In this document: positions 1-52,362 of the stretch, in pieces
How the letters are laid out: each line of letters opens with the position of its first letter
How positions within the stretch are numbered: the stretch's first letter is position 1
IMG/VR virus record: IMGVR_UViG_3300043673_000008
Location: 1-52,362 of that record
DNA length: 52,362 nt
Source of the DNA: a virus
Direction: 5' to 3' (one strand)
Notes under the pieces: model-generated
Database searches by the model: none
Seen by the model: the letters and a program-made list of their open reading frames with translations, nothing else
What the model was told of the DNA's origin: nothing
Position numbers and translations under genes: made by a program

Positions 1-149
1 ATTTGACCGGGGCGAATTTGACCGGGGCGAATTTGACCGGGGCGAATTTGACCGGGGCGAATTTGACCGGGGCGAATTTGACCGGGGCGAATTTGTCCGG
101 GGCGAATTTGACCGGGGCGAATTTGACCGGGGCGAATTTGTACAGGGCG
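1..149 (+). repeat. Tandem 15-bp repeat array (pentapeptide coding), left end
   Basis: Near-perfect tandem 15-bp units encode A-N-L-T-G. Almost all copies are identical at DNA level; one unit carries TCC instead of ACC (S for T) and the last one is TACAGG (Y-R). The same array appears at the right end of the window, so the true copy number in the circular genome cannot be read from this assembly. Confidence 0.95.
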
Positions 150-485
150 AAAAACTCTGAACAAGCGCTTGCTCAAACCATAATTGTCCCTGACGGCGCA
201 TTAGCTGTGTGGAAAAAATGCCAGCGCGGCATTCTTGTGCACTTACTAATCCCTGTTGAGGCGAAGCGTTCTAACGCCCATGGCCGCAAATGCCGCGCCG
301 AATATGTCAAGGTGCTTGAGGTAATCGGAGCTGATGTTGGAGTGTCATCACATGACGGCAAAACGGAATATCGCCAAGGCGAAACTGTTCGTTGCGACAA
401 ATGGAACCCTGACCGCTGGACGGAATGCGGCGGAGGTATTCATTTTTTTCTGACCCGGATCGAAGCGGAGAATTATACATGCTGA
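3..485 (+). CDS. Pentapeptide-repeat protein, C-terminal part (gene continues from the other end of the window)
   Basis: This is the downstream part of a gene whose start is at 52034. The window begins inside a run of five-residue repeats (A-N-L-T/S-G), which fold as a right-handed quadrilateral beta-helix in known pentapeptide-repeat proteins. After the repeats comes a unique domain of about 110 residues ending in a G-G-G-I-H-F-F-L-T-R-x-E-A-E-N-Y segment. That tail resembles the DUF5758 domain found after pentapeptide repeats in other phage proteins (recognised by pattern, not searched). The TTG at position 3 is only a repeat codon, not a real start. The stop overlaps the ATG of the next gene. 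Function is unknown; some family members protect DNA gyrase, but nothing here shows that. Confidence 0.85.
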   Translation: MTGANLTGANLTGANLTGANLTGANLTGANLSGANLTGANLTGANLYRAKNSEQALAQTIIVPDGALAVWKKCQRGILVHLLIPVEAKRSNAHGRKCRAEYVKVLEVIGADVGVSSHDGKTEYRQGETVRCDKWNPDRWTECGGGIHFFLTRIEAENYTC

Positions 486-661
486 TTACCCTGACGCCAT
501 ACGAGCTTGGCACGGTGCGCTATGCACTTGACCAGCACATTGCCACTATGCGCCCCTTGATTGCGGACGGGGAGCGGGCGGGACTATCAGCACTCTTGCC
601 TGAGTTTCGCAGGCTGGTAGCTGATATGGAAACCATACTTGCGAAACTGGATGAGGTTTAG
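479..661 (+). CDS. Small hypothetical protein (60 aa)
   Basis: The ATG at 479 overlaps the stop codon of the pentapeptide gene and follows a GGAG at 467-470. An in-frame start at 425 would lie deep inside the previous gene, so 479 is preferred. The product is a short, mostly helical, soluble protein starting with M-L-I-T-L-T-P-Y-E-L. I do not recognise it. It sits in a chain of overlapping small genes and is probably co-translated with its neighbours. Confidence 0.7.
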   Translation: MLITLTPYELGTVRYALDQHIATMRPLIADGERAGLSALLPEFRRLVADMETILAKLDEV

Positions 662-663
662 CC

Positions 664-1092
664 ATGCCCGAATTCCTATTGAACCAACCGCCTGAAACCG
701 CGCATCCGTTCTATTCGCTTGATCCGTTTGCGCGCGGCTATATTGAGGCGATGTTTTTCACGAATGGCGATACAGGGGACGAGCGCGAAACTCTATTGAA
801 TGATTGGGGCGTGGAAAAGCTAACACGCGAGGCGGTTGCCAATATCGCCCGCGACTGTGCCGAATTCCAATCCCGCGAAGCTTTTCACCTGTCGGTTGCC
901 TATTCGGAACGTAACTATGAAGCGGCCCAGGCAGGGCGAGACTTTTGGTTTACGCGCCAAGGGCACGGGGTTGGGTTTTGGGATCGAACAGAACTAGACG
1001 CGGACGATTTGGGCAAGCTTTTGACCAATGCCGCGAAGGAATTTTGTGAGGCTTCTGTGGAAGCTTATCGTGGTTGGATTTATTACCGGTAG
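664..1092 (+). CDS. Conserved phage hypothetical protein (142 aa)
   Basis: The protein has a central stretch A-G-R-D-F-W-F-T-R-Q-G-H-G-V-G-F-W-D-R (about residues 90-108). This is the hallmark of a small protein family that I know from many unrelated phages and prophages but that has no established function. Aromatic and acidic residues are frequent and there is no signal peptide or membrane segment. It starts 2 nt after the previous stop and belongs to the small-gene operon that ends at the terminator at 2001. Confidence 0.8.
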   Translation: MPEFLLNQPPETAHPFYSLDPFARGYIEAMFFTNGDTGDERETLLNDWGVEKLTREAVANIARDCAEFQSREAFHLSVAYSERNYEAAQAGRDFWFTRQGHGVGFWDRTELDADDLGKLLTNAAKEFCEASVEAYRGWIYYR

Positions 1093-1110
1093 TCAGAGAG
1101 GGAAAGTATC

Positions 1111-1548
1111 ATGGGACAATCATATCGCAACTACAACGCGCCCAACCGGGCGCAGAAGGTTTCAATCACTTGGTCGATGGAAACGCCGGAGGACGATTGC
1201 ACGGACGGTCCCGACGAAAGACAGGACGGATTTTGGCCCAGCCATGATCCCAAAGCAGCGGGATATTGCCCGGCTGACAAGTTTGAGGCTTTGCAACGGG
1301 AATGCGAAAACCTGATGAAGGGTTTTGTTCGTGGCGATTGGTCTTATGTCGGCGTGGTAGCGGTTGCGCGCATTTCCATTCCGATAGGGGGCGGATCGTT
1401 CATCACTCATACCCTGCGCAGCCCTGGCCTTTGGGGGATCGAAAGTTATTCGCCCGAATATCACAAAGAGGTTTACGAAGAACAGAAGACGGAGCTTTTG
1501 GAGCAGTTGAAAATACTGGCCGCAGCCATTCAATCGGATGCGCCATGA
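1111..1548 (+). CDS. Conserved phage hypothetical protein (145 aa)
   Basis: A GAGAGGGA stretch just before the ATG serves as ribosome binding site. The sequence contains D-G-F-W-P (about residue 40) and, further on, a G-G-G-S-F ... G-L-W-G-I-E-S motif followed by a K-E-V-Y-E-E-Q-K-x-E-L-L helix. This pattern is typical of a widespread phage family of unknown function that often accompanies the 664-1092 type of protein. No catalytic motif is visible. Confidence 0.8.
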   Translation: MGQSYRNYNAPNRAQKVSITWSMETPEDDCTDGPDERQDGFWPSHDPKAAGYCPADKFEALQRECENLMKGFVRGDWSYVGVVAVARISIPIGGGSFITHTLRSPGLWGIESYSPEYHKEVYEEQKTELLEQLKILAAAIQSDAP

Positions 1549-1727
1549 AGCACGAAACGACAGAGGCGCTGCTATCGCGCCTCGCACATGAGCGCGATAT
1601 TCTTTGGGCGTGCATATTGAACGTGGAGATTGGCTATCTCTGGCAACGCCGGTTTTTCTGCGAGCATCAATGGGAAAATATGGGGTTGCACGATGATTGC
1701 AAACTCTGTGGGGAGGGTCGCGCATGA
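1545..1727 (+). CDS. Small putative zinc-binding protein (60 aa)
   Basis: The ATG at 1545 overlaps the preceding TGA (ATGA type). The C-terminal half holds C-E-H-x-W ... C-K-L-C-G, a C-x-H plus C-x2-C arrangement that could bind one zinc ion. A longer reading of the same frame from 1302 lies completely inside the previous gene and is rejected. Function unknown. Confidence 0.65.
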   Translation: MKHETTEALLSRLAHERDILWACILNVEIGYLWQRRFFCEHQWENMGLHDDCKLCGEGRA

Positions 1728-1852
1728 TCGAGGAACGATACTTGAGGTTTCAGCGGACACAACGGCTGCACAGCCCTCCGCTGGGATCGAGTGGCCCGGT
1801 TTTCGGGTTTTGGCAGTGGGTGCAATATCTTTTTAGAAGGAATGAGGAATGA
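1724..1852 (+). CDS. Very small hypothetical protein (42 aa)
   Basis: A short frame starts at an ATG overlapping the previous stop (GCATGA) and ends at the TGA that overlaps the next ATG. It encodes M-I-E-E-R-Y-L-R-F-Q-R-T, with an aromatic C-terminus. Its place in an unbroken overlap chain is the main evidence; no family is recognised. Confidence 0.5.
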   Translation: MIEERYLRFQRTQRLHSPPLGSSGPVFGFWQWVQYLFRRNEE

Positions 1853-1995
1853 TTTTAGTTCTAGTGTTAGCCGCGCTCGCCGAGGTGGCAATTGCGGCGA
1901 TCGAGCTATTCTGCTTTCTGGCCCGGTTTGGCTTCCACCTCGCCCACCTATCGTTTAATCCGCACCTAGTCCAGCGATGGAAGGGCGGGCGCTGA
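1849..1995 (+). CDS. Small membrane protein (48 aa)
   Basis: The ATG at 1849 follows an AGAAGGAATGAGGA purine-rich site. The first 28 residues are strongly hydrophobic (M-I-L-V-L-V-L-A-A-L-A-E-V-A-I) with one glutamate, so a single membrane span is likely, followed by a short basic tail. It is the last gene of the operon, 5 nt before an intrinsic terminator. Function unknown. Confidence 0.6.
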   Translation: MILVLVLAALAEVAIAAIELFCFLARFGFHLAHLSFNPHLVQRWKGGR

Positions 1996-2000
1996 TTGCG

Positions 2001-2036
2001 AAAACCGGGCTTCGGGAAACTGAGGTCCGGTTTTTT
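2001..2036 (+). terminator. Rho-independent terminator of the small-gene operon
   Basis: AAAACCGG at 2001-2008 pairs with CCGGTTTT at 2027-2034, an 8-bp stem with a short inner helix, followed by further T residues. It directly follows the last small gene and separates the accessory unit from the terminase region. Confidence 0.85.
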
Positions 2037-2775
2037 CACGCCCTGGGGACGGTCAGGACGGCGATTTGAGGGTTGAGCGGTATGGTAGCATGGGTAGGAA
2101 TTCCTGCCGTCCAGGGCTTCGGGCTAAGGGTGCAGGGGTTGGCAAATCCCTATAGGCGGTATTTTCAAGTCACATCCCTGACGCCGGAATGAACATGATG
2201 GTTCTAGTCGGAGTAACCCCTTGATAAAGGAAAAAGTTAGAATATTACAAGGCACAACAGAATAGAATGAATAGTGTGACCAATCATGGTGTTGAATGGT
2301 GTGCTGTACTGTACCTAGGGCAAGGATGTGGGGGTCTAAGGCGTACTCTTAGGGAAATGCCATTAGTTCCAGACCCCTGCAATGCCGTTCCCCACGCGTT
2401 AACCATAATTCAGTAAACACGAATTATTACCAATTAATACAGAATTGGTTAATCCATAGCTAACCCATTGACTGCCTCAATTAAGCCTTATTTCTCCCAA
2501 TCCTGTCAAAATTGTGTTCATCAATGGGTTAGCTATACCACATTAACCCTGATGTAGTTAACCCGATGCTATTGTCCATCGACCATGGTGTAGTTAACTG
2601 TAACATCATTAAAGATCGTTAACTAGTTCATGGTTAATATATGCTTGCGGGCCGGTGTATTTTAACTAATTCATGGTTACCGGTGCCGGGGACCCCTTAG
2701 GGGCTTCTCAGTTCCCGCATCCCCTTGACCATTAACCAGAATTGAGTTAAGCTATACCCCCACAGAGGTATGATC
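2037..2775. other. Long non-coding region before the terminase genes
   Basis: About 740 bp without a credible gene. Its first part can form hairpins: 2040-2052 pairs with 2107-2117 (GCCCTGG/CCAGGGC plus ACGG/CCGT), and CTAAG/CTTAG pairs at about 2336-2352. The second part (2399-2750) is AT-rich and holds seven TTAAC-N9-GTTAA dyads, listed separately. A position just upstream of terminase genes is typical for cos or pac sites and for late-gene control, but no cleavage site can be seen from sequence alone. Confidence 0.75.
2399..2750. promoter_or_regulatory. Array of seven 19-bp dyads TTAAC-N9-GTTAA
   Basis: Sites start at 2399, 2434, 2543, 2594, 2619, 2662 and 2732. Three (2543, 2619, 2732) are perfect in both arms; the other four have one mismatch in one arm. 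Most also share a TGG or CCA next to one arm in either orientation, for example TTCATGGTTAA. The last site ends 14 bp before the ribosome binding site of the next gene. The geometry fits a dimeric DNA-binding protein (repressor, activator or packaging/replication protein); which one is unknown. Confidence 0.8.
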
Positions 2776-3231
2776 ATGCGGAAACGCGAAACCCTTGACG
2801 AGTTCACCGATCGCGCGATCGCTGCAACCGACGCTGGCAAGTTCATTCCGCCGATCGTCTATCTGCCGAAGCGGCTTCGAGCGAACGGGGTGCGGCTGAC
2901 GGTGGACAACATCTGCGTCACCACCAATCCTCCGACAATCAAAGAGAACCACCTCCGTATCCTCGACGCTGATCCGCTCGGCTTCCTGATGGCGGTGATG
3001 CATGGCCAACCGATCCCCAGCTTTCATGTCACGACGGAAGGCTCAATTAGAGTGGAGTACCAAGTCCCTTGCTTCGACACGCGCGTCCAAACTGCGAAGT
3101 GGCTCGCGCACAAAGTAACGCTGCGGTCGAACGATCATAAAAGCGGCATACCTGTCGATGAAGGTGACGGCTGGAACGATCTAGTCGAGAAGCGCAACGC
3201 CAAGGAACGCGAGACCAATAACAACCCATAG
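2776..3231 (+). CDS. Hypothetical protein upstream of the large terminase; candidate small terminase subunit
   Basis: There are two in-frame ATGs, at 2770 and 2776. The AGAGG at 2764-2768 is only 1 nt from the first but 7 nt from the second, so 2776 is preferred (152 codons with the stop). The protein is soluble, slightly basic and carries no motif I can name. The only functional hint is position: small terminase subunits often lie immediately before the large subunit and are of about this size. No clear helix-turn-helix is visible, so this is an inference from context. Confidence 0.5.
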   Translation: MRKRETLDEFTDRAIAATDAGKFIPPIVYLPKRLRANGVRLTVDNICVTTNPPTIKENHLRILDADPLGFLMAVMHGQPIPSFHVTTEGSIRVEYQVPCFDTRVQTAKWLAHKVTLRSNDHKSGIPVDEGDGWNDLVEKRNAKERETNNNP

Positions 3232-3284
3232 GTTGTAGAAGATCAATCTTCTAACAACATGATTACTTAAGAAGGAATATCCGC

Positions 3285-4868
3285 TTGGCCTATAAAAAAC
3301 CGATCAAGCGCACCGAACGCGAATGGGCGGCCCTCAAGCATTGGCTCGAAAACCCGACCGACGCGATCAAGGACTGGTTCAAGGTCACGCCAGATGACTG
3401 GCAGGGGGACGTGCTTAACGGGCTGTTCAAGCCGACAAGCACGGTGATGGACCGCATCGCGATGAAGGCGGCGCATGGCCCCGGAAAAACGGCGATCGAC
3501 GCTTGGGCCGGGCTTATATTTCTGAACTGCTATGAGAATTGCCGCGTGGTCGCAACCGCGCCGACATTCGCGCAGCTTCACGACGTTCTCTTTCCTGAAT
3601 TCGCAAAGTGGTCGAACAAGCTTCCAGAAAGGATGCAGGATGAATGGGTTATATCTGGCGGGCACATTCGCCATAAGCTCGCCCCATACGATTGGTTCGC
3701 TGTGGCGCGGACAAGCAATCAGCCCGCCAATCTTCAAGGCTTTCACGGCAGCCATCTGCTCATTCTCGCCGACGAAGGCTCCGCGATCCCACCTCCCGTC
3801 TTCGAGGTCATCGAGGGGGCATTGTCGGAAGCGGGCGAAGATGGCAAGGTCGCGAAGCTGCTGGTAGGGGGCAACCCTAACTTCAACAGCGGCGAACTGC
3901 ACGACGCGTTCTATAAGAACCGTGATCTGTATGATCGAATTACGATCACGGGGGATAAGCCCCTGCTCACCAAGCTCGAAGTCGAACAGGGCGGATACCA
4001 CGAAGATCATGGGCGCGTGTACTATAGCCCTAGGGTGAAGAAGAAGTATTGCGACATCATCGCGAAGAAGTATGGCATCGACAGCGCGGTGTACGACGTG
4101 CGCGTGCGGGGCATCTTCCCGCGCATTAGCGACGACGCGATCTTCCCGTTGGAATGGGCGGAACGCGCCGCGCTCAAAACGCCGCCTCCATTCGATAACG
4201 TGGCCGATGGCTTCTCGGTGATCTGCGATCCCAGCCGGGGCGGGGCAGCCGAGACCGCGATCGGGGTCGCTCGCAAGGGATGTCTTGTCGAGATTGAAGG
4301 TCATAAGGGGATGACCAGCGCGCCCCAGGTCAGCAATCAAGTTCACGAAGTCGTGCTGCGCTATAAGGCGATGGGGCTGCACCTCAACGAGATTATTGTT
4401 GATCAGCCCGGTGTCGGCGGCGGTGTCATTGATAACCTCAGACGGGATTTCAACTATCCAGTCCGTGGTTATGACGGCGGCAAGCCGCTCGTAAAAGGCG
4501 TGGACCCGGATGAAGACTGCAAGATGTTCGCCAATCGGCGCGCACGGGATCATTGGGCGCTGAGGCGCAAGCTCGAACAGAACACGCTGCCGATCCCTTA
4601 CGACGAGGTAATGCTCGCGCAGATGGCGAGCATCAAGTACCACTACAACAAGACGGAGAAAATTCAGGTCGAGGGCAAGCAGGACATGAAGGACCGGCTT
4701 GGGCCGGAAGCCTCCCCTGATCGCAGCGACGTGCTGGTGATGGCGAGCGCACCCTATTACAGCGGCAGCGAAGTCACCTCAGTTAACATTACGGAGGAAG
4801 ACATCGTCAGCGGGGATGACCGGCCCACCACGGAATATCGCGAGGCTATGGACATGGGGCTGGTTTGA
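3285..4868 (+). CDS. terL: Terminase large subunit (DNA-packaging ATPase and nuclease)
   Basis: The start is a TTG, fixed by a strong GAAGGA site at 3271-3276 with an 8-nt spacer. The 527-aa length is normal for the family. Residues 62-69 form a Walker A loop (A-A-H-G-P-G-K-T) and 158-164 a Walker B strand ending in D-E (L-L-I-L-A-D-E). The C-terminal half has the RNase H-like nuclease pattern: V-I-C-D-P near residue 314, I-I-V-D-Q-P near 369 and R-S-D-V near 480, giving the expected acidic residues. It moves phage DNA into the prohead through the portal and cuts the concatemer. It is transcribed with the upstream candidate small subunit and is followed by a small gene and a terminator. Confidence 0.93.
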   Translation: MAYKKPIKRTEREWAALKHWLENPTDAIKDWFKVTPDDWQGDVLNGLFKPTSTVMDRIAMKAAHGPGKTAIDAWAGLIFLNCYENCRVVATAPTFAQLHDVLFPEFAKWSNKLPERMQDEWVISGGHIRHKLAPYDWFAVARTSNQPANLQGFHGSHLLILADEGSAIPPPVFEVIEGALSEAGEDGKVAKLLVGGNPNFNSGELHDAFYKNRDLYDRITITGDKPLLTKLEVEQGGYHEDHGRVYYSPRVKKKYCDIIAKKYGIDSAVYDVRVRGIFPRISDDAIFPLEWAERAALKTPPPFDNVADGFSVICDPSRGGAAETAIGVARKGCLVEIEGHKGMTSAPQVSNQVHEVVLRYKAMGLHLNEIIVDQPGVGGGVIDNLRRDFNYPVRGYDGGKPLVKGVDPDEDCKMFANRRARDHWALRRKLEQNTLPIPYDEVMLAQMASIKYHYNKTEKIQVEGKQDMKDRLGPEASPDRSDVLVMASAPYYSGSEVTSVNITEEDIVSGDDRPTTEYREAMDMGLV

Positions 4869-4886
4869 TGCTAGACAGCTTCGACA

Positions 4887-5165
4887 ATGACCGATGAACA
4901 GTTCCACACGATCAACCGCAAGCTGGATTTCATCTTCCGGCTGCTTCTCATAAGGGAGAAAGCACTGATGGCTACGCTTAAGGATATCCAAGACGAAATC
5001 GCCGCCGAGACCTCGCTCGACACGGGGCTGCTGGTCCTGATCAACAAGCTGGTCGCCAACCAGAACGATCCGGTCGCGCTCCAAGCCATCCTGACGGGGA
5101 TGCAGGCCAACATCGCGCCGCTCGCCGCTGCGCTCCAAGCCAACACCGGAGCCCCGGCTGCTTAA
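4887..5165 (+). CDS. Small hypothetical protein (up to 92 aa)
   Basis: The frame opens at ATG 4887 without a clear ribosome binding site. An internal ATG at 4968 is preceded by AAGGGAGAAAG and would give a 65-residue protein, M-A-T-L-K-D-I-Q-D-E-I. The shorter form is probably the main product. It is helical and rich in A, L, Q and N, like the small proteins often found between terminase and portal or near holins; the function is not known. The gene is followed by a terminator. Confidence 0.6.
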   Translation: MTDEQFHTINRKLDFIFRLLLIREKALMATLKDIQDEIAAETSLDTGLLVLINKLVANQNDPVALQAILTGMQANIAPLAAALQANTGAPAA

Positions 5166-5205
5166 CTCCCTTCTCCCCTGCCAACGGGGAGTGGGGTAGT
5201 GGATC

Positions 5206-5235
5206 AAGGCCACCGGTAAAACGGTGGCCTTTTTC
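5206..5235 (+). terminator. Rho-independent terminator after the terminase unit
   Basis: AAGGCCACCG at 5206-5215 pairs perfectly with CGGTGGCCTT at 5222-5231, with a 6-nt loop GTAAAA and a following TTTC tract. It ends the terminase transcription unit, so the portal gene downstream needs its own promoter or readthrough. Confidence 0.92.
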
Positions 5236-5239
5236 TTTA

Positions 5240-5370
5240 ACTGTGCTATGGTGCCGCTTCACTTGTCCGGTCCTGCGTTTGCGCGCGGACCAAGGCACTT
5301 GAGATCGAGACCCGGCGAACCCAGCGTCGCACCCCGCAAAGGGTCCCATGCATAAGGCAGCCGGGTCTCA
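5240..5370 (+). other. Structured non-coding region between terminator and portal promoter
   Basis: No convincing gene is present from 5166 to 5684. Within 5240-5370 several stems are possible: GTCCG (5265-5269) with CGGAC (5286-5290), and a perfect 10-bp stem GAGACCCGGC (5307-5316) with GCCGGGTCTC (5360-5369) enclosing an inner ACCC/GGGT hairpin near 5331-5344. The rest, 5371-5634, is AT-richer, with one TTAACC and a 6-bp hairpin (TCCCTG/CAGGGA) near 5536-5554. This could be a small RNA, a packaging signal or a leader structure; the sequence does not decide. Confidence 0.45.
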
Positions 5371-5632
5371 CCCTCAAACTCTCCAAAACTTTCGCGCTAA
5401 GTCATTGTTCTTCTGGAACCGTTTCAACGACTTATTTGCTTTCTACAGCATAATTAGTGTACTTTGTTAACCATGTTGTTCCAGATTGATCAAGGAATTG
5501 GTCATTTTACCAGAGAGCCGCCTTAGACCCCCACTTCCCTGACGACGGCAGGGACGTGACCGCTCCCGTGTGAGAGGGGAATGTTTCGACACGTTCAGCG
5601 GATATGTCTTGACAGACGACACGTCCCGCTTT

Positions 5633-5664
5633 CCGCGACCCCTGCTCCGATCTCCGCTATAATG
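5633..5664 (+). promoter_or_regulatory. Probable promoter of the structural operon
   Basis: A perfect TATAAT lies at 5658-5663, 21 bp before the portal ATG. Seventeen bp upstream of it is GCGACC (5635-5640), a weak match to the -35 hexamer (GAC shared). The whole element CCGCGACC-N14-CGCTATAATG recurs with identical spacing at 8436-8467, which supports it as a real phage promoter. Confidence 0.65.
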
Positions 5665-5684
5665 GCGGATCACACGGGGCAATC

Positions 5685-7178
5685 ATGTCAAAACGGAAAA
5701 CGAACGCGCAAGGTCGTCCGCGCGCCATCGAGGGCGAGCAGCTTGTCGTAGGCAACGACCTGCTGGCAACGATGATCGACCCAAAGCAGGGCGGCGTCTA
5801 TTTTCTCACGATCGACGAGATCGTCGCCCGCAAGGGCTGGGCCACCTACAAGGAAATGCTCCATGACGATCAGGTGAAAGCTTGCTTGGAGTTCAAGAAA
5901 ATCTTGGTTGTGGGCCGCGCCTTCGAGTTGAAGCCCGCCGATGACAGCTCAGCCGCCGCGTTGCAGGCGAAGTTCGTCGAGGAAGTCTTCTCCCGGCTCA
6001 ACATCGAGGAAGTGCTGCACAACGCCCTGACGGCGTTTGAGTTCGGTTACAGCCTCGCGGAGCAGGTTTTCGAGCGCGACATATGGGACGCGAGGAACGA
6101 CGGAGACGGCAAGCAATATGTTTTCCTCAAGAAGCTGCAACACCGCGATCCGCGCGATCTGGTCCTCAAGATGGACTATCACGGAAATTATGTTGGCATG
6201 AAGCAGTGGGGCGTGGCGGGCGTGCCTAAGGGCGTCGTCGAGCTTGCGCCGGAAAAAACCTGGCTTTTCACGCACGACAAGCGTTTCGGCAACCTATATG
6301 GTCAGTCGGACCTGCGCGCCGCCTATCGCTCGTGGTGGGCGAAGAAGTTCGTGATCCAGTTCTGGAACGTCTATCTCGAACGCTTCGGCGCTCCGATGAC
6401 CAAGATGACCTATCCGCTGGGCGCTAGCGACCAGTTGAAGACTAACCTCAAGACGATCCTCTCTAACCTGTCGAGCAAGACCGAAATCCTCGTGCCGGAA
6501 GGCGTCAACGTCAACCTCGTAGAGGCGACGCGCGGCGGCAACGCGGGCTACGAACAGGCTCTCAGCTTCCATAACAACTCAATCGCGCGTGCCATGCTCA
6601 TGGTGGCGCTGCTCGGCGCGGATGGCGACGCCAACCGGCAGACGGCCAGCACCAGCCAGTCGTTCCTGCACGTCCGCATCCTGTTCAAAGTCGCCGACCA
6701 AATTAGCCAGAAGCTCTCCGCGAGCCTCATGGAGCAGGTTATTCGCCCCCTGCTCGACCTGAACTTCGAGACGCCAGCCTATCCCGATTTCATCTGGCAG
6801 GATTACGGCCAGTTCGAGGGTATGGCAGTCGCCGACGAAATCCGTCAGCTTCATGCAGCCGGTATTATTGAAATGGATCAGCGCGACGTGAATTACGTCC
6901 GTTCGATCCTGGGCCTGCCGTTGCGCGACGAACTGGATGACCCGGATGAAGTGATCCGTCCGCAACCGCTGCCGCCGCCCGGCGGCGGGGCAGGTCAGCC
7001 GCCTGCGCCGGAAGACGGCAACACGCGCGCCGACAAGGGCGGCGGTAAAGGCAAGCCCACGGGCAAGCAGCCCGGCACAAAGGGCGGCACGCCTAAGCCC
7101 GCGCAGCGCGAGACGACCAACTCGCAAAAGCATTTCGCGCTCGTTCTGAGGGAAGTTGAAGAAGAAGCGGCGGAGTAA
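5685..7178 (+). CDS. Portal protein, DUF935 / Mu gp29-like family
   Basis: A protein of 497 aa with the DUF935 pattern: an N-terminal region G-G-V-Y-F-L-T-I-D-E-I, then V-K-A-C-L-E-F-K-K, a conserved F-E-F-G-Y-S-L-A-E segment near residue 120, W-L-F-T-H-D-K-R-F-G-N-L-Y-G near 195, and a C-terminal R-S-I-L-G-L-P. Portal proteins form the dodecameric ring at the capsid vertex through which DNA passes and to which the tail attaches. The last 70 residues are proline-, glycine- and lysine-rich and probably disordered. It starts behind a TATAAT promoter and its stop directly abuts the collagen-like gene. Confidence 0.85.
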   Translation: MSKRKTNAQGRPRAIEGEQLVVGNDLLATMIDPKQGGVYFLTIDEIVARKGWATYKEMLHDDQVKACLEFKKILVVGRAFELKPADDSSAAALQAKFVEEVFSRLNIEEVLHNALTAFEFGYSLAEQVFERDIWDARNDGDGKQYVFLKKLQHRDPRDLVLKMDYHGNYVGMKQWGVAGVPKGVVELAPEKTWLFTHDKRFGNLYGQSDLRAAYRSWWAKKFVIQFWNVYLERFGAPMTKMTYPLGASDQLKTNLKTILSNLSSKTEILVPEGVNVNLVEATRGGNAGYEQALSFHNNSIARAMLMVALLGADGDANRQTASTSQSFLHVRILFKVADQISQKLSASLMEQVIRPLLDLNFETPAYPDFIWQDYGQFEGMAVADEIRQLHAAGIIEMDQRDVNYVRSILGLPLRDELDDPDEVIRPQPLPPPGGGAGQPPAPEDGNTRADKGGGKGKPTGKQPGTKGGTPKPAQRETTNSQKHFALVLREVEEEAAE

Positions 7179-8432
7179 ATGAAAATCCTGGGGGCAGACG
7201 GCGATGAGATCGTCCTGATCGACAGCGACAAGCTGCGCGGTCCACCGGGCAAGGATGGAGCTTCCATCACTGGTCGGCCCGGCGCGCGTGGCCCGCAGGG
7301 ACAAATTGGACTGACCGGTAAGCCCGGTAAGTCAATTTCAGGAAAGGATGGCGTCGATGGTCGCTCGATTATCGGTCCAGCGGGAAAAGATGGGAAAGAC
7401 GGTGCGGATGGTCGTGATGGTGTCGATGGCAAGAATGGCCGCGACGGCAAGGACGCTGTTCTCCCTGGCGGAGGCAAACCCGGTGACACTCTCACGTTCG
7501 GCCCCAGCGGCGCACCCATTTGGGCCGGTATCGCTCCGGTAAGTCCGTTCGCCGGTCCCGGCAACCGCACCAAGTTCAACTTGATCAATTCGCGCCTCTC
7601 GGCGCTAGAAGCCTCCGGTTCGGGTGCCACTTGGGCGACATCGACCTGGGTTGGCAGCGGCTACCAGCCGATCGGCAATTACGCGAACAGCAGTGACGTG
7701 TCGAGCTTCTATGCTCTCAAGACCTCGGTGCCAGTCACCGCGTCGTTCGCTGCCAGCGCAGACGTATCGAGCTTCTACGCACTCAAAACCACCGACGCTC
7801 TGAAAGCGGCGAGCGCCGACGTGAGCAGCTTTTATGCGCTCAAGACTTCTGTTCCCGCCACGGCGTCGTTCGCCGCCAGCGCAGACGTATCGAGCGCTAA
7901 CGCGACGTTCGCGCAATCCAGTGCCCTGCTCACCACTAGCATCTATGTCTCGTCGAATTACCAGCCGCGCGGCTTCTTCGTTACCAGTGATGCGAACTAT
8001 AGCAACAGCACCTATATTGGCAGCTTCTATGCGCTCAAGACTACCGTGTGGCAGCCAGTCGGCTTCTATGTCACGTCCAACGCGACCTATGCCGACAGCA
8101 CCGCGATCAGCAGCACTTATGCGCGCTTCATGGGAAAGACCGAAACATGGAGCCTTGCCGCCCCTGCCTCGCGTACAATCGCCAATAGTATCGGCTGGTC
8201 GTTCTGCACGACCAGCACCACGATCACCAGTGCCTTCATTACGATGCCGACCTCTCCGATCGACGGGCAGGAATACGTTTTCGGTACGGTGGGCGCGATC
8301 ACCTTCATAACGCAGACAGTCGGCCCTGGCAGCGTCCAGTTGCTCCGCAACCCTTTGACTACGGCTGCGGCGGGCGCGGCGGCAGCATGGAAGTGGACCC
8401 TTGCAAACACGACATGGTTTCGCGTCCGGTAA
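7179..8432 (+). CDS. Collagen-like virion protein with internal repeats
   Basis: The ATG follows the portal stop with no gap. After 14 residues comes a collagen-like block of Gly-X-Y triplets to about residue 95 (G-P-P-G-K-D-G, G-P-Q-G-Q-I-G, G-K-D-G-V-D-G), with one short interruption. It is followed by several copies of a 20-residue motif centred on A-D-V-S-S-F-Y-A-L-K-T (about residues 175-260). The last 110 residues form a distinct domain of beta-rich composition. Collagen triplets in phage proteins form trimeric stalks, so this is likely a head- or tail-associated fibre. Its position between portal and protease suggests a head location, which is an inference. Confidence 0.75.
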   Translation: MKILGADGDEIVLIDSDKLRGPPGKDGASITGRPGARGPQGQIGLTGKPGKSISGKDGVDGRSIIGPAGKDGKDGADGRDGVDGKNGRDGKDAVLPGGGKPGDTLTFGPSGAPIWAGIAPVSPFAGPGNRTKFNLINSRLSALEASGSGATWATSTWVGSGYQPIGNYANSSDVSSFYALKTSVPVTASFAASADVSSFYALKTTDALKAASADVSSFYALKTSVPATASFAASADVSSANATFAQSSALLTTSIYVSSNYQPRGFFVTSDANYSNSTYIGSFYALKTTVWQPVGFYVTSNATYADSTAISSTYARFMGKTETWSLAAPASRTIANSIGWSFCTTSTTITSAFITMPTSPIDGQEYVFGTVGAITFITQTVGPGSVQLLRNPLTTAAAGAAAAWKWTLANTTWFRVR

Positions 8433-8435
8433 ATG

Positions 8436-8467
8436 CCGCGACCGGGAGACCAAATTGCGCTACAATG
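8436..8467 (+). promoter_or_regulatory. Second copy of the CCGCGACC-N14-CGCTAYAATG promoter
   Basis: CCGCGACC (8436-8443), 14 nt, then CGCTACAATG (8458-8467), giving a TACAAT -10 and a GCGACC -35 with 17-bp spacing. It lies directly after the collagen-like gene and could boost transcription of the capsid genes. Confidence 0.5.
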
Positions 8468-8490
8468 CTCACCAACATGGACGAAATTCG

Positions 8491-8607
8491 ATGACACTTT
8501 TAGCGTCTCTCCAAGCAATTGCGACCGCTTTGGCGGACATTCTCTCGAAGACTGCCTCGGTGAAGGCGGCTCTCACCGACCTCGGGACCTTTCTCACTAC
8601 GGTCTAA
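8491..8607 (+). CDS. Very small hypothetical protein (38 aa), possibly the first part of a frameshifted gene
   Basis: ATG at 8491 opens M-T-L-L-A-S-L-Q-A-I-A-T-A-L, an alanine- and leucine-rich helix, and stops at TAA 8605. In the +1 frame the coding-like helix continues (K-A-S-A-L-L-R-S-A-K-N-M-A-E-V-S) into the next small frame. It may be a separate peptide, a gene with a +1 shift, or a broken gene. Confidence 0.4.
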   Translation: MTLLASLQAIATALADILSKTASVKAALTDLGTFLTTV

Positions 8608-8638
8608 GGCCAGCGCGCTGCTGCGCAGCGCGAAGAAT

Positions 8639-8779
8639 ATGGCGGAAGTCAGCACGGCCCTGGACACGATCCTAGGAATGCTGACGCCGCCTCGAAAGCG
8701 CCGGGCTTATCCTCGGCAAACTCAATCGCGACAAGACGCGATTTTGAACCACAGGTTCCACGGACCCAGGAGTGAATGA
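8639..8779 (+). CDS. Very small hypothetical protein (46 aa) or second part of a frameshifted gene
   Basis: ATG at 8639, no clear ribosome binding site. The first 16 residues (M-A-E-V-S-T-A-L-D-T-I-L-G-M-L-T) look like a natural helix; the rest is basic and low in hydrophobics and may be out of frame. The alternative frame from 8673 gives N-A-D-A-A-S-K-A-P-G-L-S-S-A, which also looks coding. See the finding on this locus. Confidence 0.3.
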   Translation: MAEVSTALDTILGMLTPPRKRRAYPRQTQSRQDAILNHRFHGPRSE

Positions 8780-8780
8780 A

Positions 8781-8921
8781 ATGATCAACGATCCAATTCC
8801 GCCCGCTGTCGAAGCTGTCGCCGTGTCCTATTGGGCTAAGGGCGTCGCGCTCGTAAAGGGCTATCCGAAGACCACGCTCGGTATCCTTGTGCTGGTCGTG
8901 CTGTTTTTCGTCATCTTTTAA
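8781..8921 (+). CDS. Small single-pass membrane protein (46 aa)
   Basis: The start is at ATG 8781. The N-terminal half is soluble (M-I-N-D-P-I-P-P-A-V-E) and the C-terminal 18 residues form a clear membrane span (T-L-G-I-L-V-L-V-V-L-F-F-V-I-F). It lies in the head operon 9 nt before the next ATG. Function unknown; holin-like or virion-assembly roles are possible. Confidence 0.6.
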   Translation: MINDPIPPAVEAVAVSYWAKGVALVKGYPKTTLGILVLVVLFFVIF

Positions 8922-8930
8922 GGAACTTCG

Positions 8931-9440
8931 ATGGGACGCTTCTATCCGCGTAACGCGCAGTCGCGTGATGGCGCTCGTCAGGGGCCGGATCATATTTCCG
9001 GCAATAGTCCACGTCAGCAACGTAGTAAGCGTGATGATGACGTGAACAACTTGTATGGTCGCGCCTCTACCTTCGCTCTGGCTTCGACTGGTGCGAACAG
9101 CGTCGCCGCGTCCAGTTTGGTCGCGGGCTTCAACGGCGTGGTGTTCACCCTTACCGGTGCAGATCAGTGGGCAGGCGATGTCGCTGGCTCGCTCAAGATC
9201 AACTCTCTGATCGCCGGGTTGTCCGGTTCCGGCGCGGCTGGCTTGCAGGCGTCTCTGAACGCCGCCGCCTTCTCGCTGGACATCAGCATGCGGAAGTTGA
9301 ACGTCAAGTTCCCGGCCACCGCCGCCTATTCGATCGGTGCGAGCCAGTCCTACAATTGGACCTTTCCAGAAGATTTCTTCATTTTCAAGGCCGGTGCGGT
9401 GACTGTCACCAGCGCCATGGTCGTCACCTTCGGAGCTTAA
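8931..9440 (+). CDS. Putative structural protein (169 aa)
   Basis: It begins after an AAGGAA site. The first 40 residues are hydrophilic and basic; the rest is small-residue-rich (A, S, G, T, V) with alternating hydrophobic residues, typical of beta-rich virion proteins. Position in the head operon between collagen-like protein and protease supports a virion role. No family is recognised. Confidence 0.6.
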   Translation: MGRFYPRNAQSRDGARQGPDHISGNSPRQQRSKRDDDVNNLYGRASTFALASTGANSVAASSLVAGFNGVVFTLTGADQWAGDVAGSLKINSLIAGLSGSGAAGLQASLNAAAFSLDISMRKLNVKFPATAAYSIGASQSYNWTFPEDFFIFKAGAVTVTSAMVVTFGA

Positions 9441-9441
9441 A

Positions 9442-9765
9442 ATGGCCGGTGCAGGCGAGCGTTTCAGTATCGGTTCGATCTCGGCGGCGACTTCGCTGAT
9501 GATCTGCCAAAACGATTATCTGCCCACGCGGTTCCCGCTGGGCGGCTTGAACCTCTGCTTCAATGCGAACTCCAATTGGCTCGGCACAGTGTCTGTGGAC
9601 AACGGTGTCGGCATCACCGACATCACGTCTCTGCTGACCAACGCCGGTTCTGTCGGCGGGGCCGCTGGGCAAAAGCTTTTCCGTGTCGTGAATTTCTACC
9701 CCTGGAAGGTTTGGCTCAATGTGTCCTCCGTCGCGGGCAATGTAAACTATTCGGTGAGCATGTAA
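9442..9765 (+). CDS. Putative structural protein (107 aa)
   Basis: It starts one base after the previous stop. The sequence is beta-rich with G, N, S and V, ending in V-N-Y-S-V-S-M, and has two cysteines. It probably works together with the preceding protein. The final stop codon overlaps the start of the protease gene (TGTAATGA). No family recognised. Confidence 0.6.
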   Translation: MAGAGERFSIGSISAATSLMICQNDYLPTRFPLGGLNLCFNANSNWLGTVSVDNGVGITDITSLLTNAGSVGGAAGQKLFRVVNFYPWKVWLNVSSVAGNVNYSVSM

Positions 9766-10799
9766 TGACCAAGGGTATTGCCACAACCCTAACAGACCGG
9801 GAAATCTTCGCGGTTGGCACTTGGAGCGGCTCGCGCAAGGTCGTCGCGGATACCGCGTTCCTCGACCAGATCGTCGCGAGCTATGAGAACCTGAATTCAA
9901 AGGTCAACGGCTTCGCCATCCCGATCAAGCTGGGCCACAACAAGAAAGTGGGCGAGCCCGCCTACGGATATGCGACCAACGTGCGTCGCGAGGGCAGCAC
10001 CCTGATCGCCGACTTTACCGACATGGCCCCCGAAATCGTGGACGCCATTCAGCAAAAACGCTACAATGCTGTTTCAGTGGAGTTGTGGCCCGAAATCGAA
10101 TACGCGGGCGTCAAATTCTCTCAGGTTCTCAGCGGCGTTGCGCTTCTCGGGGCTGAATGGCCCGCCGTCAAAGGTCTCCAACCACTTTATGCGTCAGAGT
10201 TTACCGGCGACGGTGCGCTCACGCTCTCGAAAGAGGAAGTCGAAATGCCGAATTTCACTCAGGAACAGCACGAAGTCCTTCTGGCCGCAGCCGTTGCCGC
10301 CGCCGTAAGTGACGCGGGGACGAGCTTCACCGCCCAGGTCGCCGAACTGTCGGCCCAGGTTACCGCCGCCGCTGCGCGCGCCGACACCGCCGAAGCCGCT
10401 CTCGCGCTGTTCGCCGAGGAAGCCGAGAAGAAAGACATCGCCGCGATCATCGAAGCCGCCGAGAAGGCTGGCAAGATCGTCCCGGCAAACAAGGCCAGTG
10501 TGGTCGCGTTCGCGGAAACCCTCCGCAAGTCGATTGCGAAGCCGGAAGACCGCAAGGTCGCTATGGCGTCGTTCAAGTCCTTCGTCGAAGCTCTGCCCAA
10601 GAAGGTGGACTTCACCGAGGAAGCCCGTTCCGAGGGCGAGCGCCCCGGTGGCGAGGCAATGACTGCGGGTCAGGAAGTCGTGAACCGCGTCGCCAAGCTT
10701 CGTCAGGCCGACAAGGGTCTATCCTTCAAGGATGCGATGGCGCAGGTCTTCGCCGCCGACGACGATCTCAAAAACCGTTATGCAGAGGAAAATCGCTAA
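9765..10799 (+). CDS. Capsid maturation protease / scaffold, Mu gpI-like
   Basis: The start is the ATG at 9765; the same frame stays open upstream only inside the previous gene. The N-terminal 150 residues show the phage-protease pattern of Mu-type heads: I-P-I-K-L-G-H-N near residue 50, A-P-E-I-V-D-A-I then Y-N-A-V-S-V-E-L near 105 and V-A-L-L-G-A near 125. The C-terminal 180 residues are a long alanine- and glutamate-rich helical region like a scaffold. This domain order (protease then scaffold) fits a protein that templates capsid assembly and is then degraded. It lies just before the decoration and major capsid genes, as in Mu-like heads. The catalytic residues were not identified with certainty. 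Confidence 0.75.
   Translation: MTKGIATTLTDREIFAVGTWSGSRKVVADTAFLDQIVASYENLNSKVNGFAIPIKLGHNKKVGEPAYGYATNVRREGSTLIADFTDMAPEIVDAIQQKRYNAVSVELWPEIEYAGVKFSQVLSGVALLGAEWPAVKGLQPLYASEFTGDGALTLSKEEVEMPNFTQEQHEVLLAAAVAAAVSDAGTSFTAQVAELSAQVTAAAARADTAEAALALFAEEAEKKDIAAIIEAAEKAGKIVPANKASVVAFAETLRKSIAKPEDRKVAMASFKSFVEALPKKVDFTEEARSEGERPGGEAMTAGQEVVNRVAKLRQADKGLSFKDAMAQVFAADDDLKNRYAEENR
10245..10799 (+). CDS. Probable nested scaffold protein from an internal start
   Basis: An in-frame ATG at 10245 is preceded by AAAGAGGAAG (10230-10239) at proper spacing. Translation from here would give only the helical scaffold part (M-P-N-F-T-Q-E-Q-H-E-V-L-L), 184 aa. Overlapping protease and scaffold products from one gene are known in Mu and lambda. 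The product itself is an inference from the good internal ribosome binding site at the domain boundary. Confidence 0.5.
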   Translation: MPNFTQEQHEVLLAAAVAAAVSDAGTSFTAQVAELSAQVTAAAARADTAEAALALFAEEAEKKDIAAIIEAAEKAGKIVPANKASVVAFAETLRKSIAKPEDRKVAMASFKSFVEALPKKVDFTEEARSEGERPGGEAMTAGQEVVNRVAKLRQADKGLSFKDAMAQVFAADDDLKNRYAEENR

Positions 10800-11176
10800 T
10801 GTACTCGAACAACCAGCGCAATGAGGCTTTCGTTGCCAGCGGCGATCTCTCCGCCTGCGTCAACCGTATCGTCTCCCAGCTTGCCGACTTCAAGGTCGGT
10901 CTCGCCACGGCGGGCACCGGCTTCGGCGTCCTTGCCAATGAGCCGAAAGACAAGGAACATGCCTCCGTCGCCACCGATGGCGTCGTGATGGTTCGCGGCG
11001 GTGCCGCCCTGACTGCCGGTCAGTACATCACCGCTGCGACTTCGGGCTGGGGAGTGGTTGTTACCTCCGGCGCGGGCGCGGAAGTCGTCGGTCGCGTCGA
11101 GGCCGGTTGCGCCTCGGGTATGCTCGCTGCCGTCAAGCTGGGCCAGTTCTACCGCGCGAATAGCGTCGGCAACTAA
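10799..11176 (+). CDS. Capsid decoration-type protein (125 aa)
   Basis: The ATG overlaps the protease stop (TAATG). The sequence has the small, glycine- and alanine-rich make-up of head decoration proteins with a conserved-looking core V-A-T-D-G-V-V-M-V-R-G-G-A-A-L-T-A-G-Q-Y (about residues 57-76), resembling DUF2190-type proteins. These bind the outside of the mature capsid lattice and stabilise it. Position directly before the major capsid gene agrees. Confidence 0.7.
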   Translation: MYSNNQRNEAFVASGDLSACVNRIVSQLADFKVGLATAGTGFGVLANEPKDKEHASVATDGVVMVRGGAALTAGQYITAATSGWGVVVTSGAGAEVVGRVEAGCASGMLAAVKLGQFYRANSVGN

Positions 11177-11188
11177 TAGGAGTTTTCA

Positions 11189-12139
11189 ATGCCTCTGCAA
11201 ACTGGCCGCGACCTTCATGTCGATCAGGTTCTCACCAACTACGTGGTGGGACGGCGTCCGCCCGGCTTCATCGCCGATCAGATCGTCCCTGTCTTGCCTG
11301 TCAGCAAGCGCTCGAACCTGTACTACAAGCGCAACTACAAGGAAGGCTTGATCTATACGCCGAATATGGACCGCATGGCTCCCGGCGCTGCGGCTCGAGA
11401 GGTCTTCTGGACCGTGTCGAGCGACACCTATTATGCCGAAAAGTTCGGCCTGGGCTCCTACTGGACGACCGAAGACGCGGTGAACGCGGATGAAGTCTTG
11501 CAGCTTGATCAGGAGACCGCCGAATTCGTCACCGATCGCCTGCTCATTTCGTATGAAATGCGCGTCGCCAACGCGATCGGCACCAACGTCTTCACCACGA
11601 CCCATGTGAACACCGCTTGGTCGAATACCACCGGTTCGCGCCCCTACGACGACATCACCAATCAGATCGAGTTGTTCCGCGAGCAGAACACCCTGCGCCC
11701 GAACGTGGCGATCATCCCCGAGAAGGTGATGCAGAACCTCCGCAAGTCGGATCAGCTTCGCGACCTCCTGTTCGGCGATCGCGGCGGCGTGCCGACCAAC
11801 GAGCAGCTTCAAGGGTTGTTCAACATCGCCAAGGTGCTGGTCCCCGAGACCTTCGTGAATACCCAGGGTCCCGGTGAAACCTTCGCCGGTTCCGGCTCCA
11901 TCAGCGCCGCCTGGGGCGATCAGATGACTTTCCTGTATGTGGCCGGAGCCCCCGGTCGCAAAGTGGACACCTTCATCCAGGGTTTCCGCTGGACCGACCC
12001 CGCGCTGGGCGTGCCCTTCGCGATCCGTCGCCTGCCGTATAACGCCAAGCGTATGCGCCAGGACATCGACGCCATCTACTATCAGGCCGAGAAGATCGTT
12101 TCTTCCGAACTCGGCTTCCGTGTGGACAGCCTCGTGTAA
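11189..12139 (+). CDS. Major capsid protein
   Basis: A protein of 316 aa with TAGGAGTT as ribosome binding site. It follows protease/scaffold and decoration genes and is followed by a hairpin. The region A-D-Q-I-V-P-V-L-P-V near residue 25, an E-loop-like Y-Y-K-R-N-Y-K-E-G-L-I-Y near 45, and I-I-P-E-K-V-M-Q-N-L near 175 fit an HK97-fold subunit of the Mu gpT/E-like type. It builds the icosahedral shell. There is no N-terminal delta domain, consistent with the separate scaffold upstream. Confidence 0.8.
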   Translation: MPLQTGRDLHVDQVLTNYVVGRRPPGFIADQIVPVLPVSKRSNLYYKRNYKEGLIYTPNMDRMAPGAAAREVFWTVSSDTYYAEKFGLGSYWTTEDAVNADEVLQLDQETAEFVTDRLLISYEMRVANAIGTNVFTTTHVNTAWSNTTGSRPYDDITNQIELFREQNTLRPNVAIIPEKVMQNLRKSDQLRDLLFGDRGGVPTNEQLQGLFNIAKVLVPETFVNTQGPGETFAGSGSISAAWGDQMTFLYVAGAPGRKVDTFIQGFRWTDPALGVPFAIRRLPYNAKRMRQDIDAIYYQAEKIVSSELGFRVDSLV

Positions 12140-12184
12140 GATTGATCGCAACGGCCCCCGCTTCCCCCGCCGTGCATCGACAGC

Positions 12185-12220
12185 AACCCGTCCCTCGAAA
12201 GAGTGGACGGGTTGTCCGTT
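12185..12220 (+). terminator. Hairpin terminator or attenuator after the capsid gene
   Basis: AACCCGTCC (12185-12193) pairs with GGACGGGTT (12205-12213), a 9-bp perfect stem with an 11-nt loop; the T tract behind it is interrupted (GTCCGTTTT). It probably reduces transcription into the long glycosyltransferase gene. Confidence 0.7.
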
Positions 12221-12261
12221 TTCGTGGTATGGCGACCGCATCAGGTGGGGGAATTCCAACA

Positions 12262-15171
12262 ATGCAAATTACGTTCGCGTGCGGAGCTATGCCGTTCGGT
12301 CCTGAGACGCCTTCCAGAGCGAGCCTGGGGGGCTCCGAGACGGCAGCCTTGATGATGGCTAAGGCGGTAGCGGCGCGCGGCCACGAGGTCACCATGTTCT
12401 GCAACCTGCCGCCTGAGGGCAGGCCAGACTTCTTTCCCTCCGGCGAGAAGCACACCGATGGCGTCCGCTATGTGGACCTCAAGCATTACCAGAATTTCAC
12501 CACAATTCACGCCGTCGATTTGTTGATCGTCCTGCGCGACCCAAATCTGATCGCCATTCCCGCCCAGGCCAAGAAGAAGGTCTTGTGGGCGCACGACATC
12601 TTCACCAAGCGTGGCATGGGTCGGGCGCTGGATCAGATCGCCTTCACCTTCGACGAGATTTGGGCCGTCAGCGAGTGGCATAAATACCAGATCGCGGAAG
12701 CCACCGGCTATCCCGAGAACCGGATCGTTGCTCTGCGCAACGGCATCGTGAAGTACGCCGACATCATTGACATGCCGCGCGCCGAGAACCAGCTTGTCTA
12801 TGCGTCGCGCCCGGAGCGCGGCCTCGAAAACCTCGTGAAGCCGGGCGGCGTCATGGAGAACCTGCCTGAGTTCAATCTCGTGGTCGCCATGTATGAGCAT
12901 TTCCCCAAGGATATGGAGGAATTCTACCGCTATATCTTCGACTGCTGCCGCCGCCTGCCGAACGTCACCCTGCTCGGCGGCAAGCCCAACGCGGAACTTC
13001 GCCAAATTATCAAAGAAAGCGCGGGCTACATCTACCCGACGCAGTTCGAGGAAACTTCCTGTATCTTGGCGCGCGAGTGCCTTGAACAGGGAACGCCGTT
13101 CCTGACTACTAGCGTCGGCGCGTTGCCGGAAACGCTCGGCGACGAAGGCATCTATTTCGAGGATTATCTGTTTGCTATCGGGGTAAAAGAGCCCGAACGC
13201 GGCTCTACCGGCTGGTGCCAGTTGTTCGCCAGTTTTGTGCGCCATTCGTTGCGCCAGAAGGAAAAGATCGACGAAATCTGCGCGCAGGGCATGATGCGCG
13301 AAGACCTGTATTGGGATGGCGTCGCCGAAATGGCGGAGCCGCACTTCGCCGCGCCGTTCGGCACGCCGTTCTCTCGGCTGTGGTCTCTCATTCAGGACGG
13401 CGACGTGATCCCTGCACGGGCATTCTATTCCTCGATCGAACATGACACGCACCTCCTGGGCGGCATCGCCGAAGAACTCAAGCTCTACGACTTCATCAAC
13501 GGTGACATCGGGGCCTACTACGACAAGTTCTACCGCATCAAGGACGTGGAAACGACGGAGCTTCATTTCACCGATCAGGTCACCGGACCGCGCTGCGCTG
13601 CGATCGCCGAACAGATCGCCACCCTACCGCCCGGTAGCACCATCTTCGAGTATGGCTGCGGCCCAGGCCACGTCCTCGCGCCGATGGCGAAGCTGTTCCC
13701 GCAGCATCAGTTCATCGGCTATGACTTCTCTGAGGCTGCCGTGGGCGTTGTCAATGCTGGGGCCGAGGCAACCGACCTGACCAATCTCGTAGCGAGGGCT
13801 ACTCCGTTTGGCCCCTCTAATCCTGAGTTCAAGGGGTTCGACGCGGTGATCTGCTCCGAAGTGTTGGAGCATGTGGTAGAACCGTGGAAGCTTCTGCAAG
13901 AGGTCGAGGCGTTCGCTAAACCGGGCGGACTTATGATCATCACAACGCCGTTTGGCGCATGGGAGCCATTGAGCTACGAGAGCGACGGTGGCAAGCGCTG
14001 GCGCGAACGCTTCCACCTGTGGAGTATCGACCGCAATATGTTCAAGGCAATGTGCGACGGCGACAAGCCCGAGCAGAAAGCCATGATGATCGTCGCCCAT
14101 CCCGCGACGGAGTGGATGCGTCCGATCGGCAACTTCCTGTTCACCTATCGCGCCGACCATCGCCCGACCAAGTCCGTTGACCCATACGTAAAGGCGCTCG
14201 CCCATTGGACGCGTGAGACCTGCGCCGCCGTGGTGATCGCCTACAACAATGAGGACACGATCCTGCGCCTGATGAACAGCCTGGACCGCAAGGTTCAGTA
14301 TGTGCAGATCGCCATGGGACCTTCGACAGATGGCACCTATGATCTCCTGATGGGCTGGTTTCAGACCCATCCGTGGATGCGCTTCAACATCGTTGACGTG
14401 CCGAAGATCGAGCCGTGGAAGTTCGGCTTCGATGACGCCCGCAACGCCAGCACCAAGGACATTGCCGCCGACTGCGAATGGATGCTATGGATCGACACCG
14501 ATGAATACCTCTCGGGCGAAATTAGGAAGTATCTGCGTCCGTCGTCGATGGATGGCTACCTCGTCGCCCAACATCACTTCACTGTCGAGCCGCGCGGCAA
14601 TCCTCCCGAGATCGACCGCCCTGCCCGCCTGATCCGCAGCGATCGCGGCTATAAGGCATTCGGCCATATCCACGAGCATTTCGAGGTGCCCGAGGGTGGT
14701 CCAGGCCGCTGCATCCTCTTGAACGACGTGGACATCGGCCATGTCGGCTATGTCAACGAACAGACCCGGCAGGGGCGGTTCTTCCGCAACTTCCCATTCC
14801 TTGAATGGGAACACTCCACGAACCCGGATCGGAAGCTGCACAAATTCCTATGGTTCAGGGACATCATCCACAGGATGCGGTTTCAGCAGGACCCGAAGGC
14901 CCGCACTGCACTCGCCGAGGAAGCCGTTTCATACTATAATACGCACCAAATCGAAATGGGCGCTTTCGGGCCGGGACTGTTCATGTCCCTCAAGTATCTG
15001 TCAGAAGCCTATGCGGCTCTCAATCGGGGTACGCCAATCAAGGTTCAGGTCATGCTCGACGACCGGAACGCAGTGATCGAAGGTCGGTTCGAGAGCTATG
15101 AGCAGGTCGAGAAGGTCGTCGGCCAGCTTCTCGCAGACGAGTTCAAAACCCGCAACGACAGGTACTATTGA
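12262..15171 (+). CDS. Three-domain glycosyltransferase - methyltransferase - glycosyltransferase
   Basis: The frame is open from 12142, but a terminator hairpin lies in between and a GGTGGGGG site precedes ATG 12262, giving 969 aa. Residues 1-330 resemble a GT-B (GT4-like) glycosyltransferase, with L-G-G-S-E at about 21 and a C-terminal E-x7-E type stretch (E-E-T-S-C-I-L-A-R-E-C). Around 462, F-E-Y-G-C-G-P-G-H-V is motif I of a class I SAM-dependent methyltransferase. From about 654, A-V-V-I-A-Y-N-N-E-D starts a GT-A (GT2-like) glycosyltransferase with D-T-D at about 744 (W-I-D-T-D-E). The protein probably builds and methylates a glycan on a virion protein or alters host surface sugars. The target is unknown; the place between capsid and connector genes favours a virion target. 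All domain calls are from motifs. Confidence 0.85.
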   Translation: MQITFACGAMPFGPETPSRASLGGSETAALMMAKAVAARGHEVTMFCNLPPEGRPDFFPSGEKHTDGVRYVDLKHYQNFTTIHAVDLLIVLRDPNLIAIPAQAKKKVLWAHDIFTKRGMGRALDQIAFTFDEIWAVSEWHKYQIAEATGYPENRIVALRNGIVKYADIIDMPRAENQLVYASRPERGLENLVKPGGVMENLPEFNLVVAMYEHFPKDMEEFYRYIFDCCRRLPNVTLLGGKPNAELRQIIKESAGYIYPTQFEETSCILARECLEQGTPFLTTSVGALPETLGDEGIYFEDYLFAIGVKEPERGSTGWCQLFASFVRHSLRQKEKIDEICAQGMMREDLYWDGVAEMAEPHFAAPFGTPFSRLWSLIQDGDVIPARAFYSSIEHDTHLLGGIAEELKLYDFINGDIGAYYDKFYRIKDVETTELHFTDQVTGPRCAAIAEQIATLPPGSTIFEYGCGPGHVLAPMAKLFPQHQFIGYDFSEAAVGVVNAGAEATDLTNLVARATPFGPSNPEFKGFDAVICSEVLEHVVEPWKLLQEVEAFAKPGGLMIITTPFGAWEPLSYESDGGKRWRERFHLWSIDRNMFKAMCDGDKPEQKAMMIVAHPATEWMRPIGNFLFTYRADHRPTKSVDPYVKALAHWTRETCAAVVIAYNNEDTILRLMNSLDRKVQYVQIAMGPSTDGTYDLLMGWFQTHPWMRFNIVDVPKIEPWKFGFDDARNASTKDIAADCEWMLWIDTDEYLSGEIRKYLRPSSMDGYLVAQHHFTVEPRGNPPEIDRPARLIRSDRGYKAFGHIHEHFEVPEGGPGRCILLNDVDIGHVGYVNEQTRQGRFFRNFPFLEWEHSTNPDRKLHKFLWFRDIIHRMRFQQDPKARTALAEEAVSYYNTHQIEMGAFGPGLFMSLKYLSEAYAALNRGTPIKVQVMLDDRNAVIEGRFESYEQVEKVVGQLLADEFKTRNDRYY

Positions 15172-15644
15172 TGTATGCCACGATCTCCGATGTCTTCAAG
15201 CGCTACCCGCTGGTCGAGAACGTCGTCGGCGCGGGCGTCGATCAGGTCGGCAGCGTGGACGTGTCGTCTGTCTATATCGCGGATAGCGAGAGCATCGTGA
15301 ATGCTTACCTCTCGCGCCGCTATGTTCTGCCGTTAACAATCGAGCCGATCCTGACGTGGATCACAAGCGACATTGCAATTTACAGGCTGTTCGAGGACAA
15401 GCTGCCGCGCTTCCCCGATGCGATCGAGAAGCGTTATACGGCGGCTATGTCGATGTTGAGCAACATCCAGCTTGGTAAGATTGACCTGACGCTCTCGTTG
15501 CAGCAGGTCACTAGCGGCGGCGATCAGGATGCCTGGACCAGCGCCTCAAGCTGGGTCGGGCCGGTCTTCCAGCCCGCCGAGAGCATCACCAATGTCCAGT
15601 GTATCCACGATCCGTTTATGTGGACCGATCGCAGGAGCTTCTAA
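15171..15644 (+). CDS. Head-tail connector, DUF1320 / Mu gp36-like
   Basis: The ATG at 15171 overlaps the previous TGA (TGATG). The 157-aa protein starts Y-A-T-I-S-D-V-F-K-R-Y, has a predicted helix with Y-L-S-R-R-Y-V-L-P-L near residue 45 and D-I-A-I-Y-R-L near 67, which is the DUF1320 pattern. These proteins form the ring between portal and tail. Neighbouring gpG-like and terminator-like genes agree. Confidence 0.75.
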   Translation: MYATISDVFKRYPLVENVVGAGVDQVGSVDVSSVYIADSESIVNAYLSRRYVLPLTIEPILTWITSDIAIYRLFEDKLPRFPDAIEKRYTAAMSMLSNIQLGKIDLTLSLQQVTSGGDQDAWTSASSWVGPVFQPAESITNVQCIHDPFMWTDRRSF

Positions 15645-16249
15645 TGCCTGTGATCGAGATTAAGCTTGAAGGCTTCGACGAGCTTCTGGCGGCTACAGGG
15701 AAGCTCCCCAAGGCGATATCTTCCCAACTCCCTGCCCTGTTCCGCAGCCTTGGCGTCGCCCTGGTGGACAACGTCAAGAGCCGTATCATCAGTCGTGACG
15801 GTGGGACCTGGGCGGGCGCGTCCAAGTGGGCGCGGGCGAAGACAGGTCAAAACTTCCCGACCCTCCTGGGCGCGGAGAAGTATGTCCGCATGTCGGTCAG
15901 CGGCACCACGCTCAAGGTCTTCGGTCAGACCGGCAAGTCGTGGACCCTAACCCAGCATCACGAGGGTTTCCAGAACGAGCTTTCCAGCGCCGATGAGGAA
16001 CGTGATAGCGCCGGGCGCATTGTCCTTCAAATCAAGGACCCGGTCCCACTGAACCTTTATGCCGAATACCGCAAAAAGCGGGACGGCTCTGTCGTGCCGC
16101 GCGCCAGCGTGTTCTGCTTCGTGCCGAAGCGCGCCGGGCAGACGCCCGCCCGCCGCATCTGGCCTACCGAGGCCGAAGCCAACGAGATCGCCCAGCCGAT
16201 TGGCTCGCGGTGGCTGGAAAAGGTCAAGCAGGAAGCCGGGTTCAAATGA
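15644..16249 (+). CDS. Virion morphogenesis protein, Mu gpG-like
   Basis: The ATG at 15644 follows GCAGGAGC and overlaps the previous stop (TAATG). The sequence shows the phage virion morphogenesis family features: an N-terminal L-E-G-F-D-E-L-L helix, then S-R-D-G-G-T-W-A-G near residue 47 and a R-I-W-P-T stretch near 180. Such proteins take part in tail completion or head-tail joining. 201 aa is slightly longer than typical. Confidence 0.65.
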   Translation: MPVIEIKLEGFDELLAATGKLPKAISSQLPALFRSLGVALVDNVKSRIISRDGGTWAGASKWARAKTGQNFPTLLGAEKYVRMSVSGTTLKVFGQTGKSWTLTQHHEGFQNELSSADEERDSAGRIVLQIKDPVPLNLYAEYRKKRDGSVVPRASVFCFVPKRAGQTPARRIWPTEAEANEIAQPIGSRWLEKVKQEAGFK

Positions 16250-16695
16250 CTAACTTCGTAAATTACAAGCAAATCCTGATCGACTTCCAAACGGCACTTG
16301 CAGGGGCCACCCTGATCAATGGCTTGGTCTTGAAGAAGGTCTTTAAGAACGCGCAGGATATGGACTTCGACTACGTCAACATGCCGTTGGCGGACTGCCG
16401 CCTCAAGCACAACATCCCTTTGAATATGGCTGGGAACAGCTACTACGCCGACCTGATGGTCGAGGTTGAGATCGCCTGCTTTGACATGACCTCAAGGGAC
16501 AAATGCGCTACAATGCGCGATGATTTGACGAACGCAGTGCAGCGGTTCTTCCAGCAGAACCCTCACTTCTCGGCGTTTGTCGATACGGTCCAAATTGGGG
16601 CCTGCCAGTTCGAGACGGGGGAAACCAAGGCACAAGGCGAGTTTATCGCGGCGGCCGTCTTGGAATTCCACGTCAAACTCTATTCGGAGACATAG
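16246..16695 (+). CDS. Putative tail terminator / tail completion protein (149 aa)
   Basis: Start at ATG 16246, overlapping the preceding stop and preceded by a CAGGAAG site. Alternating hydrophobic strands and its position between the gpG-like protein and the tail tube gene match the place of tail terminator proteins, which cap the tail tube and stop its growth. No specific motif is recognised, so the role is from gene order. Confidence 0.55.
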   Translation: MTNFVNYKQILIDFQTALAGATLINGLVLKKVFKNAQDMDFDYVNMPLADCRLKHNIPLNMAGNSYYADLMVEVEIACFDMTSRDKCATMRDDLTNAVQRFFQQNPHFSAFVDTVQIGACQFETGETKAQGEFIAAAVLEFHVKLYSET

Positions 16696-16698
16696 TCA

Positions 16699-17799
16699 AT
16701 GCCCAGCGGTAACGGCGGTCAAATTGCGTTCGCGAAGGTGGCCTCGCTCTATAGCACGGTCAACACCATCAATATTTGGGCGAACTTTTCCAGCGAGACG
16801 CTGGAACACAAGCTTGCGGAACTGAGCGAGACTTCGATCAACGGTCGGCGCGATCAGCCGAACGCCTATAAGGGCATCGACAGTGGCGCGGGCGATATCG
16901 TCATCGAGCCCAACCCCAACTTCTTGGGTCACCTCCTGACTTCGTGGTATGGCAGCGCCGTCTATACGTCATCGACGGTTTGCGGCGTCACCTCCACCGG
17001 TGCCAACAGCAGCCAGTTCGCTGGGGCGCAGGTCAACTACCATCGCTTCCAACCGTCGCAGACCGCTTGGAGCGGCTTCACCTATCTGGAACCCTACAAC
17101 GTCATGGTCTATCGCGACGTGGGTTCCGCGTGGCTTTTCCAGGGATCAATCATCCCATCGCTCAAATTCGACCTCAAGGCGGGCGCGTTGCTGAAAGTGA
17201 CTGCGACCGTCATGGCGCGTCAGGTTAACCTGATCCAGCGCACCGCCGCGATCCAATCCCTCGTATCCAGTGGCGGTCGCCCGTGGGTTTGGGATCAGGC
17301 GTCTGTCGAGCTTTCGACCGACACCTCCTGCGCCAACCTCGCCGCCGCCACCAACTTCGAGGAACTGACCTTAGGCTTCGATCTCCCGCATACCGGTGTC
17401 ACGCTTCTGAATGGCACCAAGAATTACGGCGAGTTCCAGCCCTCCAACTTTCGCACGCTCAAGATCGACGGCACCATGTCGTTCCGCGATCAGGCCAGCT
17501 ATCTGACCTTCAAGGCTTACGAGGCCGTGCGCCTTCGCGCCACTCTCTTGAACGTCAATTCCCTGCTCCTGCTGGGCAATCCGGCGTCCGCCGATCAAAC
17601 CCTGTTTCAGGGCTACTTCGGTCTTCGCTTCCATGTTCCGTCGATGATCTTCACCTCTTGGTCCGCGCCGATGCCCGGCCCGAACCGGATCAGCGTGAAG
17701 TTCGCCGCCCGCGCTCAATATAGCGAGAGCGAAGGCTTCTCGTCCGTCGCGGAGCTTATCAACGTCGTAAACAGCGCGGCCTACACGACCACGTATTAA
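16699..17799 (+). CDS. Major tail tube protein
   Basis: A 366-aa, beta-rich protein with high G, S, T, N and V content. It lies right before the frameshifted assembly chaperones and the tape measure gene, the normal place of the tail tube subunit. It is longer than the 200-250 aa of many tube proteins, so it may carry an additional surface domain. It is followed by a hairpin (17811-17825). Confidence 0.7.
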   Translation: MPSGNGGQIAFAKVASLYSTVNTINIWANFSSETLEHKLAELSETSINGRRDQPNAYKGIDSGAGDIVIEPNPNFLGHLLTSWYGSAVYTSSTVCGVTSTGANSSQFAGAQVNYHRFQPSQTAWSGFTYLEPYNVMVYRDVGSAWLFQGSIIPSLKFDLKAGALLKVTATVMARQVNLIQRTAAIQSLVSSGGRPWVWDQASVELSTDTSCANLAAATNFEELTLGFDLPHTGVTLLNGTKNYGEFQPSNFRTLKIDGTMSFRDQASYLTFKAYEAVRLRATLLNVNSLLLLGNPASADQTLFQGYFGLRFHVPSMIFTSWSAPMPGPNRISVKFAARAQYSESEGFSSVAELINVVNSAAYTTTY

Positions 17800-17810
17800 A
17801 GCATCAAGTG

Positions 17811-17825
17811 GCCGCGTGGGGCGGC
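17811..17825 (+). promoter_or_regulatory. Hairpin after the tail tube gene
   Basis: GCCGC (17811-17815) pairs with GCGGC (17821-17825) around GTGGG. There is no T tract, so it is probably an mRNA 3-prime stabiliser or attenuator setting a higher level of tail tube message. The 14-nt sequence 17811-17824 recurs exactly at 43157-43170, just after the DNA polymerase gene. Confidence 0.5.
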
Positions 17826-17844
17826 TATCACCAGGGGGAATAAA

Positions 17845-18216
17845 ATGAAAGCGGGCTTTTCGCTCACCAAACGCTTTGTGCCTAGCTTCAATGGGAACAA
17901 GGACCTTCCGACTGAGCAGCAGTTGATCGCCGTACTGGCGATGCCGGAGGTGCAGGACGTGTTCGCGATCCTTGAGCGCCTCTCTGCGGCTGGCTTCAAG
18001 GCCGGTGAAGCGTCCTCGGTCTCCATGTCTCAGGCCACGCAGATCGCCAAAGAGGCCGGTCAGTTCATTCCGAAATATGTGAAGCTGGATAATGCCGAGG
18101 ACTTCTCGGTCGGCGACGTGATCAAGTATCCGCCGTACTTCCCGCTCGCCACCGAACTCCTGTTCGCGCTTGTTGACTTCGCCCAGCCGAACGAGGCCGA
18201 CGTAAAAAACTCCTAA
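17845..18216 (+). CDS. Tail assembly chaperone, upstream frame (lambda gpG analogue)
   Basis: A 123-aa protein starting behind an AGGGGGAA site. It lies between tail tube and tape measure and ends just after a slippery heptamer, which is how siphovirus tail assembly chaperones are organised. It is mainly helical and slightly acidic. Most ribosomes should stop at 18214-18216 and make this short form; a few shift into the -1 frame and make the longer fusion. These chaperones bind the tape measure protein and recruit tube subunits. Confidence 0.85.
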   Translation: MKAGFSLTKRFVPSFNGNKDLPTEQQLIAVLAMPEVQDVFAILERLSAAGFKAGEASSVSMSQATQIAKEAGQFIPKYVKLDNAEDFSVGDVIKYPPYFPLATELLFALVDFAQPNEADVKNS

Positions 18217-18241
18217 AGGCTGCCCGCTTCTGCGGCCAGCC
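18204..18241 (+). promoter_or_regulatory. Programmed -1 frameshift signal (A AAA AAC plus hairpin)
   Basis: The heptamer A AAA AAC is at 18204-18210 in the correct phase (GTA AAA AAC). After 7 nt a hairpin follows: GGCTG (18218-18222) and CCGC (18224-18227) pair with GCGG (18232-18235) and CAGCC (18237-18241), loop TTCT. Both elements and the spacing are those of a classic -1 frameshift site. Confidence 0.93.
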
Positions 18242-18479
18242 GAGTGGAGACCTGCTTATTGGAGAACTGCGCACCGCAGAACAGCGGATGGTCAGTTTCT
18301 ATGTGAGTTGGTTCAGTCGCGTCTATCAGTCAACCGAGAGCGGTTGGTCCGTCGCGCGTACTCCCGACAATAGGTCAGTCTCCGAGCAGGACGCATACTT
18401 TTGGTTTGCGCTGGAAATTATTGCGCGTGAACTGAACACAATGCGCGCCTTAGAACTCGCCAACATGCAGAGCGCCTAA
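18210..18479 (+). CDS. Tail assembly chaperone, -1 frame extension (lambda gpT analogue)
   Basis: After the -1 shift the reading frame continues as L-L-K-A-A-R-F-C-G-Q-P-S-G-D-L and runs 89 codons to 18479. The frame contains an ATG at 18288 but without a ribosome binding site, so expression as a fusion with the 17845 frame is much more likely. The C-terminal part is helical with several aromatic residues. It ends 1 nt before the tape measure start. Confidence 0.85.
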   Translation, partial: LLKAARFCGQPSGDLLIGELRTAEQRMVSFYVSWFSRVYQSTESGWSVARTPDNRSVSEQDAYFWFALEIIARELNTMRALELANMQSA

Positions 18480-18480
18480 T

Positions 18481-21054
18481 ATGGACTTGGGAATTATCGT
18501 CACTGCCTTCAACAATGCCACCGGACCTCTGAATGAGATCGACAGTGGTGTGAAGAAGCTTGGTGTTAGTTCGCAGGAAACCGCGAACCGTCTCAAGGCA
18601 ATCCAAGTCGTTATCGGCGGTATCCTGCTCGAAAAGTCCGTCGAGCTTGGAAAGGCTTTTTTAGAAGCCTCAATCTCCATTCAGAACCTTGACGCCCGTA
18701 TGGCGTCGTGGACTGGTGGCGCGCAGGCTTCCGGCGCTGTTCTCGAAGAATTCAACCGCAAGCTCGGCGCGTCAGGCGTCGGCATCGACAAGATGGGCGA
18801 CGCTTTCATTAAGCTGCGCACCGCTGGTGTCGGCGTCGATGTAGCAAAAGCCACCATCGAGAACCTTGTCAACGGTATCGCCGCAGTGGGGACGGGCGAT
18901 ATCGCAGGTAAGCTCGACGCAGCCTCGTCCGCGTTTCAGTTGTTCATTTCGCGCGGCGTCGTCGGCGGCAAGGAACTGCGTTCCATTATCACGGATACTG
19001 GCTTGACAGTCAACGAACTCGCCAAGGCGATGTTCGGCGGAACCGATGCAGTTGCAAAGTGGAACGAAGGTCTCAAGGACAAGACCATCAGCGCGACTAT
19101 GCTGATCGACGCCTTCAATAAGGCAGCCCAAGAGAAGTTTGGCGGTTTCGTCTCCCTGCTCGGCTCTACCGTTGGCGGCGCACTCAACCGGTTCAAATCT
19201 GATGTCACCCTGGCATTCGGAGAATTTGGAAAGGATAGCGGAGCCAATAATCAGCTTGCTGTTATCTTTCAAAATCTCGACACCGCCGTCGTCCAGTTCA
19301 TCAAAGATATTAAGCCGGATGACGTTAAGAAGTTCGTGATGGTTGTTGGTGATATTGCATCTGTCGCCTATCAAGCTGCGACTATGCTGGTCAATGTCGG
19401 TGCCGTTGTTCTCGGTCTCTTGGATATTGCCGCGCGTTTCACGAATTCCCTACCCAGCGGAATGAAGGACGGTCTTATTGCAGGCGTCTTCTTGGGTCCT
19501 AAATGGGGTCTTGTGGTCGGCGCTCTTGAGCAAGTTAATTCCACTATCGCCTCCACGATCCTGTCCTACGATAAGCTAATGTCGAAGGTTGGTATCACGC
19601 AATCTATTCGGGATACCCATAAGTCCGCGATCGCGGGCGACGAAAAGGATTTGGCGAGCGCCTTATCTAATCCTGCGGGAAGTCTTGCCAAGTGGGACGG
19701 GAAGGATACCAGTTCTAATGCTTCTGGCTTCGTCGCTAAGATTATCGGTACGAAAGAGCAAATCCAAAAGGTCATAGACGATAACATCAAATTGGCTAAT
19801 GAGCGGCTCAAGGTTGGTGGTATCACGCCAGACGATCAGCCGAAGAAGGATGTCTCTGGTAAAATCCGCGATGCGCGTGAAGCTTTCGCCTCGACCTTCG
19901 CGTCCGTCAGCGGCAGGGATGCGGAACTGGAAACGAAGACGGCTGGTGACACCATCGCCACTCAAATCCAAGCCATCAAGAACACCACGCAGGGCTGGGC
20001 CGACACGCTGATTAAGGCGAAGGATGCCCTACTCGCTTCCAAATTACCCCATCAAGAGATCGCTGACGACATCGCCAAGATCGGCGTTCTGCAAAAGCAA
20101 ATTAACACCGATACCGATAAGGCAATCGCGCAGGCCATCCGGCTGAATGATCTCAAGACGGATCAGTTCAATACCGAGCAGGCTTCGCTGCGTCTCCAAT
20201 TGACGCGGGAAACCGAGAAGGTTGACCTGGGAAATAACAAGTCGTCCTCCCCGACCTTCAACGCTCTGAGTAGCACTGGCGGCGGACAACTGATGGAGCA
20301 GGTTGCCCAGCAGCGGCAAGTCCTGACCGATAGCATAGCAAAATATACGGCGGATATCAGCAAGCTCACGAAAGAAGCCGTCGCTACACCGGAGAACGCT
20401 GGTCAAATTAACCAGACTATTGCGGTATATCAGCGCGCCATCGACGCTTCGCAGAAAGCTGTCAACAGCCTCACTGCCGAGAGTGCGCTCTCGACGCAGT
20501 TTTGGGGCAAGCTCGGCTCGACGATCTCAAACGATGTCGGCGGCGCGATCAGCGGGCTGATCCAGGGTACGATGACGTGGCATCAGGTCGGCATGAAACT
20601 GTTCGGCGACCTCGTCAACATGGCCGTGGAGTACATCGCCAAGCTTGCTGAAATGCAAATTTTGCAGGCCGCGATGTCTGCCGGTGGTGGCGCTGGGGGT
20701 GCGGGCGGCGGTCTCATGTCGATCATCGGCAGCATCCTCCCGATGATGGGCTTCGCCAACGGCGGCACATTCAGCGGCCATATCACTCCGTTCGCCAACG
20801 GCGGCTTAACTAATGGCCCTACCCTGTTCGGGATGATGGGCGAAGCTGGCACCGAAGCCGTCATGCCCCTGACCCGCGTTGGCGGCAAGCTAGGCGTCCA
20901 CGCCTCGGGTGGCCAGAACCAAAGCAACTACCATATCCATGTCAACGCCATCGACACTCAGAGCGGCTTGCAGTTCATTGGTCAGCATATCTCGGCGATC
21001 GACGCTGGCTTGCAGCAGAACCAATCTCTCAATCGTCGCGCGGGGAATTACTAA
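18481..21054 (+). CDS. Tail tape measure protein
   Basis: An 857-aa, mainly helical protein with long heptad-like stretches, a hydrophobic segment around residues 285-320, and a glycine-rich C-terminal region. Near the end is G-M-M-G-E-A-G-T-E-A-V-M-P-L, the conserved C-terminal motif of lambda-type tape measure proteins. It sets tail length and is ejected with the DNA. The length of 857 aa suggests a tail of about 120-130 nm by the usual 0.15 nm per residue rule (an estimate). It lies directly after the chaperones. Confidence 0.9.
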   Translation: MDLGIIVTAFNNATGPLNEIDSGVKKLGVSSQETANRLKAIQVVIGGILLEKSVELGKAFLEASISIQNLDARMASWTGGAQASGAVLEEFNRKLGASGVGIDKMGDAFIKLRTAGVGVDVAKATIENLVNGIAAVGTGDIAGKLDAASSAFQLFISRGVVGGKELRSIITDTGLTVNELAKAMFGGTDAVAKWNEGLKDKTISATMLIDAFNKAAQEKFGGFVSLLGSTVGGALNRFKSDVTLAFGEFGKDSGANNQLAVIFQNLDTAVVQFIKDIKPDDVKKFVMVVGDIASVAYQAATMLVNVGAVVLGLLDIAARFTNSLPSGMKDGLIAGVFLGPKWGLVVGALEQVNSTIASTILSYDKLMSKVGITQSIRDTHKSAIAGDEKDLASALSNPAGSLAKWDGKDTSSNASGFVAKIIGTKEQIQKVIDDNIKLANERLKVGGITPDDQPKKDVSGKIRDAREAFASTFASVSGRDAELETKTAGDTIATQIQAIKNTTQGWADTLIKAKDALLASKLPHQEIADDIAKIGVLQKQINTDTDKAIAQAIRLNDLKTDQFNTEQASLRLQLTRETEKVDLGNNKSSSPTFNALSSTGGGQLMEQVAQQRQVLTDSIAKYTADISKLTKEAVATPENAGQINQTIAVYQRAIDASQKAVNSLTAESALSTQFWGKLGSTISNDVGGAISGLIQGTMTWHQVGMKLFGDLVNMAVEYIAKLAEMQILQAAMSAGGGAGGAGGGLMSIIGSILPMMGFANGGTFSGHITPFANGGLTNGPTLFGMMGEAGTEAVMPLTRVGGKLGVHASGGQNQSNYHIHVNAIDTQSGLQFIGQHISAIDAGLQQNQSLNRRAGNY

Positions 21055-21632
21055 TGGCTCTCTTGGTATTTCCCCTACCGATCTATGCGATGATGACGCG
21101 CGAGAAGGCGTGGAACGACGACAGCAACATCTATGATAGCGGCGACGTACAGGGGTTCTCCAATTGGGTGCGCCCGCTCTATCGCTACACGATGCCGGTC
21201 TCGCTCTACAACGAGATCAGTCAGAATTCCCTATGGAATTTTTGGGACAAGGTCAAGGGGCGGATGACGCCATTCCTGATGAAGGACCCTTACGATAACG
21301 CCGTGAACTCCGCTGTCGTCGCCAATAGCGGCTTCGTGCAGGGGGGCAGTCTTTATATCTGCGACGCGGTGAACAGCTTCCCGGTGCGCGCCGACACCAC
21401 GACCATCGGCTCACTGTGGAGCGTCTTGAGCGGCTTCGTCACGCTCGGCACGCAGTTCAGCTACTCTCAGGATAGCGGCATCCTGACCGTAAACACCAAG
21501 GCTCTCAACGACGTGTGGGCCGTGCGCAGTGTCAGCTACTACAAGAAGGTGAAGTTCAACTCTCAATATACCGAGACCGCGATCATGTGGAATACCTTCG
21601 CCACCGCGCTCACCTTCATCGAGTTGCCGTAA
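21054..21632 (+). CDS. Distal tail protein, DUF2460-like (GTA gp12 analogue)
   Basis: The ATG overlaps the tape measure stop (TAATG). A 192-aa protein with the feature that a beta-rich domain carries L-W-N-F-W-D-K-V-K-G-R-M-T-P-F-L-M-K-D-P, like the F-x-x-x-x-G-R-x-x-x-F-L-x-x-D-P region of DUF2460 proteins. In gene-transfer agents this protein is the first ring below the tail tube. The following three genes continue the same GTA order. Confidence 0.65.
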   Translation: MALLVFPLPIYAMMTREKAWNDDSNIYDSGDVQGFSNWVRPLYRYTMPVSLYNEISQNSLWNFWDKVKGRMTPFLMKDPYDNAVNSAVVANSGFVQGGSLYICDAVNSFPVRADTTTIGSLWSVLSGFVTLGTQFSYSQDSGILTVNTKALNDVWAVRSVSYYKKVKFNSQYTETAIMWNTFATALTFIELP

Positions 21633-22513
21633 TGTCGGTCTATCCTCAGGTCTCGCCCAACTCCGCATATTTCACCCGTCTGCAAGGCGACACCGTCGAT
21701 CTAACGGAGCTTATCGACTTCGAGCTTCCTGGCGGCACAAGCTTCCGCTGGACGACCAGCAACCACGAAATCACATATACGCTCTCCGGCGTTCTGACGA
21801 ACTACAAGACGTTCCCAGGTATGACGCCGGGCGGCTTGCAGCAAAGCAATAACATGCAGGTCGCTGCGGTGAACTTCATCATGCAGAACACAGGGTCGGC
21901 AATCCGAGACCTCCTGCTGAATGACTTCGCCCAGGCTCGCATCAAAGTTGGTCGCGTCTTCATCAGCACGCCTGACCTCGGGCGCATGGAAGTGTACAAC
22001 GGGCAGGTCGGCGACTTCACTTATAACCGCACGCAGGTCACCGGGCAGGCGCGCAACATCTGGAAGTCGTTGAACATCCAGTGGCCCTACTACACCTATA
22101 TGAACAACTGCGTGTGGCGCTTTGGCAGCGTTGGCTGCGGGATGAACACCACGTCGCTGACAGTTGCTATCACGTCGGTCAATGTCGGATCAAGCACACA
22201 GCTTGCGATCCTCTGCGCCAGCGGGATGATCACGCGGTCCTATGCGAACGATCGCTTCGACTTCGGGCGGTTGACCGTGACGGCTGGGGTGAACAGCGGC
22301 ATCGTCCGCACCATCCGCCAGCATAGCGGCGACCTCATTACGCTGGCGAACGCCCTCCCGTTTCCAGACTTCACCGGCATCCAACTGGCCGTTTTCCCAG
22401 GTTGCCGCAAGCGCGTTCTGGAAGATTGCAAATCTCTCTACAACAATGACAAGAACTTTATGGGGTTTCCTTGGATCACCTTGACGCCCCTGCCCCGCTT
22501 CCGTGTGAAGTAA
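21632..22513 (+). CDS. Tail tip protein, DUF2163-like (GTA gp13 / lambda gpL analogue)
   Basis: ATG 21632 overlaps the previous stop (TAATG). The 293-aa protein has four C-terminal cysteines in the expected pattern: C-V-W-R-F-G-S-V-G-C-G near residue 160 and G-C-R-K-R-V-L-E-D-C near 260, followed by N-F-M-G-F-P. In the lambda gpL group these cysteines bind an iron-sulfur cluster. It sits at the tail tip between distal tail protein and hub. The 3-prime end overlaps the next gene. Confidence 0.75.
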   Translation: MSVYPQVSPNSAYFTRLQGDTVDLTELIDFELPGGTSFRWTTSNHEITYTLSGVLTNYKTFPGMTPGGLQQSNNMQVAAVNFIMQNTGSAIRDLLLNDFAQARIKVGRVFISTPDLGRMEVYNGQVGDFTYNRTQVTGQARNIWKSLNIQWPYYTYMNNCVWRFGSVGCGMNTTSLTVAITSVNVGSSTQLAILCASGMITRSYANDRFDFGRLTVTAGVNSGIVRTIRQHSGDLITLANALPFPDFTGIQLAVFPGCRKRVLEDCKSLYNNDKNFMGFPWITLTPLPRFRVK

Positions 22514-22938
22514 GCTGGCAGGACATCATCTGCAATCGCGCGATGGAATGGCTGAATACGCCATACGTTCCGCGTGCGCGCGTGCTTGGGGTCGGCATTG
22601 ATTGTGGCACCCTGCTCTATGATTGCTATGACCGCGTTGTCGGTCCTCTCGCGCCTATGCCGACGAACTACGCGGTGGATTGGGCGGCGCATTGCGATGA
22701 CGAGAAATACTTGGACTTTATCCAGCCCTATGTTAAAGAGGTTCCAGTGGTGACGCGTGGGGGCTTTACTCTTTATCATCTTGGTTTGGCATACGCGCAC
22801 GCAGCCATCTACCTTGGCGGCGGCAAGTATATTCATGCCTGGGGCAGGCAGGGCGCGGGAGCCGTGACCATCACTCCTGAACGCGTGCTGCGTCATTTGA
22901 ACCACGAACATCAACCCAAACATTTCGAGCCGAAATAA
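22471..22938 (+). CDS. NlpC/P60-like tail-tip peptidase (GTA gp14 / lambda gpK analogue)
   Basis: The start is probably TTG 22471, within the previous gene; the only later ATG (22543) would remove the first helix of the domain. The order and spacing of catalytic residues fit NlpC/P60: cysteine in G-I-D-C-G-T-L-L near residue 50 and histidine in Y-A-H-A-A-I-Y-L near 111, then a later histidine (Y-I-H-A-W). Such enzymes cleave peptidoglycan cross-links during DNA injection. The context between the gpL-like and hub genes is the standard one. Confidence 0.75.
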   Translation: MDHLDAPAPLPCEVSWQDIICNRAMEWLNTPYVPRARVLGVGIDCGTLLYDCYDRVVGPLAPMPTNYAVDWAAHCDDEKYLDFIQPYVKEVPVVTRGGFTLYHLGLAYAHAAIYLGGGKYIHAWGRQGAGAVTITPERVLRHLNHEHQPKHFEPK

Positions 22939-25900
22939 TGGCAGCGTTTGTTCCATATCTTGTTGTCGGCGCGGTAGGCTTGATCGGCGAATGGCTGATT
23001 GGGCCGGGGAAGTCGAACAAGTCACCGATGCCGCAGTTGAACCAATCGCTGCGGGGCTCGCCGATCTATGTCACCTTCGGCACGAACCGCGTCGATGCGC
23101 AGGTTGTGTGGACGGCGAATTGGAAAGCCGTGCGCGGCAGCGGCAGCAAGAAGGGCGGTGGCAGTGGTGGGCTCGGCTCGGCCAAGGCTGGCGCTCAATC
23201 CGGCTACACCTACTTTTGGGACGTTGTATTGCACTACGGCTTCGTCGATGTCCCCTGCTTCATTGGTCGCGGCTGGGTTGGCAACGATCCGGTGCGGCGC
23301 GATCAGATCGAGACGTTCGACGCCGGTATCCCCGGTGCCGACTTCACCCTGATAGGCAGCCACTATACATCGGTCAATTCCAATACCGTCAAGCTCTATT
23401 ATACCGAAGCCAACGTCAATCCTGGCTACCCTACCGGCGACACTCAGCTTGAAACGTGGCCTTACTTCGCCTCGCAGACCGGATTGAATTGTGCGTGGCC
23501 CAGCACCTTTTGGATTGGCTTTCGCCAGTTCAACCTTGGTCAGTCCGCACAGCTTCCGCAGCTTGGTCTTGAACTTGTACCAACGAACATCCTTTTCGCG
23601 CCGACGCTCGATGGTTTCGAGGGTCTTACGTCCAATGCGCTCAGTAATTATTTTCAAGGGGCGTCATACAATGAGGACGACAGCGGCGTCGTATGGGTCG
23701 GGCAGGGAGGCGGCGTTGCCCCGAATGTTCTGTCATTTGTCACTCCAGCAAATACTGGCTTAGTAGCCGTCACGCTGACACAGTTTCAATCGGACGCCGT
23801 CGCTCTTAGCCTTCCACTCGCGAGCGACGCCAGCTTCTCGTGGGTGACGACCCTTTTTATCCCCGGTACGCCATATGCCTATGTGATGGCGGAAACTCTG
23901 CATGCCGCCAACCAACTCAATTGCCTGGGGGTCTGTTATAAGATTGAGACCAACGGGACGATCTCGCGGCAGGGTGGCTTTAGTTTCCTCTACGCCGTGT
24001 TGAGCGGCGGACGCCTCTTTGATGCTCATGTCGCGGCGATCGGCTGCATCGGCAACCAAGAAGTCTCTATCGCCTATTGGTCGGCGACGACCGGTTCAGG
24101 TGACGGCTTCACGAGCAACCGTGCGACATGGCTGATGTCCCTGCCGAACCCGACGACGATCCTTGGCAGCACCACCATCAACACGGGACTGCCCCCGAAG
24201 TTCGCAGAGATCACCGAGGTCGGCCAATCCTTCCTCTGTAACCGCAGCAACCGCAATTTCACCGATGACTTCCGCACTCATATCCCCGGCGGCTTCGTCG
24301 ATGCGCAGGATGGCACGAACTATTGGTTCTTCCGCTATGTCTCGGCGGAAGAATTCGCGTGGCAGGCGGCGCACTCGGCTGGCACGATCGGCTACAATGC
24401 CTATATGGCTGGCCTCGCCTCAACCTATCCGAGCGGCTGTATGTTCGGTACTAAGTTCGGCGGCGGCAGCTATAGCGGCATGGCCGCGCACAACGATTAC
24501 TTTCAGGACGTGGACGGCAGCAATATGGTGCCATTCGCCGATGAAGGGTTTAACAAGGCTGGGATCATCAGTGGTAGTCCCTATGACTGCTATTACCCGC
24601 CGAACGCCAGCGATAGCGCGCACGCCATGATCACTCGCCCCTATAGCGATGATCATTATAGCTGCCGCGTTCGCATGTTCCTGAATTACGGCGACCATGC
24701 CGTCTTGTCCACGACGATCACCGGGCCGTATGCGACGCAGGCGGACCTCGGCGAAGGTTCGTCCCTACCCGTCCCAAGCAGCATCATTCCATATCTGTCG
24801 TCGAGCTTCGGCATCTATGTCGCCATTCAGTATGATGGGTCGAGCTTCAACCCTGGCCGCACCACTTCCCTGTTTGGTCAGATCGACCCGCATGGTCTTG
24901 ACGTGACGCCCGCCTATATCATCAAGCGCATCTTGACTAGCAAAGTATGGGGTTTCCAGACGGACGCCCTGTTCGGTTATTCGATTACGGATGCGACCAT
25001 CAATCAAATAAGTTATGAGGACGCGGTGCAGTATTGCGTCGATAATGGCATCTATGTCTCGGTGACGTACAACGGGCAGGACAGTATCCTTAATACTATC
25101 AATGAACTTCTGTCGCTCTACAATGGCTACGTCGTAGAGCATGGCGGCGTGGTCTATTTCGGTGTAGTGCGTGCGAACGACGTGCCTATGCGGACGATCG
25201 ACAACACGCGGTTGATCTCTCCTGGTCCTGGCAAGCCTCCCGTCAATGTCACTAAGGGTGCAGCACAGGACGGCTACAACATTGTCGAGTTCCAGTATCT
25301 CGACCGCAGCTTGGAATATCAGCAGAACCAAATATGGGTGAGCGACGAGGTTGATATCGACTTCACCGGTCCGCGCGTCAAGACCTATCAGGCTAAGTTC
25401 GTTATGTCCGGTTCGACCGCGTTCCAATGCGCTGAGCGCGCACTATGGAGTAATCTCTATGGTAAAGACAACTACGCCTTCCAGCTTGGTGTCAAGGACG
25501 CAGACCTTCGCCCCGGTATGCAGGTCACTCTGGTTGATAGTTTTGACAATACGCTCTCTGCTGGTGTCCAGGCGATCATCACCGAATGGAAAGAGAACAA
25601 GCGGTTCACGTTCGACGTGAAGGCCGTCCGCGTCTATGACGACCACCTCACCTCGACCCATGCTTTCACTGATACCGGTACGCCCGGTCAGGGCATCGGT
25701 AGCATGGTTCAGGACGTAGCCCCGCCGATCGCGATGCGCGCCTACGAACTTCCGACGCAGTTCCAGCAATCCCAGGCGTTCATGTATGTCGGCTACAATC
25801 AGGGCAGCCTAATTATGGGCTCGCAGCTTTGGCTGTCCGCCACCGGTACGACCTTCACGCAGGTTGACGACGTGCAGCCCTTCCCGATCAGCGGTCTCCT

Positions 25901-26768
25901 GGCGCAGCCGCTCCCTGTCCGGCCCTGCGGTTACGTCGAGAGGGGTATAAAGATCGTTATGATGCCGAGCAGCCTTTACAGTGTGGCGACGCCGACCTTC
26001 GTGCAGACCAGCGACATCGAGGACACCGCGATGAGCGCGCGGCAGGCTGGCCTGACCTGTATGATCGTCGGCAGCGAAGCCATCGCGATCGAGGGCGCGG
26101 TTCTCACCGGACAGAACCAATATACTGTTGCCAAGGCTTATCGCGGCTGGGGCGGTACGCCGATCTCGGCTCAGAATAGCGGGGCTTACTGGCATCACCA
26201 TGGCGACGGCATGTTCGCGCATCCCATCGGTATCGCCGATATCGGCAAGATAATTTATTACAAGGTACTGCCGTACAACTTCGCGGGCGATGTCCTGTCA
26301 ATCTCGTCGGTCACCGCCAACACTTATATGATCCGTGGTGATTACTGGCTGCCGCGCGAGCAGCCGCCGACCCGGCTCTATGTCGCGAGCGCCCCGTCGT
26401 GGAGCCCGAATTCGCCGATCATTGGACCATTCATCACAGTGACCAGCGGCGGCAGTGACATCATTATGAAATGGCGCAACTCCGCCAATGAAGAAGGCTT
26501 CGGGTTCGGAGGCTTCGGTAATGCCGGGGCAGGGCACTTCACGGCGGACGTTACGACGCCGAGCTATCGCGTTGACGTGATGTCAGTCAACGGTGTCAAG
26601 GTATCCTCTTTCGTAGTCAATACGGGCTATTTCGACTATACTGTCTTGCAGAATATCGCCGACTTCGGCAGCCCGGCTGGCAAGCAACTCGCGTTCAAAG
26701 TGACGCCATTCAATTCGCTGGGCGACGGCTATGTGGCGGATACAACCTCAATCTCAATGACGTGGTGA
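22938..26768 (+). CDS. Central tail hub / tip attachment protein (lambda gpJ / GTA gp15 analogue)
   Basis: The longest gene of the window, 1276 aa. It starts with a hydrophobic helix (A-F-V-P-Y-L-V-V-G-A-V-G-L-I) and then I-Y-V-T-F-G-T-N-R-V-D-A-Q-V-V-W, a pattern common to hub proteins. A baseplate-hub-like part around residues 680-900 (T-P-A-Y-I-I-K-R-I-L-T, then Y-N-G-Q-D-S-I-L) is followed by a C-terminal fibronectin-III-like domain (P-P-T-R-L ... D-I-I-M-K-W-R). It closes the tail tip and is likely involved in receptor contact and membrane penetration. Domain boundaries are estimates. Confidence 0.75.
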   Translation: MAAFVPYLVVGAVGLIGEWLIGPGKSNKSPMPQLNQSLRGSPIYVTFGTNRVDAQVVWTANWKAVRGSGSKKGGGSGGLGSAKAGAQSGYTYFWDVVLHYGFVDVPCFIGRGWVGNDPVRRDQIETFDAGIPGADFTLIGSHYTSVNSNTVKLYYTEANVNPGYPTGDTQLETWPYFASQTGLNCAWPSTFWIGFRQFNLGQSAQLPQLGLELVPTNILFAPTLDGFEGLTSNALSNYFQGASYNEDDSGVVWVGQGGGVAPNVLSFVTPANTGLVAVTLTQFQSDAVALSLPLASDASFSWVTTLFIPGTPYAYVMAETLHAANQLNCLGVCYKIETNGTISRQGGFSFLYAVLSGGRLFDAHVAAIGCIGNQEVSIAYWSATTGSGDGFTSNRATWLMSLPNPTTILGSTTINTGLPPKFAEITEVGQSFLCNRSNRNFTDDFRTHIPGGFVDAQDGTNYWFFRYVSAEEFAWQAAHSAGTIGYNAYMAGLASTYPSGCMFGTKFGGGSYSGMAAHNDYFQDVDGSNMVPFADEGFNKAGIISGSPYDCYYPPNASDSAHAMITRPYSDDHYSCRVRMFLNYGDHAVLSTTITGPYATQADLGEGSSLPVPSSIIPYLSSSFGIYVAIQYDGSSFNPGRTTSLFGQIDPHGLDVTPAYIIKRILTSKVWGFQTDALFGYSITDATINQISYEDAVQYCVDNGIYVSVTYNGQDSILNTINELLSLYNGYVVEHGGVVYFGVVRANDVPMRTIDNTRLISPGPGKPPVNVTKGAAQDGYNIVEFQYLDRSLEYQQNQIWVSDEVDIDFTGPRVKTYQAKFVMSGSTAFQCAERALWSNLYGKDNYAFQLGVKDADLRPGMQVTLVDSFDNTLSAGVQAIITEWKENKRFTFDVKAVRVYDDHLTSTHAFTDTGTPGQGIGSMVQDVAPPIAMRAYELPTQFQQSQAFMYVGYNQGSLIMGSQLWLSATGTTFTQVDDVQPFPISGLLAQPLPVRPCGYVERGIKIVMMPSSLYSVATPTFVQTSDIEDTAMSARQAGLTCMIVGSEAIAIEGAVLTGQNQYTVAKAYRGWGGTPISAQNSGAYWHHHGDGMFAHPIGIADIGKIIYYKVLPYNFAGDVLSISSVTANTYMIRGDYWLPREQPPTRLYVASAPSWSPNSPIIGPFITVTSGGSDIIMKWRNSANEEGFGFGGFGNAGAGHFTADVTTPSYRVDVMSVNGVKVSSFVVNTGYFDYTVLQNIADFGSPAGKQLAFKVTPFNSLGDGYVADTTSISMTW

Positions 26769-26772
26769 TAGG

Positions 26773-27564
26773 ATGACGACCCCCGACAATCAATTGCCGA
26801 TCCTGACGACTGGCGCGTCAAATTGGGATAGCGACCTCGATGCTGCCATGCAGATCATCGAGCGCGGCTACCATGTGACCGCTCAGGCTGGCATCGCCGT
26901 AAACACCGGCAACGTCCTGTGGCAGAACAGCGGCGGCTTCTTCTTTCCGTTCGATCCGAATTCCACCGCGATATTCCCCGCCGCCATGGCATTTACCGCC
27001 GCAAACTCCGGCGACAGCGTCCAGCTTCTCTTGCGCGGCATCGTGCGATCTCTGGCGATCAACTCCCCTGCCGTCCCAGGTCTGCCGATCTATGTCTCGA
27101 TCCTGACGCCGGGCTTGATCGTTGCGACCAATAGCGGGACGAACCGCAAGGCAGGGTATGGTCTGCCGGGCTACGGGGTTCTGTTCAATCCGGCCAACGT
27201 ATTCGACGGCGTCGCGACTTCATACGTCCCTACGTTCTCTGTGCAATCCTCGCAGATCGCCGCTGTCGTCGGCTCTGTGCATACCTTCACCATGTCGCTG
27301 GGGGCGAACCAGGGTTGGAACCGGCGCGTGCGGATCAATGCCGCCAGCGCCACTCATGTCGAGATCAAGTTCTTCGCGGACGCGGCGCGCACCGACCTGC
27401 AATACCAGACCGCCAGCGGCGGCGTCACGGGCGTCGGCAGCTTCAACGATCGCGCCGGTTGGCCGCTCGATAGCAACAGCGGAACGATCTACGGGTCGTG
27501 TCAGGTGTTCTCGTGGGACGTGACCACCGACACGATCAATATTCAAGGACATTGGGAGGTTTAA
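26773..27564 (+). CDS. Putative tail appendage protein (263 aa)
   Basis: It starts 4 nt after the hub stop, with the ribosome binding site GATAGGATG inside the junction. The protein is beta-rich with high N, G, S and A, as in minor tail or fibre proteins, and contains long non-polar stretches such as L-A-I-N-S-P-A-V-P-G-L-P-I-Y-V. It is translationally close to the next fibre gene. No family is recognised. Confidence 0.6.
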   Translation: MTTPDNQLPILTTGASNWDSDLDAAMQIIERGYHVTAQAGIAVNTGNVLWQNSGGFFFPFDPNSTAIFPAAMAFTAANSGDSVQLLLRGIVRSLAINSPAVPGLPIYVSILTPGLIVATNSGTNRKAGYGLPGYGVLFNPANVFDGVATSYVPTFSVQSSQIAAVVGSVHTFTMSLGANQGWNRRVRINAASATHVEIKFFADAARTDLQYQTASGGVTGVGSFNDRAGWPLDSNSGTIYGSCQVFSWDVTTDTINIQGHWEV

Positions 27565-28974
27565 GTGGCAGAGTGGTTTGTAGATGCCTCGATCAGCGGT
27601 GGCAACGGGACTGACCCTGCTTCGGCTTTCCCGAGCGTTGGCTCGATTACTTGGACGGCGGGAGACCGCGCCTGGGTGCGCAACACGCATTACGAATTCC
27701 TGGGCTCGTCCGTCTATCTCGGCACTGCCATGGGCAGTCCGAGCTATTTCTCGCAGTGGCATAACGTGATCGGCTGGCCGCAGTCCGACGATCCGTGGTA
27801 CGACATTCGCCCGGCGCGCGGCACGACTGTCGGCTGGGATGCCGACGTTCCTTCTACCGCCGTCTATTCCGTGTGGGGAATTAAGCAACCGACCTTTGCC
27901 ACCTCCGTCAGTGCGAACATTGGTATTGGCTTCCTCCTGCCGGTCGGCGGCAGTGTGTTCAATGTCTGCTTGCAGAACAACGGCAACATTATGAATATGT
28001 GGTCGTCGCAGGGTGACCAATGGCAGCGCTATCTCGACAACGTCACCTTGCTCTGCAACAGTGGGACGTTCCCTGGCGGCGGCTCCGTGGCGATGCGGTT
28101 CAATGCCTCTCTCGGCAAGATCACCATTCCATGCAGCACCAGCGGCACGTTCGGCACCGCGATCATTGGGTCCTCGATGGCCTCGATGCGTCACCTCGTC
28201 ATCCCGGCTCCCGGTATCTTCCCTTATCTTTTGGATTGGAGCGGCTCGAACATGCTACACATTGGGCATATCGAAGTGCAATGCGCCAGCTACAATCTTG
28301 CGTTCGGTGCCGTCACGCCGCTGATCAGCGGCCCCAACATCACCACGGACGGCATGTTCCACGTTGGCCGGATCAGCGGCAAGCGCCCAGCGGTCGGCGT
28401 GGCTTCCACCGGCATCCTGGGGTTCAACGGTATCCAGATCGACGACTATTTCGGGGACGGCCCGATGATCAATCCCTCTCCAACGCAACCCTCTACGCGG
28501 GTTGCGTCGATCAACGAAGCGGCGTGCGACATTGGCTCCGGCGCTGTGCGCGCCATGATCTACAACGTCGCCAGTGTAGTAGCTGCGGCCCAGCGTTATG
28601 CTGGGGTTTGGGGAAACAAGCCTGTCATGCGGGGCTACTTCGACGTGGCCAGCGGAACCCAGCTTGAGGTGCGCGTTCCACTCTATATTACGGGCGTCGC
28701 ATCGCTGACTAACGGCACGCTGATGGCGCACCTGTTCGCCGCTGGGACAAAGGGCACGGTCTGCAACTCGGCCACCCTGCTCGTCGGGACGCCCGCCGCG
28801 TGGAGTGGGTCCCTGATCACGGCTGGCAGCGCGTGGATTTTCAAGAGCGTCTTCCATCCGACCGAGACCGCTAGTCAGGTTCCGTTTGAAATCTTTCCTC
28901 CCGTCTTTACTCAGGCCACCAGCGGGCTGGCCCTGACGGGCGCGGCCTACTTCGGCCAACCCTATAAGGTGTAA
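27565..28974 (+). CDS. Putative tail fibre / beta-helix protein (469 aa)
   Basis: The start is a GTG directly following the previous stop and preceded by GGGAGG. The N-terminus W-F-V-D-A-S-I-S-G-G-N-G-T-D-P-A-S-A-F matches the opening found in many parallel beta-helix proteins, in which the first coils contain D-x-S-x-G-x-G-T-x-x-x-P. The rest is rich in G, N, S, V and I. It is likely a receptor-binding or polysaccharide-binding fibre. No catalytic residues were identified. Confidence 0.6.
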   Translation: MAEWFVDASISGGNGTDPASAFPSVGSITWTAGDRAWVRNTHYEFLGSSVYLGTAMGSPSYFSQWHNVIGWPQSDDPWYDIRPARGTTVGWDADVPSTAVYSVWGIKQPTFATSVSANIGIGFLLPVGGSVFNVCLQNNGNIMNMWSSQGDQWQRYLDNVTLLCNSGTFPGGGSVAMRFNASLGKITIPCSTSGTFGTAIIGSSMASMRHLVIPAPGIFPYLLDWSGSNMLHIGHIEVQCASYNLAFGAVTPLISGPNITTDGMFHVGRISGKRPAVGVASTGILGFNGIQIDDYFGDGPMINPSPTQPSTRVASINEAACDIGSGAVRAMIYNVASVVAAAQRYAGVWGNKPVMRGYFDVASGTQLEVRVPLYITGVASLTNGTLMAHLFAAGTKGTVCNSATLLVGTPAAWSGSLITAGSAWIFKSVFHPTETASQVPFEIFPPVFTQATSGLALTGAAYFGQPYKV

Positions 28975-28976
28975 TC

Positions 28977-29180
28977 ATGGCTGGCCGTCTTGGTGCTTAT
29001 GTGCCCGCTGCAAGTCAAGTCGCCAACGGAAACCTTGGCGCGGAGCAAGTCGGAACTGCCCCTTCTGGCGGCGGTGGCGGCGGTGGATCGTCTGGCTCCG
29101 CGCTTAACCGCTTGTTTCCGACTGAGGCTTCGCTGCGCTCGTTTCCGAAGGACGCGATCCGCTCGTACCCTCGCGCCTAA
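28977..29180 (+). CDS. Small glycine-linker protein (67 aa)
   Basis: It starts 2 nt after the fibre gene stop. The middle has a run of seven glycines followed by serines; the C-terminal part (L-F-P-T-E-A-S-L-R-S-F-P) looks like a short structured motif. It may be a tail accessory peptide. Function unknown. Confidence 0.55.
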   Translation: MAGRLGAYVPAASQVANGNLGAEQVGTAPSGGGGGGGSSGSALNRLFPTEASLRSFPKDAIRSYPRA

Positions 29181-29191
29181 TCGTCTATAAT
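29163..29191 (+). promoter_or_regulatory. Possible promoter before the lysis genes
   Basis: TATAAT at 29186-29191 lies 31 bp before ATG 29223. The -35 region at 17-bp distance (TCGTAC) is poor. An ATG also overlaps the hexamer at 29190. It is a moderate candidate for separate control of lysis genes. Confidence 0.35.
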
Positions 29192-29222
29192 GTCAGCTTC
29201 AACCCACCAGGATCGCACAACA

Positions 29223-29477
29223 ATGTCAGGTATTCAGCACGCCCAAAACGTCGTAGTTTTGGCGGTTCCGGTCGCATCATGGTGGACCCACGCCCCGGAG
29301 ATTTGCACGACCGCTGCGGCGTTCATGGCGTTTCTCTACTACCTTCTGTACTTCGCCAAGGAAATCGCCATCTGGCGCAAGGGCTGGCATACCGTCCACA
29401 CCACGACCGTCAGCGAAACTGTGACGGAGGATCATAAGGTCGTCGCTGGGAAATCTCCCGATGTTAGCCAACCTTAA
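29223..29477 (+). CDS. Holin-like membrane protein (84 aa)
   Basis: ATG 29223 has CAGGAT upstream; an upstream in-frame ATG at 29190 overlaps a TATAAT and is less likely. The first 60 residues have two hydrophobic stretches (V-V-V-L-A-V-P-V-A-S-W-W and T-T-A-A-A-F-M-A-F-L-Y-Y-L-L-Y-F), followed by a charged tail, the usual build of a class II holin. It begins the lysis cassette and overlaps the next gene by 17 nt. Confidence 0.6.
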   Translation: MSGIQHAQNVVVLAVPVASWWTHAPEICTTAAAFMAFLYYLLYFAKEIAIWRKGWHTVHTTTVSETVTEDHKVVAGKSPDVSQP

Positions 29478-29760
29478 AACCGGCACTCTCAAATTCCTCG
29501 AATTCGCGAATTGCCTTGACGACGACAGTAAAAAGCTGTCGCCGGTAAAGATCAATGCGTGGGGCGCGAACATCGCTGTCTTCTCCACATTCGCGGCAAC
29601 CGTGTTTGGCTGGACAGGGGGGCACCTTCAAGGTATTGAGAGCCTGTGGGGCGGAACGATGACATGGCTTGCTCAAGCCCACGTCGTTCATCATTTCGAT
29701 AAGCGCGAACGGAACATCAACGAAGCGCGCTTGATCCAAGCTGGGGGAAAAGATGTTTAA
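29461..29760 (+). CDS. Membrane protein of the lysis cassette (99 aa)
   Basis: It overlaps the previous gene. A hydrophobic stretch (I-A-V-F-S-T-F-A-A-T-V-F-G-W) near residues 38-52 and a second weaker one suggest one or two membrane segments; the C-terminus is basic. It could be a second holin or an antiholin. No family is recognised. Confidence 0.5.
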   Translation: MLANLKTGTLKFLEFANCLDDDSKKLSPVKINAWGANIAVFSTFAATVFGWTGGHLQGIESLWGGTMTWLAQAHVVHHFDKRERNINEARLIQAGGKDV

Positions 29761-30112
29761 GCTGTTGTGGTCCGCCGTTCTCGGCGGCAATCCTGCGTCG
29801 TGGGGCATCGCCGCCCTGGTCGCGGTCATGGTGCTGGGCTCAACCTTCGGGGCTGGCTTCTACGAGGCGACCAGGGTTCAGGCTACGGCAACGGCATCCG
29901 TGGCAGTTAAGTCCGCCAAGGCCCAGGAGAAGCACGATGTCGCGCAGCACGCTGCCGCCGTCGTGGTCTCCAACGACACTCGGAAGGCCGACGTGATCCA
30001 CGACACGAAGATCGTCACGCTGATCCAGACGATCCACGATCAGGCCGCGCCTGCGGTCTGCGACCTGTCGCCGAGCGACGCCGATGCACTGAACAAAGCC
30101 GCATCATACTAG
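29753..30112 (+). CDS. Inner-membrane spanin (i-spanin, Rz-like)
   Basis: A 119-aa protein with one N-terminal membrane span (I-A-A-L-V-A-V-M-V-L-G-S-T-F-G-A-G-F) and a long alanine-, valine- and charge-rich helical periplasmic part. This type II topology followed by a lipoprotein gene is typical of a two-component spanin. The pair links inner and outer membranes and disrupts the outer membrane in the last step of lysis. Confidence 0.7.
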   Translation: MFKLLWSAVLGGNPASWGIAALVAVMVLGSTFGAGFYEATRVQATATASVAVKSAKAQEKHDVAQHAAAVVVSNDTRKADVIHDTKIVTLIQTIHDQAAPAVCDLSPSDADALNKAASY

Positions 30113-30120
30113 GGGTTTCA

Positions 30121-30369
30121 ATGAGAACTGTTTTCGCCATGGCGCTCTGCGCCATGCTATCTGCTTGCGCGTCCGCAACGCCCGTCGTGATGGGCCACTG
30201 CGAGTTGCCCGAAGCTCTTGCACAGAAGTCAATCCCCCTTGATCCCGTGACGCCCGGCATGTCGCTCGGCGCGCAGATCATCCAATGGGTCAAGGATCGC
30301 GGCCACGCGGCGCGGTCCGACAAGCACGCCGACGACCTGATCGACTATGTCGGGAAGCAGTGCCAGTGA
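30121..30369 (+). CDS. Outer-membrane spanin lipoprotein (o-spanin, Rz1-like)
   Basis: An 82-aa protein with a lipoprotein signal: M-R-T-V-F-A-M-A-L-C-A-M then lipobox L-S-A-C (cysteine 16). The mature part is short and carries two proline sites. It directly follows the i-spanin. Here the two genes are separate rather than nested. Confidence 0.7.
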   Translation: MRTVFAMALCAMLSACASATPVVMGHCELPEALAQKSIPLDPVTPGMSLGAQIIQWVKDRGHAARSDKHADDLIDYVGKQCQ

Positions 30370-31217
30370 GACGGCACCTTATCATCCCTGACACTCAAGT
30401 TCGCCCGGGCGTCCACCTCGATCACCTCGATTGGATCGCCCAGGCCATCGTCGATTATCGTCCCGATGTCGTGGTGCATATCGGCGACCATTGGGACTTC
30501 CCGAGCTTGAATAGCCACGACCAGCCGGGCTCCGCTCCGCTTGAGAACAAGCGGTATATGGACGACCTGACGATCGGCAACGCCGCGTTCGCGCGCTTGG
30601 TTAAGCCGATGGAGGACGAGATCGCGCGCACCAACAATCCAAAGCTCCATCGCAAGGGTTGGAGACCGCGCAAGATATTCTGCACCGGCAACCACGAGAC
30701 GCGGGCCGACCGCGTGGCGAACAACGACCCGAAGCTTCTCGGTTCTATCGGCTCGGAAAACTGTGACGTGCGACACTTCGAGAGACATCCATTCCTTGAA
30801 GTCGTCGAGGCGGACGGTATCATCTATAGCCACTACTTCCAGTCGTCGCATAGCAACCGTCCGATCGGCGGTACGATCGTCAATAAGCTTGGCAGGATTG
30901 GATCATCCTTCGTCCACGGTCATGTGCAAGGTCTGGACATGGGCACCAAGATCATGGGCAACGGCAAGACCCTTTGGGGCTTCCAGGCTGGCTCCTGCTA
31001 CACCCACATTGAGGATTATCGCGGCGCGCAGGGGCAACGTCACTGGCGCGGCATCTTGGTGCTGAACGAGGTCGGCAACGGCGAGTGCAGTCCGATGCCC
31101 CTGACCCTCAACTACCTGTGCCAGAAGTACAACCCCAAATACAAAGGGCGCGATTTCGCCCTGTTCGATTACATGGTCGATAAGTACCCGGGCCAAGATT
31201 GGGTTCACCTCAAATGA
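30366..31217 (+). CDS. Calcineurin-like metallophosphoesterase
   Basis: The start is the GTG overlapping the o-spanin stop (GTGA). The 283-aa product has the metallophosphoesterase motif series: I-P-D-T-Q near residue 8 (usual form D-x-H, with Q instead of H), H-I-G-D-H-W-D near 38, T-G-N-H-E near 107 and H-G-H-V-Q-G near 183. These residues bind two metal ions. Substrates of this superfamily range from phosphoproteins to nucleic acids and cannot be told from sequence. It is unusual to find it between spanin and endolysin genes. Confidence 0.8.
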   Translation: MRRHLIIPDTQVRPGVHLDHLDWIAQAIVDYRPDVVVHIGDHWDFPSLNSHDQPGSAPLENKRYMDDLTIGNAAFARLVKPMEDEIARTNNPKLHRKGWRPRKIFCTGNHETRADRVANNDPKLLGSIGSENCDVRHFERHPFLEVVEADGIIYSHYFQSSHSNRPIGGTIVNKLGRIGSSFVHGHVQGLDMGTKIMGNGKTLWGFQAGSCYTHIEDYRGAQGQRHWRGILVLNEVGNGECSPMPLTLNYLCQKYNPKYKGRDFALFDYMVDKYPGQDWVHLK

Positions 31218-31699
31218 ATACTTGGCAGGACTACGCCTATCCGCTGATCAAGAAGTGGGAGGACTTCCGCGCGAAGCCTTATCTCTGCCCGGCTGGCGTC
31301 TGGACGATCGGCTATGGCACCACACATAAGCCAAGCGGATCGCCGGTCAAGGGCGACGATCCCGAGATCGACGAGGCAACTGCGACAGCTTATATGGAGG
31401 TACACTGCGAACGCCTCCTCGCGCAAATTACCGCGCTCGTGACCGTTCACCTCACATGGTTCGAGTTGGCCGCGATGGTCGCGCTGACCTACAACATCGG
31501 CGTCGGCATCCATGACGGTCACACCGGGGACTTCGCCGACAGCAGCATCGTGCGGTGCGCGAACGCGCAGGACTATAAGGGCGCGGCTACACACTTCCTC
31601 GATTGGGACAAGGCACATATCAAAGGCGTTCTGCAAGTCGTGCCGGGTCTCCTGGCGCGGCGTCAGGACGAAGCAGCATTATTTCTGCGAATAGCGTGA
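31214..31699 (+). CDS. Endolysin, GH24 lysozyme (T4/R21 type)
   Basis: ATG 31214 overlaps the previous stop (ATGA). The 161-aa product has the catalytic triad of lysozyme-like endolysins with the E-8-C-5-T spacing: E16, C25, T31 (W-E-D-F ... Y-L-C-P-A-G-V-W-T-I-G-Y-G). C replaces the D of T4 lysozyme, as known in R21-type enzymes. No signal peptide or SAR domain is visible, so it should need a holin. It cuts the glycan chains of peptidoglycan at lysis. Confidence 0.9.
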   Translation: MNTWQDYAYPLIKKWEDFRAKPYLCPAGVWTIGYGTTHKPSGSPVKGDDPEIDEATATAYMEVHCERLLAQITALVTVHLTWFELAAMVALTYNIGVGIHDGHTGDFADSSIVRCANAQDYKGAATHFLDWDKAHIKGVLQVVPGLLARRQDEAALFLRIA

Positions 31700-31857
31700 T
31701 GACTAGGCGGGGGCGCGTAGTGGGCAAAAAGAATAAGAAGAACGACGACGCTCCCAAAGACAGTTGGAAAATCATGGACCCGGATTTCGACAACATCGAG
31801 ATCGAGGAACTTGATTTGAGGGAGCAATATCGTGGCAGGGGCGCTGATAACGACTGA
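31699..31857 (+). CDS. Small charged hypothetical protein (52 aa)
   Basis: ATG 31699 follows the endolysin frame with overlap. The N-terminus is very basic (R-R-G-R-V-V-G-K-K-N-K-K) and the rest acidic (D-P-D-F-D-N-I-E-I-E-E-L-D-L). GTG at 31720 is another possible start. It overlaps the next helicase gene by 26 nt. Function unknown. Confidence 0.5.
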   Translation: MTRRGRVVGKKNKKNDDAPKDSWKIMDPDFDNIEIEELDLREQYRGRGADND

Positions 31858-33286
31858 TCTGGATTTCCAGACGCGTTATCTCAATTGGGTTCAAGATCGA
31901 GAATATGACGGGCTGTTCGCTGACGCGGGCACCGGCAAGACGCGTATGATCCTGCGCCGTGCGGAGATCGCGCACGCGGCTGGCAAGATCGACGCCCTGC
32001 TCGTCTTCGCCATCAATTCCGTCAAGACCAACTTCGTCGCCTGGGATCACCAGCTTGAGGACGACGAGGCCGACGCGGTTACCACACACCTCGGCGACGA
32101 CAACGTCGTCAAGGCCGTGTGGATGGCAAACGCAACCGCCAAGGATCGCAAGGCATGGGAGAGTTGGGAGCAGAAAATCGCCAAGACAGATAAGCTGATT
32201 ATTCTCGTGGTGAATTTCGAGGCCCTGCTCTCCAAGCAATTCTTCGCCTTCCTGATGGAATTCCTCAAGACCTATCGAACCTATATGGCTGCCGACGAAA
32301 GCACCCGCATTGGGGAAAGCGGCTCCGACCGAACCAGAAACATCATCAAGCTCGCCCCTAAGTCAATCATGCGGACGGCGGCGACGGCCAGCCCAGTCCT
32401 CAAGCGCCCCACCAAAATCTATAGCCAATCCAAGTTCCTCTCGCCCAAGGCGCTGGGGTTCTCGTCGTTCTATTCGTTCCGCAATCGCTACTGCAAGATG
32501 GGCGGTTATGAGGGGCGGCAGATCGTTGACTATCAGCACCTCGATGAACTCTCTGACCGCATCGAGGGTTGGAGCTTCAAAGTCAAGATTGAGGACGTGC
32601 GCGCCATGCCGCCGCGCGACTGGAAGAAGCACTATTGCTACATGACGCCGGAGCAGGCCCGCGCCTACAAGACCATGCGCGAGGAATTCTTTGCCTTAGC
32701 CGAGGGCGCGGAGATAACCGCTAGCATTGTCCTGGCGCAGATGACCCGGCTGCAACAGATCACTGGCGGCTTCATCAGCAAGGATGGCGTCGAATATCAA
32801 CTGATCGAGCCGAGTAAGAACCCGAAGTGTCTAGAAGCGTTGAGCATTGTCAAAGACGCCCCTGCTCAGTGCCTCGTGTGGTTTCGCTTCATTCCAGAAA
32901 TGGAAGCGATGTCAAAGCTCTTGGAGAGCAAAGAGATCAGTCACGTTCTATTTAATGGTGACTGCGATGCCCAGGAGAAGCTGACGATCCGCAAGCAGTT
33001 CCAGCGCGGCGCATGGGACGTTCTGCTCGGGACCAGCAGCAGCGGCGGCGTCGGGATAGACGAGTTCAAAGTGGCGCGCGACGCGATCTTCTTCTCGAAC
33101 GACTTCAACACCGAGACCCGTTTCCAGACGGAGCGCCGTTCGTGGCGCATTGGTGTGACCGAGCCGACACGCTACCACGATTTGCTCGTCCCCAATTCAG
33201 TGGACACGAAGATCATAAAGGTGTTGAACACCGATGCGAAGCTAAGTGCCAAATTGTTGAGGGAGAATTGGCAATCATGGCTTTGA
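31832..33286 (+). CDS. SNF2-like DEAD/H-box helicase (SF2)
   Basis: The GTG at 31832 is preceded by GAGGGAG. The 484-aa product has SF2 helicase motifs: Walker A A-D-A-G-T-G-K-T near residue 31, motif II A-D-E-S near 153 (D-E-S in place of D-E-A-H), motif III T-A-T-A-S-P near 185, and motif VI R-S-W-R-I-G near 436. This is the compact SNF2-type helicase common in phage replication regions. It acts on DNA, probably in replication or recombination. It is the first gene of the DNA-metabolism module. Confidence 0.85.
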   Translation: MAGALITTDLDFQTRYLNWVQDREYDGLFADAGTGKTRMILRRAEIAHAAGKIDALLVFAINSVKTNFVAWDHQLEDDEADAVTTHLGDDNVVKAVWMANATAKDRKAWESWEQKIAKTDKLIILVVNFEALLSKQFFAFLMEFLKTYRTYMAADESTRIGESGSDRTRNIIKLAPKSIMRTAATASPVLKRPTKIYSQSKFLSPKALGFSSFYSFRNRYCKMGGYEGRQIVDYQHLDELSDRIEGWSFKVKIEDVRAMPPRDWKKHYCYMTPEQARAYKTMREEFFALAEGAEITASIVLAQMTRLQQITGGFISKDGVEYQLIEPSKNPKCLEALSIVKDAPAQCLVWFRFIPEMEAMSKLLESKEISHVLFNGDCDAQEKLTIRKQFQRGAWDVLLGTSSSGGVGIDEFKVARDAIFFSNDFNTETRFQTERRSWRIGVTEPTRYHDLLVPNSVDTKIIKVLNTDAKLSAKLLRENWQSWL

Positions 33287-33600
33287 GCCCTGACATCACG
33301 CAGGCATTTTGGGAATTCGGAAGCGCGTGCTTCCAGCTTCTCAATGTGCGGGCGATCCGCGCATCAAAGGGTATCAGTGGGGTTCATTGGATACCGACCG
33401 CGTTCTTCGGGGCATGGGGCGTCTATAACCTTTGGTTTTACACGGTATTGAACTTGCCTCTGGCCTATTGGGCTGGGTTGTTCATTACGCTCGTCAATGG
33501 CGTCTGGTTGGGGCACGTCGCTTATTACACACGGGGGAATTGGTATGGAAAATGCAAACTCTGGTTTGACGCTGCTCGCTCGCGAGTTTCGCGGTCTTAA
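33277..33600 (+). CDS. Small multi-pass membrane protein (107 aa)
   Basis: ATG 33277 overlaps the helicase end and follows GAGGGAG. It has aromatic-rich hydrophobic segments (W-I-P-T-A-F-F-G-A-W-G-V-Y-N-L-W-F-Y and Y-W-A-G-L-F-I-T-L-V-N-G-V-W-L) that give two to three membrane spans. Similar proteins occur in many phages near replication genes; their function is unknown. Confidence 0.7.
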   Translation: MALSPDITQAFWEFGSACFQLLNVRAIRASKGISGVHWIPTAFFGAWGVYNLWFYTVLNLPLAYWAGLFITLVNGVWLGHVAYYTRGNWYGKCKLWFDAARSRVSRS

Positions 33601-33952
33601 GGATCGCAAGGAAGCTCTCGAAGCCGAACTGAAAAAGCTGAACGAAGACATCAAAAAGATCGAAGTCGAACGTCTTCCGGCCATGATGGACCAGAACGAC
33701 GTTGAGAAATTTACAGTGGAAGGCGTCGGTACAATCTTCCAACAAGTGAAGGTGTACGCCCACGTCAAGAAGGAAGACGAGGCGCGCTTTCACGAATGGC
33801 TTCGGGAAACCGGTAATGCCGATCTGATCAAGGCATACGTGTTCCCGCAGACACTTGCCAGTTTCGCCAAAGAACAGCTTGAGCAGGGGACCGATCTTCC
33901 AGATTTTCTCACTGCTCACAAAGTACCTACCGCGATGTTGCGGAGGAAGTAG
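33545..33952 (+). CDS. Conserved phage hypothetical protein with coiled coil (135 aa)
   Basis: ATG 33545 lies inside the previous gene. Residues 12-47 form a charged coiled coil (E-A-L-E-A-E-L-K-K-L-N-E-D-I-K-K-I). The second half has T-V-E-G-V-G-T-I-F-Q-Q-V-K-V-Y and ends in T-L-A-S-F-A-K-E-Q-L-E-Q-G-T-D-L-P-D-F, a pattern known from small phage proteins that accompany single-strand-binding or recombination genes. Function unknown. Confidence 0.65.
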   Translation: MENANSGLTLLAREFRGLKDRKEALEAELKKLNEDIKKIEVERLPAMMDQNDVEKFTVEGVGTIFQQVKVYAHVKKEDEARFHEWLRETGNADLIKAYVFPQTLASFAKEQLEQGTDLPDFLTAHKVPTAMLRRK

Positions 33953-34028
33953 GAGCGTAATGAACGATCAAGGCTCAACGGTCGCGGCATATCGCCTCGA
34001 CTAGAACAAGCAACGTGGAGAGTGCAAA

Positions 34029-34931
34029 ATGGCAAAAGCAAAAGAAGCATCAGTGAAAGTCACCGAACAAGCGGTGGCGATCGTGAAGCCGAAGACCGTC
34101 ATGGCGACGGGTCCTTCGTATCTCGAAGGGTACAAGGGAAAGACGGGCGCGGAGGACATTAAGTCCAACGAAATCAATATCCCTCGCCTCAAGGTCGGTC
34201 AGGACATGAGCAAGGAAGTCCAGTCCGGTGACGTTGATCGCGGGGATATGTTCCTCAACGTCAGTGGTGAGACCATCCTGACGGAAGGCGAGCGCCTGCC
34301 GTTCGTGATCCTGGCCCGGTTCAGGGAGATCATCCTGTGGCGTCCTCAGAAGGACGGCGGCGGCATCCTGGCTCGCGCCATCGCGACCAAGACCGACGAC
34401 GGCGTCAAGTACGCCTGGGATCAGCCCGACACCGAGTTCGATGTCAAGGTCGAAGGCAAAGTCAAGGTGACATGGAAGACTGGCAAGTACGCCGACGAAG
34501 ACGGCTTGTTGGAATGGGGCAGCGAAATCCCAGGCGATAAGGAGAGCGGCAAAGCCGCGACAGAGCATCAGAACTATATCGTCGTGCTTCCGACGCGCGA
34601 CAATATGGTGGTCGCCCTGTCGTGTGCGCGCACGGCCCTCGGCAAAGCCAAGGACTTCAACGCCCTGCTCAAGATGTCGAGCAAGCCTGTTGTCTCGCGG
34701 CTGTTCACGGTCGAGACGGTGGACGACAGCCGCGATGCCCACGACTTCAAAAACATCAAGTTCCGGCCGAACCGGGATGCGATCGAAGACGTGACCGACG
34801 CGAACGCGGCCTTCGTCAATGAGGCTGCCTTCGGCCTCTACAACGACATGGCCTCGTCCTTCGCTGGCAAGACCATCGTGGTTGATCAATCCGATGGTGG
34901 CGATCAGGCCCCCTCCGACGAGCGTGCCTAA
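34029..34931 (+). CDS. Putative single-strand DNA-binding or replication accessory protein (300 aa)
   Basis: A soluble protein with I-N-I-P-R-L-K-V-G-Q near residue 50, then L-P-F-V-I-L-A-R-F-R-E-I-I-L-W-R-P near 95 and Q-N-Y-I-V-V-L-P near 180. The acidic, low-complexity C-terminus (D-Q-S-D-G-G-D-Q-A-P-S-D-E) resembles those of single-strand-binding proteins. It directly precedes the primase gene. The role is inferred from context and tail composition; no OB-fold motif was confirmed. Confidence 0.5.
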   Translation: MAKAKEASVKVTEQAVAIVKPKTVMATGPSYLEGYKGKTGAEDIKSNEINIPRLKVGQDMSKEVQSGDVDRGDMFLNVSGETILTEGERLPFVILARFREIILWRPQKDGGGILARAIATKTDDGVKYAWDQPDTEFDVKVEGKVKVTWKTGKYADEDGLLEWGSEIPGDKESGKAATEHQNYIVVLPTRDNMVVALSCARTALGKAKDFNALLKMSSKPVVSRLFTVETVDDSRDAHDFKNIKFRPNRDAIEDVTDANAAFVNEAAFGLYNDMASSFAGKTIVVDQSDGGDQAPSDERA

Positions 34932-36437
34932 ATGAAATCCTTCGCTGATCTCTTTCGGGGTCGCGAAGATGTCTATGGTACGTATCCTGACGTGCGCAAC
35001 GTGGCTGCCACTGATCGTGGTAAGCGCGTTGCTCGCGCCAAGACTGTAACAGAAGGCGTCTCCCCGGCCATTTGGCCAGAGCTTTGGAAAGGTCATCTTT
35101 CCGGGGAGCGTCGTCTTGGCGTGTCGCCAATCCTTCCCGATAGCACATGCTGGTGGTTCTGCATCGACGTGGACTTCTATCAGGAAGTCGGTCTCTATGC
35201 CGATATCGCCGACCGTATCAAGCACTGCGGCCTGCCGCTGGTGATGACAAAGTCGAAGTCAGGGGGTATCCACCTCTGGTGCTTCTTCGCCAAGCCAGTC
35301 CTCGCGGCCAAGGCGCGCGAGACGGCGAAGGCGTTCATCAAGAAGCTCAAACTTCCGGCCGACCATATCGACATCTTCCCGGCACAAGACAAGGTCGATG
35401 CCGCGAGTATCGGCAATTGGGTCAACCTGCCGTACTTCGGCGAGACCTGCCCCTGCCTGGGAGAAGATGGTGAGCAGACACTCACCCTGCAAGAATTCCT
35501 AGAATATGCGAATAAGCGCATTCAGCATATATCTGACCTCAACGTAAAGGCTTCCGAGAAGGCCGAGGCGCGCAAGTCCGGTGCGCCGCCGTGCATCGAC
35601 TATGCCAAAGAGCATGGGGTCCCTGACGGCTACCGCAACAATTTTATGATGCATTACGCCGTCTATGCGATGAAGGCTAACCCTGACAACGTCCGCGAGG
35701 ACTTGGACGACTTCAACGACGGGCTCGACGATCCGCTGCCGCGCGAGGAAATGCGCCCTATCATCAAGAGCGCGACCAGCGGGAAGTACAAGGGCTATCT
35801 CTGTAAGAAGGTTGAGGGTCTGTTTTGCGACAAGCGCGAGTGCCGGATGCGGGAGTTCGGCATCGGCGGCGGCAATATGGACGACCTAATCGACATTGAG
35901 AAGATCGAGAAGATCGACGGCGAAGAACCGGTCTATCGCGTTACGATAGACGGCAAGCGGTTCCAACTGACCCTTGAGCAGATGTTCACCTACGTCAACT
36001 TCCGCCGCGTCGCCTTCGGTGCGCTCGACCGCTACCTGCCAAACTTCAAGCAGCCGGAGTGGGAAGACTTTATGAAAGATCGCATCGCGGCGATGGACAT
36101 TCAGGAGGCGGCTTCCGACACGCAGAGTAAGGATCGCGTCGTCAAAATCTTCGAGCGGTTCTGCGAAGGTACGACAGCCGAGAGCTTGAAGATCGCAGTA
36201 GAACGCGGGCTGCCATACTTCGATGGCAAGAACATCATCTTCCGTGGTGATGAATTTATGATGCAGGTCGATCGCCAGTTGAACAAGCTGCCGCGCAATC
36301 AGACTTGGGCGATCATGCGCGACCACGGCTGCGTGATGATCGAACACATGATCGAGAATGTGAAGATGCCCTTTTGGTGTTGGGTGGCCGATGGGCGTCC
36401 GCTTTGGTTCAACCCGGATAAAGGGGAACAGGTATGA
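34932..36437 (+). CDS. Primase-polymerase-like protein (archaeo-eukaryotic primase fold)
   Basis: The start follows the previous stop directly. The 501-aa product has AEP motifs: C-I-D-V-D-F (residues 77-82) with the D-x-D pair, S-G-G-I-H-L-W near 110 (the S-x-H motif), and H-I-D-I-F-P-A-Q near 145. A C-terminal part contains C-K-K ... C-D-K-R-E-C (about 295-310), a possible zinc site. It should lay down primers for phage DNA synthesis and might also extend them. No separate helicase domain is in this protein; helicases are encoded nearby. Confidence 0.75.
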   Translation: MKSFADLFRGREDVYGTYPDVRNVAATDRGKRVARAKTVTEGVSPAIWPELWKGHLSGERRLGVSPILPDSTCWWFCIDVDFYQEVGLYADIADRIKHCGLPLVMTKSKSGGIHLWCFFAKPVLAAKARETAKAFIKKLKLPADHIDIFPAQDKVDAASIGNWVNLPYFGETCPCLGEDGEQTLTLQEFLEYANKRIQHISDLNVKASEKAEARKSGAPPCIDYAKEHGVPDGYRNNFMMHYAVYAMKANPDNVREDLDDFNDGLDDPLPREEMRPIIKSATSGKYKGYLCKKVEGLFCDKRECRMREFGIGGGNMDDLIDIEKIEKIDGEEPVYRVTIDGKRFQLTLEQMFTYVNFRRVAFGALDRYLPNFKQPEWEDFMKDRIAAMDIQEAASDTQSKDRVVKIFERFCEGTTAESLKIAVERGLPYFDGKNIIFRGDEFMMQVDRQLNKLPRNQTWAIMRDHGCVMIEHMIENVKMPFWCWVADGRPLWFNPDKGEQV

Positions 36438-37030
36438 GTAGTTGGGATAAAGAATGGGCAATGTGTTATAGCGGGCGTCGCGTCTTCCCGTTCGAGTTGA
36501 AGGTCGCCGACATTGATATTCGCGACATTGCGCACGCCACCTCGATGCAGTGCCGCTACAACGGGCACGTCATCAGGTTCTACAGCGTCGCGGAACATAT
36601 GGTCCATATCAGCGCCGCGATCCTCCTGGCTACGGGGAACAAGACCCTTGCTCTCCAAGGGCTGCTCCACGATGCAGGGGAAGCCTACACTGGCGACTTC
36701 ACGCGACCTGTGAAGAACTCTTTGCGGGAGGTGGGCGAGGTTTTGAAGGCTGCGGAGGATCGCAACGAGGCGGTGATCGCCCAGCGGTTCCGGCTACCAT
36801 ACCCCTTCGACCCGATCGTCAAGGACTATGATCGGCGCATTATCGTCAACGAGAAGTCAGAACTGTTCGGCCCGAACAAGCCGTGGGATTGGGACCTGAC
36901 GCCTCTCGACATTATCATCCGGGCCTGGGAGCCCGCCCGCGCTGAGGAAATGTACCTTGAGCAGTTCGGCAAGCTGACAGGCGAATGGTTTCATTGGATG
37001 GACCTGACCGACACAATCCCGGCAAATTAA
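36434..37030 (+). CDS. HD-domain phosphohydrolase (nucleotidase-like)
   Basis: ATG 36434 overlaps the primase stop (ATGA). The 198-aa product has H55 (S-V-A-E-H), the H79-D80 pair in L-L-H-D-A-G-E-A and the preceding D-I-A-H-A-T, the pattern of YfbR-type 5-prime nucleotidases and of phage dNTP hydrolases such as DatZ. It probably hydrolyses a nucleotide. No purZ-like adenylosuccinate synthetase is visible in the window, so a 2-aminoadenine genome is not indicated. The substrate is open. Confidence 0.8.
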   Translation: MSSWDKEWAMCYSGRRVFPFELKVADIDIRDIAHATSMQCRYNGHVIRFYSVAEHMVHISAAILLATGNKTLALQGLLHDAGEAYTGDFTRPVKNSLREVGEVLKAAEDRNEAVIAQRFRLPYPFDPIVKDYDRRIIVNEKSELFGPNKPWDWDLTPLDIIIRAWEPARAEEMYLEQFGKLTGEWFHWMDLTDTIPAN

Positions 37031-37031
37031 A

Positions 37032-38534
37032 TTGCACACGGTAAAGACCTTCGGTCCACCGGGGACGGGCAAGACTACGCGATTGATCGCCCGCGTGCGG
37101 GAGGAAGTCAATCGTGGGGTCTCGACCCGCGACATGGCATATCTCTCGTTCTCCGTCGCGGCTAAGGACGTGATCAAGGAACGCCTGCACCTCAAGGATA
37201 CCGATGTTCGCTGGTTCCGCACCATCCATGGTGCCTGCGCCAAGTCACTCGGCCTTAGCGGCTGCATTCTCGACAGCAGGAATTACGTGGAGTTCGAGAG
37301 GGTGACCGGCATGAGGATTACGCCGGATGACTACGACCAAGAATTTGGAGGGACCGACTTCAATGTCGCCCTCCGAGCCCACAACCTCTCGCTCAACATG
37401 GGTCTCCCCTTGCTCGAAGTGGTCAGGATGCTCCCTGACCACCCGAACCTTCAAATTACGCGGTTGACCCGCTTCATTGAGGACTACACCAAGTTCAAGC
37501 AGCAGCGCGGCCTGTTCGACTACACGGACATGCTGACACATTATGCCGAACGCGGTGAACCCCTCCCCATCCGAGTTGGGATCGTGGACGAAGCGCAGGA
37601 CAATAGCTGGCTCCAATGGCGCTGCGTGGGTAAGATGCTGGCGAATTGCGATCGCGTTTACATGGCGGGCGACGATGATCAAGCGATCTATACCTTCATT
37701 GGGGCGTCTGAGTATGGCTTCCTTGAGCATGATGCCGATGAAGAAGAAGTACTGAAACAATCGTTTCGAGTACCGCTTCTTATTGGCAACAAGGCGGACA
37801 ATATAATCGGTCGCATCGCCCACCGCAAGGATAAGGGGGTCGTCTGGAAGGACGACGCGGGCAGAGTAACCCGGATCAACCGGGACGCCATGGACATGGA
37901 TTGGAAGCGGCTGATCGCCGAATTCCCCAGGACTGAGGACGGCCCCGGCATCATGGCCCTGACCCGGCACCGCAAGGGGGCGCTGGACTTCTCCAAGGAC
38001 CTGAGGATGCGGGGCGTGCCTCATTCGCTACACGGCGAGACGATGAACACATGGCCAGAAGCCCGCCTGCTCCACAGCATCTATTCGCTGAACGATCGCA
38101 AGTCAATTACGCCTCGCGCCGCGATCATGCTCTGCAAGGCGTTAGGTAAATCCGACACGCAATTCCGCGACCTGTCAAGACGGGATCGGGTGGACGAGAT
38201 AGACGGAGTAAGTCTGCGTTCACTCTCGTGGCTGGAAGAATTTTCGTCCAGTTTTAAGACACGCTCGCGCTTCAAGGCTTTGTCAAGGTTGGTTAGGAGC
38301 GAGGGCTACGAGGCGCTGGCTAAGGACCCAGTGATCACGGTCTCGACGATGCACGGATCAAAAGGCAAGGAAGCCCCGCTGGTTATCATCAGCCCGGAAT
38401 GTACAAACATTGTGAAGCAGAATGCTCAGACGCCGACCGAAATTCGCTTGGCTTACGTGGCACTGACGCGGGCCATGCAGCAATGCCACCTGATCATGCC
38501 GCGTACCGAGAACTACATACATCATTTCTTTTAG
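37032..38534 (+). CDS. UvrD/Rep-like SF1 helicase
   Basis: The first usable start is TTG 37032, directly behind the HD gene, without a clear ribosome binding site. The 500-aa protein has SF1A motifs: Walker A G-P-P-G-T-G-K-T (8-15), I-V-D-E-A-Q-D near 183 (motif II), G-D-D-D-Q-A-I-Y near 215 (motif III), S-T-M-H-G-S-K-G near 438 (motif V) and Y-V-A-L-T-R-A near 475 (motif VI). It is shorter than bacterial UvrD (about 720 aa), like phage Dda-type enzymes. It should unwind DNA 3-to-5 in replication or repair; the direction is known for the family, not shown here. Confidence 0.88.
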   Translation: MHTVKTFGPPGTGKTTRLIARVREEVNRGVSTRDMAYLSFSVAAKDVIKERLHLKDTDVRWFRTIHGACAKSLGLSGCILDSRNYVEFERVTGMRITPDDYDQEFGGTDFNVALRAHNLSLNMGLPLLEVVRMLPDHPNLQITRLTRFIEDYTKFKQQRGLFDYTDMLTHYAERGEPLPIRVGIVDEAQDNSWLQWRCVGKMLANCDRVYMAGDDDQAIYTFIGASEYGFLEHDADEEEVLKQSFRVPLLIGNKADNIIGRIAHRKDKGVVWKDDAGRVTRINRDAMDMDWKRLIAEFPRTEDGPGIMALTRHRKGALDFSKDLRMRGVPHSLHGETMNTWPEARLLHSIYSLNDRKSITPRAAIMLCKALGKSDTQFRDLSRRDRVDEIDGVSLRSLSWLEEFSSSFKTRSRFKALSRLVRSEGYEALAKDPVITVSTMHGSKGKEAPLVIISPECTNIVKQNAQTPTEIRLAYVALTRAMQQCHLIMPRTENYIHHFF

Positions 38535-38546
38535 AGGGGGACTACA

Positions 38547-38918
38547 ATGAGTGCAGTGAAACACGATGCCGGGAAAGCCCCGGTTTATCAGGGTTTTTTG
38601 AACCGTTTCCCGCGCGCCATCATGGCGTGTGCCTGGGTCTCGGAGTACGGGTTTCGGAAATATGGGACATTCGACGGCTGGGAAAAGGTGCCGGATGGCC
38701 TGAACCGGTACACCGACGCCAAGGCTCGCCACATGGTTCTTCAATCCATCGAAGGTTCGTATGACGACGGCGACAGCGGCCTCGCACATGCGGCACAGGA
38801 GTTTTGGGGGGCGGCGGCGCGACTGGAAATGCTTCTGCGCAACGGGGAAATCGAAATGCGCCGGGGCAATGAAATCGTCGATGGCAAGCCGGTTTTTGGA
38901 ACTGCAAAAAAAGTTTGA
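38547..38918 (+). CDS. DUF5664 / dATP-dGTP diphosphohydrolase-like protein
   Basis: It starts in the context GGGGACTACAATG. The 123-aa sequence begins K-H-D-A-G-K-A-P and continues with W-V-S-E-Y-G-F-R-K-Y near residue 30, R-H-M-V near 60 and H-A-A-Q-E-F-W-G-A near 80. This is the DUF5664 pattern, found in phage nucleotide-pyrophosphohydrolase proteins. It fits with the HD phosphohydrolase two genes upstream. Activity is inferred from family resemblance. Confidence 0.7.
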   Translation: MSAVKHDAGKAPVYQGFLNRFPRAIMACAWVSEYGFRKYGTFDGWEKVPDGLNRYTDAKARHMVLQSIEGSYDDGDSGLAHAAQEFWGAAARLEMLLRNGEIEMRRGNEIVDGKPVFGTAKKV

Positions 38919-38964
38919 GCAATATTGCTCATTCCGCTTGACCACACTCCTGCGAGGTGTAGGA

Positions 38965-39147
38965 GTGTCGCCGGGCAGAAAAACAAGTATGAGTGGGGCG
39001 ATAGTGGCAAATCCAGACGGTTCATTTCCGTTGTTCGGCAAGCGCATCATGCCGCCGCAGACCTCCATTCATCCGCGCGTTCGCAAAGGGCGCACGGTCT
39101 ATCCAAAGGTCAACACGGCCAAAGCGCCAAAGGGGAAATCCAAATGA
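38965..39147 (+). CDS. Small basic hypothetical protein (about 60 aa)
   Basis: The start may be GTG 38965, which has GAGG 7 nt upstream, or ATG 38989 without such a site. The protein is basic, with a lysine-rich end (K-A-P-K-G-K-S-K). Its stop overlaps the next start. Function unknown. Confidence 0.5.
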   Translation: MSPGRKTSMSGAIVANPDGSFPLFGKRIMPPQTSIHPRVRKGRTVYPKVNTAKAPKGKSK

Positions 39148-39446
39148 GTACCGACATCTGCGCGGCGCGCAAAGAACTCAAAACAGCCATTTTCCTTCTC
39201 GACAATCGGGGCAATCCGAACGACGTGCGGCGGCGCGTGAAGACCGCGCTCGACCAAATGACCCGCACGGTCAACAAGAAGGCCGTTAAGCTCGGCAACA
39301 AGATGACCTCTGCCATCCGATCGCAGATCATCTTGATCCTCGAAAGCGGCGAAGAATTGGCTGACGTGGAGATCAGTGAGCGGATATTCGGCAATGCAGG
39401 GGGCTCTGGCAGGGTTTCGGAGATCAGAAGCGAGTTGGCAAAGTGA
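39144..39446 (+). CDS. Small hypothetical protein (100 aa)
   Basis: ATG 39144 overlaps the previous stop (ATGA). Helical and positively charged in the middle (R-R-R-V-K-T-A-L-D ... N-K-K-A-V-K-L-G-N-K), followed by a I-I-L-I-L-E-S-G-E-E-L-A-D-V-E stretch that resembles a winged-helix start. It might bind nucleic acid. It overlaps the exonuclease gene start. Confidence 0.55.
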   Translation: MSTDICAARKELKTAIFLLDNRGNPNDVRRRVKTALDQMTRTVNKKAVKLGNKMTSAIRSQIILILESGEELADVEISERIFGNAGGSGRVSEIRSELAK

Positions 39447-40039
39447 TCCTCTTTCTCGACACCGAGACCACTGGCCTCGTAACTAAGTCCCAGGATTTCA
39501 TGGCCCAGCCCGGCATCTGCCAGATCGGTGCCGTGAAGCTCTTGGAGCCCGGCGATAGGGATCGCGCTGGCGACGTGGTCTCGATGCACCACGAGGTTGA
39601 TAGCTTCTACACTCTGGTCAACCCGGAGTTTGTGAAGTGGGAAGATGGCGCGATGAAGACCCACGGCATGTCGCCTGAGACCGTCAAGGACGCTCCGACT
39701 TTCTTCGAGATCGGGCCTGCCCTCGCACGCTTCGCGATGGGCTGCCGGGCCTGGGCGGGCTACAACATCAAGTTCGACAAGGACGTGCTGTGGTTTCAGC
39801 TTCTCAAGTATGGCCTTGAGCGCAGCTTCCCCTGGCCTCCCGAGGAAATTGAAGTTATGAAGCTCACCAACAAGGTGATGGAGCAGCAGGGCAAGCGCGG
39901 GACGAAGAACCCGAAGCTACAAGAGGCATACCAGCATTTTCTTGGTACGCCTCTTATAGGAGCGCATGACGCGCTGTCAGACATCAGAGCAACAGTAGCG
40001 GTGTGGGGAAAGATCAATGAGATCGCGAACAAGGTGTAG
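39443..40039 (+). CDS. DnaQ-like 3-to-5 exonuclease
   Basis: ATG overlaps the previous stop (GTGATC region). The 198-aa product has the DEDDh motifs: D6 and E8 in F-L-D-T-E-T-T-G, a central D in A-G-Y-N-I-K-F-D, and H-D-A-L-S-D near 173-177. This is the proofreading exonuclease family of DNA polymerase III epsilon. Just downstream is a polymerase III alpha gene that lacks its own exonuclease, so the two should work as polymerase and proofreader. Confidence 0.88.
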   Translation: MILFLDTETTGLVTKSQDFMAQPGICQIGAVKLLEPGDRDRAGDVVSMHHEVDSFYTLVNPEFVKWEDGAMKTHGMSPETVKDAPTFFEIGPALARFAMGCRAWAGYNIKFDKDVLWFQLLKYGLERSFPWPPEEIEVMKLTNKVMEQQGKRGTKNPKLQEAYQHFLGTPLIGAHDALSDIRATVAVWGKINEIANKV

Positions 40040-40067
40040 TAGCGCAAGCGCCTATCAAGGGTGGGTC

Positions 40068-40232
40068 GTGCCATACTGCAACGGAGGAAAGCCCTGTGAC
40101 GCCTGCATCGACAAATACCTCACGAAGCAGGCCGAGAACATCATGCACAATCAGTTCGAGAGTGATCCGATGATCGTTAGGGAGATTGGCTCGAAGATGG
40201 TTGAGGCTTTGGGGAAGCGACAGGTGGGGTAA
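40068..40232 (+). CDS. Small zinc-finger-like protein (54 aa)
   Basis: GTG 40068 is preceded by AAGGGTGGG; an in-frame ATG at 40017 overlaps the exonuclease gene. The N-terminus has C-N-G-G-K-P-C-D-A-C, a compact C-x5-C-x2-C cluster; the rest is helical. The final bases are part of a long RNA stem described at 40220-40294. Function unknown. Confidence 0.55.
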   Translation: MPYCNGGKPCDACIDKYLTKQAENIMHNQFESDPMIVREIGSKMVEALGKRQVG

Positions 40233-40294
40233 CTACCGATTTAGAGTGGGGCTCTAGTAGTCCTCCGTGGAGGGGATCGCACGTCCCCACCTGT
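40220..40294 (+). promoter_or_regulatory. Multi-branched RNA structure before the DNA polymerase gene
   Basis: ACAGGTGGGG (40220-40229) pairs perfectly with CCCCACCTGT (40285-40294). Inside lie two hairpins: TAGAG/CTCTA (about 40241-40255) and CCTCC/GGAGG (40262-40273). The closing stem ends 37 nt before the ATG of the polymerase gene. There is no T tract, so it is more likely a control or processing element than a terminator. Confidence 0.55.
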
Positions 40295-40331
40295 GCTGTA
40301 CTATTTATCTACTATCTTCTGTGGAATTGCA

Positions 40332-43157
40332 ATGATTATTTTGGACGCCCACACCGACTACAGCTTCATGCGGGGTTTCGGCACGCCGGAACAATGGCTT
40401 AACCGTGCCAAAGCTGTCGGCGTTAAGACTTTGGGCATCGCCGATTATTGTTCCACATGGGGTCACGCCCCATTTCAGAAGGCGTTCAAGGGCAGTGGGA
40501 TCAAATTGCTGTATGGGGTTCAAATTCCTGTGGTCAGCCTGCTGGACAAGGACCCACGACATTCTCTCGTGACGCTTATCGCCAAGGCAAGCACCGATGA
40601 GCTTTATGCCGCGATGACGCAGGCTCAGAGCCAAACGTACTATCGCCCCCGCCTCACTTGGCGTCAGGTCGGCGAACTCAAGGATTGTGTGGTTATTATA
40701 AATGAATTGCTCCGGTCTCAGGTGAGAAGTGTCCCTTCGACTGCTTTCGCCGCCCATTCTCTCGAACATGATTTGAAACTCCCCAGGGTACTGGCCTATG
40801 GGCCATGCTATCCAACGCCAGAAGACCATGTTGGCTTCGAGATTTTTCAAGCGGCGTCAGAAAATCACCGTATCGGCGAGATTTCAAGTGAAAAATTCCA
40901 TCTTCTGACCCAAGGCGAGCAGAATTCCCGCTTCGATGGGTACTGGCCCTCGACCATGGCCGAGATCGACGCGGTCTGCATCGCGGAACCGCCCCACGGC
41001 AAGCTGCTGGACATGGGTGTTCAGGGCAACAAGGCCGCGAAGCTTGGTCGCATGGCGATTGGCGGCGCGCTCAAGCTGGGTCTCGCTGGGATGGACCAAG
41101 GCGATACCTACCCGAGGTTCTTCGATGATAGTTATTATCTGCGCCTCGAAGAAGAACTCGCGATCATCGCGGACAAAAAGTTCGAGGACTACTTCTTCTT
41201 CGTCGCGGAGATCATCGGTTGGGCCAAGGAACGCATGTTCGTTGGACCGGGGCGCGGATCGGCGGGGGGCTCATTGTTGTGCTACCTTTTAGGTATTACG
41301 ATGGTGGACCCCCTGCAGTTCGGAACCCTGTTCGAGCGGTTCATCGACGTGACGCGCTCCGACCTTCCCGACATCGACATCGACTTTCCCGACACCCGCC
41401 GCGAGGAAGTGTTCGACTATATGAAGCAGCGGTGGGGCGCGGCCCACGTCGCCCGCCTGGGTACGCTCTCCCTGCTCGGTGGCAAGTCCGCCATCAACAT
41501 GGTCGCACGGGCGACCGAAGTTCCGTTCGAGGCTTCGCGCGAGATCGGCAAGTTCACCGAAGGCGCTGGTCAGGGCATCACAATCTCACCGCAATGGATA
41601 TTCGATCATGTTCAAGAGGTTCAGCCTATACTTGCTCGCTATCCTTCTCTCCGCCTTGCAAGCGTTGTTGACGGCCATGTCAGTCATCACGGCGTTCATG
41701 CTTCTGGTGTGGTTGTTACTGACGATCCTGTTCGGCGCTATGGGACTGTTGACAAGCTTGGCATCTTATCTATGGACATGCGCACAGCGGAAGATATTGG
41801 TCTGGTCAAGCTGGACGCGCTTGGCCTTAGAACGCTCTCTGTAATCCAAGAGACTTGCGACCTTATCGGGATCGACCCGAAGACACTTTACAATCTCGAT
41901 TGGAATGATAAGACGATCCTCGACGGCGTATTCAATGCAGATCATGTCACGGGTATCTTTCAGTTCGAGGGACACGCGACGCGAAACCTGATGAAACAAG
42001 TTCGCGTCGATCGGTTCGACGACCTGTGTGCGCTCACCAGTTTGAGCCGCCCAGGTCCGCTCGTGGGGGGCGCGGCAGGGGGCTGGGTGAAAGCGCGGAA
42101 CGGCGAGGCCGTGGGGGCCATGCTTCACCCAGCCCTGGAAGAAACCTACGGCGTCATCTGCTATCAAGAACAGTTCATGTGGATCGCGCGGGACGTTGCC
42201 GGGTTCGACATTCCTCAGGTCAACGGGATGCGGCGCGCAGTCTCCAAGAAGGACCCGGAGAAACTTAGGGGTTACCGTGACGCCTTCATCACGGGAAGTA
42301 CCGCCAAGCTCGGCGCTGATCGAGCCGCCGAACTATGGGAAGAAATCTGCGAGTTCGGGTCATACGCCTTCAACAAGGCACACGCCGTCGCCTACTCGAT
42401 GATCAGTTTTATGACCGCGCACCTCAAGCATACTTATCCATTGCAGTTCGCCGTCGCCCAGCTTCGCAACGCGGCAGACGACGATCAAATCAAGAACCTG
42501 TTGCGCGAACTCACCGAGGAAGGATACAAATATGTCCCATTTGACGCAGAACGGTCTGCCGCTTCTTGGAGCATTCGCGACGGGGTACTTTTTGGCGGCT
42601 TTGATAGCATACGCGGCATCGGTACAAAGACCGCTGATCGTCTTATCGTCGCTCGTGATAGTGGCCGTGGTGGTTGGCTTGATAAGCTGACCGACGCGCA
42701 GCGCATCAAGATCGAGAAGGCCGAATTGCGCTGGACTAGCATCAGCTACTTCTCGGAGAAGTACGTCGAGCTTTACAAGAACCCTGATACGTTCCGATCG
42801 GAGAACACCCCGAAGGGGATCAAGCCTCCCGTGTTTCGGATCAAGGATATCCCCGATGCCAAGGGTAACTATGCCTTCATCGGCAGGATCACGAAGCTCA
42901 ATGTCGTTGACGACGACGCCCCTGATCGCGTGGCGAAGCGCGACGGCAAGAAGCGGGGCAAGGATCACACCTTCATCAACGTGAGTGTAGAGGATGACAC
43001 TGGCGAGATCAGCGGCACGATCAACCGCTTCAAATATGATCAGTTCCAGTGGCTGGTCGATCTGGACCGCAATGGCAAAGATTTTTTATTCCGTGGAAAC
43101 ATCATAGAAAGTGGACGACGTTGGTTGTTCTATGATAACGTGATCGAGTTGAAGTAG
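40332..43157 (+). CDS. dnaE: DNA polymerase III alpha subunit (bacterial C-family)
   Basis: ATG 40332 is preferred; the frame upstream has no starts with a ribosome binding site. The 941-aa protein starts with a PHP domain (A-H-T-D-Y-S at 5-10, G-I-A-D-Y near 36). The polymerase active-site aspartates are in P-D-I-D-I-D-F-P-D near 344 and L-V-K-L-D-A-L-G-L-R-T-L near 491. A helix-hairpin-helix (I-R-G-I-G-T-K-T-A) lies near 755 and a C-terminal OB-fold domain (F-I-G-R-I-T-K-L) near 850. It is about 200 residues shorter than E. coli DnaE, lacking the tau-binding tail. It is the replicative polymerase, probably with the DnaQ-like protein two genes upstream. Confidence 0.92.
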   Translation: MIILDAHTDYSFMRGFGTPEQWLNRAKAVGVKTLGIADYCSTWGHAPFQKAFKGSGIKLLYGVQIPVVSLLDKDPRHSLVTLIAKASTDELYAAMTQAQSQTYYRPRLTWRQVGELKDCVVIINELLRSQVRSVPSTAFAAHSLEHDLKLPRVLAYGPCYPTPEDHVGFEIFQAASENHRIGEISSEKFHLLTQGEQNSRFDGYWPSTMAEIDAVCIAEPPHGKLLDMGVQGNKAAKLGRMAIGGALKLGLAGMDQGDTYPRFFDDSYYLRLEEELAIIADKKFEDYFFFVAEIIGWAKERMFVGPGRGSAGGSLLCYLLGITMVDPLQFGTLFERFIDVTRSDLPDIDIDFPDTRREEVFDYMKQRWGAAHVARLGTLSLLGGKSAINMVARATEVPFEASREIGKFTEGAGQGITISPQWIFDHVQEVQPILARYPSLRLASVVDGHVSHHGVHASGVVVTDDPVRRYGTVDKLGILSMDMRTAEDIGLVKLDALGLRTLSVIQETCDLIGIDPKTLYNLDWNDKTILDGVFNADHVTGIFQFEGHATRNLMKQVRVDRFDDLCALTSLSRPGPLVGGAAGGWVKARNGEAVGAMLHPALEETYGVICYQEQFMWIARDVAGFDIPQVNGMRRAVSKKDPEKLRGYRDAFITGSTAKLGADRAAELWEEICEFGSYAFNKAHAVAYSMISFMTAHLKHTYPLQFAVAQLRNAADDDQIKNLLRELTEEGYKYVPFDAERSAASWSIRDGVLFGGFDSIRGIGTKTADRLIVARDSGRGGWLDKLTDAQRIKIEKAELRWTSISYFSEKYVELYKNPDTFRSENTPKGIKPPVFRIKDIPDAKGNYAFIGRITKLNVVDDDAPDRVAKRDGKKRGKDHTFINVSVEDDTGEISGTINRFKYDQFQWLVDLDRNGKDFLFRGNIIESGRRWLFYDNVIELK

Positions 43158-43184
43158 CCGCGTGGGGCGGTAGGGGAGGGCTCA

Positions 43185-43394
43185 ATGATCTATCTTTTGG
43201 TAGTGCTGGTGTCGATCATGTCGGTCGATCAGAATATACAAAACGAAGTCCACTCTGAGGTCTTCGTTGATAAAACGGATTGTCAGATCACCGAGGGTCG
43301 TATTCTGACCCAGGCGATGCACGATCCTAAGATTGTAGGCTGGCTGATGCCAGATGCATGTCGTGAAGTGGGGACGATCGCCAAGAAGGCGTAA
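43185..43394 (+). CDS. Small protein with N-terminal hydrophobic segment (69 aa)
   Basis: A strong GGGGAGGG site precedes the ATG. Residues 1-14 are hydrophobic (M-I-Y-L-L-V-V-L-V-S-I-M-S-V), like a signal peptide or anchor, and there are two cysteines in the remaining part. It may be exported. A 14-nt sequence shared with 17811-17824 lies just upstream. Confidence 0.6.
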   Translation: MIYLLVVLVSIMSVDQNIQNEVHSEVFVDKTDCQITEGRILTQAMHDPKIVGWLMPDACREVGTIAKKA

Positions 43395-43408
43395 CAAAGG
43401 GGACTACA

Positions 43409-43693
43409 ATGTTCAATCTGAAAGACGTACCGCTCGAAGCGGCGGATCAAGCTCGCGTGCGTGATCTGAACGACAAGACTGCTGGCATCCAACGCATGAT
43501 GCAGATGTTCGTCGAGACCGGCGAGCGCCGGATCGCAGAGTTGCAGGGTCAAGGCCGCAAGTTGTTCGAGGAACTGTCCGAGAAATACGGCCTCGACCTC
43601 AATCATGTGGTCTATCAGCCTAGCCTCGATGGCACCAAGCTTATCCCGACCCATGTGAACCTAGGGGGCAATAATGCTGGCAACGCCCGATAA
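43409..43693 (+). CDS. Hypothetical helical protein (94 aa)
   Basis: It starts in the context GGGGACTACAATG. The first 60 residues are a charged helical region (I-Q-R-M-M-Q-M-F-V-E-T-G-E-R-R-I-A-E-L). The C-terminal end overlaps the next start by 20 nt. No family recognised. Confidence 0.6.
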   Translation: MFNLKDVPLEAADQARVRDLNDKTAGIQRMMQMFVETGERRIAELQGQGRKLFEELSEKYGLDLNHVVYQPSLDGTKLIPTHVNLGGNNAGNAR

Positions 43694-44192
43694 CGCTGCC
43701 TGCAACCTCTGCCTATTCATCATCCCATGTGAGGACAGTACAGACGGTAACGGCAAGTTCGGCTGCGCAACCTGTGAGACCGACGCTTTCGTTGGTGACG
43801 TTGGCGACATCAAGACGATGCTGCCGAGGGACTGGCAAGACGTTAAGGTCTATTATTATGATATCGGGACATTCGTTGACGACATCGACCGGATGCCTGG
43901 GTTCGTGGTCAGCGCCAATGCCAAGCTGGAATACTCCGACGAAGGCGTGACGCATATTGCGTTGGTCGAAGGCAATGTCGTGCCGGAGCCCAGCGATCCG
44001 TTCTATTTCACCGCCCACCAAATCCAGGGTAACTCCATGATGCTCATGTGGAGTGGGACACGCGGCGTCTATCGGCTGATGCACTGTAAGACGTGCGCGC
44101 ACACTTTTATGAAATGGCTGGAAGCTATGCAGGGGGAATGGTACGATGCTGAAAGTCGCGGACTTCAAAGCAAAACCAACACGCTCAACTGA
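43674..44192 (+). CDS. Hypothetical cysteine-rich protein (172 aa)
   Basis: The N-terminus carries C-N-L-C (10-13) and, after about 17 residues, C-A-T-C (31-34), a possible zinc ribbon. Two further cysteines occur in H-C-K-T-C near 140. The rest has many aromatic and acidic residues. It overlaps both neighbours. Function unknown. Confidence 0.6.
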   Translation: MLATPDNAACNLCLFIIPCEDSTDGNGKFGCATCETDAFVGDVGDIKTMLPRDWQDVKVYYYDIGTFVDDIDRMPGFVVSANAKLEYSDEGVTHIALVEGNVVPEPSDPFYFTAHQIQGNSMMLMWSGTRGVYRLMHCKTCAHTFMKWLEAMQGEWYDAESRGLQSKTNTLN

Positions 44193-44613
44193 GAGCGCCG
44201 TCGAGAAGGCGTGGGCGGCGACGTGGAAGAAGCTGGGCGTCTATTCGCGCCACATGAGCGACCACGTCCCCGGCCTGCCAGATCGCTACATCGCGGGCGG
44301 CAATTGGGTGGAGTTCAAGTCACTATTCCGCGTGCGCGGTGGCTTCACTTATGGCGAGGGCTTATCCCCCGAGCAAATCCGCTGCTGTCACGCCCTGCAT
44401 CAGGCGGGAGACAATGTCTTCTATTGTGCCCAGCTTGACGGCTGGCAGTGCGGAAAGAAGTACGTCTTCCTGCCATGGTCGAAGTTCTGGCTTAAGCTTG
44501 GCGAACCACTCCAAATGAACCTGTTTGAGGAAGACATCTTCGACGCGACAATTGAGAGCCGCGAGAAGCTGACCAGATTGTACATCAGTAAAACTACGCC
44601 GGTGACGTTTTGA
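44146..44613 (+). CDS. PD-(D/E)xK nuclease-like protein (VRR-NUC type)
   Basis: The 155-aa protein has the core motif with D46 (G-L-P-D-R-Y) and E56-F-K58 (W-V-E-F-K-S), separated by 10 residues, and a helix E-x-x-x-x-K near residue 20. This is the arrangement of small VRR-NUC or resolvase-like nucleases. In phages they process branched DNA or recombination intermediates. It overlaps the previous gene by 47 nt. Confidence 0.7.
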   Translation: MLKVADFKAKPTRSTESAVEKAWAATWKKLGVYSRHMSDHVPGLPDRYIAGGNWVEFKSLFRVRGGFTYGEGLSPEQIRCCHALHQAGDNVFYCAQLDGWQCGKKYVFLPWSKFWLKLGEPLQMNLFEEDIFDATIESREKLTRLYISKTTPVTF

Positions 44614-44867
44614 AAGAGTTGTGCGACGACTGGAATGCGACGCCGACGAAGCATTCCGGCTTCCTCGATGGGTATCCGGGCGACAAGAAACGCCGGATGA
44701 TTTGGCAGTTCTGGTTCGCTGACGGTTCGTACTTGGTGATCCGCAATGCGAAGCAAGGGCTTCGGCTGACGGAACGAATGATGAAGGCTGGACTGATCAA
44801 GCCCAGGTTTGGCGACGGCATCCGGGCCGCAATTGTAAGGAACAACGTCAATGCACAAAGTCATTAA
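44610..44867 (+). CDS. Small hypothetical protein (85 aa)
   Basis: TTG 44610 overlaps the previous stop (TTGA). The protein is basic and aromatic-rich (R-M-I-W-Q-F-W-F-A-D-G-S-Y). I do not recognise it. It overlaps the small frame at 44851. Confidence 0.5.
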   Translation: MKELCDDWNATPTKHSGFLDGYPGDKKRRMIWQFWFADGSYLVIRNAKQGLRLTERMMKAGLIKPRFGDGIRAAIVRNNVNAQSH

Positions 44868-45035
44868 AATGTACCCGAACGAACTGGAAGACCAGAGCAC
44901 GTCGGCGACACGCTGGACAGCATGATGACGCGCTCACTGACCAAGCGCGGTCTCGATGTCACCAAGGGGTACAACTACCATTACGACGATAAGCTGGACT
45001 GCTGGGTCGTCAGCGGCGATGCACTCCATGAGTGA
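44851..45035 (+). pseudogene. Possible frameshifted small gene (about 61 aa)
   Basis: ATG 44851 opens M-H-K-V-I-K-M-Y-P-N-E-L-E-D-Q and stops at 44925. The -1 frame carries on as E-H-V-G-D-T-L-D-S-M-M-T-R-S-L-T-K-R to a stop at 45035, directly overlapped by the next ATG. Joined by a -1 shift near 44895, the two halves would make one protein. It may be an indel in the genome or assembly, or two separate small genes (44851-44925 and 44922-45035). Confidence 0.4.
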
Positions 45036-45426
45036 TGATCATATTCAGAACGTGCGACCGATGCTATCGCTGCGCACGCCATACCACCTGATCCCGAAGT
45101 GGTGGCTGGATCATGTCGAGCCCAAGATCAGTAGGGTCAATGGTTCGCGCTGCTGGTACTGGAACGGGATGCTCGACGGCAACGGCGAGGCGTGCTGCAA
45201 GCTAACCAACCCGGAGACAGGGCGTCGTCAGGTCCATCAGTTAAAGCGCATCATCGCGGGCTGGTGGTGGGACCTCAAGAAGCATTATGAAATCCTGCAC
45301 GCCTGCGGCAACCAGAACTGCCTGAACCCGCACCACTGGTATGTGACGGCAACGAACTGGCAGCAGCACGATCGCGCCGCGATCCTCAAGAAACGCAAGA
45401 CCGCAATAGATAGGCACGCCCAATGA
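45028..45426 (+). CDS. HNH-family endonuclease-like protein
   Basis: ATG 45028 lies inside the end of the previous frame. The 132-aa protein has an N-terminal C-W-Y-W-N-G near residue 42 and a C-terminal L-H-A-C-G-N-Q-N-C-L-N-P-H-H-W, the zinc-binding HNH pattern of small phage HNH proteins. These may nick DNA, help packaging or act as homing enzymes. The first HNH histidine is the H in I-L-H-A-C. Confidence 0.75.
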   Translation: MSDDHIQNVRPMLSLRTPYHLIPKWWLDHVEPKISRVNGSRCWYWNGMLDGNGEACCKLTNPETGRRQVHQLKRIIAGWWWDLKKHYEILHACGNQNCLNPHHWYVTATNWQQHDRAAILKKRKTAIDRHAQ

Positions 45427-46145
45427 GCGTTTCTATTCGCAAGAGACTGATGGGCGATTACGCGCTAGATAATTGGCACGAGCATCGCGTCGATCGTGAG
45501 AACTTCATCATCTACGTGGGGAGCGATCCGCGCCAGGAGCAACAGCACGCCGGCGAAGCGGGCGTCGAGCATCATATGGCCGACCGGCTCGAATTGAACC
45601 TCAATATCCTGCACCACCTCGACGACAAGCGCCCAGTCTTGATCAAGATGGGAACGTGTGGCGGGTGTTGGGAGCCCGGTATGCAGATGTTCGGTGCGAT
45701 CCTGACCGCCAGCAACCCGATAACCGTGGTTGGAGTTCGCCACAGCCGCTCTATGAGTTCGATCATCCCGCTCGCAGCCGACCGCTTCCTTATGCGCCCG
45801 CCCACAGAGTTCATGTATCACTATGGAACTTGGGGCTTCGACGGGCTGGCGGGGGAAGAAGCCTGGACTGCGTTCGAGCAGTTGAAAAAATCCAACGACA
45901 TGATGCTGCGTCTCTACGTGGCCCGTCTCAAGGAACAAGGCAAGATGCGGTTCAAGCACCCTGCCTTCATCCGCCACGCGATTGAAGACAACATGCGGCG
46001 CAAAGTCGATTGCTTCCTGTCCACGGATCAAGCGGTGGAGTGGGGCTTCGCCGATGGCGTCGCGCTAGGCGTCGTCGATCGGATTACCAAGAAAAACGTC
46101 AAACGTCGTGCTGCCATGATGGCGGTGCTTAGGAAGGGGAAGTAG
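45423..46145 (+). CDS. ClpP-like serine protease
   Basis: ATG overlaps the previous stop (ATGA). The 240-aa protein has the ClpP fold signature: P-V-L-I-K-M-G-T-C-G-G near residue 70, the nucleophile region R-S-M-S-S-I-I-P-L-A-A-D near 110, the histidine region M-Y-H-Y-G-T-W-G near 132, and D-Q-A-V-E-W-G-F-A-D-G near 203. In ClpP, S, H and D form the catalytic triad. It is outside the structural region where phage ClpP-like capsid proteases normally lie, and a separate protease already exists in the head module. Substrate unknown. Confidence 0.78.
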   Translation: MSVSIRKRLMGDYALDNWHEHRVDRENFIIYVGSDPRQEQQHAGEAGVEHHMADRLELNLNILHHLDDKRPVLIKMGTCGGCWEPGMQMFGAILTASNPITVVGVRHSRSMSSIIPLAADRFLMRPPTEFMYHYGTWGFDGLAGEEAWTAFEQLKKSNDMMLRLYVARLKEQGKMRFKHPAFIRHAIEDNMRRKVDCFLSTDQAVEWGFADGVALGVVDRITKKNVKRRAAMMAVLRKGK

Positions 46146-46340
46146 ATGTCACAGGTCAAGTGGATGATCGCGAATAAGATCACACAACAGCAATGGAATA
46201 TCGCCGTTGGACTGCTGCATAATGGCGGGACGCACCCGACCTTTCGTGCGATCCGCAAGACGCTGGCTCGGCTCAAGCGCGGCGACAAGAATTACGGCAT
46301 GTGGCACGGCTGGCGCAACTCACCACGAGTGCAGAGTTAA
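46146..46340 (+). CDS. Small basic hypothetical protein (64 aa)
   Basis: It follows the previous stop directly. Basic and tryptophan-rich (K-W-M-I-A-N-K, M-W-H-G-W-R-N). It might bind nucleic acid. No family recognised. Confidence 0.5.
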   Translation: MSQVKWMIANKITQQQWNIAVGLLHNGGTHPTFRAIRKTLARLKRGDKNYGMWHGWRNSPRVQS

Positions 46341-46360
46341 TGGATTTTTCGGGGTTTAAC

Positions 46361-46376
46361 TCGCCAATTCTGGCGA
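46361..46376 (+). promoter_or_regulatory. Short perfect hairpin
   Basis: TCGCCA (46361-46366) pairs with TGGCGA (46371-46376), loop ATTC, in the gap between two small genes and just upstream of the ribosome binding site. There is no T tract; it may be an mRNA processing or stability element. Confidence 0.4.
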
Positions 46377-46394
46377 TTAGTGGGGAATAAGAAA

Positions 46395-46721
46395 ATGGAA
46401 ATGAAGGACTTCAACAAGAAGCTGCGCAACCTCGAACCGGGGCGCAAGCTCGTCTATCACACGGGCAACCTTGCGGTTGATCGCATACAGGACGATGAAC
46501 TCAACATGATCGGTGCGCTGGCGCTCGCCGTCGCCGAACTCAACGTCGGCGCAGTGTTCCAGAAGCGGATCACGGCTCGCATCTTCGATTATGAGGTACG
46601 CGTGTTCCGTCGCCTCGGGCTTCGGGTCGATGGGAACGGTGCCTATCAGGAAGTGCAGCGCCTCGCACGCCTCTATGCCAAGGACGCCCGCGAGAGCGCC
46701 TTGGAGCCGGTGGCGCTGTGA
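46395..46721 (+). CDS. Hypothetical helical protein (108 aa)
   Basis: ATG 46395 has GGGGA 8 nt upstream; a GTG at 46380 lies within that site and is less likely. The product is soluble, mixed charge, with helices such as E-L-N-M-I-G-A-L-A-L-A-V-A-E-L. The next gene starts within its stop codon. Confidence 0.55.
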   Translation: MEMKDFNKKLRNLEPGRKLVYHTGNLAVDRIQDDELNMIGALALAVAELNVGAVFQKRITARIFDYEVRVFRRLGLRVDGNGAYQEVQRLARLYAKDARESALEPVAL

Positions 46722-47101
46722 ACCACAAGCACCTCACAATCCAGCACGCCCAGGATCATCAGCCTTGGACGGTGCCATACGCCGCCGCAATTGACGTTGC
46801 CGCAGAGACCGGGACAATCCCCCATATTCTCGCCACGCATACGGCGTTACACGCCATGAAGTCAGTGGGGAAACTGGCTACTGTTTTCGAGGCGCTGGAT
46901 CATAGTCGCAACGTGGGCGCGGCGGGGCGTTCCGAATACATGACATATGAACAGCTTCTCACCATCAGGGCCATGAGCGCAGACCTTCTCACGGCTGCCC
47001 TGCGCTTCGCCAACCTCTACCACTTCGATCTAGCCGAGGTTCTATTAGCACGGATCAAAGAGAAGAACGGCATCGAGCTTGAGCCCATGTCTAATGAGTA
47101 G
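46718..47101 (+). CDS. MazG-like nucleotide pyrophosphohydrolase-related protein
   Basis: GTG 46718 overlaps the previous stop (GTGA). The 127-aa helical protein has H-A-M-K-S-V-G-K-L-A-T-V-F-E near residue 48 and S-A-D-L-L-T-A-A-L-R-F-A-N-L-Y-H-F-D-L-A-E-V-L near 88, resembling the two helical pairs of MazG-type all-alpha pyrophosphatases. Several acidic residues of the usual E-x2-E / E-x2-D motif are missing, so it could be inactive or diverged. It may help control nucleotide pools together with the HD and DUF5664 proteins. Confidence 0.55.
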   Translation: MNHKHLTIQHAQDHQPWTVPYAAAIDVAAETGTIPHILATHTALHAMKSVGKLATVFEALDHSRNVGAAGRSEYMTYEQLLTIRAMSADLLTAALRFANLYHFDLAEVLLARIKEKNGIELEPMSNE

Positions 47102-47135
47102 TGAAAGGTTTTATTAACCACCGCTCAATTCGGTC

Positions 47136-47167
47136 TTGACACCGCTGTTCTGGGGGAGCAAATTAGC
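47136..47167 (+). promoter_or_regulatory. Possible promoter with TGTTCT-N7-CAAATTAGC element
   Basis: TTGACA lies at 47136-47141; 18 bp further is AAATTA (47160-47165). Overlapping this is TGTTCT-N7-CAAATTAGC (47146-47167), which ends right at the ATG of the next gene. The same element occurs twice at 51301-51365. The conservation with fixed 7-nt spacing argues for function, although the -10 match is poor. Confidence 0.5.
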
Positions 47168-47374
47168 ATGGAAGGCACATTCACTGGATTTGTGCAGTCG
47201 CTTTGGGGATTGGGGATCACATTGTCTATCACGCCGACAGGCGATCGCATTGTAATCTCTGCCAGCAGGCAGGGAAAGACGTGCGACGTTACCCTCAATG
47301 CAGTCCAGCTTATGGAAGCGACGCTTGATGTCGCCTCCGTCGAACTCGGGGAGTTGATCAGTGCGCTGCTCTGA
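47168..47374 (+). CDS. Small hypothetical protein (68 aa)
   Basis: ATG 47168 follows the TGTTCT-N7-CAAATTAGC element directly. The first half alternates hydrophobic and polar residues (beta strands), the second half is a leucine-rich helix ending E-L-I-S-A-L-L. If the element is a promoter, the message would be nearly leaderless. Function unknown. Confidence 0.55.
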   Translation: MEGTFTGFVQSLWGLGITLSITPTGDRIVISASRQGKTCDVTLNAVQLMEATLDVASVELGELISALL

Positions 47375-47600
47375 TCTCGCGTGGACCGAACTGTGGACCG
47401 ACTTCAACCGGCTCACGACCGATACCATCCGCATCCGGCGCGAGCCTCTTGCGGAAGTGATCGCCTGCAACGGCGGGATTATGCCCGATGGCCTGATCGC
47501 GCGCCTTCCGCGCGACGATAGCAAGACCGTTGAAGTCGTTCGTCACGCACTCTTTACGTTTCTCAACCACCACGGCGCTTTGCGCTGTGATCAACTTTAG
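47361..47600 (+). CDS. Hypothetical protein (79 aa), probable DNA-binding helix
   Basis: GTG 47361 overlaps the previous gene by 14 nt. The middle part (I-I-R-R-E-P-L-A-E-V type spacing, then I-M-P-D-G-L-I-A-R-L-P-R-D-D-S-K-T-V-E-V-V-R) looks like a small helical domain. Function unknown. Confidence 0.5.
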   Translation: MRCSDLAWTELWTDFNRLTTDTIRIRREPLAEVIACNGGIMPDGLIARLPRDDSKTVEVVRHALFTFLNHHGALRCDQL

Positions 47601-47614
47601 GAGCGGATTTTCCA

Positions 47615-47713
47615 ATGATGCCGATCATAGCCGAATGGAAAATTATCGCCTTGTGCCACCGGCATATCAGTGGCGCATCGATGCTGCAAATCCGCCGCGT
47701 CGAAATCGCCTAG
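47615..47713 (+). CDS. Very small hypothetical protein (32 aa)
   Basis: ATG 47615 has AGGAG about 11 nt upstream. It encodes M-M-P-I-I-A-E-W-K-I-I-A-L. A competing frame in the same place (from ATG 47635) continues into the next gene. Weak support; kept because of the ribosome binding site and the small-gene context. Confidence 0.3.
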   Translation: MMPIIAEWKIIALCHRHISGASMLQIRRVEIA

Positions 47714-47727
47714 GAAGGGAGCGGTCA

Positions 47728-47913
47728 ATGGACGATCTCATCAGGCGACTGAAGGAATACGCCGAACTAGCTGGCAAGGATCAGATGTGCGTCATGGACA
47801 CTGACGATCTGCGCGCAGCCGTTCGCGCTGCCGTCGAAGACCATTCATGGATGTTTCTCACGGGACCGGGTGATGCGCCGGAGAAACAGATTATTGAGCA
47901 TGAGGGGGAATAA
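47728..47913 (+). CDS. Small acidic hypothetical protein (61 aa)
   Basis: ATG 47728 has GGAAGGGAG upstream, which decides the start; the same frame is open further upstream without such a site. The product is helical and acidic (M-D-D-L-I-R-R-L-K-E-Y-A-E-L-A). Function unknown. Confidence 0.6.
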   Translation: MDDLIRRLKEYAELAGKDQMCVMDTDDLRAAVRAAVEDHSWMFLTGPGDAPEKQIIEHEGE

Positions 47914-47920
47914 CAACACC

Positions 47921-48595
47921 ATGATCCCCAAAGAACCCGCCGCCCTTAATCCGCTTGATGAAGCCATTCGCGTCGGATGCTTTGCCGCTGACGTACATCT
48001 AATATGTTCATGGCCTAAATGCCAATGCACACAGATTCCAAAAGCCATCAAAGCCGCCCTCTCGCACAATCCGGTTGGAGAGGGGGAAATGCGGGAGATT
48101 TTGGCGGATGTTTGCAAGGGATCAGAATACGAAGCTCCCTTGCGCGGTGGAGGAAAACTATTCTTTTGGCAAGAACTCGCTCTCGCCGCCATATCCGAAC
48201 TCCCCCGCCGCGTGGGTGCGACACCGGACAGGGAGAGTGTGATTGAGGAAATTGCCGCCGAGCGGAAGCGCCAGGTCGAGGTTGAGGGCTGGACGCCAGA
48301 ACACGATGCCGAGCATTGGCAGGGTGAGCTTGCGGCTGCGGCTTCTGTCTATGCTCTTGCCGGCTCTATTTCAGACGCGGACATTGAGGGCTCCATCCGT
48401 GGCTGTCACCCGCTTGGTAGGACCGACATCGAAGTTGCAGACGCCATAAAGGCGTTCTGGCCTTGGGATTGGAAATGGTGGAAGCCGAAAGATCGTCGCC
48501 GCAATCTGGTCAAGGCCGGCGCACTGATCGTGGCTGAAATCGAACGTCTCGACCGGCTCACCCCCACCCCACCCGCTGGAAAGGATAAGAGATGA
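47921..48595 (+). CDS. Conserved phage hypothetical protein (224 aa)
   Basis: Start uncertain: ATG 47921 has AGGGGG about 13 nt upstream, and ATG 47900 is also possible. The C-terminal 110 residues have A-A-E-R-K-R-Q-V-E-V-E-G-W-T-P-E-H-D near 95 and W-P-W-D-W-K-W-W-K-P-K-D-R-R-R-N-L-V-K-A-G near 180. This signature is known from a very common phage protein domain of unknown function. The N-terminal half is a separate unknown domain with a cysteine pair (C-S-W-P-K-C). Confidence 0.7.
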   Translation: MIPKEPAALNPLDEAIRVGCFAADVHLICSWPKCQCTQIPKAIKAALSHNPVGEGEMREILADVCKGSEYEAPLRGGGKLFFWQELALAAISELPRRVGATPDRESVIEEIAAERKRQVEVEGWTPEHDAEHWQGELAAAASVYALAGSISDADIEGSIRGCHPLGRTDIEVADAIKAFWPWDWKWWKPKDRRRNLVKAGALIVAEIERLDRLTPTPPAGKDKR

Positions 48596-48726
48596 GAGAG
48601 AAACCAGGCTTTAAAAAATGGTGGGAAAATCTTGGTCGTATCTATTCCTACCAAGTAACACCGAGGGAGCTTTGCGCAGCGGCTTTTGCAGCCGGACTTC
48701 GTGAAGGAAGGAAACCCAACCCATGA
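48592..48726 (+). CDS. Very small hypothetical protein (44 aa)
   Basis: ATG 48592 overlaps the previous stop (GATGAG) after AAGGATAAGAG. It encodes M-R-E-K-P-G-F-K-K-W-W-E-N and ends in an ATGA overlap with the next gene. Overlap on both sides supports it. The A-F-A-A-G-L-R-E-G part resembles the end of other short phage proteins. Function unknown. Confidence 0.55.
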   Translation: MREKPGFKKWWENLGRIYSYQVTPRELCAAAFAAGLREGRKPNP

Positions 48727-48944
48727 CCAACCCCGGCGAGACGGTGGATATTCGCGGCATAGTTAAAGCTGCCAGAGCCGTTGCGCGCGATCCTGGCTCG
48801 GCAGACCTTCGCGGCGCACTCAAGGGTATGTTGAATGTTTATGACGAACTCACCCGCCTCCGCGCCATCGCGCCGGTGACGGAGGAAATGGTGGAGCGGT
48901 TCTGCCGGGACTTGCTCGCGCTGACCACTCCTGTATTATTGTAA
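48723..48944 (+). CDS. Small hypothetical protein (73 aa)
   Basis: ATG 48723 overlaps the previous stop and follows GGAAGGAAA. The product is helical (I-V-K-A-A-R-A-V-A-R-D, then E-E-M-V-E-R-F-C-R-D-L-L). It ends 25 nt before the beta-helix gene. Function unknown. Confidence 0.6.
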   Translation: MTNPGETVDIRGIVKAARAVARDPGSADLRGALKGMLNVYDELTRLRAIAPVTEEMVERFCRDLLALTTPVLL

Positions 48945-48969
48945 CTCAAACCACCGAAGGAACCGCACA

Positions 48970-50547
48970 ATGCCGAGAATGGACACAGACCTTTCCGCCA
49001 CGCAGATCGTCGCCTTTGGCGTGGCTCTCGGCGGTATTGCACCGCCTGTGGCTCCTGTGGGATCGACGACACCGCCAGCGGGCACTGACCCGAACGTCTA
49101 TCCCCTGATGCCGGATACCGGCGCGACGGGCGACATCACGCTGGGCGTGGCGATCGCTGGTGTGACCAAGGCGTTCGCGTTTCGGGTTTCTAATCCGCCC
49201 CAGGCGACAGTCAAGTCACAATTCAACATCGCCATGAACATCAATACGCCGGGGGCCAAACTCCTGGCGCAGAACATCGTCGTAACCAGCAATGCTGGCG
49301 AGGGGCAGGGGCAGCTTATCACCATCAACGGGATATTCGGCGACGCTCCTATCCTCTACCTGATCGGCTCTGGCTCCGGGTTGCAGGATTGCTTCATCAG
49401 CGGCATGACTTACGGTGGCCTGCCATACTATGATTTTAGCCTGGACAACAGCCGCAGCAGCGTTGCTGACTTCGATGGCGTCTCCATATACAACTCGTCG
49501 CACGCGCAGACGCTTGTAATCGGTCCGTGGCAAACTCCTGCGGTGCCTGTGGCCCCGGTTGCGGTGGATACCGCAATGGGAGCGTCGCTGACGCCCTCAG
49601 GCGGCGTCGCCTCGCCAGTGTCGGGCATCCTTTCGGCTCTGGCAGCGATGCTTCTCGCCGGATCAATCCTTTCGATCCCGGCTGGTGCATATGTTGGGAC
49701 AACCACTGTTGGGGTTGTCTCCACGATCGACGGCGCTGGTATGGGTAAGACGATCTTCAACCTGACCGGCCACGCCCTCTCGCAGAACAAATCGGCGTTC
49801 CTGTCCCTGGTGGGCGGCGCGACATACTCCAATATGTCGGTGACCGGCTGCGTCCTGGCAGATGCGCTTGGGGCCAATGGTGCCGCGTTTCGGGACGAGA
49901 GTAATAATGAAGGCTTCAACCTCCTGAACATCGAGGCTTACGGCAACGACAACGGTATCCTCACGTTCGGCTCGGATATCAACCTCACCGGGTGTAACTT
50001 CCACGGCAATGGCAGCACCGAGCCATCCGGCATCGGCCACACGCACAACAAGTATGTTGGCGGTAATGGCAGCGTCATCACCAATCCCGATGGCACGGTC
50101 ACCATCACTCCATCGACTAATCACCTGACCATGAAGTCCTGCATCGGTTCGGCAGCGAACGGCGGACACGACACCAAGAGCAGGGCTGGCTATACCAATA
50201 TACTGAACGACAACTCGACGACAGGGGGCAATGGTCGCAATTTAGACGTGCCTGATGGCGGCGTGGTTTCGGTCTCAGGGGGGACTTGGACGATCCCTGC
50301 TGGCTCAGCTAACCTCGTCTGGTTCGGCCATTCGACCGAGAGCAAGAACAATGCAGCGACGGGGAAGTCGATCACCTTCACCAATCATGCCTTCGTCAAC
50401 CTGACCGGCCAGCCCGGCTATATGGTCTTTGGCGACAGCACAGTGATCGTGAACTTCGTAGGCTGTACATGGCCGCAGGGCATGGCGGTGTTCCAGGGCG
50501 CTCCTACGATCATCATGGATGGCGTGCCATACGTGATACCGGCATGA
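48970..50547 (+). CDS. Parallel beta-helix protein, tailspike- or depolymerase-like
   Basis: A 525-aa protein behind an AAGGAA site. From about residue 225 there is a pectate-lyase-like beta-helix opening, S-I-P-A-G-A-Y ... I-D-G-A-G-M-G-K-T-I-F, followed by many coils with regular V/I/F-x-N-x-T/N pattern and N-N-E-G-F-N-L-L-N-I-E-A-Y-G. The first 225 residues are beta-rich with P-V-A-P-V linkers, possibly for attachment to a tail. It resembles tailspikes that cut surface polysaccharides, but it lies far from the tail operon. No signal peptide is visible. Enzyme activity is an inference. Confidence 0.65.
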   Translation: MPRMDTDLSATQIVAFGVALGGIAPPVAPVGSTTPPAGTDPNVYPLMPDTGATGDITLGVAIAGVTKAFAFRVSNPPQATVKSQFNIAMNINTPGAKLLAQNIVVTSNAGEGQGQLITINGIFGDAPILYLIGSGSGLQDCFISGMTYGGLPYYDFSLDNSRSSVADFDGVSIYNSSHAQTLVIGPWQTPAVPVAPVAVDTAMGASLTPSGGVASPVSGILSALAAMLLAGSILSIPAGAYVGTTTVGVVSTIDGAGMGKTIFNLTGHALSQNKSAFLSLVGGATYSNMSVTGCVLADALGANGAAFRDESNNEGFNLLNIEAYGNDNGILTFGSDINLTGCNFHGNGSTEPSGIGHTHNKYVGGNGSVITNPDGTVTITPSTNHLTMKSCIGSAANGGHDTKSRAGYTNILNDNSTTGGNGRNLDVPDGGVVSVSGGTWTIPAGSANLVWFGHSTESKNNAATGKSITFTNHAFVNLTGQPGYMVFGDSTVIVNFVGCTWPQGMAVFQGAPTIIMDGVPYVIPA

Positions 50548-50621
50548 AGCTCACCACATTCGTTTGCCTATTGATCGTGGCAGCGTGGGTTCTGGTCGCC
50601 GTAACGGTGGCCGGGCCATGA
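50544..50621 (+). CDS. Tiny membrane peptide (25 aa)
   Basis: ATG 50544 overlaps the stop of the beta-helix gene (ATGA) and the frame ends in an ATGA overlap with the next gene. It encodes one hydrophobic span (T-F-V-C-L-L-I-V-A-A-W-V-L-V-A-V-T-V-A). The double overlap makes it plausible. Confidence 0.45.
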   Translation: MKLTTFVCLLIVAAWVLVAVTVAGP

Positions 50622-50911
50622 TCGGGAGGATCACGTTGTTGCTCGGCATTGCTCTACCTATGACATATTGGGCTGGGCATTCTGTTGGAGCAAATTCAGC
50701 TTATGATGTTGGGTTTGATCGCGGATGGTACAGTGGAATAGACCGGGGGCACGATGAACAATCGCGCGCCGACATTGATCAGATCGAGAGTGGGAGCGCC
50801 CGCACCGAGACTGTGATCCGCAAGCGCGGCATATGCTTTTATGCTCGAAATCTCTGCGATACGGAGGGTGACCATCCACATGCTCGGCGGGTTTCCAATG
50901 TCCAGCGCTGA
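50618..50911 (+). CDS. Membrane-anchored hypothetical protein (97 aa)
   Basis: ATG 50618 overlaps the preceding stop. Residues 5-20 are hydrophobic (I-T-L-L-L-G-I-A-L-P-M-T-Y-W-A), a signal anchor, followed by a charged soluble part with two cysteines (G-I-C-F-Y-A-R-N-L-C). Function unknown; it may form a pair with the preceding tiny membrane peptide. Confidence 0.55.
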   Translation: MIGRITLLLGIALPMTYWAGHSVGANSAYDVGFDRGWYSGIDRGHDEQSRADIDQIESGSARTETVIRKRGICFYARNLCDTEGDHPHARRVSNVQR

Positions 50912-50975
50912 TGGTGATGTTCCCGCTCATGTGACCGAAGAACTAGGAAGCTTTGGGCTGCGTGTGATCGTTTAA
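50880..50975 (+). CDS. Very small hypothetical protein (31 aa), possibly frameshifted
   Basis: ATG 50880 has GGAGG about 10 nt upstream. It encodes M-L-G-G-F-P-M-S-S-A-D-G and stops at GTT TAA. In the +1 frame a coding-like sequence follows (K-T-G-A-G-H-Y-C-V-E-L-A-S-P-D-G) to about 51038. The remaining gap to 51119 shows no gene. Confidence 0.3.
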   Translation: MLGGFPMSSADGDVPAHVTEELGSFGLRVIV

Positions 50976-51119
50976 GACCGGCGCTGGACACTATTGCGTC
51001 GAGTTAGCCTCGCCAGACGGCATCGGAACGTGTAAATGAAGTTGGCCGGGGAGCAAGAGCGATCCTCGCGCTATGGGGAACAATCGCTCGCAACTACGTC
51101 ATTACCTGAGGGGACTACG

Positions 51120-51293
51120 ATGTCGAACGGCAAGGAAAATACAGTCACAGTTCATAGCGTTAAGGCTGCGCTCGAAGCAGAAGTGAAGCGCAACGTCGTC
51201 GGTGGCGACATGAGAGCAAAGCTGTCCGATCGGCGCGCATGTCAGGCCCAAGCAGTCTATCTGCGCAAATTGATCGACAAGATTTTTTCCTAA
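51120..51293 (+). CDS. Small hypothetical protein (57 aa)
   Basis: ATG 51120 lies in the context GGGGACTACGATG, the third copy of this start context in the genome. The product is helical and charged (V-K-A-A-L-E-A-E-V-K-R-N). It is the last gene before the regulatory region at 51.3-51.66 kb. Confidence 0.6.
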   Translation: MSNGKENTVTVHSVKAALEAEVKRNVVGGDMRAKLSDRRACQAQAVYLRKLIDKIFS

Positions 51294-51300
51294 TCGCGTG

Positions 51301-51365
51301 TGTTCTAGGGGTCCAAATTAGCCTTTTGCCTCGCCGCCCCATGTGTTCTGGAAACGCAAATTAGC
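51301..51365. repeat. Two direct copies of TGTTCT-N7-CAAATTAGC
   Basis: Copies at 51301-51322 and 51344-51365, 43 bp apart. A third copy is at 47146-47167 directly before a gene. Spacing of 7 nt is the same in all. They form the start of the gene-free stretch 51294-51657, which also holds inverted repeats and a sigma-54-like promoter. Confidence 0.75.
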
Positions 51366-51426
51366 GTCCAGGGTCGATGGTGCGCGGGGCTATCGGTATG
51401 GTTAATTCGTCTTCATCGTCAATTGG

Positions 51427-51462
51427 TTAGCGCTTGTTAACCTTAATCCACAGTAAGGTTAA
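51427..51462. promoter_or_regulatory. Inverted repeats upstream of the sigma-54-like promoter
   Basis: TTAACCTTA (51437-51445) is repeated inverted as TAAGGTTAA (51454-51462) with an 8-nt spacer. Another dyad, GGTTA-N8-TAACC, covers 51426-51443. The arms share TTAAC with the dyad array at 2399-2750, but spacing differs. They end 13 bp before the promoter and might bind an activator or repressor. Confidence 0.6.
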
Positions 51463-51475
51463 TGTACATTAGCTT

Positions 51476-51491
51476 TGGCACGCGGTTTGCT
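51476..51491 (+). promoter_or_regulatory. Sigma-54 (RpoN) promoter, exact consensus match
   Basis: TGGCACGCGGTTTGCT reads TGGCACG-N4-TTGCT, identical to the -24/-12 consensus TGGCACG-N4-TTGCW, with the GG and GC doublets 12 bp apart. It lies in a non-coding region and points to the small-gene operon that continues through the window ends to the terminator at 2001. Transcription should start near 51502. Confidence 0.7.
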
Positions 51492-51657
51492 CCCTGCAAG
51501 TGGTGCGCCGGTTCATGGTCAATTGCTAAGATTTAATCCGTATACGTCCCTTGACTTATGTTCCGCACGAGTAAGGAAAAATTTACCAGCCGCGCAACAT
51601 AGCTTTGCATCGCGGCGGATTGGTCCCTATATTCGACTATCAACAGTGGGGACGAAA

Positions 51658-51873
51658 ATGATCCGAGATATTAAAACAGAAGTAGCCAGCCTGCCGCCAT
51701 CGGGCCGCGCGTTGTTTCTCGCGTTTGGTTTCGCGCGCCGCGTTGGCCAGCCTGTCTATATGTACCGCACGCCCAAGGGCTTTTGTTTCGACGTGGCCTC
51801 GCCGGTTATGGGAGAACGCTGGGTGGCACAGCCTGATGGAAAGTTTTTGCATATTTCCGGGCCGGTCACATAA
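51658..51873 (+). CDS. Small hypothetical protein (71 aa)
   Basis: ATG 51658 has GTGGGGACG upstream; the frame is open from 51475 but that part covers the promoter and has no ribosome binding site. The product has a helical start (M-I-R-D-I-K-T-E-V-A-S-L) and a beta-rich second half. First gene after the sigma-54-like promoter. Function unknown. Confidence 0.6.
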   Translation: MIRDIKTEVASLPPSGRALFLAFGFARRVGQPVYMYRTPKGFCFDVASPVMGERWVAQPDGKFLHISGPVT

Positions 51874-51935
51874 GCGGTAACGCTTTGTTAAGACCTGCCG
51901 CGCTATCATCATCCTGTCAACAGAGAGGCCATTAC

Positions 51936-52034
51936 ATGAAACCGCTAAATCATACCGCCGAATATACCAAGCTCATTCTTCAACAGCTTTATGCCGCCAA
52001 GTTGGCTCGCAAAATCAAGCAGGGGGCTATTTAA
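51936..52034 (+). CDS. Very small basic protein (32 aa)
   Basis: ATG 51936 has AGAGAGG upstream, and its TAA overlaps the pentapeptide gene ATG (TAATG). It encodes one amphipathic, basic helix ([19 protein letters not shown]). It could be a leader peptide coupling translation to the next gene. Confidence 0.55.
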
Positions 52035-52362
52035 TGAATATTATGGTGACAATCCCTTTCTTATCTTGGGCTCACAGAGCCCCACTGTCATTTGAAATTG
52101 ACGCTTCTATAGAAGCCCAGTTTCATTTGCGCGCGGCCCTTGTTCAGGCAATAAAGTCCGGGGCGAATTTGACCGTGGCGTATTTGTCCGGGGCGAATTT
52201 GTACAGGGCGAATTTGTCCGGGGCGAATTTGTCCGGGGCGAATTTGACCGGGGCGAATTTGACCGGGGCGAATTTGACCGGGGCGAATTTGACCGGGGCG
52301 AATTTGACCGGGGCGAATTTGACCGGGGCGAATTTGACCGGGGCGAAAAACTCTGAACAAGC
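52034..52362 (+). CDS. Pentapeptide-repeat protein, N-terminal part (continues at the start of the window)
   Basis: ATG 52034 overlaps the previous stop. The first 40 residues are a unique N-terminal part ([16 protein letters not shown]), followed by repeats of A-N-L-x-G with x as T or S. The frame runs off the window and matches the frame at the left end through a 22-nt identity (52341-52362 equals 145-166). The full protein joins this part to the C-terminal domain at 160-485. At this end the last repeat before K-N-S-E-Q is T-G-A, at the left end Y-R-A, so the two copies differ. Confidence 0.88.
52155..52346 (+). repeat. Tandem 15-bp repeat array (pentapeptide coding), right end
   Basis: Thirteen or so 15-bp units. 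The first ones vary (ACCGTGGCGTAT, TACAGG) and the later ones are identical copies of the A-N-L-T-G unit. Such DNA identity between repeats is unusual for pentapeptide genes and suggests recent expansion by slippage or recombination. Confidence 0.92.

Follow-up and report, generated by a model that had tools for sequence, protein, structure and literature searches.

Seven 19-bp dyads of the form TTAAC-N9-GTTAA lie directly ahead of the terminase genes in a phage that is previously undescribed, and the same arms at the same spacing make up the commonest dyad found upstream of pdhA in alphaproteobacteria. On the strength of this match, it is possible that the phage senses a host regulator of metabolism or titrates it away. 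The array is tentatively regarded as a set of operators for an alphaproteobacterial host regulator of the pdhA-promoter kind, serving late or packaging control or acting as a decoy, a reading to which we give a little less than even weight. The window, meaning the whole stretch of DNA analysed, is the entire 52,362-bp IMG/VR record, and its main genes lie on the plus strand.

Results

The dyads were located by pattern scan between positions 2399 and 2750, a span of 352 bp, and are all given on the plus strand. The three exact copies are dyad 3 (2543..2561, TTAACCCTGATGTAGTTAA), dyad 5 (2619..2637, TTAACTAGTTCATGGTTAA) and dyad 7 (2732..2750, TTAACCAGAATTGAGTTAA), with the terS start codon 19 bp beyond the last. 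Four further copies carry one mismatch each, namely dyad 1 (2399..2417, TTAACCATAATTCAGTAAA), dyad 2 (2434..2452, TTAATACAGAATTGGTTAA), dyad 4 (2594..2612, TTAACTGTAACATCATTAA) and dyad 6 (2662..2680, TTAACTAATTCATGGTTAC), while a weak eighth dyad with two mismatches (2579..2597, TCGACCATGGTGTAGTTAA) overlaps dyad 4. The leftmost site, dyad 1, sits in a context, CGCGTTAACCAT, common to the window and the relatives L004 and L063. Dyad starts are irregularly spaced, about 25 to 109 bp apart, and an imperfect inverted repeat lies between dyads 2 and 3 (2456..2536), its 27-nt arms at 2456-2482 and 2510-2536 being 81% complementary. No ORF of at least 60 aa occurs on either strand in 2040-2751.

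Clustering of this kind is far above expectation. In the local AT-rich stretch, seven sites with at most one mismatch compare with a mean of 0.034 in dinucleotide shuffles (0 of 2,000 shuffles reached seven), and three exact dyads with 0.0015 expected; over the whole window, allowing up to two mismatches, 20 matches were found against 7.4 ± 2.7 in shuffles. The scan and the local shuffles bear out the earlier note, which had described seven dyads, three of them perfect, with fixed arm spacing in 352 bp. Its remark that inner bases are partly shared also holds by reading: sites 2619 and 2662 have TTCATGG in common, and sites 2399, 2543 and 2732 share GGTTAA when read as reverse complements. That note had further reasoned that dyads equally frequent elsewhere in the genome would speak against a special role. 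When the whole genome was scanned with a matrix derived from the array, the eight array sites ranked at the top (25.1 to 10.0) and the best score elsewhere was 8.4, so that no comparable site lies outside the array; its three exact dyads are the only ones in the record.

The placement ahead of the terminase genes, likewise proposed earlier, proved right. TerL, the large terminase subunit, is clearly identified at 3285..4868 on the plus strand, and an ORF of 153 aa at 2770..3231 on the same strand is probably TerS, as judged from its position and from weak fold similarity. Homologues of this ORF stand 5' of terL in most relatives examined, and the best ten Foldseek matches of its low-confidence model against the PDB were all small terminases of an SPP1-like phage, with weak E values of about 0.07-0.2. 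Searching for relatives with only the 153-aa protein as query gave no match. Among the structural genes, positions 12142-15171 encode a 1,009-aa protein with glycosyltransferase and methyltransferase domains that is 43-57% conserved in four relatives. No Rfam family was matched. Both contig ends (1-150 and 52150-52362) fall within one tandem repeat of GAATTTGACCGGGGC units, apparently a pentapeptide-repeat gene, and have sequence in common; the record is therefore probably a closed circle in which the repeat has been collapsed.

The link to pdhA was unplanned and arose from a two-site pattern scan of bacterial genomes. The 120 loci listed were mostly unrelated, many of them repeats, but among them at least four alphaproteobacteria, comprising three Pseudovibrio species and one Ancylobacter (loci L181, L195, L230 and L201), carried a pair of dyads 28-29 bp apart directly 5' of pdhA. 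In two of these four genomes the pdhA pair contained the sole exact dyads. With up to one mismatch allowed, a dyad preceded pdhA in 10 of 29 genomes sampled from one order (controls 0-1) and in 23 of 70 regions sampled across the class (controls 0-3). A ranking of every exact 5-bp-arm dyad with spacers of 0-15 over the 70 alphaproteobacterial pdhA upstream regions (collected regions: L279-L378) placed TTAAC-N9-GTTAA first, in 15 regions; TTAAC arms at the other spacings occurred in 0-1. This rank, together with the near absence of other spacings, points to a widespread alphaproteobacterial factor that would act at the pdhA promoter through a dyad of the phage type. The host dyad is TTAACYGAAWTYCRGTTAA-like and sometimes paired, 28-29 bp apart, and the literature searched yielded no regulator named for it.

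Agreement between phage and host extends only partly into the inner bases. Dyad 2399 equals the host site TTAACCATTATTCAGTTAA at 8 of 9 inner positions, whereas the consensus following TTAAC is C-A-T in the phage and [CT]-[GT]-A in the host; overall, inner-base agreement is only slightly above that of shuffles (about 2-4%). Since the phage inner bases differ from those of the host operators, the identity of the binding protein is something we infer. It was the dyad that led to pdhA, so the match could also be a coincidence with one of many possible host operators, although rough reasoning makes this improbable.

Relatives were gathered by a terL search, by a blind two-site scan of IMG/VR and, including more distant ones, by a profile search. 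The relative L004, whose terL is 76% identical, was returned by both the terL search and the blind scan and carries six dyads 5' of the same two genes. From the blind scan came, in addition, L027/L063 (terL 56%), with six dyads, and L042/L073 (terL 48%), whose two dyads stand about 3 kb upstream. In a separate terminase lineage formed by L012, L035 and L055 (terL about 30%), two dyads precede terL by about 170-240 bp, and the first falls within the end of the gene upstream; the pair adjoins a DnaA box (TTATCCACA). The large GC-rich records L021, L043 and L050 mix TTAA spacings of N7 and N11. Other blind-scan matches were set aside, L005, L013, L020, L030 and L052 as tandem repeats or apparent coding coincidences, L008 as lying in repeat-rich coding sequence and L019 as lying inside a reading frame.

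Four relatives with terL identities of about 50-60%, L065, L066, L067 and L074, are without TTAAC-N9-GTTAA. Over the same interval as in the window, they carry dyads of 8-3-8 geometry with other letters, for example TTACACGT-N3-ACGTGTAA. These CACGT-N3-ACGTG dyads replace the TTAAC dyads 5' of a rigid element described below (L065 544-705; L066 30 and 204; L067; L074 3636-3709), and exact copies of this type number zero at the 70 alphaproteobacterial pdhA promoters. Conservation in related phages, whose lack the earlier note would have counted as refuting, is divided: the dyads are kept in the two closest relatives but give way to dyads of other sequence in more distant ones.

Sites of host type also occur around the array region of relatives. 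Exact boxes GTTC-N7-GTTC, the alphaproteobacterial LexA motif (PMC8565304), occur once per locus in L004 (+76), L065 (-305), L066 (-121) and L074 (-256), and CtrA-type TTAA-N7-TTAA sites occur in L066 (five exact, 1-255) and L067 (two exact, about -373 and -263), signed positions being relative to the element. Two phage proteins gave weak phage matches, among them phages of Ochrobactrum, Pelagibacter and Sinorhizobium. Taken together, these LexA boxes, CtrA-type sites and protein matches indirectly suggest an alphaproteobacterial host.

Alternative explanations

The alternative that survives best, though it is still rather unlikely, is that the dyads are packaging sites of cosB or pac kind, where the 153-aa TerS or a partner would bind the array and position TerL at a neighbouring element at which the genome would be cut. 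That element, GGCCGGTGWWWWTK-N29-CCCCTTA, also written GGCCGGTG-N35-CCCCTTA, spans 50 bp on the plus strand (2650..2699) and is accompanied by GC-rich GGGGACCCCTTAGGGG at 2688-2703. Its spacing is identical in the window and six relatives, in all of which it follows or overlaps the dyad region, and a search of the pattern against 2.9 million viral contigs in IMG/VR matched six contigs, all relatives known beforehand, and no others. This makes it a candidate for the cos or packaging site. In L065 and L074 it stands 0.8-1.5 kb 5' of terS, and in L065 a tRNA-like sequence (about 908-985) separates it from the terminase genes. The array surrounds the element: in both dyad groups the dyad region covers about -250 to -50 when counted from it, and the offsets -56/-57 and +12 are common to the window and L004, the latter relative sharing the offset of dyad 6, which lies within the element. 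In addition, the contig of L062 starts at CCCTAGGGGACTT, the counterpart of the element, a hint that packaged DNA may end there. The small-terminase matches of the 153-aa protein, weak as they are, point the same way, as does the constancy of 8-3-8 geometry under changing dyad letters, which is expected of a phage-encoded binder.

Several observations weigh against packaging sites of this kind. The 153-aa protein shows no visible HTH, and its model is of low confidence; in vitro, DNA binding by many TerS proteins is weak and shows little sequence specificity (PMC9611059). Nor would one expect a site dedicated to the phage to coincide with the dyad most common at pdhA.

Binding of the array by an unrecognised phage-encoded regulator that represses or activates the late operon is unlikely, yet it draws on concrete features. 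Relatives differ in the specificity of their dyads, a family match is missing for many of the window's small ORFs, and L062 carries two XRE-type HTH genes (348-731 and 631-1083) exactly between its cos-like element and terS, near a perfect 20-bp palindrome of its own, GTGAGTATCTAGATACTCAC. On the other hand, the window holds no HTH_3 match, and the high-scoring sites all fall in one cluster, with none at other phage promoters. Reading the proteins P0001-P0004, most of which are conserved in relatives, brought no DNA-binding feature to light; the small conserved P0001 in particular does not look HTH-like. The earlier note had left the binder as either a small phage protein or a host factor. The host factor now gains support from the pdhA-promoter dyad, while the HTH genes of L062 keep the phage protein in consideration at the low probability just given.

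It is very improbable that the dyads are boxes of the host cell-cycle regulator CtrA, although the CtrA half-site TTAACCAT (PMC3692519) is present in several arms and arrays of CtrA sites are known in alphaproteobacterial phages (PMC9437464). Canonical boxes were rejected on spacing, since TTAA-N11-TTAA pairs dominate (five in the window, five in L004 and six in L063) and exact TTAA-N7-TTAA is absent from the window region and single in L063; inverted arms 15 bp apart also misfit the known geometry of CtrA. Equally remote is a replication origin with the dyads as iterons, one of the uses, besides cos/pac and late-gene operators, that had been suggested from the sequence: the region is AT-rich and ORF-free, with repeated sites and an inverted repeat, but near the array in the window no near-consensus DnaA box was found, the dyads are irregularly spaced, and the cumulative GC skew is near its maximum there with its minimum near 31 kb, so the origin is disfavoured, whereas a cos/pac element beside the array is now plausible. 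Operators for lysogeny or immunity were rejected, as a whole-genome search of the record gave no match to HTH_3 (CI-type repressor) or phage integrase, within which searches the earlier statement that no repressor gene is recognised holds; a search of 84,980 species genomes for terL relatives was likewise negative, which speaks against life as a prophage.

Proposed explanation and comparison with known systems

The account that needs the fewest assumptions has host-regulator operators making up a control region close to the terminase genes, with a pdhA-type factor as the reader in this subgroup. In favour of host-regulator operators stand the rank of the pdhA dyad, the close site 2399, the LexA and CtrA-type sites in relatives, and the missing HTH_3, integrase and species-genome terL matches; against them stand the differing inner bases and the CACGT-N3-ACGTG-type dyads that L065, L066, L067 and L074 carry instead. 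The array sits on a hinge without ORFs, with the last genes of the phage map on one side and the terminase/late operon on the other, and it overlaps the candidate cos element. Under this account, one protein family would bind both the phage dyads and the pdhA dyads, and its binding may make the onset of late transcription or packaging depend on the metabolic state of the host. Alternatively, many phage copies with seven sites each might titrate the regulator off the one or two host sites. A broader version is possible but, on balance, doubtful: a virulent phage would have wired its late or packaging switch to the pyruvate dehydrogenase regulator, or built a decoy for it, while its relatives would swap in operators for LexA, CtrA or a CACGT-N3-ACGTG factor at the same hinge.

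Reading of one host regulator, CtrA, by way of site arrays placed between genes in control regions is already known from alphaproteobacterial phages. Should the dyads be bound by the host pyruvate dehydrogenase regulator, this principle of host reading would extend to central metabolism, and the terminase-proximal hinge would become a general place for host-state sensors in this phage group. If the broader version is true, late-gene timing or host carbon flux would hang on a metabolic transcription factor. By-products of the analysis are a dyad widespread at alphaproteobacterial pdhA promoters, for which the literature searched gave no factor, and a candidate packaging site whose proposed cut position can be tested.

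The cos region of phage lambda combines cosN, the R sites of cosB and host IHF. A packaging array and operators for a host regulator are compatible in this respect, for cos might be served by a host protein in the way that IHF helps in lambda. Both phages have repeated binding sites beside a cleavage element, here a candidate one, 5' of terS-terL, and a host protein may take part in each. The present phage differs in having palindromic 19-bp dyads, mostly left of the element, a TerS without visible HTH and a cut site that is a proposed one.

Clusters of CtrA sites in pili- and flagellotropic alphaproteobacterial phages have been described as 'lytic deferment', and a tie of phage late functions to host state has been proposed for CtrA (PMC9437464). 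The array studied here differs from those clusters in its motif, TTAAC-N9-GTTAA (TTAA-N11-TTAA) rather than TTAA-N7-TTAA. It resembles them in that the sites are concentrated in one intergenic region, all top matrix matches falling within 2399-2750, and its relatives L066 and L067 have CtrA-type sites themselves. Compared with the pdhA promoter, which holds one or two sites with inner bases YGA, the phage holds seven with CAT; arms and spacing are identical in the two settings, and a few sites are nearly identical throughout.
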